Source of the DNA: an uncultured Clostridia bacterium
GTDB taxonomy: Bacteria; Bacillota; Clostridia; Christensenellales; UBA3700
Length of the DNA stretch: 64,000 bases
Direction of reading: 5' to 3'
Assembly (NCBI GenBank): GCA_947246685.1
Contig: CAMXSN010000002.1
Span: 209,485 to 273,484, forward strand
Below the pieces are notes generated by a model. The model was not told where the DNA came from. It searched no databases and was given only the letters and a program-made list of their open reading frames with translations. Shown piece by piece: positions 1 to 64,000 of the stretch (positions are counted from its first letter, which is position 1; the number at the start of each line of letters is the position of its first letter). The position numbers were made by a program, and so were the translations under genes.

Positions 1-1
1 C

Positions 2-838
2 AATAGACAGTTCCTGTTGCTGATATGTTCCAATTTACTGACGTTTTTCCGTAATTTTGTCTCTGCTATGATAATTTATGTCGTATCGTACATATATTGC
101 AGAGGCTCGCTGCAGATCATATTCTCTTTGCCGGGAGCAGTAGCTTCGATGATAGGTATGATGCTGGCGCCAAAACTAAGGAAGATGATGGACAGTAAAA
201 AGCTGTTTATATTCGCCACAATATGGCATTCGGTGGCGCTGGCGTTGATTTTCTTTATCTATATTATCGGCGGCACTGCGTGGTGGCTGGTAGCTATACT
301 GATGTTTGTCGCAATGATTCCCGTCGGAATACTCAACGTAATACCGCACTTGATGGCAACGGACACGTTGGATTATTGGGAAGACAAGACGGGAGACAGA
401 TGCGAGGGAATAACGTTCTCGTTGATGAGTTTGAGGTCAAAGGTATCGTCTGGATTGAAAGATTATACGATGAGTTATCTGTTGGTATTCTTCGGATTTT
501 CACAGGCGTTGCCCTTCCTCAACGACCATACGCCCGTGCAGTCGGATTTTACAAAGTTGGGCTTATTCGCGATATACACGATTATTCCTGCGGTATTGAA
601 TCTTATATCTATAGTGCCGATACTGTTCTATAAACTCAGCGGTAAAAAGATGGCGGAAATTCAGGGACGGCTTGCCGTCAAGAGATTGGAGGACGCAAAA
701 AAACTCGAAGGTATCGTGGATGCGGAGACAGCAGGGGAGAGCGACGTGTATTCCGTTGTCGCGGAAAACGAGAGAATAGAAGAGTTAGAGAAAGATATGG
801 CTACCGTTCAGGCTGTCGAAGAAAAGGAGGAGAAATAA
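2..838 (+). CDS. GPH-family sugar:cation symporter (MFS), 5'-truncated by window edge
   Basis: Frame is open to the window start (NRQFLLLICSNLLTFF...), aligned with the internal part of the paralog at 2032-3534; multiple TM segments. Confidence 0.85.
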   Translation, partial: NRQFLLLICSNLLTFFRNFVSAMIIYVVSYIYCRGSLQIIFSLPGAVASMIGMMLAPKLRKMMDSKKLFIFATIWHSVALALIFFIYIIGGTAWWLVAILMFVAMIPVGILNVIPHLMATDTLDYWEDKTGDRCEGITFSLMSLRSKVSSGLKDYTMSYLLVFFGFSQALPFLNDHTPVQSDFTKLGLFAIYTIIPAVLNLISIVPILFYKLSGKKMAEIQGRLAVKRLEDAKKLEGIVDAETAGESDVYSVVAENERIEELEKDMATVQAVEEKEEK

Positions 839-839
839 T

Positions 840-1799
840 ATGAAGAAAAAACTTATATTGATTATTTCCGTCATTATGATAGCGAGCGTGCTGTGCGCGG
901 CTTTTTCCGGCTGTAAAAGCGCTGAGGAGAAGGAAAAAGATTATTATGCCAACGTCGGCGAAGATCTGACCAAATGCACAGACAAGCTCCAATCTTTGAC
1001 AGACGACGTGTTTAATAAATCTTGGAAATCTACCTTTATTCTCGCCATGACTTACTATATGGCAGAAGTGGAAGTCGAGAAAATCGGCGACGACGGCAAA
1101 CCTGTTAAGGTAAAAGAAAAGGTGCCTAATCCTATCGTAAGAGGAAGCAAGAATAAGAAAGGCTGGCCGAAAGATGCCGATCAATACGTGACGTTTATGG
1201 AGTTCAGCGTTAGTTATAAGAACAAAGATAACTATACCGTCAAGACTACTGTATTCAAAGACGTGGAGAGAAGTTATTACGTCAACAATATAGGCAGCAA
1301 AAAATACAAGACCAAATTTACCGTAGAAAAAGAGCTTGAGTACAAAATGGAAAACGCTGTCGAATCGGGCGAACTTAACGACGGGATCAATCCTATCGAG
1401 CTCATAGCTTACAGTACCGATAAGGAGGACTTGAAGTCTACGGGCATTTCGGCGAGCGATAATTTCAGAATCTATACGCACTTTATGAGAATTGAATCTA
1501 GAATCGTCTTTGATTCCGAAGGCAACTCCGTGACGAGACAGATTAACGATGACAATGCTAAAAAATATTGGAAGGGCTATGGAGAAGATATTTCGTACAA
1601 TTGGGATAACGTGTACGGAATGACGAATAACAGACTCACGGTGCTTTACAGCAAGGGCAAAAACAGAATAAATCAGTTGGAGATATACAACGAAAACATT
1701 CTCGCTTATTATACGGAAAAAGACAAAGTAGATACTTCGTTGGTGCTTAAGGCAGACGTCGTAGGATTTAGCGAAATGGTTGTTAAATTTGAATATTGA
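840..1799 (+). CDS. hypothetical lipoprotein
   Basis: N-terminal signal with lipobox (MKKKLILIISVIMIASVLCAAFSGC); directly follows the transporter; no recognised domain. Confidence 0.7.
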   Translation: MKKKLILIISVIMIASVLCAAFSGCKSAEEKEKDYYANVGEDLTKCTDKLQSLTDDVFNKSWKSTFILAMTYYMAEVEVEKIGDDGKPVKVKEKVPNPIVRGSKNKKGWPKDADQYVTFMEFSVSYKNKDNYTVKTTVFKDVERSYYVNNIGSKKYKTKFTVEKELEYKMENAVESGELNDGINPIELIAYSTDKEDLKSTGISASDNFRIYTHFMRIESRIVFDSEGNSVTRQINDDNAKKYWKGYGEDISYNWDNVYGMTNNRLTVLYSKGKNRINQLEIYNENILAYYTEKDKVDTSLVLKADVVGFSEMVVKFEY

Positions 1800-1812
1800 C
1801 ATCACATAATGA

Positions 1813-1842
1813 GAAAGCCGCTCAAACGCGGCTTTCTTTTTT
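1813..1842 (+). terminator. Rho-independent terminator
   Basis: GAAAGCCGC-TCAAAC-GCGGCTTTC followed by TTTTTT. Confidence 0.9.
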
Positions 1843-1937
1843 ACCGTAATGCTAGTAATTGTTTCGTGCGGTAAGTTTCATCAATTACGATAGATGGAGA
1901 GCTTAATAAATTTTACTTATATTTGAAATTTTAGGTA

Positions 1938-1966
1938 TTGAAAAGTAAAAAAAATTTTGGTATACT
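1938..1966 (+). promoter_or_regulatory. promoter of second GPH symporter
   Basis: TTGAAA-17 bp-TATACT. Confidence 0.6.
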
Positions 1967-2031
1967 GTATAAAGACGGTGATTTTTTGACCGTTGTTACT
2001 TTTCGAGATATAATTGCAAGGGAGGTATTGA

Positions 2032-3534
2032 ATGGAAGATAACGTTCAGCAGACGGATATTCAACCGGATATTCCGCCGATAGCGGAAGAACACTCTGAC
2101 ACCGACCTTGTTAATACCAAATATTTGAAGAAAAAAGATTACGTACTTTTTTCTCTTGCGCAGTTTGCCGCCAGCGCGGTAACGGGATTGGTGCAGGGAT
2201 ATTTGTTGTTTTTTTATACGGTGTGCGTAAGCATACCTCCGGCGCAGGTAGGCGCTATGTTTTTGTTTTCAAAGATTTTTGACGGAATCAACGATCCTAT
2301 AATGGGCGTAATTGTAGATCGCACTAGGACTAAGTGGGGCAAGATGCGACCTTATCTGTTTTGCGCGGCTATTCCTTGGGGAGCGGTAACTATAATAATG
2401 TTTATGCCTGGATTATACAATTCGATGCCCTCTACGGCAGCAAAGGTTGCGCTGATGTGGGTGACGTATTTGCTCTATAGCGTAATGGCCACGGTAGTAG
2501 GCGTTCCGCTCAACGGTTTGCCTGCGGTTGCGTCTCCCAATATGGAAGAGAGGGCTAGGATCATCTCTATAAGCCGTATATTGGGCAGTTTGGGAGAACA
2601 AGCCGCGCTTGTGCTTTTGACGTTGTTCCTTATAGTTACAAACGACGATTATCCCAATTCTTATATGTTAATCGCATTGGTTATAGGAATTTTGGGACCT
2701 ATTTTGATGATGCTGGGCGCGAAATTTGTCAAGGAAAGATTGGAGCCGACAAGCAGAACGCCCAATGTGCTCGAAGGATTCAAATATATGTTCCGCAACA
2801 AGCAGTTTCTTTTGTTGATACTGTCCAATTTGCTGACGTTTTTCCGCAATCTTGTGTCTGCGGCGATAATTTACGTCGTATCCTATATTTATTGCAGAGG
2901 GTCTTTGCAAATCATTTTTGCGCTTCCGGGCGCAGCCGCGGCGATGATTGGCATGCTTATAGCGCCTAAACTTATGAAAATTATGGACAGCAAAAAACTG
3001 TTTATATTTGCCACTGCTTGGCAGTCGATTGCTTTGACTTTAGTGTTCTTTATGTATTTAATCGGCGGTAGGGCATGGTGGTTGGTGGCTATAGTAATGT
3101 TTGTCGCAATGATTCCCGTCGGCATACTCAACGTAATACCGCACTTGATGGCAACGGACACGTTGGATTATTGGGAAGACAAGACGGGAGACAGATGCGA
3201 GGGAATAACGTTCTCGTTGATGAGTTTGAGGTCAAAGGTATCGTCTGGATTGAAAGATTATACGATGAGTTATCTGTTGGTATTCTTCGGATTTTCACAG
3301 GCGTTGCCCTTCCTTAACGACCATACGCCCGTGCAGTCGGATTTTACAAAATTAGGAATTTTTTCTATTTATACGATTATTCCCGCGATACTCAACTTGG
3401 TATCTATAATACCCATTTTGTTTTATAAGTTGAGCGGCAAGAAGATGGCGGAGATTCAGAACAGACTTGCCGTCAAACGTCTTGAAGAGACAGCTAAGTC
3501 GCAAGACGACGCGTCTCAGAGCGAGAGCGTTTGA
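2032..3534 (+). CDS. GPH-family sugar:cation symporter (MFS)
   Basis: 500 aa, 12-TM-like; MelB/GPH-type motifs (FDGINDPIMGVIVDRTRTKWGKMRPYL); RBS GGGAGG upstream. Confidence 0.88.
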   Translation: MEDNVQQTDIQPDIPPIAEEHSDTDLVNTKYLKKKDYVLFSLAQFAASAVTGLVQGYLLFFYTVCVSIPPAQVGAMFLFSKIFDGINDPIMGVIVDRTRTKWGKMRPYLFCAAIPWGAVTIIMFMPGLYNSMPSTAAKVALMWVTYLLYSVMATVVGVPLNGLPAVASPNMEERARIISISRILGSLGEQAALVLLTLFLIVTNDDYPNSYMLIALVIGILGPILMMLGAKFVKERLEPTSRTPNVLEGFKYMFRNKQFLLLILSNLLTFFRNLVSAAIIYVVSYIYCRGSLQIIFALPGAAAAMIGMLIAPKLMKIMDSKKLFIFATAWQSIALTLVFFMYLIGGRAWWLVAIVMFVAMIPVGILNVIPHLMATDTLDYWEDKTGDRCEGITFSLMSLRSKVSSGLKDYTMSYLLVFFGFSQALPFLNDHTPVQSDFTKLGIFSIYTIIPAILNLVSIIPILFYKLSGKKMAEIQNRLAVKRLEETAKSQDDASQSESV

Positions 3535-3689
3535 GTATGAAGACGTTTAGTCGTATGATGTTTACATTTATTAATTGAGATTTCAAAGCAACACAAACCA
3601 AGCTCCGAGTTTTCCGAGTTTCTTAATATTTTTTATTCAATTGTATGAAGGGAATTACAAATTTAATTTCAGCGCGTGATAGGGACGTA

Positions 3690-4304
3690 TTATTGCGCTA
3701 TGTCGCTGCTTTTGCAGGAATATTGATTAAGATGATAAAAAAACGTAGATTGTTTCATGCTTAACGTATCCAGCGCCTCGTTGAGGGTGATACATTTTTC
3801 ATTGTATAGTTCGGCAATTTGTATAAAATCTTCCGAATATACCGTTTTCGGTCTTCCGAATCGAGTTCCGGATTTTTTTGCCAAGGCAATTCCTTCTGCC
3901 TGCCGTATGCGAATGTTCTGACGTTCGTTCTCCGCTACAAAGGATAATACCTGTAACACTATGTCGGATATAAATTTGCCTACGAGATTGTCGGCTTTTG
4001 TACGGGTGTCGAGCAGAGGCATGTCCAACACGAGTATGTCCGCTCCTATTTTATTAGTTATTTTGCTCCATTCGGCGATTATCGCGTCGTAGTTGCGCCC
4101 TAGTCTGTCGATAGATTTGATTACCAGCAGATCGCCTTGTTTCAGTCTTTTGACAAGCCGCGCGTATTCTTTTCTGTCAAAATTTTTTCCGCTTTGTTTA
4201 TCGCAGTAAATTTTGTTGCGCTGAATACCAAATTTAAGAAATTCTTCTATTTGTCTGCCTAGATTTTGGTCTGCGCACGAGACGCGCGCATAGCCGTATT
4301 CCAT
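3690..4304 (-). CDS. serine site-specific recombinase (resolvase/invertase family)
   Basis: MEYGYARVS...IDRLGRNYDAI...AENERQNIRIRQAEGIALAKKSGTRFGRPK; start moved to internal ATG (4304) preceded by AAGGGGGAAG. Confidence 0.88.
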   Translation of the reverse strand: MEYGYARVSCADQNLGRQIEEFLKFGIQRNKIYCDKQSGKNFDRKEYARLVKRLKQGDLLVIKSIDRLGRNYDAIIAEWSKITNKIGADILVLDMPLLDTRTKADNLVGKFISDIVLQVLSFVAENERQNIRIRQAEGIALAKKSGTRFGRPKTVYSEDFIQIAELYNEKCITLNEALDTLSMKQSTFFYHLNQYSCKSSDIAQ

Positions 4305-4392
4305 ATTTTCTTCCCCCTTGTAAGTGTTGTATGTAAAGGATAGCAAAAATATGTCGAATTTGGCAATATTTTCACGCAAAAAAATGACAAAT

Positions 4393-4418
4393 TCCAAAAA
4401 AAGTCTACTTTTCCTGAC
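4393..4418. repeat. candidate recombinase crossover site L (26 bp, imperfect 12-2-12)
   Basis: TCCAAAAAAAGT-CT-ACTTTTCCTGAC; inverted relative to site R, shares a 16-bp perfect inverted match with it. Confidence 0.6.
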
Positions 4419-4469
4419 CTATAAATTTTATCCAAAATAGGACAGATTAATACATAAAAATACAAATAA

Positions 4470-4498
4470 ATTATACATTATTAGTTTGTCGAAATCAA
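4470..4498 (-). promoter_or_regulatory. promoter inside candidate invertible segment, directed toward the recombinase gene
   Basis: Minus strand TTGATT-17 bp-TATAAT. Confidence 0.6.
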
Positions 4499-4507
4499 GA
4501 TTTTTCA

Positions 4508-4533
4508 GTCAGGAAAAGTAGACTTTTCCTGAC
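4508..4533. repeat. candidate recombinase crossover site R (26 bp, perfect 12-2-12)
   Basis: GTCAGGAAAAGT-AG-ACTTTTCCTGAC. Confidence 0.65.
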
Positions 4534-4832
4534 CAATGGCAAAAATCTCCGTTTAGACGGAAAATGTGCCAAATAGCGCGATTAAACGACGTATGAAATA
4601 ATCTTAAAATCGCGTTTTATGTCAAAATCGGGCAGTAGCGAATCGATTGGACAGTATAGCATAATTTTATGCTCGGCGGTTCGTATCGGCGGAGAGCCGA
4701 ATATCAATAAGCCTTTTTCTTATCATTCACTTTAATGGCGTCCTGCGGTGTATACTGCGGGGCGTCATTGCATTTGAGCAGCAAATTTATCCGTCAAGTT
4801 GTTAAAATGATTTATATATGTACTGAAAGCCG

Positions 4833-4861
4833 TTGACAAAGGGATAATTATATTGTAAGAT
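4833..4861 (+). promoter_or_regulatory. promoter of copper ATPase gene
   Basis: TTGACA-17 bp-TAAGAT. Confidence 0.6.
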
Positions 4862-4896
4862 AAAGAAAACCTAGTAAAAAAGTAGGGATTAAATTT

Positions 4897-7416
4897 ATGA
4901 AGAAAAAACTCAAATTCAATATAAGCGGAATGACTTGCGTAGTATGTTCCGGCACGTGTCAAAAAGAGATTTCCCGCCTGGACGGCGTAGAGTCTTGCAA
5001 CGTTAATTTTGCAAGCGGAGTAGCGCTAGTGGAATACGACGCCGAAAAAGTGAGCGACGCGGATATATACAACGCCGTCAATAAAGCCGGATATAAAGCC
5101 GTCGTTGCCGATATAAGCGATAATAAAAACGGAGGATTGGGCAAACTTGTAGCAATGCTTGCGCTGTCGCTGACGTTGTTGGCGTTTGCGATGCTAAGTA
5201 TGGTCGGCGTCAAATATCCGTCGTTTATTTCTCCCGAAGGAAATCCGATAGCTTATACCGCCGTGCAACTCGTCCTGTGCATACCCGTGATCGTAATGGG
5301 TTTTGGCTTTTATATCAGAGGATTTAGAAATCTTTTTAAGGCAAAACCGAATATGGACAGTCTCGTGGCTGTCAGCACGACGACGGCGTTTGTTTACAGT
5401 TTTGTCAATTTTATATTGATATGCGCGGGTGACGCGCACAAAGTACACAGTCTGTATTTTGAAAGCGTCGCGGTGATAATAGCGATAATATCGTTGGGAA
5501 AATTTCTTGAGAGCAAATCGCTGAAAAAGACGGGCGACGCGATTAAGCAGCTCACTTTGTTGACGCCTGCATACGCTACCGTCAAGCGCGACGGCGAATG
5601 GATTAAGATCGACAGCAAGGACGTTGCGGTTGGAGATGCGGTATTGGTAAGGGCCGGCGAAAGTTTTTGTTGCGACGGTATTATCGTCGAGGGGGAGAGC
5701 AACGTCAACGAGAGCATGCTGACGGGCGAGAGTATGCCCGTAGAAAAGAAGCAGGGAGACAGAGTTTTCGGAGGCACGGTCAACGGCAGCGGAATTTTGC
5801 AGTTTCAGGCAGACGGCGTAGGAGAGACGACCAAGCTGTCTAAGATAATCAAGTTGGTTGAAGACGCGCAGAACTCCAAGGCGCCTATTGCAAGGATTGC
5901 AGATAGAGTATCGGGAGTGTTCGTACCGGTCGTAATATCTATAGCGCTATTGGCGGGTATAATATGGTTGGTGACCAACGGTCTGCCTTTGGCGGTTAAG
6001 ATATTCGTAAGCGTACTCGTAATAGCCTGTCCGTGCGCTTTGGGACTTGCTACGCCGACAGCAATAATAACCGGTATAGGCCGAGGAGCGAAAGGCGGAA
6101 TACTTTTCAAAAATGCAGAAAGTCTGGAGAAATTAGGCGGTGTGGATACCGTCGTGCTGGATAAGACGGGGACGATAACTCAAGGCGCGCCGTCGCTTAC
6201 CGACGTTTACGTGCCAAATAATAAAGAATACGTGCTGTCTTTGGTGCGCTCGATAGAAAGCGTGAGCGAACATCCTATAGCAAAGGCTATAGTGGGCGCA
6301 ATACCTGCCAACGATATCGTAGCCGAGGTAAAAGTCTTGTCGGGATACGGTCTTGAAGGCGTAGCCGACGGTAAAAAAGTTCTGTGCGGCAATCTTGCGT
6401 TGATGGCAAAGTATGATATAGATTTTACAGGATTTTCAGATAAAGCAGACGAATATTCCGATCAGGGAAAGAGCATAATTGCAGTGGCGGTAGACGGCGA
6501 GGCGGCGGGAGTGCTTGCAGTAGCCGATACGCTTAAAGAGGACGGAAAAGATGCCGTATCTCAGTTGAAAAAGCTCAACTTGAGAGTCATACTTCTTAGC
6601 GGCGACAACGAAAAGGCAGCTCGCCACATTGCCGACAGCGTGGGTATAGAAGAGGTGATATCCAACGTGTTGCCGGAACAAAAGAGCGATGTAATAGGCA
6701 GGCTTATAAGCGAGGGAAGAAAGGTTGCTATGGTGGGCGACGGTATCAACGACGCTCCCGCGCTTGCAACTGCCAACGTGGGTATCGCAATGGGCGGCGG
6801 CAGCGATATCGCTATCGAGAGCGGACAGGTAGTCGTGGTAGGAGGACAGGTATCGGGCGTTGTAAGAGCCGTAAGGCTTGCGCGGGCTACTATGCGAAAC
6901 ATCAGAGGCAATCTTTTCTGGGCGTTTATATACAATATCATCGGCATACCGATAGCTTGCGGCATATTCTATCCGATCAACGGGTACACGATGAGCCCTA
7001 TGTTGGGCGGACTGGCAATGAGTCTGTCGTCCGTGTCCGTCGTGCTCAACGCTTTGAGATTGAATTTTTTCAAATTCGATAAACAGGTTGGATCTTCGGG
7101 AAAAGAAATCGGAGACGAGTGTCAGGCGTGTCCGGCAGACGCGTCCGTCTGTACGGTTGGAGAGAATAAGGAAAATCATGATTCAGATAATAATAAAGGA
7201 CAAAAGGAGGAAACAAATATGCAGATTATCGTAAAAGGAATGATGTGCTCTCATTGTGAAAACAGGGTCAACAAAGCGGTCGGCGCGTTGGACGGCGTGT
7301 TTTTCGTGCAGGCAAATCATGACGAAAATATCGTCAACGTGACTTTTGACGAAAATAAAGTGTCGTTGCAGGATATCAAGAATGCAATTGTAGCTCAAGG
7401 CTACGAGATTGAATAG
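4897..7416 (+). CDS. copA: Cu+-exporting P1B-type ATPase with N-terminal HMA and C-terminal fused HMA (CopZ-like) domain
   Basis: GMTCVVC HMA motif, CPC ([13 protein letters not shown]), [22 protein letters not shown]-terminal [14 protein letters not shown]. Confidence 0.93.
7219..7416 (+). CDS. putative internally initiated CopZ-like copper chaperone (in frame with copA)
   Basis: AAGGAGG at 7204-7210, 8 nt before in-frame ATG; product [27 protein letters not shown]..., 65 aa, a complete HMA domain. Confidence 0.5.
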
Positions 7417-7544
7417 CAATTAAAATTCAAATTTGGTTGGAAAATCGTTGGTCGGCGATATATTATCGACAAATCCGATAAAATCAGTTGGCAGAACAAT
7501 ATCTTTGTATTAAAATAAATAAAAACGCGGCAAAGGAAGAACCA

Positions 7545-8573
7545 ATGTTTGAGAGAGTTAAGAAAATATTGAGCGAGGAAGAAGTCAAGGCGATAACGCA
7601 TTTGTCGGATTCCTGTCAGCAACTTAAAAATCAAAGAGACCAAACGGCAAAGAAGATCATTTCGGGAGAAGACGGAAGATTAATGTTGATTATAGGACCG
7701 TGTTCCGCCGACAATCAGGACGCTGTCTGCGATTACGTTTCCCGTCTTGCCGAAATAGAGAGGAAAGTAAAAGATAAGATATTTATCGTTCCCAGAATTT
7801 ACACCAACAAACCGCGTACCAGGGGCGAAGGCTACAAGGGCATTTTGCACAACCCCGATCCGCACAAAAACGTAACGGATATTCTTGCGGGAATATTGGC
7901 GATTAGAGATATGCATATCAGAGCGATAAGCGAAAGCGGACTGAGCGCCGCCGACGAGATGCTTTATCCGGATAACTATCATTATTTGGACGACTTGCTT
8001 ACTTACGTCGCTATAGGCGCAAGATCTTCGGAGAATCAACAGCACAGACTTGTCGCAAGCGGCGTGGACGTGCCTGTGGGGATCAAGAATCCAATGAACG
8101 GAAGTATGGGCGTGACGCTTAATTCTATATACGCCGCGCAGATACCCAACGAATTCAAATATTTGGATTATCAAGTCAAGACCGACGGCAATAGTTATGC
8201 GCACGCGATACTCAGAGGCAGCGTTGACGTATACGGCAACAATCATCAGAATTATCATTATGAAGATCTTATCAAGTTCGGCGAAATGTATAAGAAAGAA
8301 GGACTCAAAAATCCTGCCGTCATAATCGACACCAATCATTCCAACTCGGGCAAGAACTATATCGAGCAGATAAGGATAGCGCACGAGGTCATCAATAATA
8401 TGCGTTACAGCAAGGATATAAAGACGCTTGTTAAAGGGCTGCTCGTCGAATCGTACATAGAAGACGGAAATCAGAAAGTAACGGACAGCGTATACGGCAA
8501 GTCAGTGACGGATTCCTGTTTGGGATGGGAAAAAACCGAGAGGCTTATTCTGGATATTGCAGACAGACTTTAA
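7545..8573 (+). CDS. aroF: 3-deoxy-7-phosphoheptulonate synthase (DAHP synthase, class I)
   Basis: LMLIIGPCSADNQDAV, RVYTNKPRTRGEGYKG-like, DTNHSNSGK; start at MFERVKKIL after AAGGAAG. Confidence 0.9.
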   Translation: MFERVKKILSEEEVKAITHLSDSCQQLKNQRDQTAKKIISGEDGRLMLIIGPCSADNQDAVCDYVSRLAEIERKVKDKIFIVPRIYTNKPRTRGEGYKGILHNPDPHKNVTDILAGILAIRDMHIRAISESGLSAADEMLYPDNYHYLDDLLTYVAIGARSSENQQHRLVASGVDVPVGIKNPMNGSMGVTLNSIYAAQIPNEFKYLDYQVKTDGNSYAHAILRGSVDVYGNNHQNYHYEDLIKFGEMYKKEGLKNPAVIIDTNHSNSGKNYIEQIRIAHEVINNMRYSKDIKTLVKGLLVESYIEDGNQKVTDSVYGKSVTDSCLGWEKTERLILDIADRL

Positions 8574-8587
8574 TCAGAGAGGTGGTT

Positions 8588-9082
8588 ATGAGAGAAATAG
8601 GCGCGGAGCAATTGGATATCAATGCGTTTGAATCTATCGGCAGACAGTGGATGTTGGTCGGAGTGAGTAAAGAAGGGGAATCCAACGTCATGACGGCGTC
8701 TTGGGGCGGTTTGGGAGTTATGTGGAACAAGAACGTGGCTTTCGTTTTCGTTCGTCCGCAGAGATATACCAAAGAATTCATCGACGGCAGCGACTTTTTG
8801 TCATTGAGTTTTTTTGACGGTAAATACGATAAGATGCTTGCATATATGGGCAAGACTTCGGGCAGGGACGAGGATAAGATATCTAAATGCGGATTGACGC
8901 TTATCGAAGAGCGCGCTCCCGTATTCGAACAGGCGGATATTACGCTTATCTGTAAAAAACTCTATTCGCAGACTTTGGTTAAAGACGGTTTCTTCGACAT
9001 AAGTTTTGTGCAGAAATATTATCCCGACGCGGATTTTCACCAAATGTACGTGGCGGAGATTGAGAAGATATTGATAAAATAA
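8588..9082 (+). CDS. flavin reductase family protein
   Basis: MLVGVSKEGESNVMTASWGGLGVMW...VFVRPQRYT; start at MREIGAEQL after GAGAGGTGG. Confidence 0.78.
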   Translation: MREIGAEQLDINAFESIGRQWMLVGVSKEGESNVMTASWGGLGVMWNKNVAFVFVRPQRYTKEFIDGSDFLSLSFFDGKYDKMLAYMGKTSGRDEDKISKCGLTLIEERAPVFEQADITLICKKLYSQTLVKDGFFDISFVQKYYPDADFHQMYVAEIEKILIK

Positions 9083-9107
9083 TATTATATTATAATTATT
9101 TTTTTAT

Positions 9108-9135
9108 ATACGCGCGTGTAATTCGCGCGTATTTC
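9108..9135 (+). terminator. putative terminator
   Basis: ATACGCGCG-TGTAATT-CGCGCGTAT; short T tail. Confidence 0.5.
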
Positions 9136-9196
9136 TGTAACAGGCTGACGATTTTTGCACATAATATGTATTATTCAAAAGAATCGGAGGTAAATT

Positions 9197-9802
9197 ATGA
9201 TTTTGATAGACGAAAAAACAACATATATCTCGCCTACCGCAAAGATTGCGGAAGATGCGGTAATATATCCTAACAACCACATATTGGGAGATACCGTTAT
9301 CGGCAGCGGATGCAGGATAATGCCCAACTGCATTATCACAGACAGCGAAATAGGCGCGGGATGTACGGTCACGGCTACGGTTATGGACGGAGCTAAGGTC
9401 GGAGAGAATACCACTGTCGGGCCATACGCTTATCTCAGGAAAGGCGCGGACGTGGGCAATCATTGCAGAATAGGAGATTTTGTGGAGATAAAGAACGCAA
9501 CCGTAGGAGACTATACCAAGGCGTCGCATCTTGCTTATATGGGAGACGTGACGATAGGCCAGCGTTGCAACGTAGGTTGCGGAGTTATCTTCGTCAACTA
9601 TGACGGCAAGACAAAACACAGAAGCGAAGTGGAAGACAACTGCTTTATAGGTTCCAATTGCAATATCATAGCTCCTGTCAGGCTGAGAGAAAACAGTTAT
9701 ATAGCGGCAGGAACCACCGTGACGGACGAAATCCCTATGGACAGCTTTGTTATCGGCAGGTCGAGACAGATAGTCAAAGAATCTTCAAGGAGCAGATATT
9801 AA
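9197..9802 (+). CDS. hexapeptide-repeat acetyltransferase resembling the stand-alone C-terminal domain of GlmU
   Basis: Left-handed beta-helix repeats, GPYAYLRKGADVG, ASHLAYMGDVTIGQRCNVGCGVIFVNYDGKTKHR; adjacent to glmM; no nucleotidyltransferase domain. Confidence 0.85.
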   Translation: MILIDEKTTYISPTAKIAEDAVIYPNNHILGDTVIGSGCRIMPNCIITDSEIGAGCTVTATVMDGAKVGENTTVGPYAYLRKGADVGNHCRIGDFVEIKNATVGDYTKASHLAYMGDVTIGQRCNVGCGVIFVNYDGKTKHRSEVEDNCFIGSNCNIIAPVRLRENSYIAAGTTVTDEIPMDSFVIGRSRQIVKESSRSRY

Positions 9803-11094
9803 TGGCAATAAAATTCGGAACGGACGGAATGAGGGGAATAGCATACGAAGAACTGACCGAGGATATCGCGTTTTCAGTCGGCAATGCGTTGGGAAGAATA
9901 GTTGAGAACTGCCGCGTTTTGTTGGGGAGAGACACGAGGGAGTCGGGCGAGAATCTGTCGGCGGCTTTGATTCGCGGTCTTGTCGCGGCAGGCGGCTCCG
10001 CTATAGACTGCGCTCTTATGCCTACCGCCGGCGTTGCGTATCTTGTCAGAAAGCATAAGCGCGATTTCGGCGTCGTTATCAGCGCGTCTCATAATCCTGC
10101 CGAATACAACGGCATCAAGGTATTCGACGCAGACGGTTACAAAGTATCCGACATAATAGAGAGGCAAATAGAAACGTTAATCGCGCAGGAGCCCTATTAT
10201 ACGGACGGCGGCGCGGCGACGGATTATTCCGCTGGCGAAAGAGAATATATAGATTTTCTTGTGCAAAAAGGTTGCGACTTGACGGGAATGAATATTTTGC
10301 TCGACTGTTCCAACGGAGCAAGCGCAAGGGTAGCACCCGAAGTTTTTAAGCGTTTGGGGGCGAACGTGACGGCGCTGAACGTCAAAGAAGACGGCAAAGA
10401 TATCAATCGCGATTGCGGAGCAGTCAATGCGGAACTGCTTAGTGAGAAGGCTATGAATTACGACGTCACTTTTGCTTTTGACGGAGATAGTGACAGACTG
10501 ATAGCTCTCGACGAGAACGGCGATATCGTCGACGGGGATAAGAATTTGCTGATAATCGGCAAGTATCTTCTTAGCAACGGCGCGCTTACGGGCAATATCA
10601 TCGCGGGCACCACCATGACTAATATGGGGATACAAAAAGCCGCCGAGGATTGCGGAGCGACTTTCGTGCGCGCGGACGTCGGCGATAAGTATGTGTTAAG
10701 GGAGCTTCTGGAGCGCGGAGGAATATTGGGAGGAGAAGGATCCGGACATACGCTCATCTTGAGCGAGAGCACTACGGGCGACGGAATCCAGACGGCGGTC
10801 ATTCTCTCCAAAATTATCAGACAGTCGGAGAGTAAACTTTCTGAATTGGCTAAATTCGATCTCTATCCTCAAATAATCAAATCTATTGCCGTCAAAGATA
10901 AAGAAATGATTGTTGGGGAACTGACGCAGAAAGTCCGCGAAATAGAAGCCGAACTCGGTGGTGACGGCAGAGTGATACTGCGACCTTCGGGGACAGAGCA
11001 GAAGGTCAGAATTATGATTGAGTGCAAAGATTTTTCTATTGCCGAAAAATACGTTAATTATTTAACAAATATAATAAACGATATGGAAATTTGA
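9802..11094 (+). CDS. glmM: phosphoglucosamine mutase
   Basis: KFGTDGMRG, ISASHNPAEYNGIK, DGDSDR, RPSGTEQKVRIMIE; TAATG overlap with upstream gene. Confidence 0.93.
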   Translation: MAIKFGTDGMRGIAYEELTEDIAFSVGNALGRIVENCRVLLGRDTRESGENLSAALIRGLVAAGGSAIDCALMPTAGVAYLVRKHKRDFGVVISASHNPAEYNGIKVFDADGYKVSDIIERQIETLIAQEPYYTDGGAATDYSAGEREYIDFLVQKGCDLTGMNILLDCSNGASARVAPEVFKRLGANVTALNVKEDGKDINRDCGAVNAELLSEKAMNYDVTFAFDGDSDRLIALDENGDIVDGDKNLLIIGKYLLSNGALTGNIIAGTTMTNMGIQKAAEDCGATFVRADVGDKYVLRELLERGGILGGEGSGHTLILSESTTGDGIQTAVILSKIIRQSESKLSELAKFDLYPQIIKSIAVKDKEMIVGELTQKVREIEAELGGDGRVILRPSGTEQKVRIMIECKDFSIAEKYVNYLTNIINDMEI

Positions 11095-11235
11095 CGTCTG
11101 AATATACAAAAATTTAATAACATTTAATAAACTTTTAATAAAACTTCGGAAATACCTCTTGAATACCCTAATACAATGTATTAGAATAAATGTATAAATT
11201 TGATTAAAATTAAATTTAATAAGGGGGAGAAGTTT

Positions 11236-14130
11236 ATGAAAAAGAATAAAGCGATATTATTTATTAGCATTATTCTCGTGATTGCTTTGGTGATGGCTTG
11301 CGCAGCAGGCTGTCAAGACGGCAAGAAGAACGGCGAAAACTATTATGTAGACGGCGACAAAGACGTGCCTACCGCTAAGTTCGACAATGCAGACAGAACA
11401 ATCAGTTTCAACGTAATCGGCGATGCAGGATCAGAAGACATTGCCAAGATGGTTACCGTTGTCAAGACCAGCACAGGTGAAAAGATCAACGCGGACGTCG
11501 TCAAGACGAAGACGGGCGCGACGGTATATCCGCCGAGCGGTTTTTACGAAATGGGCGCCGTTTACAAAATCACCATTGCTAACTCTTTGAGATTCGAAGG
11601 TTACGACAGCAAAATCAAGGCTGTGGTATTTACCATTACGAAGAACTCTTTGAGTCAGATTTCTTTGGTTGACGGATTGCTTAAATTCGACGCTACACGC
11701 GTTCAAAATAAGCAAGAGAATTTCGGCACCAGAGGCAATTCCGATCAGCAGGAGATTTTCGGTTCTATGGTGCTTCAGACCAACGGAGAAGCTCTTAAAG
11801 CCGGAGATATCATTCTCATCAGCGACGAAGAGACAAAGTTGCAGGAAGCTTATAAAGTTGACAGCTACTATCCTGTAAGCGGAACTACCGCGGCTGCTAT
11901 CAACTATTCTAAGCCGCAAATGAACGAAGTATACGATAAGTTCGAAGTTGAGGAGAGCACCTCGATCGACGAAAACAGCGACATCGAAGTTACATACGAG
12001 GACGTTGTAGAAGTTATCGAAGACAGCAATCTCGCTCAGGCTGCTATATCGTTCTTCGGCAGCAAACCTGAATTTGCGTTCGACATCAAGAAAGTCGACG
12101 GCAACGCTATCAATGCTAAGATAACTATGACGATACCCAACGTAGTAGCTATCGACGAATTCAGAACCAATCTCGTAATTACTATCGATTGCACGATGAA
12201 AGTCGACGCTATCGTCAACGCTAAGCTCGACGGCAGCGAAGTTGATTGCGGAGTTATCACTTCCGTATACAACAACGTTAAGACTGAAGTTGCAATCTCT
12301 TCGGGTTATTCTTATTCCGATGTTACCAATCTTACTGAACTTATAGAAAAACTTGCGGCAATGGAGCAGGCAACCGAAGAAGGCGTTGCTATCCCGATGT
12401 TTACGTGGGTTATCCCCGTAGCTAACGGCGCTGTTTCCGTAAGATATCAATGCGATCTTTGCTTCAGCTTTAATTTCTCGGGCAAATTCGGCGTTAAAGT
12501 AGATTCCGATTTCAACTACAGAGTAGGCGCTACCTATACTAAGGCAGACGGCGTAGAGACTGTTGCAGAGCAATTGGAAGATTCCGGCGTTAAAGACGTT
12601 ACCGTAGAGATAGAGGGAAGCGCAAAGATGAAACTCGGTATTGCCAACACGTTGGCGCTCGATATCCTTGCAGGCGTCGTAAGTCTCGGCATCAAAGCTG
12701 AACTCGGCAACTTCAACGGACTTTACGGTTTTGCAACAACAGGCAATCTTATCGACAGTTCGACCGGCAAATTCGTAGACAGCGCAGACGTAACCGGCGC
12801 GGTATATTTCGAAGGCGGTTTCTACTATGATATCGATCTTCTGTTGGCTTTGTCCATCGGCAGCATCGCAAATATCAATCTCAACCTCAATCTTAAGAAA
12901 CCTATCGATATAGCTCAGGGCGAAATAGTTCTCTACAGCTTGGGACAGAACGATATCGTTACCGAGATTGAACCTATCGAGCATATCGAATTGATTTCCG
13001 AGAAGACGCTTCTTCCCGAATTCAACGCAAAGGGATACAACCTCAAAGGTTCTTACGAATACGATACGACCGTATCTTTCGCAGATTTCGAATACGACGG
13101 TTTCTATCTTAACATCGCAGACGGCGTAGTTACCGTTAAGAATCCTAACGCGGCAGTAGACAGAGATATCGACCTCGTATATAAGACTCAGTTCGGTGAA
13201 ATAGTAGTTACTACCAGATTTACCTACAGCGGCAGAGTAGTTCTCGACAAGGCTAACTTCGAATATGACAAGAACGACTTCGAGAACAATAAGAATGACA
13301 TTGAGATCAGAGTTAAAGGCAGCGCAATCGACGGCAACGAAGTTGTTGAAGTAAAAGCTGACGGAGCAAAATACAACACAGGATTGATTACCATTCCGTA
13401 TAAAGCTCTTGCGGCTATGCCTGCAGGAAACAACAAAGTCGCAATCGTTGTCAACGGAGAAGAGTACTTTGTAGTAGTCAACGTAATCGGAAAAGCCGGA
13501 GCATTCAGCTTCTGCAACGGCGGCAACAGCTACGACCTCTTCACGGCAGAGCAGATCGAAGATTTGAGCGAATTGTCTCAGAACGGTCAGGTATTCAGCC
13601 GTATGCAGTTCAACCTTATCAACGACATAGATATGAACGGCGCGGTTATCAAACCTATCGGAGTATTCGCCGGCGATTTGAACGGTAAAGGAAACACGAT
13701 ATCCAATTACGTAATCGAAGGCGTAGTAGACGAGAGCGTTGCGTTTATCGCAGAAAACAGAGGACGCGTATTCAACTTGAATCTTGACGGCGTAGTTAAC
13801 GCAGAGATCAAGGCGTCCACCGGCAAGATCTACAACGTCGCCGGCGCGGTAGCTGTAAACAACGGCGTAGTCGAGAACGTAAACGTAAGCGGACAAATCA
13901 ACATGAAGTCTACCAGCCTCAATGCGTTTGTTACCATCAACGTAATGTCTTTGGTAGCATCCGGTTCGACGGCAAGCGACAGCGCTGCAAACGTAGTAAT
14001 CAACGCAGAATCGCAGTTTGATATCGCTAACGTAACGATATACGTAGACGGAAGCGCAGCAGAGTACAGCGTAGGTTGCAAGAATGCGGCAATTAAAGAC
14101 GGAGCTTTGGTAAAATTCATTATCAAGTAA
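11236..14130 (+). CDS. large secreted/lipoprotein with C-terminal GLUG-like repeats
   Basis: Lipobox (VMACAAGC); C-terminal IDMNGAVIKPIGVFAGDLNGKGNTISNYVIEG...NRGRVFNLNLDG; start after AAGGGGGAGAAG. Confidence 0.75.
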   Translation: MKKNKAILFISIILVIALVMACAAGCQDGKKNGENYYVDGDKDVPTAKFDNADRTISFNVIGDAGSEDIAKMVTVVKTSTGEKINADVVKTKTGATVYPPSGFYEMGAVYKITIANSLRFEGYDSKIKAVVFTITKNSLSQISLVDGLLKFDATRVQNKQENFGTRGNSDQQEIFGSMVLQTNGEALKAGDIILISDEETKLQEAYKVDSYYPVSGTTAAAINYSKPQMNEVYDKFEVEESTSIDENSDIEVTYEDVVEVIEDSNLAQAAISFFGSKPEFAFDIKKVDGNAINAKITMTIPNVVAIDEFRTNLVITIDCTMKVDAIVNAKLDGSEVDCGVITSVYNNVKTEVAISSGYSYSDVTNLTELIEKLAAMEQATEEGVAIPMFTWVIPVANGAVSVRYQCDLCFSFNFSGKFGVKVDSDFNYRVGATYTKADGVETVAEQLEDSGVKDVTVEIEGSAKMKLGIANTLALDILAGVVSLGIKAELGNFNGLYGFATTGNLIDSSTGKFVDSADVTGAVYFEGGFYYDIDLLLALSIGSIANINLNLNLKKPIDIAQGEIVLYSLGQNDIVTEIEPIEHIELISEKTLLPEFNAKGYNLKGSYEYDTTVSFADFEYDGFYLNIADGVVTVKNPNAAVDRDIDLVYKTQFGEIVVTTRFTYSGRVVLDKANFEYDKNDFENNKNDIEIRVKGSAIDGNEVVEVKADGAKYNTGLITIPYKALAAMPAGNNKVAIVVNGEEYFVVVNVIGKAGAFSFCNGGNSYDLFTAEQIEDLSELSQNGQVFSRMQFNLINDIDMNGAVIKPIGVFAGDLNGKGNTISNYVIEGVVDESVAFIAENRGRVFNLNLDGVVNAEIKASTGKIYNVAGAVAVNNGVVENVNVSGQINMKSTSLNAFVTINVMSLVASGSTASDSAANVVINAESQFDIANVTIYVDGSAAEYSVGCKNAAIKDGALVKFIIK

Positions 14131-14154
14131 TTCTCAATCAACAACAACTCTAAC

Positions 14155-14187
14155 AACGGGAGGCTCATCGAGTCTCCCGTTTAATTT
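14155..14187 (+). terminator. Rho-independent terminator
   Basis: AACGGGAGGCTC-ATC-GAGTCTCCCGTT followed by TAATTTT. Confidence 0.8.
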
Positions 14188-14279
14188 TAGACCGAATAAA
14201 TCAAATTTACTGTTGACGGATAATTTTGTTTTATAGTAAAATATAATTGATTAAAGACAGCTTATAATTGGGGGGATCG

Positions 14280-15401
14280 GTGAAAAAAGTAGCGGTAATT
14301 TTAATTTTGATTTCTGTATTATGCATTTTTTCTTTTGGTGTAACATCATGCGACAAAGCCATGAAAGGATTTGTATACGATCCCGATACCGATTACGGTG
14401 TTTATTGGTACGGCGAAGGCAGTTACATCAGAAGTTCGTCAAAAATGTCAAATGAATATTATGACCCGTCCAAACCGACTTTTGTATTTTGCCACGGTTG
14501 GGAACCCGATTCCGATAACACTACCAACGGATATCTTGAAGATTTGGTCACGCATAAAGACACTATAGCGAAGACAGGCGCTGACAAAGTCAACTACGCC
14601 GACGCGTTAAAGGAACAAGGCTACAACGTTGCGTGTTTGGGATGGTTTGCCTATGCGAAAAACCTGGGCGACCTTTTCAGATATATATGGGTAGATTTTG
14701 ACGGCGGATATGCGTTGTCGCTAAGATTTGCGCAGGAACTTTGTCTTGTGCTTGGAGAATCGTATGAAAACGACGTAAGATTCGTGGGACATAGTTACGG
14801 CAGTCAGTTGGCAGTAGCGACGTCTTACCAACTCGTCAAATTCAAAGAAAAAGGTGAGATAAGCAATCAGCATCTTATTCCCACAAGAATGACGCTCGCA
14901 GATCCGTATATCGGACAGCCGTATTTGATTAACGGATGGGCGGAACTGAAAGAAAGCAATATTTCTTATATTGGCGAACCGATCGGGAGATTGCCAAAGA
15001 AGTTGATTTCGGATACAGTAAGCTATATAGTTGAGAAAAGCGATATGGCAGTGGATATTTATTGCGGCATGAGTATAGCGTCCACGAGTCATTACAAGTA
15101 CGACGGCAGCGACCGAGCATTTGAGCAACTTTCCAAGAATTGCGCTTTTGTTAAGAGCAAAGGATTGAAAAACTATTACGGTGATACCAATATTCATAAT
15201 ATCGTCAGAGATTGGGTATTGATGACAATCATTCATAATTTGGATATGATCGATCAGAACGGCAATAAGGCGCCGTCCGGCGGAGCAAGCGACGAGGAAA
15301 TAAAGCTTATGAGAGGAAAATGTTTCAATCAGAAGAATCTAAAATACAATGTATTTACCGATTCGATGGAATTTGTCGATAGAGACAAAACTGCATTCTG
15401 A
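14280..15401 (+). CDS. secreted alpha/beta-hydrolase (lipase-like) lipoprotein
   Basis: Lipobox (VTSC), FVFCHGWEPDS oxyanion-type segment, GHSYGS nucleophile elbow; GTG start after GGGGGG. Confidence 0.72.
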   Translation: MKKVAVILILISVLCIFSFGVTSCDKAMKGFVYDPDTDYGVYWYGEGSYIRSSSKMSNEYYDPSKPTFVFCHGWEPDSDNTTNGYLEDLVTHKDTIAKTGADKVNYADALKEQGYNVACLGWFAYAKNLGDLFRYIWVDFDGGYALSLRFAQELCLVLGESYENDVRFVGHSYGSQLAVATSYQLVKFKEKGEISNQHLIPTRMTLADPYIGQPYLINGWAELKESNISYIGEPIGRLPKKLISDTVSYIVEKSDMAVDIYCGMSIASTSHYKYDGSDRAFEQLSKNCAFVKSKGLKNYYGDTNIHNIVRDWVLMTIIHNLDMIDQNGNKAPSGGASDEEIKLMRGKCFNQKNLKYNVFTDSMEFVDRDKTAF

Positions 15402-15406
15402 TAATT

Positions 15407-15430
15407 AAGCGCCCCTATTACGGGGCGCTT
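15407..15430 (+). terminator. Rho-independent-like terminator hairpin
   Basis: AAGCGCCCC-TATTAC-GGGGCGCTT. Confidence 0.7.
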
Positions 15431-15587
15431 ATTGATTAGAAAAATCGGCGGCGCTATTTTCGCGCCGTATTTTTAATTTATCGGTCGATGTGATTCGACC
15501 CAACGCGGATTGACGTGTGTCGACGGATACCGTCAAGACGTCTTTATATGATATGCCACGCCGGCAATTTTGTTGAAAACGCTAAGG

Positions 15588-15689
15588 AATGCATAAATAT
15601 TCAACAATACTGAATAAATATACAACAAATTAGGATAATTATGCATAAATATTTAGAATTTATAATTTTCTTATGAATAATTATTAAAA
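15588..15689 (+). promoter_or_regulatory. cluster of four ARG boxes (ArgR/AhrC operators)
   Basis: AATGCATAAATATTCAAC (15588), ACTGAATAAATATACAAC (15609), TATGCATAAATATTTAGA (15640), TATGAATAATTATTAAAA (15672). Confidence 0.7.
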
Positions 15690-15693
15690 ATGC

Positions 15694-15722
15694 TTGCTTT
15701 TCTTATTTCGCTGTTATATTAT
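15694..15722 (+). promoter_or_regulatory. argG promoter
   Basis: TTGCTT-17 bp-TATTAT. Confidence 0.55.
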
Positions 15723-15759
15723 AGGTATATAAAAGTTAACAGCAAGGAGATTACCGAAA

Positions 15760-16977
15760 ATGGGTGATATAAAGAAAGTCGTATTGGCATACTCGGGCGG
15801 ACTTGACACGTCTATAATTATTCCGTGGCTCAAAGAAAATTACGACAACTGCGAAGTCGTTGCCGTCAGCGGAGACGTAGGACAGGGAACAGAACTCGAC
15901 GGACTTGAAGAAAAAGCGATAAAGACCGGCGCAAGCAAACTCTATATCGAGGACCTAACGGACGAATTCGTAGACGATTACGTATTCCCGACCGTCAAAG
16001 CCGGCGCGATATATGAGAACAGATATATGCTCGGCACGTCGTTTGCGCGTCCGATAATTGCAAAAAGAATCGTTGAGATCGCCCTCAAAGAAGGCGCCGA
16101 CGCAATTTGCCATGGCTGTACGGGAAAGGGTAACGATCAAGTAAGATTCGAATTGGCTATCAAAGCCTTTGCTCCTAATATGAAGATTATCGCTCCTTGG
16201 AGAATATGGGATATCAAGTCGCGCGACGAAGAAATAGATTATGCCGAGGCTCATAATATTCCTCTTAAAATCAATAGGGAGACCAATTACAGCAAAGACA
16301 AGAATATTTGGCATCTTTCTCACGAAGGTCTCGACTTAGAAGATCCTGCCAACGAGCCTATGTACGATAAGATATTGGAAATGGGCGTAACTCCCGAGAA
16401 GGCTCCCGACAAACCTACGTACGTGACGATTTCTTTTGAAAAGGGCGTGCCGACGGCTGTCGATGGTAAGAAGATGAAGGGCAGCGATATAGTGAGAAAA
16501 CTCAACGAGCTCGGCGGTGCCAACGGCATCGGACTTGCCGATATTGTGGAAAACAGACTTGTCGGTATGAAGAGCCGCGGCGTATACGAGACTCCCGGCG
16601 GAGCAATACTTTATCACGCTCACGAAGTGCTCGAGACGCTGTGTCTGGACAAAGAAACCTCTCATTATAAGCAGCAGATTGCTATCAAATTCGCAGATTT
16701 GGTATACAACGGTCAATGGTTTACTCCTTTGAGAGAGGCTTTAAGCGCGTTTGTGGATTCCACACAGCAGACTGTTACAGGAGAAGTAAGGCTCAAACTT
16801 TATAAAGGCAATATCGTCAACGCAGGCGTTACGAGTCCGTATTCGCTTTACGACGAGGATATCGCGACTTTTGCCGAAGACGACGTATATAATCAGATGG
16901 ATTCTCAGGGATTTATCAATTTGTTCGGATTGCCTATCAAGGTCAAGGCAATGATGGACGCAAAACGCAAAAAATAA
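15760..16977 (+). CDS. argG: argininosuccinate synthase
   Basis: [26 protein letters not shown]. Confidence 0.97.
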
Positions 16978-17072
16978 TTTGCGCGGTTAAGGCAGATAAT
17001 TTGAGTAAAAATCGGATTAAAGATAGTTATCTCGCGGTAGCTATCTTTATGGCTGATAAAGGAAATAAATTT

Positions 17073-18467
17073 ATGGCAAAGATGTGGCAGGGCAGATTCA
17101 AAAAGGAGTTGGACAGCAAAGTCAACGATTTCAACTCGTCCATTTCTTTTGATTCGAGAATGTTTGAGGCCGATATTCAGGGAAGTATAATTCACGTCAC
17201 CATGTTAGGCAAACAGGGTATAATCGACGAGAAAGAAAGCAAAGCTATCGCCAAGGAGCTTTCTGCGATATACGACGATATTTTGCAAGGCAAATTATTG
17301 TTCGACCCCAACGCCGAAGACATTCATATGTTTATCGAAGAAGTGCTGACAAAAAGGCTGGGCGATTTGGGCAAAAAACTGCATACGGGCAGAAGCCGCA
17401 ACGACCAAGTAGCGCTTGATTTGAGAATGTATCTTCGTAAACAAATAGATGAAATAGCCGGACTGGTCAAATCTTTGATAAAAGTTCTCGTTGCAAAAGC
17501 CGAGGAAAATCTCCATACTGTTATGCCCGGATATACTCATTTGCAAAGAGCGCAGCCCATTACTTTTGCGCATCATCTGATGGCTTACGTGGAGATGTTC
17601 AAAAGGGATATCGTAAGACTTTTTAATTGTTTTGAACTGATGAACGAGTGTCCGCTTGGCAGCGGCGCTTTGGCGACGACGACATATCCCGTCGACAGAG
17701 ACTTTACAGCAGAGTATCTTGGCTTTGAAGGACCTATGCTCAACAGTCTTGACGGCGTGAGCGATCGGGATTACTGTATGGAACTGGCAAACGCAATCGC
17801 AATATGTATGACGCATATGTCCAGACTTTCCGAAGAAATAGTGTTGTGGTGCAGCTGGGAATTCAAGTTTATCGAACTCGACGACGCTTATTCCACGGGA
17901 TCGAGCATTATGCCGCAGAAGAAGAATCCAGATATATGCGAACTCATAAGAGGCAAGACGGGGCGCTGCGCTGGCAATTTGACGACGTTGCTTACTATGA
18001 TGAAAGGACTTCCGCTTGCTTACAACAAGGATATGCAGGAAGATAAAGAAGCCATATTCGACAGCGTGGATACTGTCAAACTGTGTCTTTCTACGCTTGC
18101 TCCCATGCTTGACACGATGAAAGTCAACAAAGAAAATATGGCTGACGCGGGCAAAAAAGGCTTTATCAACGCGACGGATTGCGCGGATTATCTGGTCAAG
18201 AAAGGCCTTGCGTTTAGAGACGCGTATAAAATAACCGGTTCGCTCGTCGCTCTCTGCATAGACAAAGGCGTGACGTTGGATACGCTTCCATTGGACGATT
18301 ATAAGCAATTATGCGACAAATTCGACAGCGATATTTACGATGCTATATCTTTGGAAAAATGCGTAAACGAGAGATCGGTCGTCGGCGGTCCTGCGCCTAG
18401 AGCGGTGACGGATCATATAAACAAAATTAAAGCTACTGTGTTAAAGGAAGAAAATGAAGAAAATTAA
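17073..18467 (+). CDS. argH: argininosuccinate lyase
   Basis: MWQGRFKK, TGRSRNDQVALDLRM, GSSIMPQKKNPD. Confidence 0.96.
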   Translation: MAKMWQGRFKKELDSKVNDFNSSISFDSRMFEADIQGSIIHVTMLGKQGIIDEKESKAIAKELSAIYDDILQGKLLFDPNAEDIHMFIEEVLTKRLGDLGKKLHTGRSRNDQVALDLRMYLRKQIDEIAGLVKSLIKVLVAKAEENLHTVMPGYTHLQRAQPITFAHHLMAYVEMFKRDIVRLFNCFELMNECPLGSGALATTTYPVDRDFTAEYLGFEGPMLNSLDGVSDRDYCMELANAIAICMTHMSRLSEEIVLWCSWEFKFIELDDAYSTGSSIMPQKKNPDICELIRGKTGRCAGNLTTLLTMMKGLPLAYNKDMQEDKEAIFDSVDTVKLCLSTLAPMLDTMKVNKENMADAGKKGFINATDCADYLVKKGLAFRDAYKITGSLVALCIDKGVTLDTLPLDDYKQLCDKFDSDIYDAISLEKCVNERSVVGGPAPRAVTDHINKIKATVLKEENEEN

Positions 18468-19491
18468 AGTCGGTATAATCGGAGCTACAGGATACGCGGG
18501 CGTGGAGCTTGTCAGGTTGATTGCAACGCATCCCCAAGCGGAACTTGCGGCACTGTCCTCGGTCAGCTACGAGGGCAAAAAAATCAGCGAGGTCTATCCC
18601 AATCTTAAAAATATTTGCGATTATGAGTTGGAAAACGAAGACATTGTAAATAAATGTGATATAATATTTACGTCTCTTCCTCACGGGTTGAGCGAGAAGT
18701 TTGCAAAAAAGTGCGTAGAAGCCGGCGTTAAGATGATAGATCTAGGCGCAGATTTCCGTCTTGACAGCGCCGATGAATATACGCGTTGGTACGGCAAGCA
18801 GTATGAAGAAAAGGCGCTGCACGACAGCGCGGTTTACTGTATTCCCGAGTTGCACAGAAATAATTATAAAGGTCAACCGATAATCGGCAATCCCGGATGT
18901 TATCCTACGAGTATCGCTTTGGGACTTGCTCCCGCTATGCTCGATTCTCTGACAGTTGACAACAGCATCGTCATAGATTCCAAATCCGGAGTGACGGGAG
19001 CCGGAAGGGGACTTGCGGACAACACTCATTATCCCAATTGCAACGAGGCTTTTGCTCCTTATAAAGTCGCAGCGCATAGGCATACGCCCGAGATTGAGCA
19101 GACGCTGTCGAAGCTGAGCGGTACTAAAATCAACGTGACCTTCGTGCCGCACTTATTGCCGCTTAACAGAGGAATAGTGTCGACTATATATTTTAACGTC
19201 AAGCGCAAGACTATCGCGCAGGAATTACATGCGCTGTACGAGCAATTTTATGCAAAAGAAAAATTCGTCAGGGTTCTTAAGTTGGGCGAGGTCGCAAATT
19301 TGAGAAACGTCAAATATTCCAATTATTGCGATATTTCCGTTCATTACGACGATCATACCGACAGAGCTGTGATTGTGTCTACGATAGACAACATGGTCAA
19401 GGGCGCTGCGGGACAGGCAATACAAAACATGAATTTAATGTTCGGACTGGACGAGGATTGCGGATTGAATTTTATTCCGCCTGCGTTCTGA
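18454..19491 (+). CDS. argC: N-acetyl-gamma-glutamyl-phosphate reductase
   Basis: GIIGATGYAGVELVRL, GNPGCYPTS. Confidence 0.96.
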   Translation: MKKIKVGIIGATGYAGVELVRLIATHPQAELAALSSVSYEGKKISEVYPNLKNICDYELENEDIVNKCDIIFTSLPHGLSEKFAKKCVEAGVKMIDLGADFRLDSADEYTRWYGKQYEEKALHDSAVYCIPELHRNNYKGQPIIGNPGCYPTSIALGLAPAMLDSLTVDNSIVIDSKSGVTGAGRGLADNTHYPNCNEAFAPYKVAAHRHTPEIEQTLSKLSGTKINVTFVPHLLPLNRGIVSTIYFNVKRKTIAQELHALYEQFYAKEKFVRVLKLGEVANLRNVKYSNYCDISVHYDDHTDRAVIVSTIDNMVKGAAGQAIQNMNLMFGLDEDCGLNFIPPAF

Positions 19492-19510
19492 TGACACACA
19501 AGAGGTATAT

Positions 19511-20725
19511 ATGAAACAAATCAAAGGCGGTGTGTGCGCGTCAAAGGGATTTAAGGCGCACGGTGTGCACTGCGGTATCAGAAAGAATAAAGACAAGCTG
19601 GATCTCGCGCTTATCCTTGCGGATACGGATTGCTCCGTTGCTTGCGTTTATACGCAAAACAAAGTTAAAGGCGCGCCTATTGCAGTTACGCAGAGAAACG
19701 TAGCCGACGGAAAGGCCAAAGCGATCATCTGCAACAGCGGCAACGCCAATACGTGCAATGCCGACGGAGAAGAGAAAGCTCTTGCTATGTGCAAGCTTGT
19801 CGAAAAGCATACGGGAGTAAAAGCCGAGGACGTCGTCGTCGCTTCGACGGGAGTTATCGGTCAGACTTTGGATATTCATCCCATAGAAGAAGGTATGAGC
19901 GCGCTTGTCGCCGGACTTAACGATAAAGGCAGCAACAAAGCGGGACGCGCGATTATGACTACGGACAGAGTGCTCAAAGAAGCGGCTTATTCGTTTGCGA
20001 TAGGAGACAAAGAATGCAGGATAGGCGGTATAGCCAAGGGCAGCGGAATGATCCATCCAAATATGGCGACTTTGCTTTGCTTCATTACGACCGACGTCAA
20101 TATTTCTAGTGAAATGCTCAACAGAGCGCTCAAAAAAGTCGTCAAAGATACGTTCAATATGATAAGCATAGACGGCGATACTTCCACCAACGATATGGTT
20201 TGCGTGCTTGCGTCCGGTTATGCGGAAAACGCTTTGATAGACAGCGTAGGCGACGATTATAAGGAATTCTGTAAATGCCTTAAAAAGATACTTACCAAGC
20301 TCAGTAAAGACATTGCAAAGGACGGAGAGGGAGCGACCAAACTTATCGAATGCAAGGTGGTCAAGGCGTCTAACACCAGAGTAGCCAAGGCTATTGCCAA
20401 GTCGGTAATAACGTCATCGTTGGTCAAATCCGCTCTTTTTGCCGCGGATGCAAATTGGGGAAGGATACTGTGCGCTATAGGATATACCGACGATAAGTTC
20501 AAAATCGATAAGGTTGACGTGGATTTGAAGTCCAAGGCTGGAAGTATTGCCGTGTGCAGAAACGGATACGGAGTGGAATTCGACGAAGAGACCGCGCACA
20601 AAATTCTCAGCGAAGACGAGATAACGATTATCGTCAATTGCAATACGCGCGGCGCGAAAGCAGTTGCGTGGGGCTGTGATTTGACTTACGAATATGTGAG
20701 AATCAACGCAGATTACCGCACTTGA
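19511..20725 (+). CDS. argJ: bifunctional ornithine acetyltransferase/N-acetylglutamate synthase
   Basis: KGSGMIHPNMATLL and autocleavage-like DGDTSTNDM. Confidence 0.95.
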   Translation: MKQIKGGVCASKGFKAHGVHCGIRKNKDKLDLALILADTDCSVACVYTQNKVKGAPIAVTQRNVADGKAKAIICNSGNANTCNADGEEKALAMCKLVEKHTGVKAEDVVVASTGVIGQTLDIHPIEEGMSALVAGLNDKGSNKAGRAIMTTDRVLKEAAYSFAIGDKECRIGGIAKGSGMIHPNMATLLCFITTDVNISSEMLNRALKKVVKDTFNMISIDGDTSTNDMVCVLASGYAENALIDSVGDDYKEFCKCLKKILTKLSKDIAKDGEGATKLIECKVVKASNTRVAKAIAKSVITSSLVKSALFAADANWGRILCAIGYTDDKFKIDKVDVDLKSKAGSIAVCRNGYGVEFDEETAHKILSEDEITIIVNCNTRGAKAVAWGCDLTYEYVRINADYRT

Positions 20726-20739
20726 TACAAGAGGTTGAT

Positions 20740-21600
20740 ATGAACGATTTAGAATCGAGTAAACAGGCGGAAGTGCTCGTCAGCGCGCTTCCTTATATTC
20801 AGAAATACAGCGATAAAATAATCGTCGTAAAATACGGCGGCAACGCTATGCTCAACGAAGAGCTGAAAACGGCGGTGATGAACGACATCGTGCTGTTGTC
20901 TCTTGTCGGAGTTAAAGTCGTGCTGGTACACGGTGGCGGTCCGGAAATTAACGACATGCTCAAAAGAGTGGGCAAAGAAAGCAAATTCATCAACGGTCTA
21001 AGATATACCGACGACGAGACCGCGGATATCGTGCAGATGGTGCTTGCAGGCAAGGTTAATAAAGATCTGGTCAAACTTATCGGTTCGGTCGGAGGCAAGT
21101 CCGTGGGCTTTTGCGGTATTGACGGCAATATCATCACAGCTAAGAAAAAGATCGGTGACGTCGACTTGGGCAACGTGGGCGAAATCGTCGGAGTTGACGT
21201 GGATCCTATACTCGTAACGTTGGAGAACGATTATATACCCGTTATCGCTACCGTAGCGAGCGGAGAAGACGGAAAGATATACAATATCAACGCGGATACT
21301 GCGGCGGCGGCAATAGCGTCTGCGCTGCATGCGGAAAACCTAGTGCTGATGACCGATATTCGCGGATTGCTTATGGATAAGGACGACGAGAGTACGTTGA
21401 TTAGCGAGATAAAAGTCAGCGAAGTGCCGAAACTTGTCAAGAAAGGCGTAATCAGCGGAGGAATGATACCCAAAATAGATTGCGTCGTAGAAGCTGTCAG
21501 ACAGGGCGTAAGTCAAGCCGTAATCATCGACGGCAGGATCAAGCACTCGATAATAATGGATATGCTTACCGACAAAGGTATAGGCACGCTTATCAAATAA
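20740..21600 (+). CDS. argB: acetylglutamate kinase
   Basis: VVKYGGNAM, VLVHGGGPEIN, GGMIPKI. Confidence 0.96.
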   Translation: MNDLESSKQAEVLVSALPYIQKYSDKIIVVKYGGNAMLNEELKTAVMNDIVLLSLVGVKVVLVHGGGPEINDMLKRVGKESKFINGLRYTDDETADIVQMVLAGKVNKDLVKLIGSVGGKSVGFCGIDGNIITAKKKIGDVDLGNVGEIVGVDVDPILVTLENDYIPVIATVASGEDGKIYNINADTAAAAIASALHAENLVLMTDIRGLLMDKDDESTLISEIKVSEVPKLVKKGVISGGMIPKIDCVVEAVRQGVSQAVIIDGRIKHSIIMDMLTDKGIGTLIK

Positions 21601-21609
21601 GGAGCAAGT

Positions 21610-22797
21610 ATGGGCAAGAGCGTAAAAGACATAGATAAAAAATACGTAATGAATACTTACAGGCGCTACGATTTGGAAATCACCGAGGGCATGGGCGCGA
21701 ATTGTTACGACGTCGACGGCAGAGAATATATAGATCTCTCGTCGGGTATAGGCGTCAATAGTTTGGGTTTTTGTGAAATGGGCTGGGTGGCAAGCGTAAC
21801 GCAGCAAGTGTGCAAGCTCAATCACACCAGCAATTTGTTTTATTCTCAACCTTGCGCAACGCTTGCAAAATCTCTGTGCGAACGAACGGGATATTCCAAA
21901 GTCTTTTTTGCAAATTCGGGAGCCGAAGCCAACGAGGGAGCCATAAAGATCGCTAGAAAATATTCCTATGACAAATACGGTAAAGGCAGAGATAAAATAG
22001 TGACTTTGGTCAATTCCTTCCACGGCAGAACAGTCACGACGCTTTCCGCGACGGGACAGGAAGTTTTCCACGATTACTTTTTCCCGTTTACCCAAGGATT
22101 CGAGTACGTTGACGCAGGAGATATCGACGCGTTGTCCAAGTTGGTCGCAAAAGGCGACGTTTGTGCCGTGATGATGGAATTCGTTCAGGGCGAAGGCGGA
22201 GTTATTCCGTTGGATAAAGATTTTGTGCAAAAGACAGCCGAACTGTGCGCTGCAAAAGATTTGCTGATGATAGCCGACGAAGTGCAAACGGGCGTAGGCA
22301 GAACCGGCAAATTTCTTGCCGGAGAACATTACGGCGTCAAAGCGGATATAACGACTTTGGCAAAAGGTCTGGGCGGAGGTTTGCCTATAGGCGCTGTGCT
22401 GACGGCAGAGAAATGCGCTTCTACTTTGGGATTTTCCATGCACGGCACGACGTTCGGCGGCAATCCTATCGTTTGCGCCGGAGCAAATTACGTGCTTGCC
22501 AGAGTAGATGAAGATTTCCTATTCTCGGTAGAGCAGAAAGGCGAATATTTTCAAGAGAAACTTGCCCGGCTCGACGGTGTCGAAAGCGTCAGCGGATTGG
22601 GACTTATGATAGGCGTGAGAATCAAAGGAACTACGTCGTCGGAATTTGTCAAAGATGGCATATCCAGAGGCATAATAATGCTTACTGCAAAGGACAAGGT
22701 AAGACTTCTTCCGCCTTTAACGATCACTTACGATGAAATAGATAAGGCGGTTGCGATAATTGATTCTATGCTGTCCGCTTATCGCGAAGTTAAATAA
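21610..22797 (+). CDS. argD: acetylornithine aminotransferase
   Basis: FFANSGAEANEGAIKIARKY, ADEVQTGVGRTGK, class III PLP fold. Confidence 0.94.
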   Translation: MGKSVKDIDKKYVMNTYRRYDLEITEGMGANCYDVDGREYIDLSSGIGVNSLGFCEMGWVASVTQQVCKLNHTSNLFYSQPCATLAKSLCERTGYSKVFFANSGAEANEGAIKIARKYSYDKYGKGRDKIVTLVNSFHGRTVTTLSATGQEVFHDYFFPFTQGFEYVDAGDIDALSKLVAKGDVCAVMMEFVQGEGGVIPLDKDFVQKTAELCAAKDLLMIADEVQTGVGRTGKFLAGEHYGVKADITTLAKGLGGGLPIGAVLTAEKCASTLGFSMHGTTFGGNPIVCAGANYVLARVDEDFLFSVEQKGEYFQEKLARLDGVESVSGLGLMIGVRIKGTTSSEFVKDGISRGIIMLTAKDKVRLLPPLTITYDEIDKAVAIIDSMLSAYREVK

Positions 22798-22812
22798 AAC
22801 AGAGGTAATAAT

Positions 22813-23721
22813 ATGAAACATTTGTTGAAACTGATGGATCTGAGCGAGAGCGAGATACTCGATATTCTCAATCTTGCAGACCAACTCAAATATGAAAAAA
22901 AACATAATATCGAACACAAATATCTCGAGGGTAAAAGCCTCGGCATGATTTTTCAGAAATCGTCGACGCGCACCCGAGTATCGTTTGAGACGGGAATGTA
23001 TCAGCTTGGAGGTCAGGCTCTGTTTCTCAGTCCAAGAGATTTGCAGATAGGCAGAGGAGAACCTATCGAAGATACCGCAAAAGTTCTCTCCCGCTATCTA
23101 GACGGAATAATGATACGCACGTTCGAGCAGAAAGAAGTAGAGGATCTTGCCAAATACGGTTCTATTCCTATAATCAACGGACTGACGGACTTTGCGCATC
23201 CATGTCAAGTGCTTGCGGATCTTATGACGATAAGAGAATATAAGGGCGAATTTGACAATCTCAAACTTACTTTTGTGGGTGACGGCAACAATATGGCAAA
23301 TTCGTTAATAGTAGGTTGTCTCAAGGTAGGTATGAGAGTTGCAATCGCGTGTCCGCAGGGGCATTTGCCCGACAGCGCCGTTTTGGAATTTGCAAAGGCT
23401 TACGGAGATAAATTTACGCTTACGGACGACGTCAAGAAGGCTTGCGCCGACGCCGACGTTGTATATACCGACGTATGGGCGTCTATGGGACAGGAAGGCG
23501 AGGCGCAGGAACGTAAGAAAGTATTCAAAGGTTATCAGGTCAACGCCGACAATCTTTCCGCGGCAAAGAACGACGTGATGGTTTTGCACTGTCTGCCTGC
23601 TCACAGAGGCGAGGAGATAACCGCCGACGTAATGGATGCTCATCCGGAAATATTCGACGAAGCGGAGAACCGTCTCCACGCTCAAAAGGCGGTGCTCGTC
23701 AAATTGATGGCGGATAAATGA
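22813..23721 (+). CDS. argF: ornithine carbamoyltransferase
   Basis: FQKSSTRTRVSFE, DFAHPCQVLADL, HCLPAHRGEEI. Confidence 0.96.
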   Translation: MKHLLKLMDLSESEILDILNLADQLKYEKKHNIEHKYLEGKSLGMIFQKSSTRTRVSFETGMYQLGGQALFLSPRDLQIGRGEPIEDTAKVLSRYLDGIMIRTFEQKEVEDLAKYGSIPIINGLTDFAHPCQVLADLMTIREYKGEFDNLKLTFVGDGNNMANSLIVGCLKVGMRVAIACPQGHLPDSAVLEFAKAYGDKFTLTDDVKKACADADVVYTDVWASMGQEGEAQERKKVFKGYQVNADNLSAAKNDVMVLHCLPAHRGEEITADVMDAHPEIFDEAENRLHAQKAVLVKLMADK

Positions 23722-24452
23722 AATTAATTAAGGAATGCGCCTATAAGAGCTACTCTCTTTGTCTTATGCAGGAGAGTGACTTTTGTTTTGTCAAAAGCTT
23801 CCTTGACGGGCAGCGAGACAGACTGGAGCGTATAGAGTTTTTTTATCCGTACAAAGACGAGGAGCTGAGGAATATACTTGCTCAAGGCGCGTTTTGGGGT
23901 TTGTTGGACAAAGACAGACTTATCGCGACGTTCGGTATAGATTCCGATACGCAATACGCACAAGAGCTTGCTCGGCTTATCAACTCCTTTCGCGACCTTA
24001 AATTGGACAAAGCGTACGAAAGTTCGGGACTTATGGTCGACGCGCAATACAGAGGTAAGGGGGTTGCGGGCTTTATGTTAGACGTCGCCGAGCGAGAGGC
24101 GGAAAAAAGGAAAATAGCCTTATGCGGAGTAGTTCATACGGAAAATGCTGCTAGTATGTCGACGTTTTTCTCAAGAGGATTCGAGTTGAGAGCTCTGTGG
24201 CATATGTGCGACGATTACGATTTTGTTTATTTGCTCAAAAGATACGATCAACAGGACGGTAATTACTCAAAGTTAATTTGCGACACATTATTGCAAATTG
24301 AAAAAAAACGTGATATAATTTCTTATGAAACAGAGGCTGTCGACTGTAGAGATTCGCGCGGACAAGCCGAATTACTGCGTCAAGGTTTCTGCGGAATTAA
24401 ATTTGAGAAAAACCGCATAATCTTTGTGCGGGAAAAGGAGAAAAAATTATGA
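23718..24452 (+). CDS. GNAT-family N-acetyltransferase
   Basis: SSGLMVDAQYRGKGVAGFMLD acetyl-CoA binding motif; overlaps argF stop. Confidence 0.72.
   Translation: MKLIKECAYKSYSLCLMQESDFCFVKSFLDGQRDRLERIEFFYPYKDEELRNILAQGAFWGLLDKDRLIATFGIDSDTQYAQELARLINSFRDLKLDKAYESSGLMVDAQYRGKGVAGFMLDVAEREAEKRKIALCGVVHTENAASMSTFFSRGFELRALWHMCDDYDFVYLLKRYDQQDGNYSKLICDTLLQIEKKRDIISYETEAVDCRDSRGQAELLRQGFCGIKFEKNRIIFVREKEKKL
24291..24319 (+). promoter_or_regulatory. promoter for the HU gene, inside the GNAT coding region
   Basis: TTGCAA-17 bp-TATAAT. Confidence 0.6.
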
Positions 24453-24718
24453 ACAAGAATCAGTTGATCAGCGCTGTTGCAGTCAAAGCGGATTGCACGA
24501 AAGAAGTCGCAAGCCTTTGCTGCGACGCTATGGTAGAGACAATAATGGAAGCATTGAAAGAAGGCGATAAGGTTGCTTTGCCGGCATTCGGCACCTTTGA
24601 AGTAAAAACTCGCGCGGCTCGCACAGGAATCAATCCCGCTACGAAAGAAAAAATAGATATTCCCGAAACAAAGGTTATCAATTTCAAGGCGGCAAAGTCG
24701 AGCAAAGAAATGCTTTGA
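24449..24718 (+). CDS. hup: HU-family DNA-binding protein
   Basis: MNKNQLISAVAVKADCTKE...FGTFEVKTRAARTGINPATKEKI. Confidence 0.93.
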   Translation: MNKNQLISAVAVKADCTKEVASLCCDAMVETIMEALKEGDKVALPAFGTFEVKTRAARTGINPATKEKIDIPETKVINFKAAKSSKEML

Positions 24719-24736
24719 GAATAATGAAAATTTGCA

Positions 24737-24758
24737 TATGCCGCCTTAAGGCGGCATA
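24737..24758 (+). terminator. terminator hairpin
   Basis: TATGCCGCC-TTAA-GGCGGCATA. Confidence 0.65.
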
Positions 24759-24781
24759 CGTTTATTGAAAGGTAAATTATT

Positions 24782-25237
24782 ATGAACAAGTCAGAAAGAA
24801 AAAAGAAGGCATACGATTTATTCAAATGCGGATACAATTGCTGTCAGTCCGTTGTGGTTGCTTTTGAGGACGTGTTGGGACTTGACGCTCAGACGTTGAA
24901 AAATATTTCCGTGGGCTTTGGCGGAGGCTTTGGCAGAACAAGAAATCTGTGCGGCGCGGTAAGCGCGTTTGCTATAGTCGCGGGACTGTATATGCCGCAT
25001 TCGGACGATCCCAAATCAGACAAAGCCGACATTTACAAAAATCTGCAAAATATGGTGGCTATTTTCAAAGAGCGAAACGGCAGCGACAATTGCGGAGAAT
25101 TGCTGAAAAATATCAAAAACCTTACTGACGGATACGAGCCGCAAGAGAGGGACGAGGATTATTACAAGATGCGTCCTTGTATCAAACTCGTGCTGGACAG
25201 CGTAGATATCATTTGCGATTATTTTGCTATTAACTGA
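24782..25237 (+). CDS. C_GCAxxG_C_C family (redox-associated) protein
   Basis: FKCGYNCCQSVVVAF...GFGGGFGRTRNLCGAVSAFAIVAGL. Confidence 0.82.
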   Translation: MNKSERKKKAYDLFKCGYNCCQSVVVAFEDVLGLDAQTLKNISVGFGGGFGRTRNLCGAVSAFAIVAGLYMPHSDDPKSDKADIYKNLQNMVAIFKERNGSDNCGELLKNIKNLTDGYEPQERDEDYYKMRPCIKLVLDSVDIICDYFAIN

Positions 25238-25283
25238 GATTTTATTAACGATTAATTAAGCAATATTTCTGCATACTAATAAT

Positions 25284-25661
25284 ATGCTTTGGGCGTTGAA
25301 AAAAGTATTCAGATTCGCAGGCAATTTTTATTGGAAGATATTCGGCGGTATCTTCCTGTCCATCCTATGGTATTTGATAGGCGCAGCGCTGTTGTTTTCA
25401 GTGATAGGATTTCCGCTGTCGCTGGAATGTTTTAAGATAGGGTGGCTCAATTATAAGCCTTTCGGCAAAAAAGTCGCCTTGGTTGTTGACAGACCGCTTA
25501 TTTCGATAATATGGCTGCTTTCGTTTGGGTGGATAATAGGCAGCGTAAGTTTGGTCAACGCTATCTTTTCGTGCGCAACGCTTTTCGGACTGCCTTTGGC
25601 AGGGCAATGGTTCAAGATTTGCAGACTGGCGTTTTTTCCTTTTTGCAGCGTATGGAAATAA
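25284..25661 (+). CDS. YccF-like membrane protein
   Basis: Two hydrophobic repeats with IGFPLSLECFKI and FGLPLAGQWFKICRLAFFPF segments typical of YccF. Confidence 0.65.
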   Translation: MLWALKKVFRFAGNFYWKIFGGIFLSILWYLIGAALLFSVIGFPLSLECFKIGWLNYKPFGKKVALVVDRPLISIIWLLSFGWIIGSVSLVNAIFSCATLFGLPLAGQWFKICRLAFFPFCSVWK

Positions 25662-25783
25662 AATTTACACATATTTTTTTATAATTTAATTGTATTTTTA
25701 TAAAACTCGGTCCAATTTAAGTCAAAAATATTGCAAATTAATTTTTGATATTGCTTTATTTTTATTATAATGTTATAATATAA

Positions 25784-28849
<3,066 letters not shown>

Positions 28850-28946
28850 CCTGCGTATATATTTTAATAAATACAGTATAATTATTATAAAATATATAAT
28901 TATTAAAATATTAAAAATATTTAAGAAAAAGTATTGTATTTGACAA

Positions 28947-28963
28947 AATTGTATGATACAATT
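28947..28963. promoter_or_regulatory. candidate operator (inverted repeat) between -35 and -10
   Basis: AATTGTAT-G-ATACAATT lying just after TTGACA (28940). Confidence 0.5.
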
Positions 28964-29000
28964 AAATCAAGTACAGAAATATGTTCGCAGGAGGACAAAA

Positions 29001-29225
29001 ATGGCAGAATTCAAGTTTGAGGTTATTGAGACGTACGGCAGTTTGTCAGAATCAAGCAAGGGCTGGAAGAAGGAAATCAAACTTATAAGTTGGAACCAGA
29101 AAGAAGCAAAGTACGACATAAGAGAATGGTCGCCCGACAGCGAGAAGATGGGCAAGGGCGTTACCCTCAGCAAAGAGGAAATCATCAATCTCAGAAATCT
29201 GCTTAATTCTTTGGACTTGGATTAA
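29001..29225 (+). CDS. YdbC/PC4-like ssDNA-binding family protein
   Basis: MAEFKFEVIETYGSLSESSKGWKKEIKLISWNQKEAKYDIREWSPDSEKMGKGVTLSKEE; RBS AGGAGG. Confidence 0.8.
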   Translation: MAEFKFEVIETYGSLSESSKGWKKEIKLISWNQKEAKYDIREWSPDSEKMGKGVTLSKEEIINLRNLLNSLDLD

Positions 29226-29246
29226 TATTATTTTTTAGATTTGTTA

Positions 29247-29275
29247 CGGCGTCCGCATAATGCGGGCGCCGTTTT
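29247..29275 (+). terminator. Rho-independent terminator
   Basis: CGGCGTCCGCA-TAA-TGCGGGCGCCG followed by TTTT. Confidence 0.85.
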
Positions 29276-29406
29276 GATTTGTATGCTTGGGTTGAGTTTT
29301 ATACTTTGTATAAAGCCTTAAAGTTTCGCAAATAATATCCAAGCGAAATGAATTTGATATATGTAAAAAATTGTAAAAATTGTTGACGAAATCATCGGAT
29401 ATTTTG

Positions 29407-29436
29407 TTGACTTATATCGGCGCTTGGGCATATAAT
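29407..29436 (+). promoter_or_regulatory. antiporter gene promoter
   Basis: TTGACT-18 bp-TATAAT. Confidence 0.55.
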
Positions 29437-29477
29437 TATTTGGATTTGAACGGGGAATAAAACAAGGAGTTGGGCGT

Positions 29478-30971
29478 ATGAACACTTTATTGGAGATTAT
29501 AAGCAGTCAATATTGGATATTCTTCGAGATAGCCGTAGTTCTCGTTGCAACCAAAATGTTTGGTATCCTTCTCAAAAAACTCGGATTGCCGCAAGTTTTG
29601 GGAGCCTTGCTTGCCGGCGTTATTATCGGTTTAATCAATTTGGTGTTGACCAAAATAAATCCCGGGCTTTATCTTGTCGACAGCAACAATCAAATAATTC
29701 AGGTATTGGCGCTGATTGGCGTTAATCTTATCATGTTCTCCGCAGGTATGGAGACGAATATTAAGGAAATTAAGAAAAACGGAATAGCTTCGGTCGTCAT
29801 CACCGTGCTGGGCGTTGTAGTTCCGTTCTTGGTCGGCTTTATCGTTTCTTGGATATTGCCTGACAGATTATTTAATCAAGAAAAAAATATCATTCTCCAG
29901 AGATTTTTCTTCGGCGTTATCCTCACCGCGACGTCGGTGGGAATTACGGTAGCCGTACTCAAAGAACTCAACGTGCTGCACGGCAAAGTGGGCGCGTCGA
30001 TAGTTACCGCGGCGATATTGGACGATATCATAGGCATAATAATACTTGCCATATTTACTGCGAATACGGAAAATTTCAGCATAGGCAAGGCGATCGTAGG
30101 TATATTTACAAAGAATACCGGCTCGTTGGCGTTCCTTATCACAATGCTCAACGTGTTACTGTTCTTTGCGGTGGCGATAGGATTGGGAGCATTGGCGCAC
30201 CTGATATTCAAGAAAATGAGCGAACATTTTCCTCATACGAGAAGACTGTCGATCTTCAGCCTGTCAATGTGCTTTTTCTATGCTGCCATTGCAGAAGCGC
30301 TGTTTGGCGTTGCGGCAATAACTGGATCGTTTTTAGCCGGTATGATGATCGCGAATATGAAAGAAAGCCATTACGTCGAGAGAAGAATCGATATGAGCGC
30401 TTATATGCTTTTTTCGCCTATGTTTTTTGCCAATATAGGCATAGGATTGGATTACAATCAGATAGGCGCTATGTTCAAAGGCAACAACGTCGTTTTTATT
30501 CTGCTGTTTTGTTTTGCTTTCGTGCTGTTCGGCATGGCGTCAAAATTCGTCGGTTGCGGCGTGGGCGCCAAACTGTGCAAATATAATTGGCAAGAAAGTT
30601 GCAAAGTCGGAATAGGTATGATGGTCAGAGGAGAGGTGTGTCTTATTGTGGCGAATACCGGTAAGGCGCAGGGACTTATCTCCGAGCAATACTATCCAGC
30701 TATAATACTGCTCATTATCGTATCTTCGATTTTGACGCCGTTGTTCCTTAAGATGCTTTACAAGAAATATCCGCATACGGAGATTCCGGAGATGGCGGCG
30801 GCTATGGAAGGAATCGAGCAGCGCAAAGCGGTCCTTGCGATGGATGAGAATGCTCCCGAGCATACCGCAGATGGCGCTGCCGTTAAGACCGAAGTCGCGG
30901 ATCAAGCGGCAATTCAAACCGCTGAAGCGACGGAATCTGTCGACGAACTCGAAGAGGATATTAACGATTAA
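29478..30971 (+). CDS. cation:proton antiporter (CPA2/KefB-like)
   Basis: 497 aa, about 12 TM; ILLKKLGLPQVLGALLAGVIIG, SVGITVAVLKELN, DDIIGIIILA. Confidence 0.87.
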   Translation: MNTLLEIISSQYWIFFEIAVVLVATKMFGILLKKLGLPQVLGALLAGVIIGLINLVLTKINPGLYLVDSNNQIIQVLALIGVNLIMFSAGMETNIKEIKKNGIASVVITVLGVVVPFLVGFIVSWILPDRLFNQEKNIILQRFFFGVILTATSVGITVAVLKELNVLHGKVGASIVTAAILDDIIGIIILAIFTANTENFSIGKAIVGIFTKNTGSLAFLITMLNVLLFFAVAIGLGALAHLIFKKMSEHFPHTRRLSIFSLSMCFFYAAIAEALFGVAAITGSFLAGMMIANMKESHYVERRIDMSAYMLFSPMFFANIGIGLDYNQIGAMFKGNNVVFILLFCFAFVLFGMASKFVGCGVGAKLCKYNWQESCKVGIGMMVRGEVCLIVANTGKAQGLISEQYYPAIILLIIVSSILTPLFLKMLYKKYPHTEIPEMAAAMEGIEQRKAVLAMDENAPEHTADGAAVKTEVADQAAIQTAEATESVDELEEDIND

Positions 30972-30996
30972 TCTATGAACTAATACTTTATTTAAT

Positions 30997-31026
30997 TCAA
31001 GCCCCGTCTCATCAGTCGGGGCTTGA
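30997..31026. terminator. bidirectional terminator between convergent genes
   Basis: TCAAGCCCCG ... CGGGGCTTGA. Confidence 0.75.
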
Positions 31027-32481
31027 ACAATTTTTATAAACAAATTCCGGTCTAGTTCGGCATATATTTTTTATGCTTTCCCGATCGCTTATTATTTCTA
31101 TACAATGTAATGAGTCAAAAGTTATGCTTATGCATTTGGAAAATTCATCGCCAACGCGTTCGCTTAAACGATAACTTGAATTGTACGCGTCTAAAATTTC
31201 GAATAATGTCATCAAGCCTATCCCGCTGCCGCCTTCGTCGGAATGAGTTGTGATTCGTTTGCGCCCCATATGCGCGACAACTTTTTCATCGAATGGAGTG
31301 CCGTTGTCATAGAAGTCTATAACGGCAAAATTGGATGAGAGATCCAAACGAACTTTAATTTTTCCGTTTGGCTGATTTTTTGCGGCGATTACGGCGTTAT
31401 CGCCCAAGTCGCATAAAATCGTGCACAGACTCGTCATATCGGGGACGTTTGACAGCAATGTCGGTAGAGAGTTTTTGTTGATTTCGATGCGGATATCGAC
31501 TTGACATTTTACCGCTTTGCAATAAACGTAGAAAAGAGCTGCGTCCAACGGTATTATGCCTGTTTTGGGGACGGAAGAAGATTTGTCTTCGTACAGAGAA
31601 ACGATTTGCTGACGTTCGGAAGCGAGTTCTTCGAGCTGTGATTGAAGGGGGATTAAGTCCGAGCTGGTTGGCGAGGTTGCAATGAGCTCTTGTACGGCTG
31701 CGGTAATCGCAGGTATAAGTTTGTTGTCTCTATGTAAGATCTTTGCCAGCTCTGCGTTTTGATTGAGTATTTTTTCACGTTCTTTTTCGTATTCTCGGAT
31801 TTGGTTTTCATAAGCTGTCTCGTTTCGTTTATATATTTGTCTTACGTAACTGTTGGCGACGTGTTTTTTCCACAAAACCATCAATACCAAACCGCAGAAA
31901 AGAATAGTGCTGATAATTATTTCCGTAGGCGAATGAACTATATTATCCGTATAAAACAGCGTCATTAAGAATATGCTGAGAATACTCATCAATAGCAGAA
32001 TATCCGCGTTGCCGCCGTTTCGTTCGATAAGAATACCGCTTTTGAATCGCTTTACGTTGAATATTGAATATATAAATATGATTTGCAATAGGCTTATAAC
32101 CACAGCGGTAATTATATTCATTGCTATTTCCTGTGCTATAACTTTGTAATTAACGTAATCCAACGGTATGGAAATAATAAAGGAAATTATCATTGCAAAA
32201 ATCGTTATGCCAAGCGAAATGGTGGTCAGAGTTATTGTATTGAGCAGGGTATTTCTGTATCTTATACGCACATATATACAAGAGAGCGTAAGAAAGCCCA
32301 CCGGAATAAAAAGTCTCATATGTTCCGTCGCATAGAAAAGTACTACTGCAAATATTGCCGCAACGGGAATATCGGTCAAATTGTTTAATTTGAATTTGAT
32401 TTTGGCAAGTTTTTCGTATCCGTAAAAAATACTGATAAACAAAACGCAATATTTAATAGTAGTTAAAATTTGTTTTAACAT
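31012..32481 (-). CDS. membrane sensor histidine kinase, GHKL ATPase (AgrC-like architecture)
   Basis: N-terminal multi-TM region, then LCTILCDLGDNAVIAAKNQPNGKIKV N-box and GGSGIGLMTLFEI G-box. Confidence 0.83.
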   Translation of the reverse strand: MLKQILTTIKYCVLFISIFYGYEKLAKIKFKLNNLTDIPVAAIFAVVLFYATEHMRLFIPVGFLTLSCIYVRIRYRNTLLNTITLTTISLGITIFAMIISFIISIPLDYVNYKVIAQEIAMNIITAVVISLLQIIFIYSIFNVKRFKSGILIERNGGNADILLLMSILSIFLMTLFYTDNIVHSPTEIIISTILFCGLVLMVLWKKHVANSYVRQIYKRNETAYENQIREYEKEREKILNQNAELAKILHRDNKLIPAITAAVQELIATSPTSSDLIPLQSQLEELASERQQIVSLYEDKSSSVPKTGIIPLDAALFYVYCKAVKCQVDIRIEINKNSLPTLLSNVPDMTSLCTILCDLGDNAVIAAKNQPNGKIKVRLDLSSNFAVIDFYDNGTPFDEKVVAHMGRKRITTHSDEGGSGIGLMTLFEILDAYNSSYRLSERVGDEFSKCISITFDSLHCIEIISDRESIKNICRTRPEFVYKNCSSPD

Positions 32482-32555
32482 AATTCTACAAAATATAAAG
32501 TTTTTCTAATAAAAGCAACGCACAAATGCTAATTTAGGTTTTGCGATTCTCCTAC

Positions 32556-32561
32556 TATAAT
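32556..32561 (+). promoter_or_regulatory. -10 element of the micro-ORF promoter
   Basis: TATAAT 25 nt before the ATG; -35 is weak (TTTAGG). Confidence 0.45.
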
Positions 32562-32585
32562 TAAAGAAAAAAGGAGGTAGCCATT

Positions 32586-32633
32586 ATGTGGAAAGACTTT
32601 TGGAATTGGATTAAAGGCTGGTTGTATTTATAA
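32586..32633 (+). CDS. candidate 15-aa Trp-rich peptide MWKDFWNWIKGWLYL
   Basis: AAAGGAGGTAGCCATT-ATG; complete ORF ATG...TAA; -10 box upstream and hairpin downstream; sits between kinase and regulator on the opposite strand. Absent from the ORF track because of its size. Confidence 0.6.
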   Translation: MWKDFWNWIKGWLYL

Positions 32634-32639
32634 TTGATT

Positions 32640-32664
32640 CGGACTGCAAGATAATTGCGGTCCG
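32640..32664. terminator. hairpin between micro-ORF and response-regulator stop
   Basis: CGGACTGCAA-GATAA-TTGCGGTCCG (one G-U); poorly T-rich tail. Confidence 0.5.
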
Positions 32665-32667
32665 TAA

Positions 32668-33456
32668 TTATAAAAAATCGTTGCGTATCTTTTGAGCATA
32701 ATAATATATAAATTCCGTAATAGTAGGTACGCCCTTATCGGATTTGATTTTTGCGGTATAATTGTCCAATAAATCCTGAATATCTGACGTATTCCACGCT
32801 CGGTTGATCGCGTTTTGCATAGCGCGCTCTACGCTGGTAGAGGATTTTCGATATTTGATTCCGATCTTATCGCACAGATGTTGAACCGGTTCTTTGACCG
32901 TCATTGCAATCGCGTCGATTAGATAGGAGTATCCTATGGATTTTGCGCTTATCCCTACTTTATCGAGTTCCAAACAGATCCTGCGTTGCAATCTTTGGGC
33001 GGTTTGTGTCGGAGATTCTTCAAAATCCGAGGGTAGGGGTTGATTTTTTCTGTTGATTATGACGTTTTTGGCGATTTTGAGAAAATCAAGAACCGATTGA
33101 GCAGAATATCCTACTTGATTTTTGGTCATGATGAAATCTGCGCCAAGTTCGCGGGCGATTTCGTGAGTAATCGCGCTTACGTTGTTGGTCGTCACGAGTA
33201 CGAAAGGCAGACGCGGCAGTTTCGCTTCTTTGATGCGCTTTAGGAAATTCAAACCGTCTCCGCCTCCGTGTTGCAATTCAAGGTCAAGAATTACTGCGTC
33301 GGGACTTGTGTCTACAACGTATTGAAAGGCTCTTGACGCGTTATTGGTAATGCCGATCAGATAGAAATCATCGGGATTGCTATCTATTTCTTTTATCAGA
33401 TTTTTGCAGGCGGTCTGATCGTCTTCGACTAGCAGAATTTCTAATTTCTTTTCCAT
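32668..33456 (-). CDS. response regulator with receiver domain and Spo0A-type C-terminal DNA-binding domain
   Basis: Receiver (LLVEDDQTA, VILDLELQHGGGDG, VLVTTN); C-terminus YSYLIDAIAMTV...TSVERAMQNAINRAW...PTITEFIYYYAQKIR matches the Spo0A effector pattern. Confidence 0.85.
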   Translation of the reverse strand: MEKKLEILLVEDDQTACKNLIKEIDSNPDDFYLIGITNNASRAFQYVVDTSPDAVILDLELQHGGGDGLNFLKRIKEAKLPRLPFVLVTTNNVSAITHEIARELGADFIMTKNQVGYSAQSVLDFLKIAKNVIINRKNQPLPSDFEESPTQTAQRLQRRICLELDKVGISAKSIGYSYLIDAIAMTVKEPVQHLCDKIGIKYRKSSTSVERAMQNAINRAWNTSDIQDLLDNYTAKIKSDKGVPTITEFIYYYAQKIRNDFL

Positions 33457-33489
33457 TATAATCTCCCGTTCGAAATTTTAATTTTTAAT

Positions 33490-33518
33490 AATATATCATA
33501 ATTTTTCTCATTAATCAA
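33490..33518 (-). promoter_or_regulatory. promoter of the response-regulator gene
   Basis: Minus strand TTGATT-17 bp-TATATT. Confidence 0.6.
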
Positions 33519-33550
33519 CACATTTCAACAAAAACCAACAAATTGCAACA
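33516..33550 (-). repeat. four direct repeats TGTTG (CAACA on +) at exact 10-bp period
   Basis: CAACA at 33516, 33526, 33536, 33546; minus strand reads TTTGTTGAAA-like units abutting the -35. Confidence 0.75.
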
Positions 33551-33614
33551 AGAAGTCAATGCTGTAAATCAATTTATCTTACAGCGCAAAACGAGTATTC
33601 TGTACGTATAGATT

Positions 33615-33869
33615 TTGCGTCGATGCAACTACAAGTTAAACGGCGTTATAAATAAAAAAGATAGGGATTTAATCATTGGGATTGAGGAGACCGTCTGTGA
33701 ATATACACGATCGATGCGATTGAATTTTAATTATATACAAAAGAAAAAATTGTGGACGCGACTAGGCCGTGTTGGTTTTTTGATATTTATTAATTATAGC
33801 GAGCGATTTACTTATTGGGATAAATATCACTCTTTGGCAGAAATATATGCGATGTTTGTCAAAGGCTGA
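33615..33869 (+). CDS. hypothetical protein (84 aa), weak call
   Basis: Open ORF with TTG start only; basic, no recognised domain. Confidence 0.35.
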   Translation: MRRCNYKLNGVINKKDRDLIIGIEETVCEYTRSMRLNFNYIQKKKLWTRLGRVGFLIFINYSERFTYWDKYHSLAEIYAMFVKG

Positions 33870-33893
33870 ATTTTTGCGGAAATTTCATAATAC

Positions 33894-34469
33894 ATGCAAG
33901 AATCGTCACGAATAATTAAGATATCATTACGGGCATCGCACCTGAGGTTCGCCGGTTTGGATGGCTTTATGAATAATCATTATGCTTTGGCTTTATTATA
34001 CGAAAGAAATGAATATGACTTTTTTGACGAGAAGAAATTGCAATACGAAAAGAATATTTGGTGTTGCGAATTATCGGATTTGTCGGATATTTCGCAAATA
34101 AGAAAATTAAAACAAAGCAGAGGATTGCGCTTTTTAGTTCTTGCGGAGTTTCGCGATGCAATAGTGATAGAGATAATCGAAAAGAAATTGTGCGGCGGTA
34201 GAGCCGTAGGATTCAAACTCAAGTTTAACAAAAACAATAATCTTGTCGCTTCTAATATGATTTTTACGGTATTCTTCGTATCCGCAACTTGCAACGATCA
34301 CTTGATTGACAGCTTAAGAGGCAATGCGCCTATCGCAATTACCCAATCAGTTGAGTATACTGTCGGCGATAAGATTGCAGTAACTTTGAATATGGCGTAT
34401 ATGAATTCGTACGAGTCTATCGAGATACCGTTGCAGGTCGAATGCGACGATATTTTTATTGAAATATAA
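33894..34469 (+). CDS. hypothetical protein (191 aa)
   Basis: Longest ORF in the interval; no clear RBS and no recognised domain. Confidence 0.5.
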   Translation: MQESSRIIKISLRASHLRFAGLDGFMNNHYALALLYERNEYDFFDEKKLQYEKNIWCCELSDLSDISQIRKLKQSRGLRFLVLAEFRDAIVIEIIEKKLCGGRAVGFKLKFNKNNNLVASNMIFTVFFVSATCNDHLIDSLRGNAPIAITQSVEYTVGDKIAVTLNMAYMNSYESIEIPLQVECDDIFIEI

Positions 34470-34604
34470 ATCTATGATTTTTCCTCATTCAACACATTTT
34501 GATTTTGGGGGTTGGCAGAGTGTGCGTTTTTATGTTATAATAAATTTACTACGCGGCAAATGATTGTAAGATCAAGCTTTTTGCAATTAGCGTTTTTATA
34601 AAAT

Positions 34605-37307
34605 ATGAAAAAGAGAATCGTATTATTTTTAATAATCTTGTCGATCGTTACGACGGCTTTTTCCGTTGCTGCTTGCGACGGCGACGCCGCCGACGTTGCG
34701 TATGAATTAAAAGTCTTTTACGACGGTTCTCAATATGCCATTACGTGGCAGGCGGATTGGGCGGAGTATTTTAAGTTGACCGTTTACGATAAAGACGGAT
34801 CGGAAAGATTTGCCACGGGCGAAATTCGCGTGCACAAATATACGCACAGTCTCGAGACGGGCGAATACAAAGTTGTCGTTGAAGCGTACAAAGGCGACGT
34901 ATTCAGAAAAAAAGAAATTTTTATTGCAGTTGAGCGAGAAGACTCGTCGGGCGGATGGTATGATCCCGACGACGAAATAATTCCGGAAATACCCGACAAC
35001 GCAGTGATGTTGAAGACGTATTATTATTCAAAAGCCGACGGCGGAGAATTGTGCATACGATTGGCCAACAAAAGCGGTGTCAAATCCGTACGCGCATTTG
35101 AGCTTGTACAGAGCGATATGTGGCGCTACGATAAAGAGAATAATGCTTTATATCTTACGCCCGTATATATACATAGATTCAGCGCTGGTGCAAGACTTGA
35201 ATTTTTCTTGGAGCATACGGACGGAGAAAGCGTAGAATTTTTTGTCCAGATTACGGATAAAAAGCCTTTGGAAATACTCGGAGGAGAAAAAGGCTATCTT
35301 ACTTACAACGCCAACGACTCGATAAGGGTAAGATTCGGCTACGACGGCAAAGAGATCAAAGAAGCCGCAAAAAAATTCATTCCCGGCACAGATTTCAGTT
35401 CGGGTATTTACGGCAACGATTACGGAATTTATATCGACGGTAAAAAGACGGTTTTGCCGGATATTTCGAGTATTGCTCCGCTGGTGACGCTGTCTCCCAA
35501 TCTTCTCAACGACTATACGTACGGTATGCATTATATGGAAATTTATACTACCTACGGTAAGAGCGAGATTTGGCTTAATATCAAAAACGGCACGCGCAAA
35601 AGACCGTACAACGTGAGCGTGGATTTCGATTCGGAATATCCGAATATTTTAGTCAAATGGGATTTGCTGAGAAACGATGCGGAGGAGATCTCAGTCAATG
35701 TTGACGGCGCGTCTTACAGCAGCTTGGATTATCCGCATCTTTTTTCGGGCAATCGATTCGATGCTACGGGTAAAATCTCTCAGTATCAGTCGGTGAGTGT
35801 CAGCGCGACTTTTGCGGGAGAGATAATTACTTGCGCAAAACCTGCTACGCTTAAAGTTGACGTCAAAAACGGAGTGATTTCTTCGTATCTTTCTTACAAC
35901 AAAAAATTTAATTTTTTAGGCAGAGACCATAATTATTATATCAGCGACTTTGACGAGATGCGCGATTTTGTGAGCTATTCTCTTATCTATTACGATTCGC
36001 TGCCCAACACGTCGAGAACGGGCTATGAAAAAGCCGTGACGGTATACGTAGATAAGGACTTTTGCGCCAATTCTAAAAACGTCAGTTCCAATCTTTCGAG
36101 CGCTCAGGATTATATGAACGAAGCGATAAAGGGCGGAGGTCCTCTCGCAGGCAATTGGCAGTTGGTGGAAAATGCGGGAGTCGATGGAGTATATAATATT
36201 TATTTCAACTTAAAATCGCGATACGTTGCGGGCGATTGGGGCGGAAAAGCCGCGATAAAAGAAAATTCTTTTAACGATACGCACTATGCCAAAGATATAT
36301 TCGGGGATAGAATAGAACAGCGCGGCAGTAATTACGACGCTTTTGCAATCAACTCTGCAAGCGTTGCGGCTACCGTCAATTACAGCGAAGAACTCTATCT
36401 TGCGGTAGAGAGAGGAATTCGGCCCATTCCCGCATCCGGCAGCGACGCTCAAATTATATACGAAAAGGCAAAAAGCGTTCTTAGAGAAATAATAGTCGAC
36501 GATATGAGCGAATTCCAAAAAGTGCACGCCATATACGATTGGCTTTCGGAAAACGTGACCTATGATTGGAATATTGCAAAAGATATGGAAGGAACGGATT
36601 CGAACAGTGATGAATATAATAAATTCTATACTTGCAGGCAGCTGTATCTTGAGGGCGTGTTTATCGATAAAGTCGCCGTATGCAACGGATATGCAAAAGC
36701 TGTTAGTTTGCTGTGCGGTATAGAGGGGATAAGCGCTTATAAAATTAAAGGCGGATCGGGTAAAGCGGACGGCTTGTCATCAAAGAAGTCGCCGCCTCAG
36801 CACGCGTGGAACAAAGTCAAGATCGATGGAATTTGGTACGTGTTGGATTCTACTTGGGCAAACGCAAAATACTCTTTGACGTCGTCGCCGTCCGACAGTG
36901 TGGAGGTGCTCAAGCATTATACTTTGCTTATGAGCGAGAGAAGTTCGGGAAATTATCTAGGAGGCGCGCATTACGAGATGTATATGGGCGATTACAGGAA
37001 TTATTTTGCAGGCGAAGATTTCAATACGTTTGCAAATACTTTCTTTTATTACGGAAGCAACCTTTATGATTACGTTATCGAATCCAAAGACGAATTGATA
37101 ATATTGCTGAGATATTATATAGGCAAATACGGAGAGCGGATGCGGAAGGACGATTTTATCAACGTGGACGTCGATTGCAATTCTAATGAATTTTCCAACT
37201 TCATTGCGCAGGTGAGATACGAGCCGGAATTTGCAGACTATTCTTTCAGCGTGACGAATTATGCTTCCGGCACAGAATATTCGACGGTGTTAATAAGGAA
37301 AAAATGA
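34605..37307 (+). CDS. lipoprotein with C-terminal transglutaminase-like domain
   Basis: Lipobox (SVAAC); VHAIYDWLSENVTYDWN...VAVCNGYAKAVSLLC...QHAWNKVKIDGIWYVLDSTWA (Cys-His-Asp). Confidence 0.85.
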   Translation: MKKRIVLFLIILSIVTTAFSVAACDGDAADVAYELKVFYDGSQYAITWQADWAEYFKLTVYDKDGSERFATGEIRVHKYTHSLETGEYKVVVEAYKGDVFRKKEIFIAVEREDSSGGWYDPDDEIIPEIPDNAVMLKTYYYSKADGGELCIRLANKSGVKSVRAFELVQSDMWRYDKENNALYLTPVYIHRFSAGARLEFFLEHTDGESVEFFVQITDKKPLEILGGEKGYLTYNANDSIRVRFGYDGKEIKEAAKKFIPGTDFSSGIYGNDYGIYIDGKKTVLPDISSIAPLVTLSPNLLNDYTYGMHYMEIYTTYGKSEIWLNIKNGTRKRPYNVSVDFDSEYPNILVKWDLLRNDAEEISVNVDGASYSSLDYPHLFSGNRFDATGKISQYQSVSVSATFAGEIITCAKPATLKVDVKNGVISSYLSYNKKFNFLGRDHNYYISDFDEMRDFVSYSLIYYDSLPNTSRTGYEKAVTVYVDKDFCANSKNVSSNLSSAQDYMNEAIKGGGPLAGNWQLVENAGVDGVYNIYFNLKSRYVAGDWGGKAAIKENSFNDTHYAKDIFGDRIEQRGSNYDAFAINSASVAATVNYSEELYLAVERGIRPIPASGSDAQIIYEKAKSVLREIIVDDMSEFQKVHAIYDWLSENVTYDWNIAKDMEGTDSNSDEYNKFYTCRQLYLEGVFIDKVAVCNGYAKAVSLLCGIEGISAYKIKGGSGKADGLSSKKSPPQHAWNKVKIDGIWYVLDSTWANAKYSLTSSPSDSVEVLKHYTLLMSERSSGNYLGGAHYEMYMGDYRNYFAGEDFNTFANTFFYYGSNLYDYVIESKDELIILLRYYIGKYGERMRKDDFINVDVDCNSNEFSNFIAQVRYEPEFADYSFSVTNYASGTEYSTVLIRKK

Positions 37308-37981
37308 TTTATTCAAAAGAAGAAGTGTCGAGATTTATTCAAGAAAACTCGGATGAAAAGTATAAAGGATTTCATTCCCGTTTGACTAAGACTGCTTATA
37401 AAATCAACGGAGTCAGAGTTCCCGTGTTGAGAAAATACGCATCTATGCTTGCCAAATGCGAAAACATAGAGGAGTTTTTTTCTTCAAAAATACAAAGTTA
37501 CGAAGAGTGTATGCTCAAGGGTTTGACGATTGCCGCGTATAAATGCTCGGAAGATAGGCGCTATATGTTTCTCGAAAAGTTTTTTAAGGAAATCGACGAT
37601 TGGGCGGTGTGCGACGTGTCTTGTTCTAAATTGAAGCATAAAAGCGATAAATATTGGCAAAAATGCAGAGAATACGCCGCGTCGGAGCATGTTTGGACAG
37701 CCAGATGGGGAATTGTCGGTATAATGACAAATTTCGCCGATAGAGGCGACGAGATCGCTTGGGCAGTAGCAAGCGTCAATGCCGAAAGTTATTATATAGA
37801 TATGGGGCTTGCATGGCTATTGCAAGTGCTTGCCGTCAAAGACAGAAAGGTCGCAGAGACGATTGTCAAAAGTCAGTCGGTAAGCAGTACTGTCAAAAAA
37901 TATGCACTTAGAAAAATCAAAGATTCTTTTAGGATAAGTATAGAAGATAAGCAATACTTTGAAAAGTTGTTGGCTGAATGA
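37304..37981 (+). CDS. AlkD-like DNA alkylation repair protein
   Basis: GVRVPVLRKYASMLAK, WAVCDVSCSKLK, WTARWGIVGIM HEAT-like helices; ATGA overlap with upstream gene. Confidence 0.85.
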   Translation: MIYSKEEVSRFIQENSDEKYKGFHSRLTKTAYKINGVRVPVLRKYASMLAKCENIEEFFSSKIQSYEECMLKGLTIAAYKCSEDRRYMFLEKFFKEIDDWAVCDVSCSKLKHKSDKYWQKCREYAASEHVWTARWGIVGIMTNFADRGDEIAWAVASVNAESYYIDMGLAWLLQVLAVKDRKVAETIVKSQSVSSTVKKYALRKIKDSFRISIEDKQYFEKLLAE

Positions 37982-38080
37982 GAAGTATTTTTTATCAAAC
38001 GGCGGCACGATTCTATCATTTTAGGCTTGTTGTACGGCGCGCGATAGGATAAAATTTTTTATATATTAACGGCAATTTTG

Positions 38081-38109
38081 TTGACATAGACTTTATACTG
38101 TGATAAAAT
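38081..38109 (+). promoter_or_regulatory. promoter of tRNA cluster
   Basis: TTGACA-17 bp-TAAAAT. Confidence 0.75.
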
Positions 38110-38148
38110 TTGTAGGCAACTTAGATGAATAACTCATCTTGAATGTAC

Positions 38149-38222
38149 GCGGGTGTAGTTCAACGGTAGAATCCCAGCCTTCCAAGCTGGTCGCGTGGGT
38201 TCGATTCCCATCACCCGCTCCA
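38149..38222 (+). tRNA. tRNA-Gly (TCC)
   Basis: Cloverleaf, loop CTTCCAA, encoded CCA. Confidence 0.95.
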
Positions 38223-38227
38223 CTTGT

Positions 38228-38304
<77 letters not shown>

Positions 38305-38309
38305 CAGGT

Positions 38310-38387
38310 GGTGGGTATAGCTCAGTAGGCTAGAGCGCAAGATTGTGGCTCTTGAGGCCAAGGGTTCGAATCCCTTTACTCACCCCA
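38310..38387 (+). tRNA. tRNA-His (GTG)
   Basis: Loop TTGTGGC, extra 5' G opposite C73, encoded CCA. Confidence 0.94.
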
Positions 38388-38393
38388 TTTTAT

Positions 38394-38468
38394 AGGGGTA
38401 TCGCCAAGCGGTAAGGCACCAGACTTTGACTCTGGTATTCGTAGGTTCAAATCCTGCTACCCCTGCCA
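38394..38468 (+). tRNA. tRNA-Gln (TTG)
   Basis: Loop CTTTGAC, encoded CCA. Confidence 0.93.
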
Positions 38469-38483
38469 GATTTACAAAAATAT

Positions 38484-38559
38484 TGGGGTGTCGCCAAATG
38501 GTTAAGGCACTGGACTCTGACTCCAGCACTTGAGGGTTCAAATCCTTCCACCCCAGCCA
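38484..38559 (+). tRNA. tRNA-Gln (CTG)
   Basis: Loop CTCTGAC, encoded CCA. Confidence 0.93.
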
Positions 38560-38612
38560 AATACCAAATGCTGTATAATGGGTCGTGATTTTTATAATAT
38601 ATATAAAAATAC

Positions 38613-38641
38613 TTGCATTTTATAGTGTTTTGATATATCAT
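38613..38641 (+). promoter_or_regulatory. second promoter inside the tRNA cluster
   Basis: TTGCAT-17 bp-TATCAT preceded by an AT-rich hairpin. Confidence 0.5.
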
Positions 38642-38652
38642 AACAGAGGTTC

Positions 38653-38728
38653 GACCCATTAGCTCAGTCGGTAGAGCACATGACTTTTAATCATGGTGTC
38701 CCGGGTTCAAATCCCGGATGGGTCACCA
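38653..38728 (+). tRNA. tRNA-Lys (TTT)
   Basis: Loop CTTTTAA, encoded CCA. Confidence 0.95.
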
Positions 38729-38741
38729 ATATTCATTTTAT

Positions 38742-38825
38742 GCGGATGTGGCGGAATTGGCAGACGCGCTAGACTTAGGATCTAGTGTCAACGACATGGG
38801 AGTTCGAGTCTCTTCATCCGCACCA
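38742..38825 (+). tRNA. tRNA-Leu (TAG)
   Basis: Long variable arm, loop CTTAGGA, encoded CCA. Confidence 0.94.
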
Positions 38826-38839
38826 AACGTATTATTTAT

Positions 38840-38914
<75 letters not shown>

Positions 38915-38933
38915 ATATATCCTAATAGGATAT

Positions 38934-39009
38934 GCGCCTTTAGCTCAGTTGGTAGAGCAAATGACTCTTAATCATTGGGTCCAGAGTTCGAGTCTCTGAA
39001 GGCGCACCA
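38934..39009 (+). tRNA. tRNA-Lys (CTT)
   Basis: Loop CTCTTAA, encoded CCA. Confidence 0.95.
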
Positions 39010-39010
39010 A

Positions 39011-39058
39011 AAACAACCTAAGTCGGACCATTAAAGTTTGCCTTAGGTTGTTTGTTTT
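39011..39058 (+). terminator. terminator of tRNA cluster
   Basis: AAACAACCTAAG ... CTTAGGTTGTTT followed by GTTTT. Confidence 0.8.
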
Positions 39059-39161
39059 AGTATCATTCGATTTGATAACAAAGTTTTTAATTACAAAAGA
39101 TAAATTAATAAGTTAATTCTGAAATTTAGAGTATTTTTACTATAAATAAAAGGAGCAAATT

Positions 39162-40637
39162 ATGATAAAACCTGTTAATTTATTTGCGTTATCTTCCATA
39201 AATGACGTACATATTATTAAAGATAGTATAAAGTATCTATCTTCGACGGCGAAGGACAACGAAATAGAAATAATTAATCATTTATGTAATAATCTAAGAG
39301 CAATGAATTGCAATGTCAATCTTCTCAATGATATGTATATAGGTTTTAACATACCTCAGATTTCTAAGGAATTTGATTTGTTGCGTATTGGTGACAGCAT
39401 AATTAATATTGAATTAAAGTCTCAGTTTGTAAATAAAGTTGAAAGGCAACTTAAAAGAAATTTGTATTATCTACGTTTTTTGGGCAAGCCTATAAAACTA
39501 TTTACATATTGCGCAAAAGAAAACAAATTGTGGAGTTTGAGCAGTGGGGATGAACTTGTCGAGAGCAGTTTTAATGATTTAGTCGACGAGCTTTCAAAAC
39601 AACAGAACATTTTCAACGAGGATATTGAAAAGTTATTCAATCCCTCCGATTATCTTATTTCGCCATTTAATTCGACACATAAATTCTTGAAAGGCGAATA
39701 TTTCCTGACTTCCCATCAAGAAGAAATATCATATCAAATTTTTGATGTTTTAGAAAAGGCTGAAGGTTGCGTTATTTCCATAGAAGGCAAGGCGGGAACG
39801 GGCAAAACTTTGTTGTTGTATAATATTGCTAATTGCTTGCGGCAAAAATCTAAAAAAATTATGATGTATCATGTCGGTTTGCTTAACGACGGGCACATAG
39901 AATTAAATAATAACGGTTGGGATATAAAGCCTATAAAATCATTGAGCGAAAATGAATTGATTCGCCAATCTCCAGATGTTATATTGGTTGACGAAGCTCA
40001 AAGATTAGATATAAACCAATTCCAATCATTTTATAAATTTACCAAAAAATACAATATTCATTGCATTTTTTGTCATGATGAAAATCAGACTTTACGAGAC
40101 TACGAAAGCAATAATAAAATTTCAAATAGAATTAAGAACATTGCTGCTTATAAGTTTAATCTCACGGAAAAAATTCGTACCAATAAAGATTTATCTGAAT
40201 TCATAAATTTGGTATTCGGACGAAAAGACCATAAAATAACAAGGTGCAATAAAGCAAGATTGACTTATTTTGACAGTATTGCCGAAGCCGCCCAATATAT
40301 AAATTATAAAACAGACAATGGCTATGATTATATTAGTCACACTCCTGCAATACCCAAGTTCAGGATGCCGAGCAAATACGACAGGCTTTTGCATATAAAC
40401 GAGAGCGGGACGGCTCATTCGGTTATTGGACAAGAATTTGATAATGTCATAGCGGTAATTGACGATACGTTCTTTTATGACGAACACGGAGATTTGTTAA
40501 GCCATGGTTTGCCAAACAACGTTTATTCGCGTAATAAGATGTTTTTTCAGGCGGTTACGAGAGTAAGGAATCGTTTGGAAATTGTAGTAATTGACAACAT
40601 TGAAGTTTATAAACGAATATTGGACAATTTACTTTGA
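39162..40637 (+). CDS. DUF2075-like SF1 helicase/ATPase with N-terminal PD-(D/E)xK-like nuclease domain
   Basis: Walker A EGKAGTGKT, Walker B VDEAQRL, DENQTL, LTEKIRTN, AVTRVRN; N-terminal EFDLLRIGDSIINIELKSQ. Confidence 0.72.
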   Translation: MIKPVNLFALSSINDVHIIKDSIKYLSSTAKDNEIEIINHLCNNLRAMNCNVNLLNDMYIGFNIPQISKEFDLLRIGDSIINIELKSQFVNKVERQLKRNLYYLRFLGKPIKLFTYCAKENKLWSLSSGDELVESSFNDLVDELSKQQNIFNEDIEKLFNPSDYLISPFNSTHKFLKGEYFLTSHQEEISYQIFDVLEKAEGCVISIEGKAGTGKTLLLYNIANCLRQKSKKIMMYHVGLLNDGHIELNNNGWDIKPIKSLSENELIRQSPDVILVDEAQRLDINQFQSFYKFTKKYNIHCIFCHDENQTLRDYESNNKISNRIKNIAAYKFNLTEKIRTNKDLSEFINLVFGRKDHKITRCNKARLTYFDSIAEAAQYINYKTDNGYDYISHTPAIPKFRMPSKYDRLLHINESGTAHSVIGQEFDNVIAVIDDTFFYDEHGDLLSHGLPNNVYSRNKMFFQAVTRVRNRLEIVVIDNIEVYKRILDNLL

Positions 40638-40687
40638 TTTTCTAATTGCAAACATACGAAACCTTTCCCTAAGCACAATTTTCGTTA

Positions 40688-41581
40688 TCAGAACGTAATG
40701 TTATTGCCGTCAGTGTTTTTGCATTGCGAATCGGTTTCTTCAAAGACTTTATTGTAATATTCTTCGACTTCGGTCTTTTTGGCATTTAAGCGCAACCACG
40801 GTACGTTGTGCAACTCTACGTCGGCATTCATAACGAAAGCGTCGTATTGTTCGTTTACTATTTTTTTATGAAGTTTTTTGTTTTTGCTCACAAAAACCAG
40901 CATCAGGCAAAATATTACAACAGAGATTGCCAGCGATATTGTTGCGACGTACCAAAAATCCGTAATTGCAAATGTTATTACCCCTGTTATAAAAAATATG
41001 CAGTCGATAAGAGAGTATTGGTAGATTCTGTTAATCAGGTTGCGGTAATAGTCTTTGCCGAAATCTGCTGCTGCGCGGCATATGTCTTTATTTCCTTTGA
41101 AAGCGTCGAGTAAATATTTAGTTCTACGCAAAGAAGAACAGCTCAAAGTATACGTTGCGTTGTCAAGTATTATTTTTACTTTTCCGTAATATGTGCAATA
41201 ATGACTTGCTCCGGTACTTAGGACGGGCGTAGTCCAAGTATAGCCTTGCAATTCGTCGGCGCTTACGGAGAGATAAAAGTCCTTGTCTGCTTTCAGCAGT
41301 AACTTGCCGTCACAGAAAATCAGCGAAGGCTGAGACTTATATATAGCATTGAGTATTATCGCGGTGATTATAGGAGCCGATAAAAGTACTATTCCGGCGA
41401 TAAGCAATCCTAAGTTGAAAGTTTTTGTTATAGCAGTCAAAATACTTAAAATTATAATTACTAAACCTAACATTGATATATAAATAAATGCCGGATATAG
41501 TAAAGCGGCAGAATTCGTGACGTTAACGGCGTCCGATTTGTCTCTGTAGATAGCAATGTGTTTTTTAATTACTTTTTCCAT
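40688..41581 (-). CDS. hypothetical membrane protein
   Basis: 297 aa with two pairs of TM segments. Confidence 0.65.
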   Translation of the reverse strand: MEKVIKKHIAIYRDKSDAVNVTNSAALLYPAFIYISMLGLVIIILSILTAITKTFNLGLLIAGIVLLSAPIITAIILNAIYKSQPSLIFCDGKLLLKADKDFYLSVSADELQGYTWTTPVLSTGASHYCTYYGKVKIILDNATYTLSCSSLRRTKYLLDAFKGNKDICRAAADFGKDYYRNLINRIYQYSLIDCIFFITGVITFAITDFWYVATISLAISVVIFCLMLVFVSKNKKLHKKIVNEQYDAFVMNADVELHNVPWLRLNAKKTEVEEYYNKVFEETDSQCKNTDGNNITF

Positions 41582-41809
41582 AAATTCCTTTTGCGCTGTA
41601 AATTTTGGGCGCGGTTGTTTATTACGATATCAGTATACCAAAGGTTTATATGATTTTCAATGGCATAATTTTTGTTATTATACAGTTTTTATGCAGGTTA
41701 TACATAATTATTCTGCTAAATGAGTGTGAAAATGTGGAAAAACAAATGGAAATCGAGTCAAAAAATGCTCGCTAGAAGTAGAAAAATTAAAAATAATTAG
41801 ATCAAATGC

Positions 41810-41841
41810 TTGACATATATATATATATATATACTTATAAT
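41810..41841 (+). promoter_or_regulatory. promoter with (TA)9 spacer
   Basis: TTGACA-(TA)9-CT-TATAAT, 20-bp spacer. Confidence 0.65.
41816..41833. repeat. (TA)9 dinucleotide repeat
   Basis: Direct reading; also visible as the YIYIYI run in the minus-strand ORFs of the track. Confidence 0.95.
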
Positions 41842-41896
41842 ACTTTGGGAAGGTAAAATTATTTTCCCAAAAATAAAATAGGAGGAAATTATAGAA

Positions 41897-42241
41897 GTGA
41901 ATGATAGACAAAAGACAGTATGCGCAATCGGAGCGTTTGGACTTTTTTTCAGATTTTTATTGGTAGTTTTGGTTGCTATTCTCAGCGGTGGTATATTATT
42001 TCCTTGGATGGAAGTTTGGCTTGTTAAGTACATATGCGACAAAACAACCGTCGACGGATGCAAAATAAATTACACTGCCACAGGCACAGAATTATTTGTG
42101 GAACTTTTAGTAATAATATTACTTTCGATCGTCACTCTAGGGATATTTGTATTCTGGGTGCCGTCGAGAATATTGAAGTTTCATATTTCGCGCGTTCATA
42201 TTGAGAAAGATATGAGCAACTATAAAAATATTGCGGAATAA
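41897..42241 (+). CDS. small membrane protein (YjgN/DUF898-like architecture)
   Basis: 114 aa, two TM helices, IVTLGIFVFWVPSRILKF; GTG start after GGAGG. Confidence 0.65.
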   Translation: MNDRQKTVCAIGAFGLFFRFLLVVLVAILSGGILFPWMEVWLVKYICDKTTVDGCKINYTATGTELFVELLVIILLSIVTLGIFVFWVPSRILKFHISRVHIEKDMSNYKNIAE

Positions 42242-42343
42242 TCGGTCGATTAACTCTGACATTTATATTTGCGTTGTACTCGCAACGTTGTTCCTCTAAA
42301 TGTCCGACGTTGAGGAATTGCGATGGATTATGCAAATTAAATA

Positions 42344-42369
42344 AAAAAGCGGCGAAAACGCCGCTTTTT
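42344..42369. terminator. bidirectional terminator
   Basis: AAAAAGCGGCG-AAAA-CGCCGCTTTTT. Confidence 0.88.
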
Positions 42370-44193
42370 CTATAAGCTCTTTTTTACTCGCGCTTCGTGT
42401 TTTAATCTCAATTCTTTAGAGAGTATCGTCTTACGCAGTCTTATGCTTTTGGGAGTGACCTCGACAAGCTCGTCGTCGGCGATGAATTCCAGACACTGTT
42501 CGAGCGACATTATCGTCGGAGTGACAAGTTTGAGCGCTTCCTCGCTACCGCTGGCGCGGTTGTTGGTCAACTGCTTTTTCTTGCACACGTTGACGACCAT
42601 ATCGTCTTCGCGCGAGTTGACTCCAACTATCATTCCTTCATAGACATTGACGCCTGCGCCGATAAACAGATTGCCGCGTTCCTGCGCGTTGAACAGACCG
42701 TAAGACGTAGTTGCGCCGTCTTCCCAAGCAACGAGGGAGCCTCTGTTGCGCTCTTGAATTTCTCCTTTATAAGGTTCGTATCCTTTGAGCACGTGGTGCA
42801 TTACTCCAAATCCTCTCGTGTCGGTGAGCATTTCGCTGCGGTATCCTATTAAACAACGCGAGGGGATCTCAAATTCCAGCTTGGTGCCGCCTCTGCCGTC
42901 GGGGAACATATTTTTAAGATCGCCTTTTCTTGCGCCTATTTTGTTCATTACGGCGCCGACGTATTCTTCAGGCACGTCGACGATCAATTCTTCGATAGGT
43001 TCACATTTTACTCCGTCGATGACCTTGTATATTACTTTGGGACGCGACACTTGGAATTCGTAGCCTTCTCTGCGCATGGTTTCGATAAGTATAGACAAAT
43101 GCAACTCGCCTCTGCCATAGACCTTAAAGCTGTCGGCAGAATCCGTCTCTTCAACGCGCATAGACACGTTGGTTTCCACTTCCTTAAATAAACGCGCTCT
43201 CAAATGTCTTGATGTTACGAATTTTCCTTCTTTGCCAGCAAAGGGGGAATTGTTGACCATAAAGACCATTGAGAGGGTAGGTTCGTCGATTTTGACAAAC
43301 GGCAAAGCCTCGATTTTATCCAAGTCGCATATCGTTTCTCCGATATTGAGGTTATCTACGCCGCTTATCGCGACGATATCGCCTACGCTGCCGCTTTCGC
43401 ACTCGACTCTTTTCAGCCCTTCGAATTGATACAGCTTGGATATCTTTGCCTGATGGCGGGTGCCGTCCGTATGGCATATTATAGCTTGCTGACCGCTCTT
43501 GATAGTTCCTCTTGCAATCCTTCCTATGCCTATTCTGCCCACGTATTCGTCATAGTCTATATTGCATAATATGGTCTGTAATCCGTCGTCCGCATCGCCT
43601 TCGGGACAGGGAATCTCCCGAATTATGGTATCGAGAAGGGGAGTCATGTCTTTGCCTATTTCTCCCACCTTAAGACTTGCCCATCCTTGCTTGGCGCTAG
43701 CCATTACCGTGACAAAGTCAAGTTGGTCGTCGTTGGCGCCCAATTCTATGAACAAATCTATCAATTGGTCGATTACCTGATTGGGATCTCCGCCCCTGTC
43801 GACTTTGTTGATTACCACTACGGCTTTTTTGTTGAGGCCGAGAGCCTTTTTGAGCACGTATCTTGTCTGCGGCATGCAACCTTCGACCGCGTCTACGAGC
43901 AGCAGCACTCCGTCGACCATTGAGAGAATACGCTCGACTTCGCCGCCGAAATCTGCGTGTCCCGGGGTGTCGATAATATTGATCTTGACGCCGTTGTAGT
44001 GCACGGCGGTGTTTTTGGCCAGAATGGTTATTCCGCGTTCTCTCTCGATATCGTTGTTGTCCATTACTCTGTCGACAACGGCTTCGTTGGAGCGAAATAT
44101 GCCGTTTTGCCGCAAGAGTTGGTCGACCATTGTCGTCTTGCCGTGATCGACGTGGGCGATAATTGCAATGTTTCTTAAATCAGTTCTTTTCAT
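42370..44193 (-). CDS. typA: translational GTPase TypA/BipA
   Basis: NIAIIAHVDHGKTTMVDQLL, DTPGHADFGGEVER, 607 aa. Confidence 0.96.
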   Translation of the reverse strand: MKRTDLRNIAIIAHVDHGKTTMVDQLLRQNGIFRSNEAVVDRVMDNNDIERERGITILAKNTAVHYNGVKINIIDTPGHADFGGEVERILSMVDGVLLLVDAVEGCMPQTRYVLKKALGLNKKAVVVINKVDRGGDPNQVIDQLIDLFIELGANDDQLDFVTVMASAKQGWASLKVGEIGKDMTPLLDTIIREIPCPEGDADDGLQTILCNIDYDEYVGRIGIGRIARGTIKSGQQAIICHTDGTRHQAKISKLYQFEGLKRVECESGSVGDIVAISGVDNLNIGETICDLDKIEALPFVKIDEPTLSMVFMVNNSPFAGKEGKFVTSRHLRARLFKEVETNVSMRVEETDSADSFKVYGRGELHLSILIETMRREGYEFQVSRPKVIYKVIDGVKCEPIEELIVDVPEEYVGAVMNKIGARKGDLKNMFPDGRGGTKLEFEIPSRCLIGYRSEMLTDTRGFGVMHHVLKGYEPYKGEIQERNRGSLVAWEDGATTSYGLFNAQERGNLFIGAGVNVYEGMIVGVNSREDDMVVNVCKKKQLTNNRASGSEEALKLVTPTIMSLEQCLEFIADDELVEVTPKSIRLRKTILSKELRLKHEARVKKSL

Positions 44194-44220
44194 AAATATA
44201 TACCTTTGTGTGAATATCGA

Positions 44221-44688
44221 TTAACTTTGCCGCAGCGCAACCGTGCGAGCAAGTATTTTGCCGTGCGTTACGGTTGCAAAACAGTACGTCTTTGCAAACG
44301 TAAGAGATCCGGGATTGATCATTTTGAGATTGCTGTAATCGTCTATGGCAGGGCGGTGCGTGTGTCCGTATAGACAACAGTCCGCGCCCAGTTCCGCGCC
44401 GCGCATCTGCAATAGCATATCCGAAGACTTTACCTTGTAATTATGTCCGTGCGAAAGAAAGAATTTCATATTTTCGACTTCGACGATTTTTTCCCATTCG
44501 TCAGAGGCAAAATCGCAATTGCCGTATACGTAATAAGTTTTTTGGGGATAAATTCGGAGCAGTTTTTCTATTTCTCCGCGACCGTCTCCCAAGTGAAATA
44601 TATAATCGCAGTTGTCGAGCGCTTCCCAAAATTCCTCGTTTCGCGGCAGTCTGCCGTGAGTGTCGGAAATAATCACTATATTTTTCAT
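44221..44688 (-). CDS. YfcE/MJ0936-type metallophosphoesterase
   Basis: IVIISDTHGR, HLGDG, GNCD, SHGH, GHTHRP. Confidence 0.9.
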   Translation of the reverse strand: MKNIVIISDTHGRLPRNEEFWEALDNCDYIFHLGDGRGEIEKLLRIYPQKTYYVYGNCDFASDEWEKIVEVENMKFFLSHGHNYKVKSSDMLLQMRGAELGADCCLYGHTHRPAIDDYSNLKMINPGSLTFAKTYCFATVTHGKILARTVALRQS

Positions 44689-44808
44689 ATAAATAAAGGT
44701 ACTCCTTTTGGGAAATATTGTCAAACAAATTATAATTAAAATAATTTAATAGGGTAATATCGCGTTTGAGTAATAACAAATTTGCTCTCATCGATTGACC
44801 CCGCATGA

Positions 44809-44840
44809 AAAAACAGTCCGCTTAAACTTAAGCGGACTAA
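44809..44840 (-). terminator. terminator downstream of rdgB (minus strand)
   Basis: AGTCCGCTTA-AACT-TAAGCGGACT; minus strand tail GTTTTTT. Confidence 0.85.
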
Positions 44841-44843
44841 GAT

Positions 44844-45455
44844 TCAATTGCCGTTTTGCATCTGCATCCTGTCGAGCAAATCTTTGAGCGCGCGACTGCG
44901 GTGAGAGATAGTGTTTTTTTCCTGCATGACCGCCTCGCCGAACGTCTTGCCGAGTTCGTCGCTTAAAAATATCGGGTCGTAGCCGAAACCGTTGCTGCCT
45001 CTGTATTCGTCGATTATCTTGCCGTAGGTTCTGCCGCTGCCGCTGATATATTTGCCGTCGGGATAGCAAAGCACGACCACGCTTTGGAAATAAGCCGTCC
45101 TGTCTGCTTGGAAGCCGTCTTTTTCCAACGAGTGAAGTTTGTCGAGAAGTTTTTTGTTATTGTTTGCGTCGTTGCAAGGTTCTCCCGCATAGCGGGCAGA
45201 ATATATTCCCGGTTCGTTGCCGCCTAGAGCTATCGCGCATATTCCGCTGTCGTCGCCTATTGAAGGTAATCCCGTCATTTTGGCAACGGTGTAGGCTTTT
45301 ATGTAAGCGTTCTCTTCAAACGTCTTGCCGTTTTCTTCTATCTCGACGTCTATTCCCAAGTCTTTGAGCGTGAGAATATCTTCGAATTTGCCTGCCAGTA
45401 TTGTTTTGATTTCCGTAAGTTTGTGCTTGTTGTTGCTTGCAAGTACGGCTTTCAT
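44844..45455 (-). CDS. rdgB: XTP/dITP diphosphatase (RdgB/HAM1)
   Basis: LASNNKHKLTEIK, TFEENAYIKA, DDSGI, SARYAGE, NGFGYDPIFL. Confidence 0.94.
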   Translation of the reverse strand: MKAVLASNNKHKLTEIKTILAGKFEDILTLKDLGIDVEIEENGKTFEENAYIKAYTVAKMTGLPSIGDDSGICAIALGGNEPGIYSARYAGEPCNDANNNKKLLDKLHSLEKDGFQADRTAYFQSVVVLCYPDGKYISGSGRTYGKIIDEYRGSNGFGYDPIFLSDELGKTFGEAVMQEKNTISHRSRALKDLLDRMQMQNGN

Positions 45456-45968
45456 CTATTTCTCCTTTTTCTTTTGTCGCGGTTTTACCGTGACGAACTC
45501 TACGATAATCGAAGGGCGCTTTTTCTTTATAAGCGCGATAATTTCATCAAAACGGGAAGGATTGCAGCTGACCTGAACGACGTCGGCGCTGATGCCGCTG
45601 ACGTTGTCTTTTACCATTCCTTTGCCTTTGGTCTTGTAATAGAGCAGCAGGAATTTCCCTTCGGTGTCCTGTCTTATTACTACGAGATCTTCATAATCGA
45701 TTTTCGTCGCGAGAAATCCCAATATATAAACTATACGCTTGTCCGTAAACGACAGCCCGCACAGAAATACCGCAAGCGACAGAACGACGACTACAATGCC
45801 GGCGATAACGGTAGCCAATATGTCTTCAATGTGATGAAAAGACTCTAGATTTCCCACTCCGCATACTTTCAAAATATTGACAATCATGAAAATAATCAAT
45901 ATAATATTTGCGAGTACGGTGACGATGTAAATCCATGGTTTTTGTTTGAAATTATAGAATTTTCTCAT
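45456..45968 (-). CDS. hypothetical membrane protein
   Basis: 170 aa, two TM helices, abuts rdgB start. Confidence 0.65.
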   Translation of the reverse strand: MRKFYNFKQKPWIYIVTVLANIILIIFMIVNILKVCGVGNLESFHHIEDILATVIAGIVVVVLSLAVFLCGLSFTDKRIVYILGFLATKIDYEDLVVIRQDTEGKFLLLYYKTKGKGMVKDNVSGISADVVQVSCNPSRFDEIIALIKKKRPSIIVEFVTVKPRQKKKEK

Positions 45969-46019
45969 ACTCTAATTATACACATATCCAAGGATATACA
46001 CAACTAAAATAGGATAATT

Positions 46020-46961
46020 ATGAATTTTGAAAAAATAAAAGACGAACACTTTGATCTGATAGCAAAAGCGCAGTCAAAGACGGAATATAACGGCAGCGAA
46101 TATTCGTTGCTGTATCTTAAAGGCTGGGACTTTTTTAATTATCAAAGCATGCAGATAGCCTCTGAAGACGATATGATCTTTTTGAGATTTATTCCTCACA
46201 GAAAATATAGAGACGACGAGTATAGCGAAAAGTATATTTATCTTCCTCCGCTTTGCATTAAAGAAAAAATAGTCCGCGCCTATGAAAAGATAGAGCAGCA
46301 GTGCGCGGCAGACGGGCAGTCTGTCTACGTTATGGCTACGCCCCGAGAGTACGTGGATATTCTCGGCGACAAGTACGACTACGTCAACAACGAAGATTAT
46401 TCCGAATATCTTTACGATCCCAAGAGTTTGATCACGTTTGCAGGCAAAAAGTATCATTCAAAGCGCAATCACGTCGCCAACTTTATTAAGAACTACAATC
46501 CGTCTTACGACGGCGATTGCAGATTCAGGGAATACGTCGCTCAAGACAGGGAGAAAGTATTTGCGCTTATAAACGGTTGGGAAGAGCGCAAGGAATTCGA
46601 CAGAGCGGATTTTGATTCTATGGCGAACGAAGAAATCAACGTGATTTCGCTTGCGTTGAATCTGGTTGCCGAAAGAAAGGGATATTTCGCCGACGTGATA
46701 GAATACGAAGACAAAATAATCGGATTTACATTGGGAGAAATCACTCCCTCTAACGTGGGGATTACTCATATAGAAAAGGCCGACGTGGCGTATGACGGCA
46801 TATATTCGTATCTTTGCAATTCATTTGCCGCAAAGCGTTTTGCGGACGTAAGATATATCAACAGACAGGAAGATATGGGGTTGGAAGGATTGAGAAAATC
46901 CAAAAGATCCTATCATCCGGTCGGTTTTTGCGAGAAGTACGTAGTCAAGAGCCGCGGCTGA
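46020..46961 (+). CDS. DUF2156-family (LPG synthase C-terminal-like) protein
   Basis: FAGKKYHSKRNHVANFIKNY, GFTLGE, INRQEDMGLEGLRKSKRSYHP. Confidence 0.83.
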   Translation: MNFEKIKDEHFDLIAKAQSKTEYNGSEYSLLYLKGWDFFNYQSMQIASEDDMIFLRFIPHRKYRDDEYSEKYIYLPPLCIKEKIVRAYEKIEQQCAADGQSVYVMATPREYVDILGDKYDYVNNEDYSEYLYDPKSLITFAGKKYHSKRNHVANFIKNYNPSYDGDCRFREYVAQDREKVFALINGWEERKEFDRADFDSMANEEINVISLALNLVAERKGYFADVIEYEDKIIGFTLGEITPSNVGITHIEKADVAYDGIYSYLCNSFAAKRFADVRYINRQEDMGLEGLRKSKRSYHPVGFCEKYVVKSRG

Positions 46962-47073
46962 CAAATATTGCCGCGCAAAGTATATGAATACTTGCAATAT
47001 GCGAGGTTTTGTTTTATAATAAAATAAATTTAAGTAATTGCGGATATCTTGCATATCTGCAACGGAGAAAGCA

Positions 47074-49341
47074 ATGATTGAATTGAAAGACGGAAGATAT
47101 CTTATCGACGGTCGGTTCGTCACTCTCGACGAGCTGAAAGCTCGCGGAATCGAATCTGCGGCAATTGAGAACGCGTATAAGGGAACTATGGCGTATGCCA
47201 TACTGTCCTCGCACAATACTTTGCCCGTAACAGAAAAGGGCGAACAGCTTAAAATAAAATTCGACGCGATGGCGTCGCACGACATAACGTACGTGGGAAT
47301 AATTCAGACTGCAAAGGCTAGCGGACTTGAAAAATTTCCTATACCTTACGTGTTGACTAACTGTCACAACTCTCTTTGCGCCGTAGGCGGCACGATTAAT
47401 GAAGACGACCACGTATTCGGTTTGTCGGCGGCAAAGAAATACGGCGGCATATTCGTGCCTCCTCATCAAGCGGTAATACATACTTATATGAGAGAGTGTA
47501 TGTCCGGTTGCGGCAAGATGATACTGGGATCCGATTCTCACACTAGATACGGCGCGTTGGGAACAATGGCGGTCGGAGAGGGCGGTCCAGAGCTTGTCAA
47601 ACAGTTGCTCAACCGCACTTACGATATCAAATATCCCGATGTCATAGCAATACATATTACGGGCGCGCCGCGCAAAGGCGTCGGTCCTCAGGACGTCGCG
47701 CTGGCAATAATCGGAGCCGTATTCAAACAGGGATTTGTCAAAAACAAAGTCATGGAGTTTGTCGGCGAAGGCATAAAGAATCTGCCTATCGAATACCGCA
47801 ACGGCATAGACGTAATGACGACAGAAACTACCTGTCTGTCTTCAATCTGGACTACCGACGATGTAGAGGTGCAGAACTATTACGCCGTAAGAGGACGGCT
47901 TGATGAATATAGGGCGATCAGACCCGCCGCTTTGGCGTATTACGACGGCGTCGTCGAGGTCGATTTGTCGGACGTCGTTCCGCAGATAGCGCTTCCCTTC
48001 CATCCTTCTAACGTATATAATTTGCAAGACGTTATCGACCATCCGCAGGATATTCTTTCGTCCGTAGAAAAAGAGTGTAACCGATTGCTCAACAACAATA
48101 AAATCGATTTCAAGCTGACTGACAAGATAGTCGGCGGTAAAGTAATGGTCGAACAGGGTATTATCGCCGGTTGCGCCGGTGGTACTTACGACAATATCAT
48201 AGAGGCCGGCAGAATTCTCGACGGCAGATCGATAGGAGACGGCAAATTTACGTTGAGCGTGTATCCTTCGTCGACGCCCGTATATTACGATTTGCTCAAC
48301 AAAGGAGCGATTGCAAGTCTCGTAAGAAGCGGCGCCAACGTCAAAAGCGCATTCTGCGGTCCGTGTTTCGGAGCGGGAGACGTGCCTGCCAACAACGCGT
48401 TGTCCATAAGACATACGACGCGTAATTTTGAATCGAGAGAGGGAAGCAAACCTGCAAATAATCAGATCGCTTCCGTTGCGCTTATGGACGCGAGATCTAT
48501 TGCGGCGACCGCAGCCAACGGCGGAGCGTTGACCAGCGCGCTGGGATGGGATTACGACAACTCTATTCCGCAATTTGCTTACGATAAGTCGATATATGAG
48601 AGAAGAGTATACGACGGAGCGGGAAAACCCGACGCCGACGCCAAGCTCGAATACGGTCCGAATATATGCGACTGGCCTCAAGTCATATCGTTGACGGACA
48701 ACGTAATAGTCAAGCTTGCCGCTGTGATCAACGATCCGGTAACGACGACCGACGAGCTCATTCCTTCGGGAGAAACGTCGAGTTATCGCTCCAATCCTTT
48801 GAAGCTTGCGGAATTCGCGCTTTCGAGGAAAGAGCCGCAATATGTGGGCAGAGCGAAGAAAATATATGCTGACGAACTGAGCAGAAGAGACGGCGGATTG
48901 CCGAAAGAATATGCTGACGCAATAAATAAAGCGGGCGTAAAACTCAAAGGCAGCGTGTCTATAGGAAGCGGCGTGTATGCGGTAAAACCCGGCGACGGCA
49001 GCGCGAGAGAACAGGCTGCGAGCTGTCAGAGAGTGCTGGGCGGCGTGTGCAATATAGCAAAAGAGTATGCCACCAAAAGATATCGTTCCAATTTGATCAA
49101 TTGGGGTATGCTGCCGTTTATTTCCGAGGAAAAATACGAGCTTGGAGATTTGATTATTGTGCTTGACGTCAAAGCCGGAGTGGACGGCGGAAAGAGTAAA
49201 TTCAACGCAAAGATCGTCAGAGGAGATAAGGTCATAGACACCGTATTGAGCGTCGACGCTCTTACCGACGACGAAAGAGATATAATATCCGAGGGCTGTC
49301 TTATCAACTATTATAAGGCGCAAAGTCAAAAGAATGGATAA
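47074..49341 (+). CDS. aconitase-family hydratase
   Basis: [44 protein letters not shown]-type Fe-S/swivel motifs. Confidence 0.85.
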
Positions 49342-49876
49342 AATTTCGCTGCGCGCTCTGTTAAAAGAGAGAGTCTCTTTGATCTCGGACAAACGGGAAC
49401 AGAGCGAATTAATAGCGCAAAAAGTCAAAACTTTGCGTTTGCCGCATGGCAGTATATGTATATATAATTCGTTGGATTGCGAAGCGGATACGGTTGATTT
49501 GATCAATTATTTTATCCAAACGAGGGAAGTATATCTGCCCGTGGTCGAAGGCGAAGATATCCTGCTTGTCAAAGTCGACAGCGATACGCAATATACGGTC
49601 GGCAGATGGGGAATACGGGAACCTCGGGGAGAGAGAATCGCGCCGAAAACAATTGCTCCGCAGATAACGGTGACGCCTCTTTTGGGCGCCGATAAGAATC
49701 TCAACCGTTTGGGTAAGGGCAAGGGATATTACGATAGATATTTTGCTTCGCTCGGAGAAACTTATAAAGTGGGCCTTGCTTTCCGCGAACAGATAGTCGA
49801 TCGCGTGCCCGCGGATAAGTGGGACAAGACCTTGGACGCGCTGATTACTCCCGACGAAATTATCGAGCGGAAGTAA
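49334..49876 (+). CDS. 5-formyltetrahydrofolate cyclo-ligase
   Basis: [39 protein letters not shown]. Confidence 0.9.
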
Positions 49877-49926
49877 ATAATAAGAATAAACGTAATTATT
49901 CGGATGCATAATTAATCGGGAAAGAT

Positions 49927-50928
49927 ATGAGAGTAATAAGCGGAAAATACAGAGGCAAAAGGTTGATATCGCCGCAAGGAAACGAAGTGAGACCCACTTC
50001 GGATAAAGTCAAAGAGAGCATATTTAACGTCATTCAGTTTGACGTAGAAAACAGCAGATTTCTCGATTTGTTTTCCGGAAGCGGCGCCATGGGAATAGAG
50101 GCGTTGAGCAGAGGCGCGAGAGAGGCTCTGTTTGCCGATTGCAGCAGAACGTCCGCTGAGCTGACTCAATCCAATTTGAAAGGCGTATCCGAGAATTATA
50201 ATGTTGTGTGCAGAGATTTTAGAGACGCGCTTTATTCTGCGGAAGGCAAATGGGATTTTATATTTGTCGATCCGCCTTACGGCAGCGATTATATCCAAGA
50301 GATCTGCCGTATCGCTCGCCAGAGGGATATGCTCGCCGACGGAGGATATATAATATACGAGAGAAACGTAGACAAAGCGTATAAACTACCTGACGGGATG
50401 TGCGTAAAAAAACGCAAAATTTTCGGTTCGACGTGCGTGGATTATATCGCCGTATCGCGCGGTAAGACGGCGATAGCGGGAAGTTACGATCCTATTACGA
50501 CAGGGCATCTCGATATTATAGATAAGGCTCTCGAGACCTACGATGAAGTAACGGTGCTTATTGCAAAGAATCCCGATAAGGAGTATTTATTCTCGACGGA
50601 AGAGCGAGCGGAGTTTATAAGAGCGGCAGTGTCCGATTATCTCAACGTCAATGTTGATATATGCGACGGACTGGTTTGCGATTATTGCAAAGTGCACGGC
50701 ATAGATACTGTATACAGAGGATATAGAAGCGCTGAAGACCTTGCGTATGAAAAAGATATGGCGGAATTCAATAAGGCTAGAGGATTAGAGACCGTGCTTG
50801 TCGAAGGACTTCGTCCGATTTCCTCCACGCTGATCAGAGAAGGACTTGCAAGCGGCTCTAACGTAAAAAAATATTTACCAAAGCAGGCAGCCAATGCGAT
50901 AATGCGCGCCTATAAGGAGAAATTATGA
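49927..50928 (+). CDS. fusion: 16S rRNA (guanine966-N2)-methyltransferase RsmD + phosphopantetheine adenylyltransferase CoaD
   Basis: N-half MRVISGKYRGKRL...RPTSDKVKESIFN...DLFSGSGAMGIEAL...FVDPPYGSDY; C-half AIAGSYDPITTGHLDII...YRGYRSAEDLAYE...SSTLIREGL; one uninterrupted frame. Confidence 0.9.
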   Translation: MRVISGKYRGKRLISPQGNEVRPTSDKVKESIFNVIQFDVENSRFLDLFSGSGAMGIEALSRGAREALFADCSRTSAELTQSNLKGVSENYNVVCRDFRDALYSAEGKWDFIFVDPPYGSDYIQEICRIARQRDMLADGGYIIYERNVDKAYKLPDGMCVKKRKIFGSTCVDYIAVSRGKTAIAGSYDPITTGHLDIIDKALETYDEVTVLIAKNPDKEYLFSTEERAEFIRAAVSDYLNVNVDICDGLVCDYCKVHGIDTVYRGYRSAEDLAYEKDMAEFNKARGLETVLVEGLRPISSTLIREGLASGSNVKKYLPKQAANAIMRAYKEKL

Positions 50929-51404
50929 ACGGTATGACGATTGACAGGCTGTTGGAGAAGCTCGAAGAGTTGCTCAACAGCGGAAAAAAACAGATGTTTT
51001 CCAATATGCGTCTTGTGGACGCCAATAGCTGTCTGGCGATAGTTCAGCAGATTAAAAGTCAACTCCCGGCAGAGCTTGCGGAAGCGATAGTAATTTTAAG
51101 GGATTGCGACAAACTCAAAGAGGAAGCTATGAGAGAGGCAGACGCAATCGTCATCGGAGCGCAAGAACAGGCGAGAAAGCTCGTTGCGGAAAGCGAGATT
51201 ACGCGCGAGAGCGAGAAGCAGGCTTCGGAGCTTGTCAAGAATGCCGGCGCATACGCCGACAGTTTGGTAGAGCAGAGCTATATGCAGGTCAATAATCTGT
51301 ATATCGAAGTTGAGAATACCATGCGCGAAATGCTCAGCGCGATTTCCGCAAGCAGAGAAAGTCTCTTTGTCGAAGAAGAGGTAGACAACGGAGAAAACAG
51401 ATAG
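50925..51404 (+). CDS. coiled-coil protein (ATPase subunit B-like)
   Basis: 159 aa, alpha-helical; overlaps coaD stop by ATGA. Confidence 0.65.
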   Translation: MNGMTIDRLLEKLEELLNSGKKQMFSNMRLVDANSCLAIVQQIKSQLPAELAEAIVILRDCDKLKEEAMREADAIVIGAQEQARKLVAESEITRESEKQASELVKNAGAYADSLVEQSYMQVNNLYIEVENTMREMLSAISASRESLFVEEEVDNGENR

Positions 51405-52394
51405 TCAATAGAATATTTCCACTATTCCCAAAGAAATTACAAAAGTTATTATTGCCTGCGTAAGTTTGGCAAGAAAATAAAACGCGGCGCTGACTTTGCA
51501 CTGTCTGAGAAAAGTCAGAGATTGAAACGTGATCGACAGCCCGCCGAACGACAGCAGTCCTGCCACGAAAGGCAGGATTATTTTTATGTCTGCGCCGCTC
51601 TGCGCAAAAGCTTGACATCCTCGGGTGATTTCGATTGCAGACATTACGATCGGCGCGGCAATATCCTTGCTTATTCCGACTAGCGCGAGAGGTTTGGAAA
51701 GTAAGTAAGCCAGCGAATCTATAATTTTGAGATCGCTTGCTATATCTATCACCATACTGAAAATGGCGATATATCCTCCTACGACGAGTACGGATAGAAT
51801 TGACGAAGTTATGGAAGTGTTGAGCAATTCTTCGTCGCGTTTTGCCTTAGGCATGGGCAGGAGTTTTTCTTCGCTTTTTTTGCCGCGGTAGATCAGTCCG
51901 TTGAGCAGCGCGCCCAGCGCGTGACACAGGAAGAGCACGTAGCCCGCTTTGGGTGAAGAAAACATCAGCGTGCCGACTGTGCCGACGACAAACAGCGGAC
52001 CTGACGTCGAAGTAAAGGTCGAGACTTTTTTGCAGTTGGGAATGGAAAAATTGCCGTTTTCGTAGAAATCGCTGATTAATTTGGCGCCTATCGGATATCC
52101 CGATATCAGGCTCATAACGAGTATGTATCCGCTTTCCGCAGGCGAGTTGTAAAGTCTTGAAATAGGTTTTTTGAGAGCCTTTCCCATCGCGCTCGCCGCG
52201 CCGAGACCTGTGAGCAATTTTGTAAAGAAGAAAAAGGGAAACAACGCCGGCGCCACGTTTTTGGCAAAGAGCAACATTCCGTTGAAAATACTTTGTATGT
52301 ATCTCTGCGGATTGACGACAAGACATATTATAAAAAAGCAGATTATTATAGATAACGGAAGAGTTTGTTTTGCTCTTTTGGAAAGCGTCGGCAT
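51405..52394 (-). CDS. ylbJ: YlbJ-like membrane protein (nucleoside recognition domain)
   Basis: MLLFAKNVAPALFPFFFFTKLL, LISGYPIGAKLISDFYENG. Confidence 0.88.
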   Translation of the reverse strand: MPTLSKRAKQTLPLSIIICFFIICLVVNPQRYIQSIFNGMLLFAKNVAPALFPFFFFTKLLTGLGAASAMGKALKKPISRLYNSPAESGYILVMSLISGYPIGAKLISDFYENGNFSIPNCKKVSTFTSTSGPLFVVGTVGTLMFSSPKAGYVLFLCHALGALLNGLIYRGKKSEEKLLPMPKAKRDEELLNTSITSSILSVLVVGGYIAIFSMVIDIASDLKIIDSLAYLLSKPLALVGISKDIAAPIVMSAIEITRGCQAFAQSGADIKIILPFVAGLLSFGGLSITFQSLTFLRQCKVSAAFYFLAKLTQAIITFVISLGIVEIFY

Positions 52395-52444
52395 ATCAAA
52401 ATATATGAACAGCCGCGCGTTTTTATGCTTTGTCCCGATTGCCG

Positions 52445-53587
52445 CTATTTATTTACTATCTGCATGGATTTGGGGAAATTGCCGCGCAAAACCGAATACA
52501 GAGAATCGCAGACGGATATCGGATCGTCGGAAGAAATCGCCGACGAGCGCGTCTTGACGTCGCATTTGAATGCAGACAGTAAGTCTTTGCCGTTTTGTCC
52601 CATTGCCAATATATTGACATAATTAACGGGGGAGCAGAGTAAGTCTTCGGCGCGGAATACGTTGTCTATCAGTATGTTGAGCAGAGTCCTTCTAAGATAT
52701 GCGTCGGTATATCTTTTGGTAGTCAAAGACGCAAAAAATTCTTGCCAATCGGCACAAGATTTCAACGACTTGATTATTCGGTTTTGTATTCCTTCTTTAA
52801 CTCCGTGTATCTTGGTAAGGTCGCGGCTTTCCGCCGAGTATTTAAGCAGGGTAAAGAGTTTGTCGTTGACCGACGTCAATTCGTCGGAATTCAAATCTTT
52901 CAAATAGTCGAATACGTAAGCGGGCACTGCCGATCTCACCGTATGAGCGGAAGAATTAATCAGCGCGTGTCTGATTGCGCTTGCCGAAGGATATGTCGTT
53001 TGGCATGATTTGTCGTTGTAACCTCCGCCGGTTCTTGTCACTGTGACCGCATGGATATCGGGATTGATCTTTTTAATGGCTTTTATATATTCTATCGCCA
53101 AAATATTGTTGGGAACTCCGATTATGTCTCGATAGTCAGGCGAAATATCTTCGAGCGCCATAGAATAGCTTTTGGCATACCCGTTGCCTTGTTTCAGCGC
53201 GTTTAGAAGTTTGGATTTGAATAGGGGACTTTCTTCGTATTCTGCGATTTCGCGCAGAGCATCGAAGTTTCCCGATTCGCTGCCGAAAGATAAACAAAGA
53301 TCTCCGCGTATAGTATTCGCGATTTTTATAGCGCCCGATGCAAAATATTCCGCGCTTGTCAACACGTATTGAGGAGGAAGCTCGACAACCAGGTCGACGC
53401 CGCTTTTTATCGCCCATGTCGCGCGGGTGTATTTATCGGCGACGGCTGCTTCTCCGCGTTGAGTGAAATTGCCGCTCATTATGCATACAGTTTTGTCGCA
53501 ATCCGTTTGTTCGGCAGTCTTTGCAATGTGGTAACAGTGACCGTTTTGCATCGGATTGTATTCGCAGATGATGACGGCGATTTTCAT
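52445..53587 (-). CDS. tmcAL: tRNA(Met) cytidine acetate ligase
   Basis: IICEYNPMQNGHCYHI, IMSGNFTQRGEAAVADKYTRA, ELPPQYVLTSAEYFASGAI. Confidence 0.92.
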   Translation of the reverse strand: MKIAVIICEYNPMQNGHCYHIAKTAEQTDCDKTVCIMSGNFTQRGEAAVADKYTRATWAIKSGVDLVVELPPQYVLTSAEYFASGAIKIANTIRGDLCLSFGSESGNFDALREIAEYEESPLFKSKLLNALKQGNGYAKSYSMALEDISPDYRDIIGVPNNILAIEYIKAIKKINPDIHAVTVTRTGGGYNDKSCQTTYPSASAIRHALINSSAHTVRSAVPAYVFDYLKDLNSDELTSVNDKLFTLLKYSAESRDLTKIHGVKEGIQNRIIKSLKSCADWQEFFASLTTKRYTDAYLRRTLLNILIDNVFRAEDLLCSPVNYVNILAMGQNGKDLLSAFKCDVKTRSSAISSDDPISVCDSLYSVLRGNFPKSMQIVNK

Positions 53588-53727
53588 TTTTTGCACCTCA
53601 AAACTCTTTACATTCATTTTATTAAAGAGTATACTTTAACTGATTTAACCAAAGACGTCGGAATATTTCCGATAAGTCTATTATAAGAGAATTTCAAGGA
53701 AAAATAAAGTGTTTTGGAGGGAGTGAA

Positions 53728-54723
53728 ATGAGCAAAATTATAGACAGCATTATCGACAAAGCCAAGAGCTTGCGCAAGACAATAGTTCTTGCCGAAGGCG
53801 AGGAACCGCGTACTGTCGAGGCGGCGCAGACGATAGTAAAGAATAAGATTGCCGATATAATACTTCTCGGCGACGAAGAGAAATTGAAGACGATGTATCC
53901 GTATGCAAATTTCGACGGTATCAAGATCGTCAATCCGCTTACCGCTGACGTCGAGGATTATGCAAACGCGTTGTATGAATTGAGAAAAGCTAAGGGCATG
54001 ACTGTCGAAGACGCGCACAGAGAGATAAGAAAATATCTTAATTTCGGCGCGATGATGATAAAAAAAGGCGACGCCGACGGAATGGTCGCGGGCGCAATCA
54101 ATTCTACCGGCAACGTGTTGAGGGCAGGTTTGACGATTGTCAAGACCAAGCCGGGAATCAAGACGGTATCGAGCTGTTTTCTTATGGCATTCGAAGGCAC
54201 TCCGTATAAGGATCAGGATATAATGGTTTTCGGCGACTGCGCTGTTAATATTAATCCCACGGCAGAACAGCTTGCCGATATCGCTATATCTTCTACCGCT
54301 ACGGCAAGGGATCTCGCCGGTATAGCCGAGCCTAAGGTGGCAATGCTTTCTTTCTCGACAAAGGGCAGCGCGAAACACGAATTCGTAGATAAGGTCGTCG
54401 AGGCGACTGCGCTTGTGAGAGAAAAAGCTCCCGAGATAGACGTTGACGGAGAATTGCAGGTCGATGCGGCTATCGTGCCGTCCGTCGGCAGACTCAAAGC
54501 TCCCGGCAGCGAGGTTGCGGGCAAAGCTAACATATTTATTTTCCCTGATTTGCAATCGGGAAATATCGGTTATAAACTCACTCAGAGATTCAGCGGAGCT
54601 ACGGCTATCGGTCCTATCTGTCAGGGATTTGCAAGACCGATTAACGACCTGTCGAGAGGTTGCACTAGCGACGATATAGTAGCTGTGGCGGCAATCACGG
54701 CGGTGCAGGCAAGTCAGAATTAA
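53728..54723 (+). CDS. pta: phosphate acetyltransferase
   Basis: [43 protein letters not shown]. Confidence 0.95.
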
Positions 54724-54782
54724 GCGTTTGAGCAAACGTCGTCCTGCATTCGGACGCGCAAAAGTCATTAAAGGAGAAATTT

Positions 54783-55985
54783 ATGAAAATATTGGTAGTC
54801 AACGCGGGCAGTTCGTCCCTCAAATATCAACTTATAGAAATGACCGACGAAGAAGTAATCTGCAAGGGCACGGTCGAGTGTATCGGTATAGACGGATCGA
54901 ACATTTGCCACAAAGTCAACGGCAAAGAATATGTGATTGAAAAGTCGCTTGCCAACCACACCGACGCATTCAATCTCGTAATGGATTGTCTCACCGACAA
55001 AGAATACGGCAGCATTAAGTCGCCCAAGGAAATCGGCGCGATCGGTCACAGAGTCGTGCATTCGGGCGAAGAATTCGACCGTTCGACTTACGTCGACGCA
55101 GAGGCTTTGAAGAAGTTGGAGAGCATAGTCAATCTTGCCCCGTTGCACAATCCCGCAAGTTTGGCTTGTCTTAAGTCTTGCATGTCCATAGTCGATTGTC
55201 CCAACGTAGTGGTTTTCGACACGGCGTTCCACAGCACAATGCCCGACAAGGCGAAAATGTACGGCATACCGTACGAAGATTACAAAGCCAGCAAGATAAG
55301 AAAATACGGTTTTCACGGTACGTCGCACAAATTCGTATCTCAAGAAGCTATTAAGTATCTCAAATCAAAGGGCTTGCCCTGTTCCAAGATTGTTACGTGC
55401 CATCTGGGCAACGGCTCGTCGATCACTGCCGTTAAAGACGGCAAATGCGTCGATACTTCTATGGGTATGACTCCTCTTGAGGGACTTATCATGGGCACCA
55501 GAAGCGGTAATATAGATCCGGCGGCAGTGGAAATGCTCGCTAATTTCAAGGGGATGAACCTCAAAGAGATAAGCAACTATCTCAATAAGAAAAGCGGTTT
55601 TCTCGGTGTGAGCGGAGTAAGTTCGGATTTCAGAAAACTCTGCGAGGCTATAGGCAACGGCAATGAAAGGGCAAAACTTGCCTACGATATGTTCAACTAT
55701 CAGATTCGCAAATTTATCGGCAGCTATGCCGTTGCAATGGAAGGACTGGACTGTATCGTATTTACGGGAGGAATAGGCGAAAACGGATCGTTGATAAGAC
55801 GTACGGTGACGGAGAATATGGAATTCTTGGGCGTAAAGATAGACGGCAGCGTCAACGACAATGCTCCCAGGGGAACGCTTGTCGATATCAGCGCAAAAGA
55901 TTCTAAGGTCAGAGTGTTGGTCATTCCTACCAACGAAGAACTCGTGATAGCAAGAGACACAAAGGAAATAGTCGAAGCGCTTTGA
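54783..55985 (+). CDS. ackA: acetate kinase
   Basis: ILVVNAGSSSLKYQLI, FHGTSHKFVS, TGGIGEN. Confidence 0.96.
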   Translation: MKILVVNAGSSSLKYQLIEMTDEEVICKGTVECIGIDGSNICHKVNGKEYVIEKSLANHTDAFNLVMDCLTDKEYGSIKSPKEIGAIGHRVVHSGEEFDRSTYVDAEALKKLESIVNLAPLHNPASLACLKSCMSIVDCPNVVVFDTAFHSTMPDKAKMYGIPYEDYKASKIRKYGFHGTSHKFVSQEAIKYLKSKGLPCSKIVTCHLGNGSSITAVKDGKCVDTSMGMTPLEGLIMGTRSGNIDPAAVEMLANFKGMNLKEISNYLNKKSGFLGVSGVSSDFRKLCEAIGNGNERAKLAYDMFNYQIRKFIGSYAVAMEGLDCIVFTGGIGENGSLIRRTVTENMEFLGVKIDGSVNDNAPRGTLVDISAKDSKVRVLVIPTNEELVIARDTKEIVEAL

Positions 55986-56026
55986 GCATTTTGTAGTCAT
56001 AAAAATATAAAACCTTTGAATTTTGT

Positions 56027-56055
56027 TTGACAAAGGTAAAAAAAACATATATAAT
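56027..56055 (+). promoter_or_regulatory. rpmF promoter
   Basis: TTGACA-17 bp-TATAAT, both elements at consensus. Confidence 0.85.
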
Positions 56056-56099
56056 GCAATAGCAATTAATTTTTCAGTATACTAATGGAGGTGTTGGCA

Positions 56100-56288
56100 A
56101 TGGCAGTACCAAAGGCGAAAACATCGAAACAAAGAAAGCACACTCGTTCGGCAAATTGGAAGTTGAGTACTCCGAATCTTTCCGAGTGTCCGCAATGCCA
56201 CGAATTGAAGATGAACCACAAGGCTTGTCCGAATTGCGGTTATTACGACGGCAGACTCGTTGTTGAGAAGAGCGAGAAGAAAGCTTAA
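56100..56288 (+). CDS. rpmF: 50S ribosomal protein L32
   Basis: MAVPKAKTSKQRKHTRSAN...CPQCHELKMNHKACPNCGYYDGR. Confidence 0.96.
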   Translation: MAVPKAKTSKQRKHTRSANWKLSTPNLSECPQCHELKMNHKACPNCGYYDGRLVVEKSEKKA

Positions 56289-56310
56289 TCAAAATCGTAT
56301 CAAAAGTTGA

Positions 56311-56352
56311 AAGACGGAGTTTACGCTCAGGCGCAGACTCCGTCTTGTCTAT
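56311..56352 (+). terminator. terminator/attenuator hairpin after rpmF
   Basis: AAGACGGAGT ... ACTCCGTCTT. Confidence 0.65.
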
Positions 56353-56504
56353 TCTGCTAAATTAAAAGTTTGTTCGATTTTATCGCTTGATTTTGACGTC
56401 AATAATCTTTATAATATATTTAAGAATATTTTAATTAATCTATTTAGTAAATAATTAGGCGGACCCGGCGTGTACGGCGGACGCGCGGCTCAAGGAGATA
56501 AAGT

Positions 56505-57521
56505 ATGAGATTGATTCTCGATTGTTTTGGAGGAGATAACTGCCCCGACAGCGCGGTAGACGGCGCGTTGCTTGCGTTGGAGCAGGATAAGAACATTCAT
56601 ATCGCGCTTTGCGGAGACGAAAGCGCGATCAACGCTTGTTTGGCGGGCAAGGAATACGATAAGTCGAGAATAGAGGTGCTTGACGCGCAGGAGGTTATTA
56701 CCAACGAAGATTCTCCCGTGTTGGCTATAAGGCGCAAGAAAAATTCTTCGATGACAGTCGGATTGAGAGCTCTTGCGGAAGGCGATTACGACGCAATGGT
56801 ATCCTCGGGTAATACGGGCGCGTTGCTTGTAGGCGCTAGCATAATCGTCAAACTCATAGACGGAGTGCAGAGAGCGTCTCTTTCTCCGTTGCTGCCCACT
56901 CTTATCGACGGCAGGTCGACGTTGCTCGTCGACGGAGGCGCCAACGTGGATTGCAAAGCGGGTATGCTTAAAGAATTTGCCGTTATGGGCAGCACATTTA
57001 TGAGCAGCGTGTGCGCCGTCAGTAATCCCAGAGTTGCTCTTCTCAATAACGGCACGGAAGAAGAAAAGGGCAATGCTTTGACTAAGGAAGCGTATCAACT
57101 GCTTAAAAATACGGATATTAATTTTGTGGGGAATATAGAGGCACGCGAACTGTTTTCCGGCTTTGCCGACGTAATTGTATCCGACGGATTTGCAGGCAAC
57201 GTATCGATAAAAGCTGCAGAAGGTATGGGTAATTCCATATTTGCGTTGCTCAAAAGATATATCACCGAAGGCGGAGCGAGAGCCAAATTGGGTTACCTGC
57301 TCTTGAAACCGTCGTTGAAAAGACTCAAGAACATTATGTCGGGCGAGGCTGTCGGGGGAGGAGTTTTTCTCGGCGTGAAAAAGGTCGTCGTCAAAGCTCA
57401 CGGAGCAAGCAACGACGTCGCTTTCAAAAACGCTATTATGCGCGCAAAAGAGATGGCAGAGGCGAAATTGACAGAAAAAATAGCTGCGGCGATAGCAGAA
57501 AAAGCCGATAAGGAAAACTGA
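56505..57521 (+). CDS. plsX: phosphate acyltransferase
   Basis: MRLILDCFGGDNCPDSAVDGA, SSGNTGALLVGA, VSDGFAGNVSIKAAEG. Confidence 0.95.
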   Translation: MRLILDCFGGDNCPDSAVDGALLALEQDKNIHIALCGDESAINACLAGKEYDKSRIEVLDAQEVITNEDSPVLAIRRKKNSSMTVGLRALAEGDYDAMVSSGNTGALLVGASIIVKLIDGVQRASLSPLLPTLIDGRSTLLVDGGANVDCKAGMLKEFAVMGSTFMSSVCAVSNPRVALLNNGTEEEKGNALTKEAYQLLKNTDINFVGNIEARELFSGFADVIVSDGFAGNVSIKAAEGMGNSIFALLKRYITEGGARAKLGYLLLKPSLKRLKNIMSGEAVGGGVFLGVKKVVVKAHGASNDVAFKNAIMRAKEMAEAKLTEKIAAAIAEKADKEN

Positions 57522-57523
57522 TC

Positions 57524-58159
57524 ATGTCTGACGCGGAAATTTTGTTGAATTATCGTTTTGCGGACAAAGAATTATTGAATAGGGCGTTTACCCATCCTTC
57601 TTATTCCAATCTTCACGGCGGCAAGAGCTATCAGCGACTTGAATTTCTCGGCGACGGAATATTGGACTTTGTCGTTGCGGACGAACTTTGCAGGAGATAT
57701 CCCGACGTCGACGAAGGAATTTTGACGAAAATGCGAGGGACGGTAGTGTCGTATAGACCGTTGGCTCAAGTCGTCAGACAAAAGCAATTTGACAAATATA
57801 TAAAAATGGGATTTGGAGAGATCACCGAAAAGGTGCGTTCCGATATATTCGAATCAATATGCGGAGCCATATATATCGACGGCGGATTTGACGCCGCAAG
57901 AAATTTTATTATACAAAATTTGAGCGAACTAATCGACGGGGCGGACGCCGAATATAAAAAACGCGATTACAAGACGGCTCTCTACGAAAAATACGTCGGA
58001 CACGAAATAAGATTTGCCGACAAAGCCGTTAACGGCAGAGGTCATATGCCGATATTCGAAGTACAATTATATATCGATGGCAGACCTGTGTCGACAGCAA
58101 AAGGCGGCAGCAAAAAAGACGCTCAGCAGAAATGCTGTCAGATTTTTTTGGAACAATAA
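57524..58159 (+). CDS. rnc: ribonuclease III
   Basis: AFTHPSYSN...QRLEFLGDGILDFVVADEL; C-terminal dsRBD. Confidence 0.95.
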   Translation: MSDAEILLNYRFADKELLNRAFTHPSYSNLHGGKSYQRLEFLGDGILDFVVADELCRRYPDVDEGILTKMRGTVVSYRPLAQVVRQKQFDKYIKMGFGEITEKVRSDIFESICGAIYIDGGFDAARNFIIQNLSELIDGADAEYKKRDYKTALYEKYVGHEIRFADKAVNGRGHMPIFEVQLYIDGRPVSTAKGGSKKDAQQKCCQIFLEQ

Positions 58160-58160
58160 A

Positions 58161-58187
58161 AAGTGCCGACGTGTAGTCGGCATTTTT
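58161..58187. terminator. terminator
   Basis: TGCCGAC-GTGTA-GTCGGCA followed by TTTTT. Confidence 0.7.
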
Positions 58188-58202
58188 ATATTTTAGATTG
58201 TT

Positions 58203-58415
58203 TTATTTGGATGACTTTTTGACGCTTTTCTTTGCAGCCGGTTTTTTCTCTGTTGCTTTGGTTGTCTTGACGGCTTTTACTGCTTTATCGCAAGGATTCT
58301 CCGCAGTTTTGTCGCAGTTTGAGCAGTAGTCGTATGTTCCGCAAGTGTCATAACCTGCTTTTTCGCTGTCAAGCCATTTCTTTTCGTCTAGTTCCTGTTG
58401 TTTTTTTGTGAGCAT
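58203..58415 (-). CDS. small Cys-containing protein with Lys/Ala/Ser-rich tail
   Basis: 70 aa; minus-strand RBS GGAGGTAATATCAACA-ATG; CX5CX2C cluster and KKPAAKKSVKKSSK tail. Confidence 0.65.
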   Translation of the reverse strand: MLTKKQQELDEKKWLDSEKAGYDTCGTYDYCSNCDKTAENPCDKAVKAVKTTKATEKKPAAKKSVKKSSK

Positions 58416-58656
58416 TGTTGATATTACCTCCGAATATATTCAGTGACAGTTTAGTCTTATTATCGGCGAATGTCAATTGATTTGACCTTTTTGCCGAGTT
58501 TTTATTATTTCAGGCAATTCCGAGTTTTATAGAAAATTCGTATGCGCAGGCTGATAAAATATTATAATAATTAATTTAATGTTGCAAAAGTATGACGGCG
58601 TATGCTATAATTTATCAGTAAAAATATTGTCTTTTGGCAAATTGCAGAGAGGAAAT

Positions 58657-61600
58657 ATGAAATTCAAGAGAATGGAGGCATTCGGTTTTAAGTCGTTTGC
58701 CGATAAAATCGACGTGCCGCTCAACGAGGGCATAACGGCTATTGTAGGTCCTAACGGTTGCGGAAAAAGCAACGTTTCCGACGCTATAAGATGGGTTCTC
58801 GGAGAACAGAGCGCCAAGAATCTGCGCGGTAAGAGTATGCAGGACGTCATTTTCAACGGCACCGCGATAAGAAAGCCGCTGTCGTTTTGCGAGGTTTCGC
58901 TTACGTTTGACAATACGACCAGAATATTCGATATCGATCTTGACGAAGTAGTGCTGACGAGAAAACTTTACCGTTCGGGCGAGAGCAACTATCTAATCAA
59001 CAATACTCCCAGCAGACTTAAGGATATACAGTCGCTGATAAGAGACACAGGTCTTGGAAGAGACGGTTACAGTATCGTCGGACAGGGCAGAATAGACGAA
59101 ATCATCAACGCAAAACCCGAGAACAGGAGAAATATTTTCGAGGATGCGGCAGGTATACTTACCTATAAGAAAAACAAGATAGAAGCAGAACGCAGACTTG
59201 CAAATACCGAGGACAACGTAGATAAGATCCGTATAGCTCGAGACAGTCTCGAAGGGCAGAGAAACCTGCTCGAAAAGCAAAGCAGAGACGCGTATAAATA
59301 TCTTGAAATAAGAGATAGGCTGAGAGTGCTCGAAGCCAACGAGTATATTTTTCAATTTGAAAATCATGAAAGCGTAAAAGTAAAGATTCAGACGAGACTG
59401 GACGGCTTCTGTCAGGAAGACGAGCTGAGGACAAAAGAAAGCGAGGATTGCAATAAAGAGTACGAAGAAAAGCAGATAGAACTGCACAATATCGACAACC
59501 ATATAACTAAACTCAGAGATAAGCGTACCGACATCGCTGTCAAAGCCGAGAACATCAAAGGCCAGGGATTGACGCTAAAAGAGAGAATAACCAACTTGCA
59601 GACACAGAAACAGGACTGCCTGCAAAGGCTTACCCAGAGCGAAAAATTGCTCGAGGAAAAAACCGCGGAACTCAAGACGGCTCAGGAACATTACAATATG
59701 ACTCTCGAAGACAAGAAAGTTGCCGACAGAAAATATGCCGAATGCAACAACGATTATATTGCGCTTGTCAATGAGATAATGGACCGCGATCAAAAAATAA
59801 AAAACGCCAATCAGGAACTTATCAACGCCGTTCAGCAAGAAGGCGAAAATAAGGTGGACATAGGCAAACTTACCACGCAGCGCGATTTCATTTTGACGCG
59901 TATTGCCGAGTTGAACGAAGAAATAAGGACGCTTGACGAGGCGATAAAGACGTACGAGGACGTCAAGAGAGAGCATGAGAAAGCGCTGTTAAACAAGAAA
60001 AACGATCTCAACAGACTAGCTATCAGCCGAAACGAAGTCGTCACAGAAATCCGCAATTTGAGAGAAAGTCAAGACAGAGACAGAAGTAAATTCAACGAGT
60101 TGAGCGCGGATATATCCATCTGCAAACAGAGGATAGAAACTTTTACGAATATCAGAAAAGACTACGCCAATTTCAACGGGGCGGTCAAGATGCTGATGGA
60201 CGACTGCGACAGAAATCCGCAGTTGGCAAAACGTGTGTTGGGAGTCGTGTCCGATTTACTCACCGTGCCCAAAGAATACGAGACTGCCATAGAGATGGCT
60301 ATGGGCGGCGCGTTGCAGAATATCGTCGTTGAGGACGAGGAAGATGCAAAATACGTCATAGCTTATCTCAAAGAAAGACAGTACGGCAGATTGACGTTTT
60401 TGCCGTTGAGCAGTTATAAAGCCAAAGAATTGGAGAGAGAATTCAGCGGTATTTTGAGAGAAAAAGGCTGTTTGGGCGTCGCAAGCCAACTGATAAAATA
60501 CGACGCCAAATATTACAAGATATTCTCGGGATTGCTGGGAAAAACCATAGTCGCCGACAATCTCGACAACGCTACCGCTATGGCGAGGAAATACAGATAC
60601 GCGATAAGGATTGTCACGTTGCAAGGAGATATACTCAGCACAACGGGCTCAATTACCGGCGGTTCCAAGAAGACGTCGTCGTCAAGAGTGCTTTCGTACG
60701 AAAGACTGATACAGGAACACGAAGAGAAATTGAAGAGCATACTCGTCGACAAGCAGAAGCTGCAGAGAAAACTCGAGTCTGCCGAGGAAGACCTTGCAGA
60801 CTATGAAGAGCAGTTGGAAGGATACAATGAGGATATCAAGAATGCTCAGGTTTTGGTTGCTACCGAGAACGGAAGGTTAGAAAAAGTCGTGGCAAATATA
60901 GAAGAAAATCTAAAAGCCATGACGGACAGACAAAACAATAAGAGCGACTACGAGACGCAGTTGGACGCAATCGAAAACGCGCTGGGTATACTCGGCGAAA
61001 AGGGAAAAGACGTCAATGCTCTCAAAGAAAGCGTCGACAGCCTTGCTGTCAAGACCAAAGAGGAGTACGATCAGAAATCTCAGCTCAAGGACAAACTCGG
61101 CGAACAGCTTGCCAATTTGAGAGTCGAGTGCGGCACTCTGTCTGCGAACATGGACAATTATCAAGAGAATATCGACAGATTAAAAGGTGAAATCGATACT
61201 CTCAACGAAGAGCATACTTCTCAACGGGACAACCTTCACAACTTGCAGGATATAATCCACACGTTGACCAACGATAGAAACGTTGAACTTCCAGAGAAGT
61301 ATCAAAAACAGCTTGAAGAGATAAACAGGCAGATTACCGAAGCCGACGAATATAAGGTCAAACTCAAAGAAACTATCGACGCGCTTATACGCAAAAAAGA
61401 CGAGATCACAAAGTCTTTGATGTATATAAACGAGAATAAGATAAAATGTCAGAGCGAACTCGAAAAGATTGAAGAAAATATGCTCGCTTTGGAGAATAAG
61501 ATTAAAGAAGAATACAACCTCGATTATGAAAGCGCGTTGCCGCTGAGAATGGAAGAATTCGATTACCAGACTTGCAAGCAGGAGATAAGAAAACTTCAAA

Positions 61601-62244
61601 AAGAGCAGAAAGACATGGGCAACGTCAACGTCTATGCTATCGAAAACTTTAAGCAAGTCGACGGCGAATACCAGACTTACGTCACACAGATCGACGATTT
61701 GCAGAAGACGTCGGACGATCTCAAAAAATTGATTGCCGATTTGTCCAAGCAGATGCTAGATCAATTTACGAGAGAATTCGAGAAGATAAACAAGAATTTC
61801 GAGATTATATTCAAAGAGTTGTTCGGCGGAGGCACGGGAAAACTCGTCGTATTGCCGCCCGAAGAAGATCAGTCCGAACTCGACGCAGGTATCGAAATAA
61901 TGGCGGAGCCGCCCGGTAAAAAACTGCAATCCATCACGCTGATGAGCGGCGGCGAGAAAGCATTGACCGCGATTGCAATATTGTTTGCGATACTGAGGCT
62001 CAAGGCTATGCCGTTCTGCGTACTCGACGAAATCGAAGCCGCTTTGGACGACGCCAACGTAGGACTTTTTGCGCAGTATCTCAAGAGATTCAGCGACGAA
62101 ACGCAATTTATCGTCATCACTCACCGTAAGCCCACGATGGAACTTGCCGACAGACTCTACGGCGTTACCATGCAGGAAAAGGGCGTATCGAAAGTCGTTG
62201 CCGTCAACTTGGCAGACGCGGTTAAGCATTCCAAGAACGACTAA
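58657..62244 (+). CDS. smc: chromosome segregation protein SMC
   Basis: GPNGCGKSNVSDAIRWVLGEQSAKNLRG, long coiled coil, hinge, LMSGGEKALTAIAILFA; ATG after GAGAGG. Confidence 0.97.
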   Translation: MKFKRMEAFGFKSFADKIDVPLNEGITAIVGPNGCGKSNVSDAIRWVLGEQSAKNLRGKSMQDVIFNGTAIRKPLSFCEVSLTFDNTTRIFDIDLDEVVLTRKLYRSGESNYLINNTPSRLKDIQSLIRDTGLGRDGYSIVGQGRIDEIINAKPENRRNIFEDAAGILTYKKNKIEAERRLANTEDNVDKIRIARDSLEGQRNLLEKQSRDAYKYLEIRDRLRVLEANEYIFQFENHESVKVKIQTRLDGFCQEDELRTKESEDCNKEYEEKQIELHNIDNHITKLRDKRTDIAVKAENIKGQGLTLKERITNLQTQKQDCLQRLTQSEKLLEEKTAELKTAQEHYNMTLEDKKVADRKYAECNNDYIALVNEIMDRDQKIKNANQELINAVQQEGENKVDIGKLTTQRDFILTRIAELNEEIRTLDEAIKTYEDVKREHEKALLNKKNDLNRLAISRNEVVTEIRNLRESQDRDRSKFNELSADISICKQRIETFTNIRKDYANFNGAVKMLMDDCDRNPQLAKRVLGVVSDLLTVPKEYETAIEMAMGGALQNIVVEDEEDAKYVIAYLKERQYGRLTFLPLSSYKAKELEREFSGILREKGCLGVASQLIKYDAKYYKIFSGLLGKTIVADNLDNATAMARKYRYAIRIVTLQGDILSTTGSITGGSKKTSSSRVLSYERLIQEHEEKLKSILVDKQKLQRKLESAEEDLADYEEQLEGYNEDIKNAQVLVATENGRLEKVVANIEENLKAMTDRQNNKSDYETQLDAIENALGILGEKGKDVNALKESVDSLAVKTKEEYDQKSQLKDKLGEQLANLRVECGTLSANMDNYQENIDRLKGEIDTLNEEHTSQRDNLHNLQDIIHTLTNDRNVELPEKYQKQLEEINRQITEADEYKVKLKETIDALIRKKDEITKSLMYINENKIKCQSELEKIEENMLALENKIKEEYNLDYESALPLRMEEFDYQTCKQEIRKLQKEQKDMGNVNVYAIENFKQVDGEYQTYVTQIDDLQKTSDDLKKLIADLSKQMLDQFTREFEKINKNFEIIFKELFGGGTGKLVVLPPEEDQSELDAGIEIMAEPPGKKLQSITLMSGGEKALTAIAILFAILRLKAMPFCVLDEIEAALDDANVGLFAQYLKRFSDETQFIVITHRKPTMELADRLYGVTMQEKGVSKVVAVNLADAVKHSKND

Positions 62245-62261
62245 AATTAAAAGGAGTTATT

Positions 62262-63155
62262 ATGGGATTTTTTGAAAAACTTATCAAAGGATTGAAAAGA
62301 ACAAAAGAGGCTTTCTCAAAGAAGATTTATCAGCTCTTTGCAGGCAGAGAACTCAACGACGAATTCTACGAGGAATTGGAAAATACGCTTATCACTTCGG
62401 ATCTCGGAGTGGAGGCGACGGAGCAGATAATCAACGAATTCAAAGACGAGTGCTTCAAGAGAAAAATCAAGAAGACCGACGACGCTAAAGATCTGCTCAA
62501 AAATATTATGATCGACGCGATAAATTACGATATCGCGGAATACGAGTATCCGTTGGTGATACTTGTCGCGGGCGTCAACGGAGTGGGCAAGACTACTGCG
62601 CTCGGCAAACTTGCAAAATATTTTCGCGGCAAAGGAAAAAGCGTTGTGTTAGCCGCGGCGGACACGTTTAGGGCGGCTGCCAGCGAGCAACTCGAAGTGT
62701 GGGCGGACAGAGCCAAGGTACGCATAATAAGACACGAAGAGGGAAGCGATCCCGCGGCTGTGGTTTACGACGCTATCAAGTCCGCAAAAGCAAAGGGGAC
62801 GGACGTTGTGCTGATTGACACGGCGGGAAGGTTGCAAAACAAGAAAAATCTGATGAACGAACTCGGCAAGATTAACAAGGTTGTCGAAAGGGAATATCCG
62901 GAGGCGGATTATCGCACTTATATTGTTATCGACGCTACCACGGGACAGAACGCGCTGTCGCAGGTCGAGGCGTTTGACGAAATAATAGATATGGACGGCA
63001 TTATCCTCAATAAGCTTGACGGTACGGCAAAAGGCGGTGTGGTGTTTGCGATATCGGTAGAGAAAGAATTGCCCGTTTGTTTTATAGGCGTCGGCGAGGG
63101 AATAGACGACTTGCTGGAATTCGACGCATCGTTTTTTATCAACGAACTGTTTTGA
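62262..63155 (+). CDS. ftsY: signal recognition particle receptor FtsY
   Basis: GVNGVGKTTALGKLA, DTFRAAASEQL, DTAGRLQNK, LNKLDGTAKGG. Confidence 0.96.
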   Translation: MGFFEKLIKGLKRTKEAFSKKIYQLFAGRELNDEFYEELENTLITSDLGVEATEQIINEFKDECFKRKIKKTDDAKDLLKNIMIDAINYDIAEYEYPLVILVAGVNGVGKTTALGKLAKYFRGKGKSVVLAAADTFRAAASEQLEVWADRAKVRIIRHEEGSDPAAVVYDAIKSAKAKGTDVVLIDTAGRLQNKKNLMNELGKINKVVEREYPEADYRTYIVIDATTGQNALSQVEAFDEIIDMDGIILNKLDGTAKGGVVFAISVEKELPVCFIGVGEGIDDLLEFDASFFINELF

Positions 63156-63158
63156 CAA

Positions 63159-63194
63159 AATCCGTATTCGATATCTTCGAATACGGATTATTTT
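63159..63194 (+). terminator. terminator
   Basis: AATCCGTATTCGA-TATCT-TCGAATACGGATT followed by ATTTT. Confidence 0.8.
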
Positions 63195-63242
63195 AATTGC
63201 GATTCTATATTCGCAACGGTATTTTATTAACTAGGATGTTTT

Positions 63243-64000
63243 ATGAAAAGCAAGACAAAATATATTCTTAATTCCGAGCAGATAGGTTTAATATTTAAGA
63301 AAGCGGGATTGGGCGACATCAGCGGATTCGAGCCGTTGGGAGCGGGGGAGTTCAACGCCGTGTACTGCGTGATAGCGAGCGGAAAAGAGTACGTGCTTAA
63401 AATCGCTCCTCGCGCCGATTGCAAAGTGCTTACTTACGAAAATCGAATGCTTGCCGGAGAAATTAAATGGTATGAGCGAATAGGTAGGAATACTTCGATA
63501 AGAATACCGGAAATTTATTATAGCGACTTTTCGAGAAATATCGTAAAATCCGATTATTTTATTATGGAGAAACTTGACGGAATGCAACTGGATAAGTTTT
63601 GCGCTACACATAAAGATATTGCGGATTCGACGTGCAAGCTTGCCGCCGCAGCGGCGCAGATACACCGTATAAAAAACGATAAATACGGGTATGAACAAAA
63701 CGTACTGTTCGACAACTGGTATACGGCGGTCAAGTCGATGACACAAAATCTAATTGACGATGCGCAAGCCGTCGGGCGCAAATCAAAGCGCGGCAGAAAA
63801 CTGTTGGAGTATATAGAGAGATACAAAGACGTTTTGGCAAAAGCCGATTGCGCGATGGTCAATTTCGATCTGTGGGCGCCTAACGTAATTTGTCAAACGG
63901 ACGCGGCAGGTTCGGTGTCGTATGCGTGGATAGATCCGGAGAGAACTTTTTGGGGAGACAGAATAGCCGACTTCGTAGCTTTGGAGTTTGGCAAGCCGTT
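63243..64000 (+). CDS. aminoglycoside phosphotransferase/kinase-like protein, 3'-truncated by window edge
   Basis: Open from ATG 63243: FEPLGAGEFNAVYCVIASGKEYVLKIAP, MVNFDLWAPNVI, WIDPERTFWGD. Confidence 0.75.
   Translation, partial: MKSKTKYILNSEQIGLIFKKAGLGDISGFEPLGAGEFNAVYCVIASGKEYVLKIAPRADCKVLTYENRMLAGEIKWYERIGRNTSIRIPEIYYSDFSRNIVKSDYFIMEKLDGMQLDKFCATHKDIADSTCKLAAAAAQIHRIKNDKYGYEQNVLFDNWYTAVKSMTQNLIDDAQAVGRKSKRGRKLLEYIERYKDVLAKADCAMVNFDLWAPNVICQTDAAGSVSYAWIDPERTFWGDRIADFVALEFGKP

Follow-up and report, generated by a model that had tools for sequence, protein, structure and literature searches.

A gene for a small serine recombinase (3690..4304, minus strand) and one for a copA-type copper ATPase (4897..7416, plus strand) are separated by two inverted sites that enclose a promoter-like sequence, which raises the question of whether this locus is an invertible promoter switch and which gene such a switch would serve. 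The earlier note had described these elements from the letters of the window, i.e. the whole 64-kb stretch of DNA analysed, and its description was exact when re-read from the sequence. Site A (4393..4418, plus strand) reads TCCAAAAAAAGT-CT-ACTTTTCCTGAC, lies on the recombinase side and has a degenerate outer half, its left arm matching at 8/12 positions. Site B (4508..4533, plus strand) reads GTCAGGAAAAGT-AG-ACTTTTCCTGAC and is a perfect 12-2-12 palindrome. The cores are reverse-complementary, hence the sites are inverted, and the start codons at 4304 (minus) and 4897 (plus) are likewise correct. The 113-bp segment between the cores (4407..4519, no strand assigned) is classed as invertible on the basis of paralogous segments found in both orientations. 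A consensus scan places the embedded promoter TTGATT-17-TATAAT within it at 4470..4498 on the minus strand, pointing at the recombinase; by consensus scan only, a terminator-like stem (4546..4563, minus strand) on the copA side reads in the direction of the switch. Within the window there are exactly three copies of the half-site ACTTTTCCTGAC, all of them in this site pair. Sites A and B have inverted arms that match perfectly over 20 bp (4399-4418 / 4508-4527) and form the longest close inverted repeat of the window; shuffled sequence reached at most 15 bp (500 shuffles of 2 kb) or 14 bp (25 shuffles of the whole window), both below the 20-bp arms. Invertases of the Hin/Gin/Cin type act on 26-bp sites (hix/gix) in which a 2-bp core separates two half-sites of 12 bp each, and the outcome is inversion; a recombinational enhancer bound by Fis is a further mark of the Hin/Gin enzymes. 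The window pair has inverted 12-2-12 sites of this kind, and they surround an outward promoter as in an inverton.

The recombinase has 204 aa and is likely an invertase, as judged from Pfam, homology, catalytic residues and an AF2 model. It matches the Resolvase family (PF00239, E 7e-27), and its nearest solved relative by sequence is Sin (E 1e-28), followed by gamma-delta/Tn3, with Gin much weaker. The catalytic Ser and the Arg/Asp motif of small serine recombinases are present, with R7, S9, D66, R67 and R70 invariant among 15 relatives. The AF2 model (pLDDT 83) matches the structures of gamma-delta, Sin, Tn3 and Gin in fold (best Foldseek hits 1gdt, 1zr2 and 2r0q, prob 1.00) and shows the catalytic fold, the long E helix and a C-terminal helical DNA-binding domain, for which the three helices at 158-203 are a fitting candidate. 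The protein scored 46.7 bits against the NCBIfam Mpi model, below its cut-off of 272, and did not pass the cut-offs of the XisF and IS607 models. A second copy on contig C25 of the same genome (G000, a fragmented assembly whose contigs carry C-numbers) is 87% identical to the window copy; the two pair in the recombinase tree with moderate support (83/62) and group with the recombinases that lie next to a switch in G002, G005 and G011.

The earlier note proposed that the switch controls its own recombinase. This idea is partly supported: the embedded promoter faces the recombinase, here and wherever else a pair beside a recombinase has a visible promoter. The consensus scan also finds a second promoter-like site of the recombinase, TTGCCA-18-TATCCT (4337..4366, minus strand), fixed between the switch and the gene and outside the invertible segment, and a TTTGCTATTCTTTACAT-like sequence holds the same position before the recombinase in relatives, whether or not a switch adjoins the gene. 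Because this site is fixed, the switch would at most modulate the recombinase.

The other proposed target, copA, fares worse. A flipped promoter would face copA, and on the way from the switch to the gene the consensus scan shows no terminator on the plus strand, both of which favor phase variation of copper tolerance (ON/OFF) as the function of the switch at this locus. Against it, copA has its own promoter, TTGACA-17-TAAGAT (4833-4861), with an operator-like sequence ACCTAGTAAAAAAGTAGGG (together 4833..4893, plus strand), and these precede copA in 17/17 genomes of the genus. The conserved stretch beside copA begins ~300 bp beyond the switch, and the switch lies ~360 bp upstream of the copA start codon, compared with ~10-25 bp at the giant genes described below. 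The conserved promoter and operator-like sequence make copA control unlikely to be the point of the switch; copA, its neighbor on the site B side by ORF and genus comparison, is probably not the real target and was rejected as such on its own conserved promoter, and we consider copper-tolerance switching very unlikely. Elsewhere in the window, two paralogous transporter genes (17-838 and 2032-3534) share 84% identity where they align; the first matches only the C-terminal half of the second, probably because the window starts inside the first gene.

Searching G000 with the site core revealed approximately 17 site pairs (15 distinct exact pairs plus those at C20 and C3:15083), i.e. ~16 besides the window pair. 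The sites are always 88-90 bp apart, and each segment contains a promoter-like sequence of the TTGNNN-17-TATNNT type. The design is fixed: a site A with the outer half TCCAAAAAAAGT, the 88-90 bp with one promoter-like sequence, a near-palindromic site B, and a giant gene, with site B ending ~10-25 bp 5' of the giant start codon at nearly all other loci. The A/B asymmetry of the window pair recurs at nearly all paralogous pairs; C19 (L043 5031-5171) is an exception, where each of the two sites has an A-type outer half. The window-pair cores are CT/AG, compared with GT/AC at standard loci. A giant-gene switch at C3:15083-15212 (L095 10079-10217) has the core AT in place of GT, and a second AT-core giant-gene switch of G000, its pair partly degenerate, lies upstream of a 2052-aa gene (L096). 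At C1:59557-59678 (L099), a similar but degenerate pair lies ~150-270 bp upstream of an 888-aa gene that lacks the tail described below, and is possibly a decayed switch. No recognisable switch was present within 300 bp upstream of the giant tail genes at C2:311507-311905 and C11:26441-26839 (L097 and L098). The end of C25 overlaps C9 by the B site and 29 bp, which gives the order recombinase, switch and 1875-aa gene, and the same layout of recombinase, switch and giant gene is found in G002, G005 and G011. With two recombinase genes of one family and ~17 dispersed pairs, G000 has the Mpi-like combination of one putative invertase type and many promoters.

The proteins behind the G000 switches are 1,300-1,900 aa long with a signal-like hydrophobic stretch at the start, and hydrophobic, membrane-spanning-looking stretches were read by eye near the C-terminus. 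They are predicted to be secreted and membrane-anchored. Their outer regions are diverse and mostly unclassified, with weak matches to MBG, GLUG and List_Bact_rpt, and their C-terminal tail is nearly identical, with 17 occurrences in G000, fragments included. This highly conserved tail of 150 aa ends the giant proteins (L032:15023-15472; alignment A2). It matched no Pfam family above cut-off and no PDB fold at E < 0.001, as searched with an AF2 model of pLDDT 70 (the other four models reached ≤50).

The core claim of the earlier note, an invertible promoter linked to a serine recombinase, is supported by sister loci with the same sites that were assembled in both orientations in G000, as read from assembled contigs of a fragmented genome with possibly mixed strains. 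C22 and C24 carry the same unique segment of 90 bp in opposite orientations between identical flanks of 28 bp and 29 bp, and in C3 and C26 an identical 29-bp B flank is joined to opposite segment ends. The occurrence of two loci in both orientations, with identical flanks on separate contigs, indicates that inversion happens in the population. The promoter points towards the giant gene (ON) at C3, C17 and C24 and away from it (OFF) at the remaining G000 loci; beyond G000, one ON locus each was found in G016 (L113) and G011 (L111), their sister loci being OFF. At a GT-core locus the perfect arms extend over no more than 16 bp, which would not mislead an assembler working with typical k-mers, and a simple de Bruijn artefact is therefore unlikely. 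As the data are contigs and a metagenome bin may contain more than one strain, the two orientations could instead stem from gene conversion, strain divergence or assembly error, and not from ongoing enzyme-driven inversion. However, the breakpoints fall at the sites every time, the 88-90 bp spacing is conserved, the inner half-sites are almost identical, and ON/OFF differs between loci in three species, and we give such origins little credence.

Across the genus, 13/17 genomes have 9-34 tail genes each. The recombinase is found in 10/13 tail-bearing and 0/4 tail-less genomes (Fisher p = 0.015, for species that are related and not independent); it was not detected in three tail-bearing genomes, two of them ≥90% complete and one 70%. 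The half-site varies by species, being ACTTTTCCTGAC in G000, ACATTTCCTGAC in G002 and G005 (11-13 exact pairs) and of the TTTTACTGAC type elsewhere. In six species (G001, G004, G008, G012, G013 and G014, the last with 258 bp upstream read) the recombinase has no switch nearby, and in G001, G004, G008 and G012 A/B pairs precede several of the giant genes with upstream sequence read, while some have none. A recombinase without an adjacent switch, together with related pairs before giant genes, implies action in trans. Distant relatives (e.g. L078, L081 and L022), checked less thoroughly, show recombinase, switch and surface gene together with other half-sites; an exact-pattern search of distant family members yielded a single pair in G031, with no match in G078 or G079.

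Taken together, we propose that a dedicated serine invertase family very probably flips ~17 promoter segments in G000, mostly before giant surface-protein genes, as a form of surface phase variation. The recombinase would pair sites A and B, cut at the 2-bp core and religate after inversion, turning a segment of ~113 bp with one outward promoter, and transcription presumably follows the orientation of that promoter. One recombinase family would act in trans on all ~17 segments, and each giant protein could be switched ON/OFF independently, given that nearly all segments lie just before giant genes. The usual recombinase locus would consist of recombinase, switch and giant gene back to back, with the window locus a paralogous copy lacking the giant gene, where a flip would deprive the recombinase of its extra promoter, which would then face an untranslated stretch and copA. 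We infer that these sites are substrates of the window recombinase and that inversion still takes place at the window pair itself.

A transposon resolvase, with the sites serving as its res subsites or operators, would offer a different account of the locus. Resolvases of the Sin/Tn552 type resolve direct repeats at res, and Sin, the nearest solved relative, is itself a resolvase. Yet the cores here are inverted and not directly repeated, both orientations of paralogous segments are found, and the pairs precede host surface genes. Nor was a transposase noted among the ORFs neighboring the recombinase, so the locus does not have the Tn3/Tn552 arrangement of a resolvase with its res. The inverted cores and two-state sister loci led us to reject this reading, which is almost certainly wrong. 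Harder to set aside is a reading that concerns the window pair only, with the rest of the family active: the recombinase and switch would have been duplicated and the giant gene lost, leaving the sites inert or as operators that only bind the recombinase. The window pair is seen in a single orientation among assembled contigs and has no giant gene beside it, and neither blastn nor tblastn detected a giant-gene remnant between the switch and copA. In seven relatives (G001, G003, G004, G008, G012, G013 and G014) a giant tail gene directly precedes copA, ending 224-468 bp before it, and in G006 a transporter fragment does so; the gap before copA thus hosts giant tail genes in relatives and is a site of their recurrent gain or loss. 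Against a relic, site B is still a perfect palindrome, neither the window promoter nor the recombinase frame is disrupted, and both cores share the non-standard CT/AG, a match that independent decay would not preserve. Religation by serine recombinases needs matching cores, and because both cores changed alike, the CT/AG change would argue that the window pair was kept functional. We regard a relic as unlikely, though it deserves some weight, and favor a window pair that still belongs to the active invertase family. A more speculative and rather doubtful extension of this view is that the core dinucleotide serves as an address: GT, CT and AT switches would share half-sites and recombinases and religate only within their class, which would keep loci from recombining together. 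The CT pair of the window would then serve as a feedback switch of its own, adjusting the amount of master invertase and, through it, how often all the surface genes flip.

That one serine master invertase flips promoters at many loci is a textbook feature of Bacteroides. The G000 system has the 26-bp, inverted 12-2-12 sites of Hin/Gin/Cin, but differs from them in a recombinase nearer in sequence to Sin and gamma-delta than to Gin, in its short 113-bp segment and in its many loci. The Sin/Tn552-type resolvases are the nearest solved relatives by sequence and share the fold, whereas the sites here are inverted and bracket a promoter. The CwpV system is a single-gene switch operated by another recombinase type. 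In Clostridioides difficile, the invertible element controls the large surface protein CwpV (PMC2784873). The likeness is a large surface protein under an invertible element in a clostridium, and the differences are the many loci and the serine recombinase found here. The closest known system is that of Bacteroides fragilis, in which the serine recombinase Mpi is reported to govern 13 dispersed invertible regions (PMC4747536). Both combine a serine recombinase with invertible promoters at many scattered surface loci; unlike Mpi, the G000 enzyme fails the NCBIfam Mpi model, belongs to another phylum, uses another site sequence and targets giant proteins in place of capsule operons. One survey gives a median of 3 invertons for Clostridia-like gut genomes (PMC11892184), and the open-access papers that we searched contain no description of the G000 switch system. 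With ~17 matching switches, nearly all just before giant-protein genes, a dedicated enzyme can probably change the set of surface proteins that a cell displays. In an uncultured clostridial genus with 9-34 giant surface-protein genes per genome (13/17 genomes) and recombinase-type pairs before most of those examined, this would be a large surface-variation system in animal-gut bacteria, previously unreported in the open-access papers searched.

Follow-up and report, generated by a model that had tools for sequence, protein, structure and literature searches.

We have found that a σA promoter ahead of a gene for a small membrane protein has an uninterrupted (TA)9 tract as the spacer between its −35 and −10 elements, and we consider a promoter tuned by slippage of this tract to be the best explanation of the site, with a probability of roughly 60%. 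In the mechanism that we favour the tract would be hypermutable, and slipped-strand mispairing would alter the spacer in 2-bp steps and with it the transcription of the DUF898-like membrane protein unit downstream. That the (TA)9 tract slips, that expression changes as a result and that the organism gains from this are inferences from the sequence, and adaptive phase variation of the membrane protein gene itself is less certain. The promoter lies in a 64-kb stretch of DNA, here called the window, from a genome of 1.75 Mb.

Anatomy of the promoter and its surroundings

The features of the site are as follows.

41810–41815 (+): −35 hexamer TTGACA, 6/6 matches, from the sequence
41816–41833 (+): (TA)9 tract, occupying the spacer, from the sequence
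41830–41835 (+): alternative −10 hexamer TATACT, 5/6 matches, spacer 14 bp at n = 9, from the sequence and the register table
41836–41841 (+): −10 hexamer TATAAT, 6/6 matches, spacer 20 bp at n = 9, from the sequence and the register table
41844–41871 (+): inverted repeat TTTGGGAA-N12-TTCCCAAA where the transcript is expected to start, from folding and genome uniqueness
41880–41885 (+): ribosome-binding site AGGAGG, from the sequence
41897–42241 (+): gene for a 114-aa two-TM membrane protein, DUF898-like (YjgN family), with a GTG start, from Pfam PF05987 and hydrophobicity
42343–42370 (no strand assigned): hairpin terminator between the DUF898-like gene and the convergent typA/bipA
41632–41660 (−): promoter of the divergent 297-aa gene, TTGAAA-N17-TATACT
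40688–41581 (−): divergent gene for a 297-aa membrane protein

On re-reading, the arrangement TTGACA-(TA)9-CT-TATAAT with its 20-bp spacer, as given in the original prediction, proved exact in sequence and coordinates: the TA tract fills the spacer as it does in the hif promoters of Haemophilus influenzae, and only the dinucleotide CT separates it from TATAAT. The promoter parts listed in that prediction were right, but a second −10 element had been overlooked. This element, TATACT, overlaps the 3′ end of the tract and lies 6 bp from TATAAT.

The product encoded from 41897 has two hydrophobic segments, in agreement with the two-TM protein that had been proposed there. It scores 42.5 bits against Pfam PF05987, for which the gathering cut-off is 28, and since its residues 57–105 cover just positions 4–52 of the 336 in that model, it is a partial-length DUF898 relative. 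Unlike an exposed fimbria or adhesin, it is a small protein of the inner-membrane type. The gene forms a single-gene unit, convergent to typA/bipA and divergent from the 297-aa gene, whose product gave no significant match in Pfam, NCBIfam or PADLOC. The divergent gene has its own promoter (41660–41632), 150 bp from the (TA)9 promoter, and the latter is therefore not a shared divergent promoter of the hif kind. Elsewhere in the window, a nine-tRNA array (38149–39009) lies directly 5′ of the gene for a 491-aa SF1-type helicase (39162–40637, + strand) that matches the PADLOC anti-phage defence models AbiO (493.6 bits) and Nhi (484.7 bits).

The 8-bp hairpin that had been described at the transcript start is real though modest. 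Its arms, at 41844–41851 and 41864–41871, form as RNA a 5′ hairpin with a 10-bp stem (−11 kcal/mol, z = −2.4), and this stability, together with its position at the transcript start, would suit a reading in which the inverted repeat is the actual control element, either as a repressor operator or as an mRNA-stabilising 5′ hairpin, with the TA tract as a bystander. The pair is unique, however, in that the genome contains no second TTGGGAA-N4–26-TTCCCAA, and with no further copy there is no regulon and a shared operator is unlikely; a role as the operator of a regulon was rejected on this ground. The extended stem also needs G-U pairs, which points to a hairpin in RNA rather than an operator in DNA. 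Control by the inverted repeat would leave the unique TA tract unexplained, and we regard it as improbable.

A 20-bp spacer between perfect −35 and −10 elements is the classic geometry of a MerR promoter, in which an activator bound within a spacer of 19–20 bp twists the DNA and so aligns the two elements. The promoter described here fits that geometry, and (TA)9 is self-complementary. The spacer nevertheless consists of (TA)9CT only, which offers no sequence-specific dyad that could serve as an operator, and no regulator gene adjoins the site, so that activation of the MerR type seems to us highly improbable.

The tract within its genome

The organism uses ordinary σA promoters with a strong preference for a 17-bp spacer: of the 73 exact TTGACA..TATAAT pairs that its 1.75-Mb genome contains (the reversed pattern yields 4), 49 are spaced at N17, 8 at N18 and 3 at N16. 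The (TA)9 site is alone among the 73 in having an N20 spacer. Within the window, exact TTGACA-N14–22-TATAAT occurs three times, against 0.18 expected from shuffles. TATACT is likewise in use as a −10 element in this genome, since 8 of 14 TTGACA..TATACT sites have a spacer of 17 bp.

A pattern search of the genome found no TA tract of at least 7 units other than (TA)9, and just one more of at least 6 units, a (TA)6; both lie within promoters. By a first-order Markov estimate, the chance that a TA tract would be flanked by TTGACA and, at most 12 bp away, by TATAAT is about 3e-6, and the placement of (TA)9 between the −35 and −10 elements is not due to chance. The (TA)6 tract (G000:C1:170872-170883; L021/L148), the second-longest of the genome, runs into the −10 element of a TTGACT-N17-TATAAT promoter, and the gene behind it, named by eye from its sequence, is putatively secD. 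We note that the (TA)9 tract is the sole tandem array with a 1–5-bp unit in the window, which has no A/T homopolymer of 9 or more and no G/C homopolymer of 7 or more.

Registers of the promoter and predicted switching

For n TA units, the register table places TATAAT at 2n+2 bp and TATACT at 2n−4 bp from the −35 element, that is, at 20 and 14 bp when n = 9. In the n = 9 allele no −10-like hexamer with at least five of six matches lies 15–19 bp from the −35 element, and an alternative −10 at such a distance was rejected for this reason. We predict that n = 9 is a weak state lying between two active registers. Both −10 elements would be poorly spaced in this allele, and a working promoter would be regained either by the loss of one or two units, which puts TATAAT at 18 bp (n = 8) or 16 bp (n = 7), or by the gain of one or two, which puts TATACT at 16 bp (n = 10) or 18 bp (n = 11). 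Gain and loss alike thus bring the spacer into the range of the genome's own promoters (N16–N18), as in promoters of the hif type.

The original prediction had slippage moving the spacer toward the 17-bp optimum through the loss of units. The spacers of 18 and 16 bp that it gave for such losses are right, but because the spacer is even, slippage of TA units reaches 18 or 16 bp and never exactly 17. Activation through loss likewise agrees with the register table, while the converse had been missed: given the second −10 element, gains of repeats to n = 10 or 11 should activate the promoter just as losses should.

The same design elsewhere in the class

Of the 388 class genomes searched, 14 contain a promoter of the form TTGACA-(TA)≥5-TATAAT, and none contains the reversed control. 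One family has the design in 11 of 131 genomes (reversed control again 0), with at most 7 cases per genome and 33 rows in total, a figure that includes a few duplicates in which one tract was matched twice; it is also found in 4 of the 5 genomes of one further genus. In this family and this genus taken together, a protein with a signal peptide is encoded downstream of 20 of 23 non-redundant TA-spacer promoters as against 2 of 29 N17 controls from the same genomes (Fisher p = 2.7e-9), with signal peptides called by a simple ORF and hydrophobicity rule on the fetched loci rather than by a trained predictor. Of the 25 TA tracts of at least 7 units listed for six of these genomes, 15 belong to promoters with an exact TTGACA and TATAAT, and roughly 6 others, situated before signal-peptide genes, have −35 elements resembling TTGACT, TTGACG or TTGTCG, or have TTGACA without an exact TATAAT. 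The proteins behind TA-spacer promoters that were scanned contain SLH, Cna_B, SHIRT and GA domains. Surface-protein promoters of this design, several per genome, include L041, L045, L038, L047, L043, L048, L051, L053 and L136–L138.

The number of TA units differs between orthologous promoters of sister species. L041 and L045 are 4 units apart, with 120 bp of identical sequence before the tract and more than 40 bp after it; L051 and L053 are also 4 units apart, and their downstream 60 bp are identical. The pairs L038/L047, L043/L048 and L137/L138 differ by 1 unit each. From these comparisons it follows that the tracts evolve in length faster than their flanks. Differences between species do not demonstrate switching within a culture. 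A TA tract of another kind, (TA)14, is present at L140 1495–1522 (G437:C4, about 51495) inside an open frame of 542 codons, which by eye we take to encode a restriction-modification specificity protein. The 28 bp of this tract are not divisible by 3, so that slippage there would shift the frame, and the gene is a candidate phase-variable restriction specificity gene.

At the (TA)9 locus itself, the nearest homologues of the 114-aa protein in the genus, at 55% identity, lack the promoter, and conservation of the (TA)9 promoter across the genus was therefore rejected; the gene for the homologue in genome G012 lies directly behind glyA. Among the genomes searched from the same genus and family, TTGACA-(TA)≥5-TATAAT was found in the window's own genome only, and in the order it is present in 8 of 396 genomes. 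This lack of conservation in genus, family or order would be expected if the tract were a neutral microsatellite, in which an AT-tolerant spacer gained TA units by chance and its length drifts unselected with a slight effect on expression, the 20-bp spacer making a weak constitutive promoter. Points that count against a slippage switch favour drift as well: the (TA)9 promoter is the single case in its genome, its product is neither an exposed antigen nor, unlike the products in most of the class-wide cases, a surface protein with a signal peptide, and its even spacer skips 17 bp, whereas 36 of the 48 TA-spacer promoters found have odd spacers. Drift sits less well with the location of both genomic tracts of at least 6 units in promoters, with the class-wide link to exported proteins and with the occurrence of the design at multiple loci, and we consider it unlikely, though deserving of real weight. 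Four points support the slippage-controlled promoter of the original prediction, which we prefer: the geometry of the promoter, a tract that has no equal in the genome, the prevalence of 17–18-bp spacers there, and further cases of the design in the class, whose repeat numbers differ between orthologues.

Switching by a TA spacer is textbook knowledge for one Haemophilus operon. The genomes surveyed here suggest that a large class of anaerobes may use it repeatedly. We found no paper on TA-spacer promoters in this class among the open-licence literature; the phase variation that a review names for the class, in Clostridioides difficile, proceeds by DNA inversion (PMC11868660). We tentatively propose, as a possibility that we rate as less likely than not, that TA-repeat σA spacers are widespread and apparently undescribed phase-variation switches in anaerobic Gram-positives, often several per genome and mainly controlling surface or exported proteins, and that the (TA)9 locus is a variant with two registers, whose tandem −10 elements allow either gain or loss to switch the promoter on. 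If this is true, counting repeats in reads would list the switchable surface proteins of gut and mucosal bacteria in which genetic manipulation is difficult. The class-wide pattern is a more interesting result than the single (TA)9 locus.

Comparison with known systems

The closest precedent of the (TA)9 promoter is that of hifA/hifB in H. influenzae, where, according to three papers, a TA number of 9, 10 or 11 sets the spacing between −35 and −10 and the expression of fimbriae (PMC13192263; PMC7911514; PMC11709252); the TA-repeat promoter is attributed to van Ham 1993 in PMC7911514. As at hifA/hifB, a perfect TA tract in the range of 9–11 units lies between the −35 and −10 elements, the spacer changes in 2-bp steps with repeat number, and the product is located at the cell envelope. 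The hif promoters, however, overlap and jointly control two divergent genes, whereas the (TA)9 site serves one gene and has two tandem −10 elements. The analogy with hifA/hifB that had been drawn earlier thus holds for the tract and the spacer geometry but not for a shared divergent promoter or an exposed fimbrial product.

A second comparison is with spxA1-tenA of Streptococcus pneumoniae, at which an AT tract, most commonly (AT)9 or 18 bp, shows lengths of 10–38 bp across 33,625 isolates (PMC11709252). TTTRC and CRTTT flank that tract, which is described as lying upstream of the promoter and has effects of about 1.5-fold (PMC11709252). Both systems have a nine-unit tract in a Gram-positive promoter region, and at spxA1-tenA the length of the tract changes transcription; at the site described here the tract is not upstream of the promoter but forms the −35/−10 spacer itself.

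Compared with the surface-protein promoters of the class (L041/L045, L038/L047, L043/L048 and L051/L053), the (TA)9 site stands apart in that those promoters occur several per genome, drive secreted products (with SLH, Cna_B and GA domains where scanned) and mostly have odd spacers from which 17 bp can be reached. It nevertheless shares with them the same order of TTGACA, TA tract and TATAAT. Their tracts are of 7–12 units, with TA numbers that vary between orthologues, and L041/L045 have overlapping −10 elements as well.
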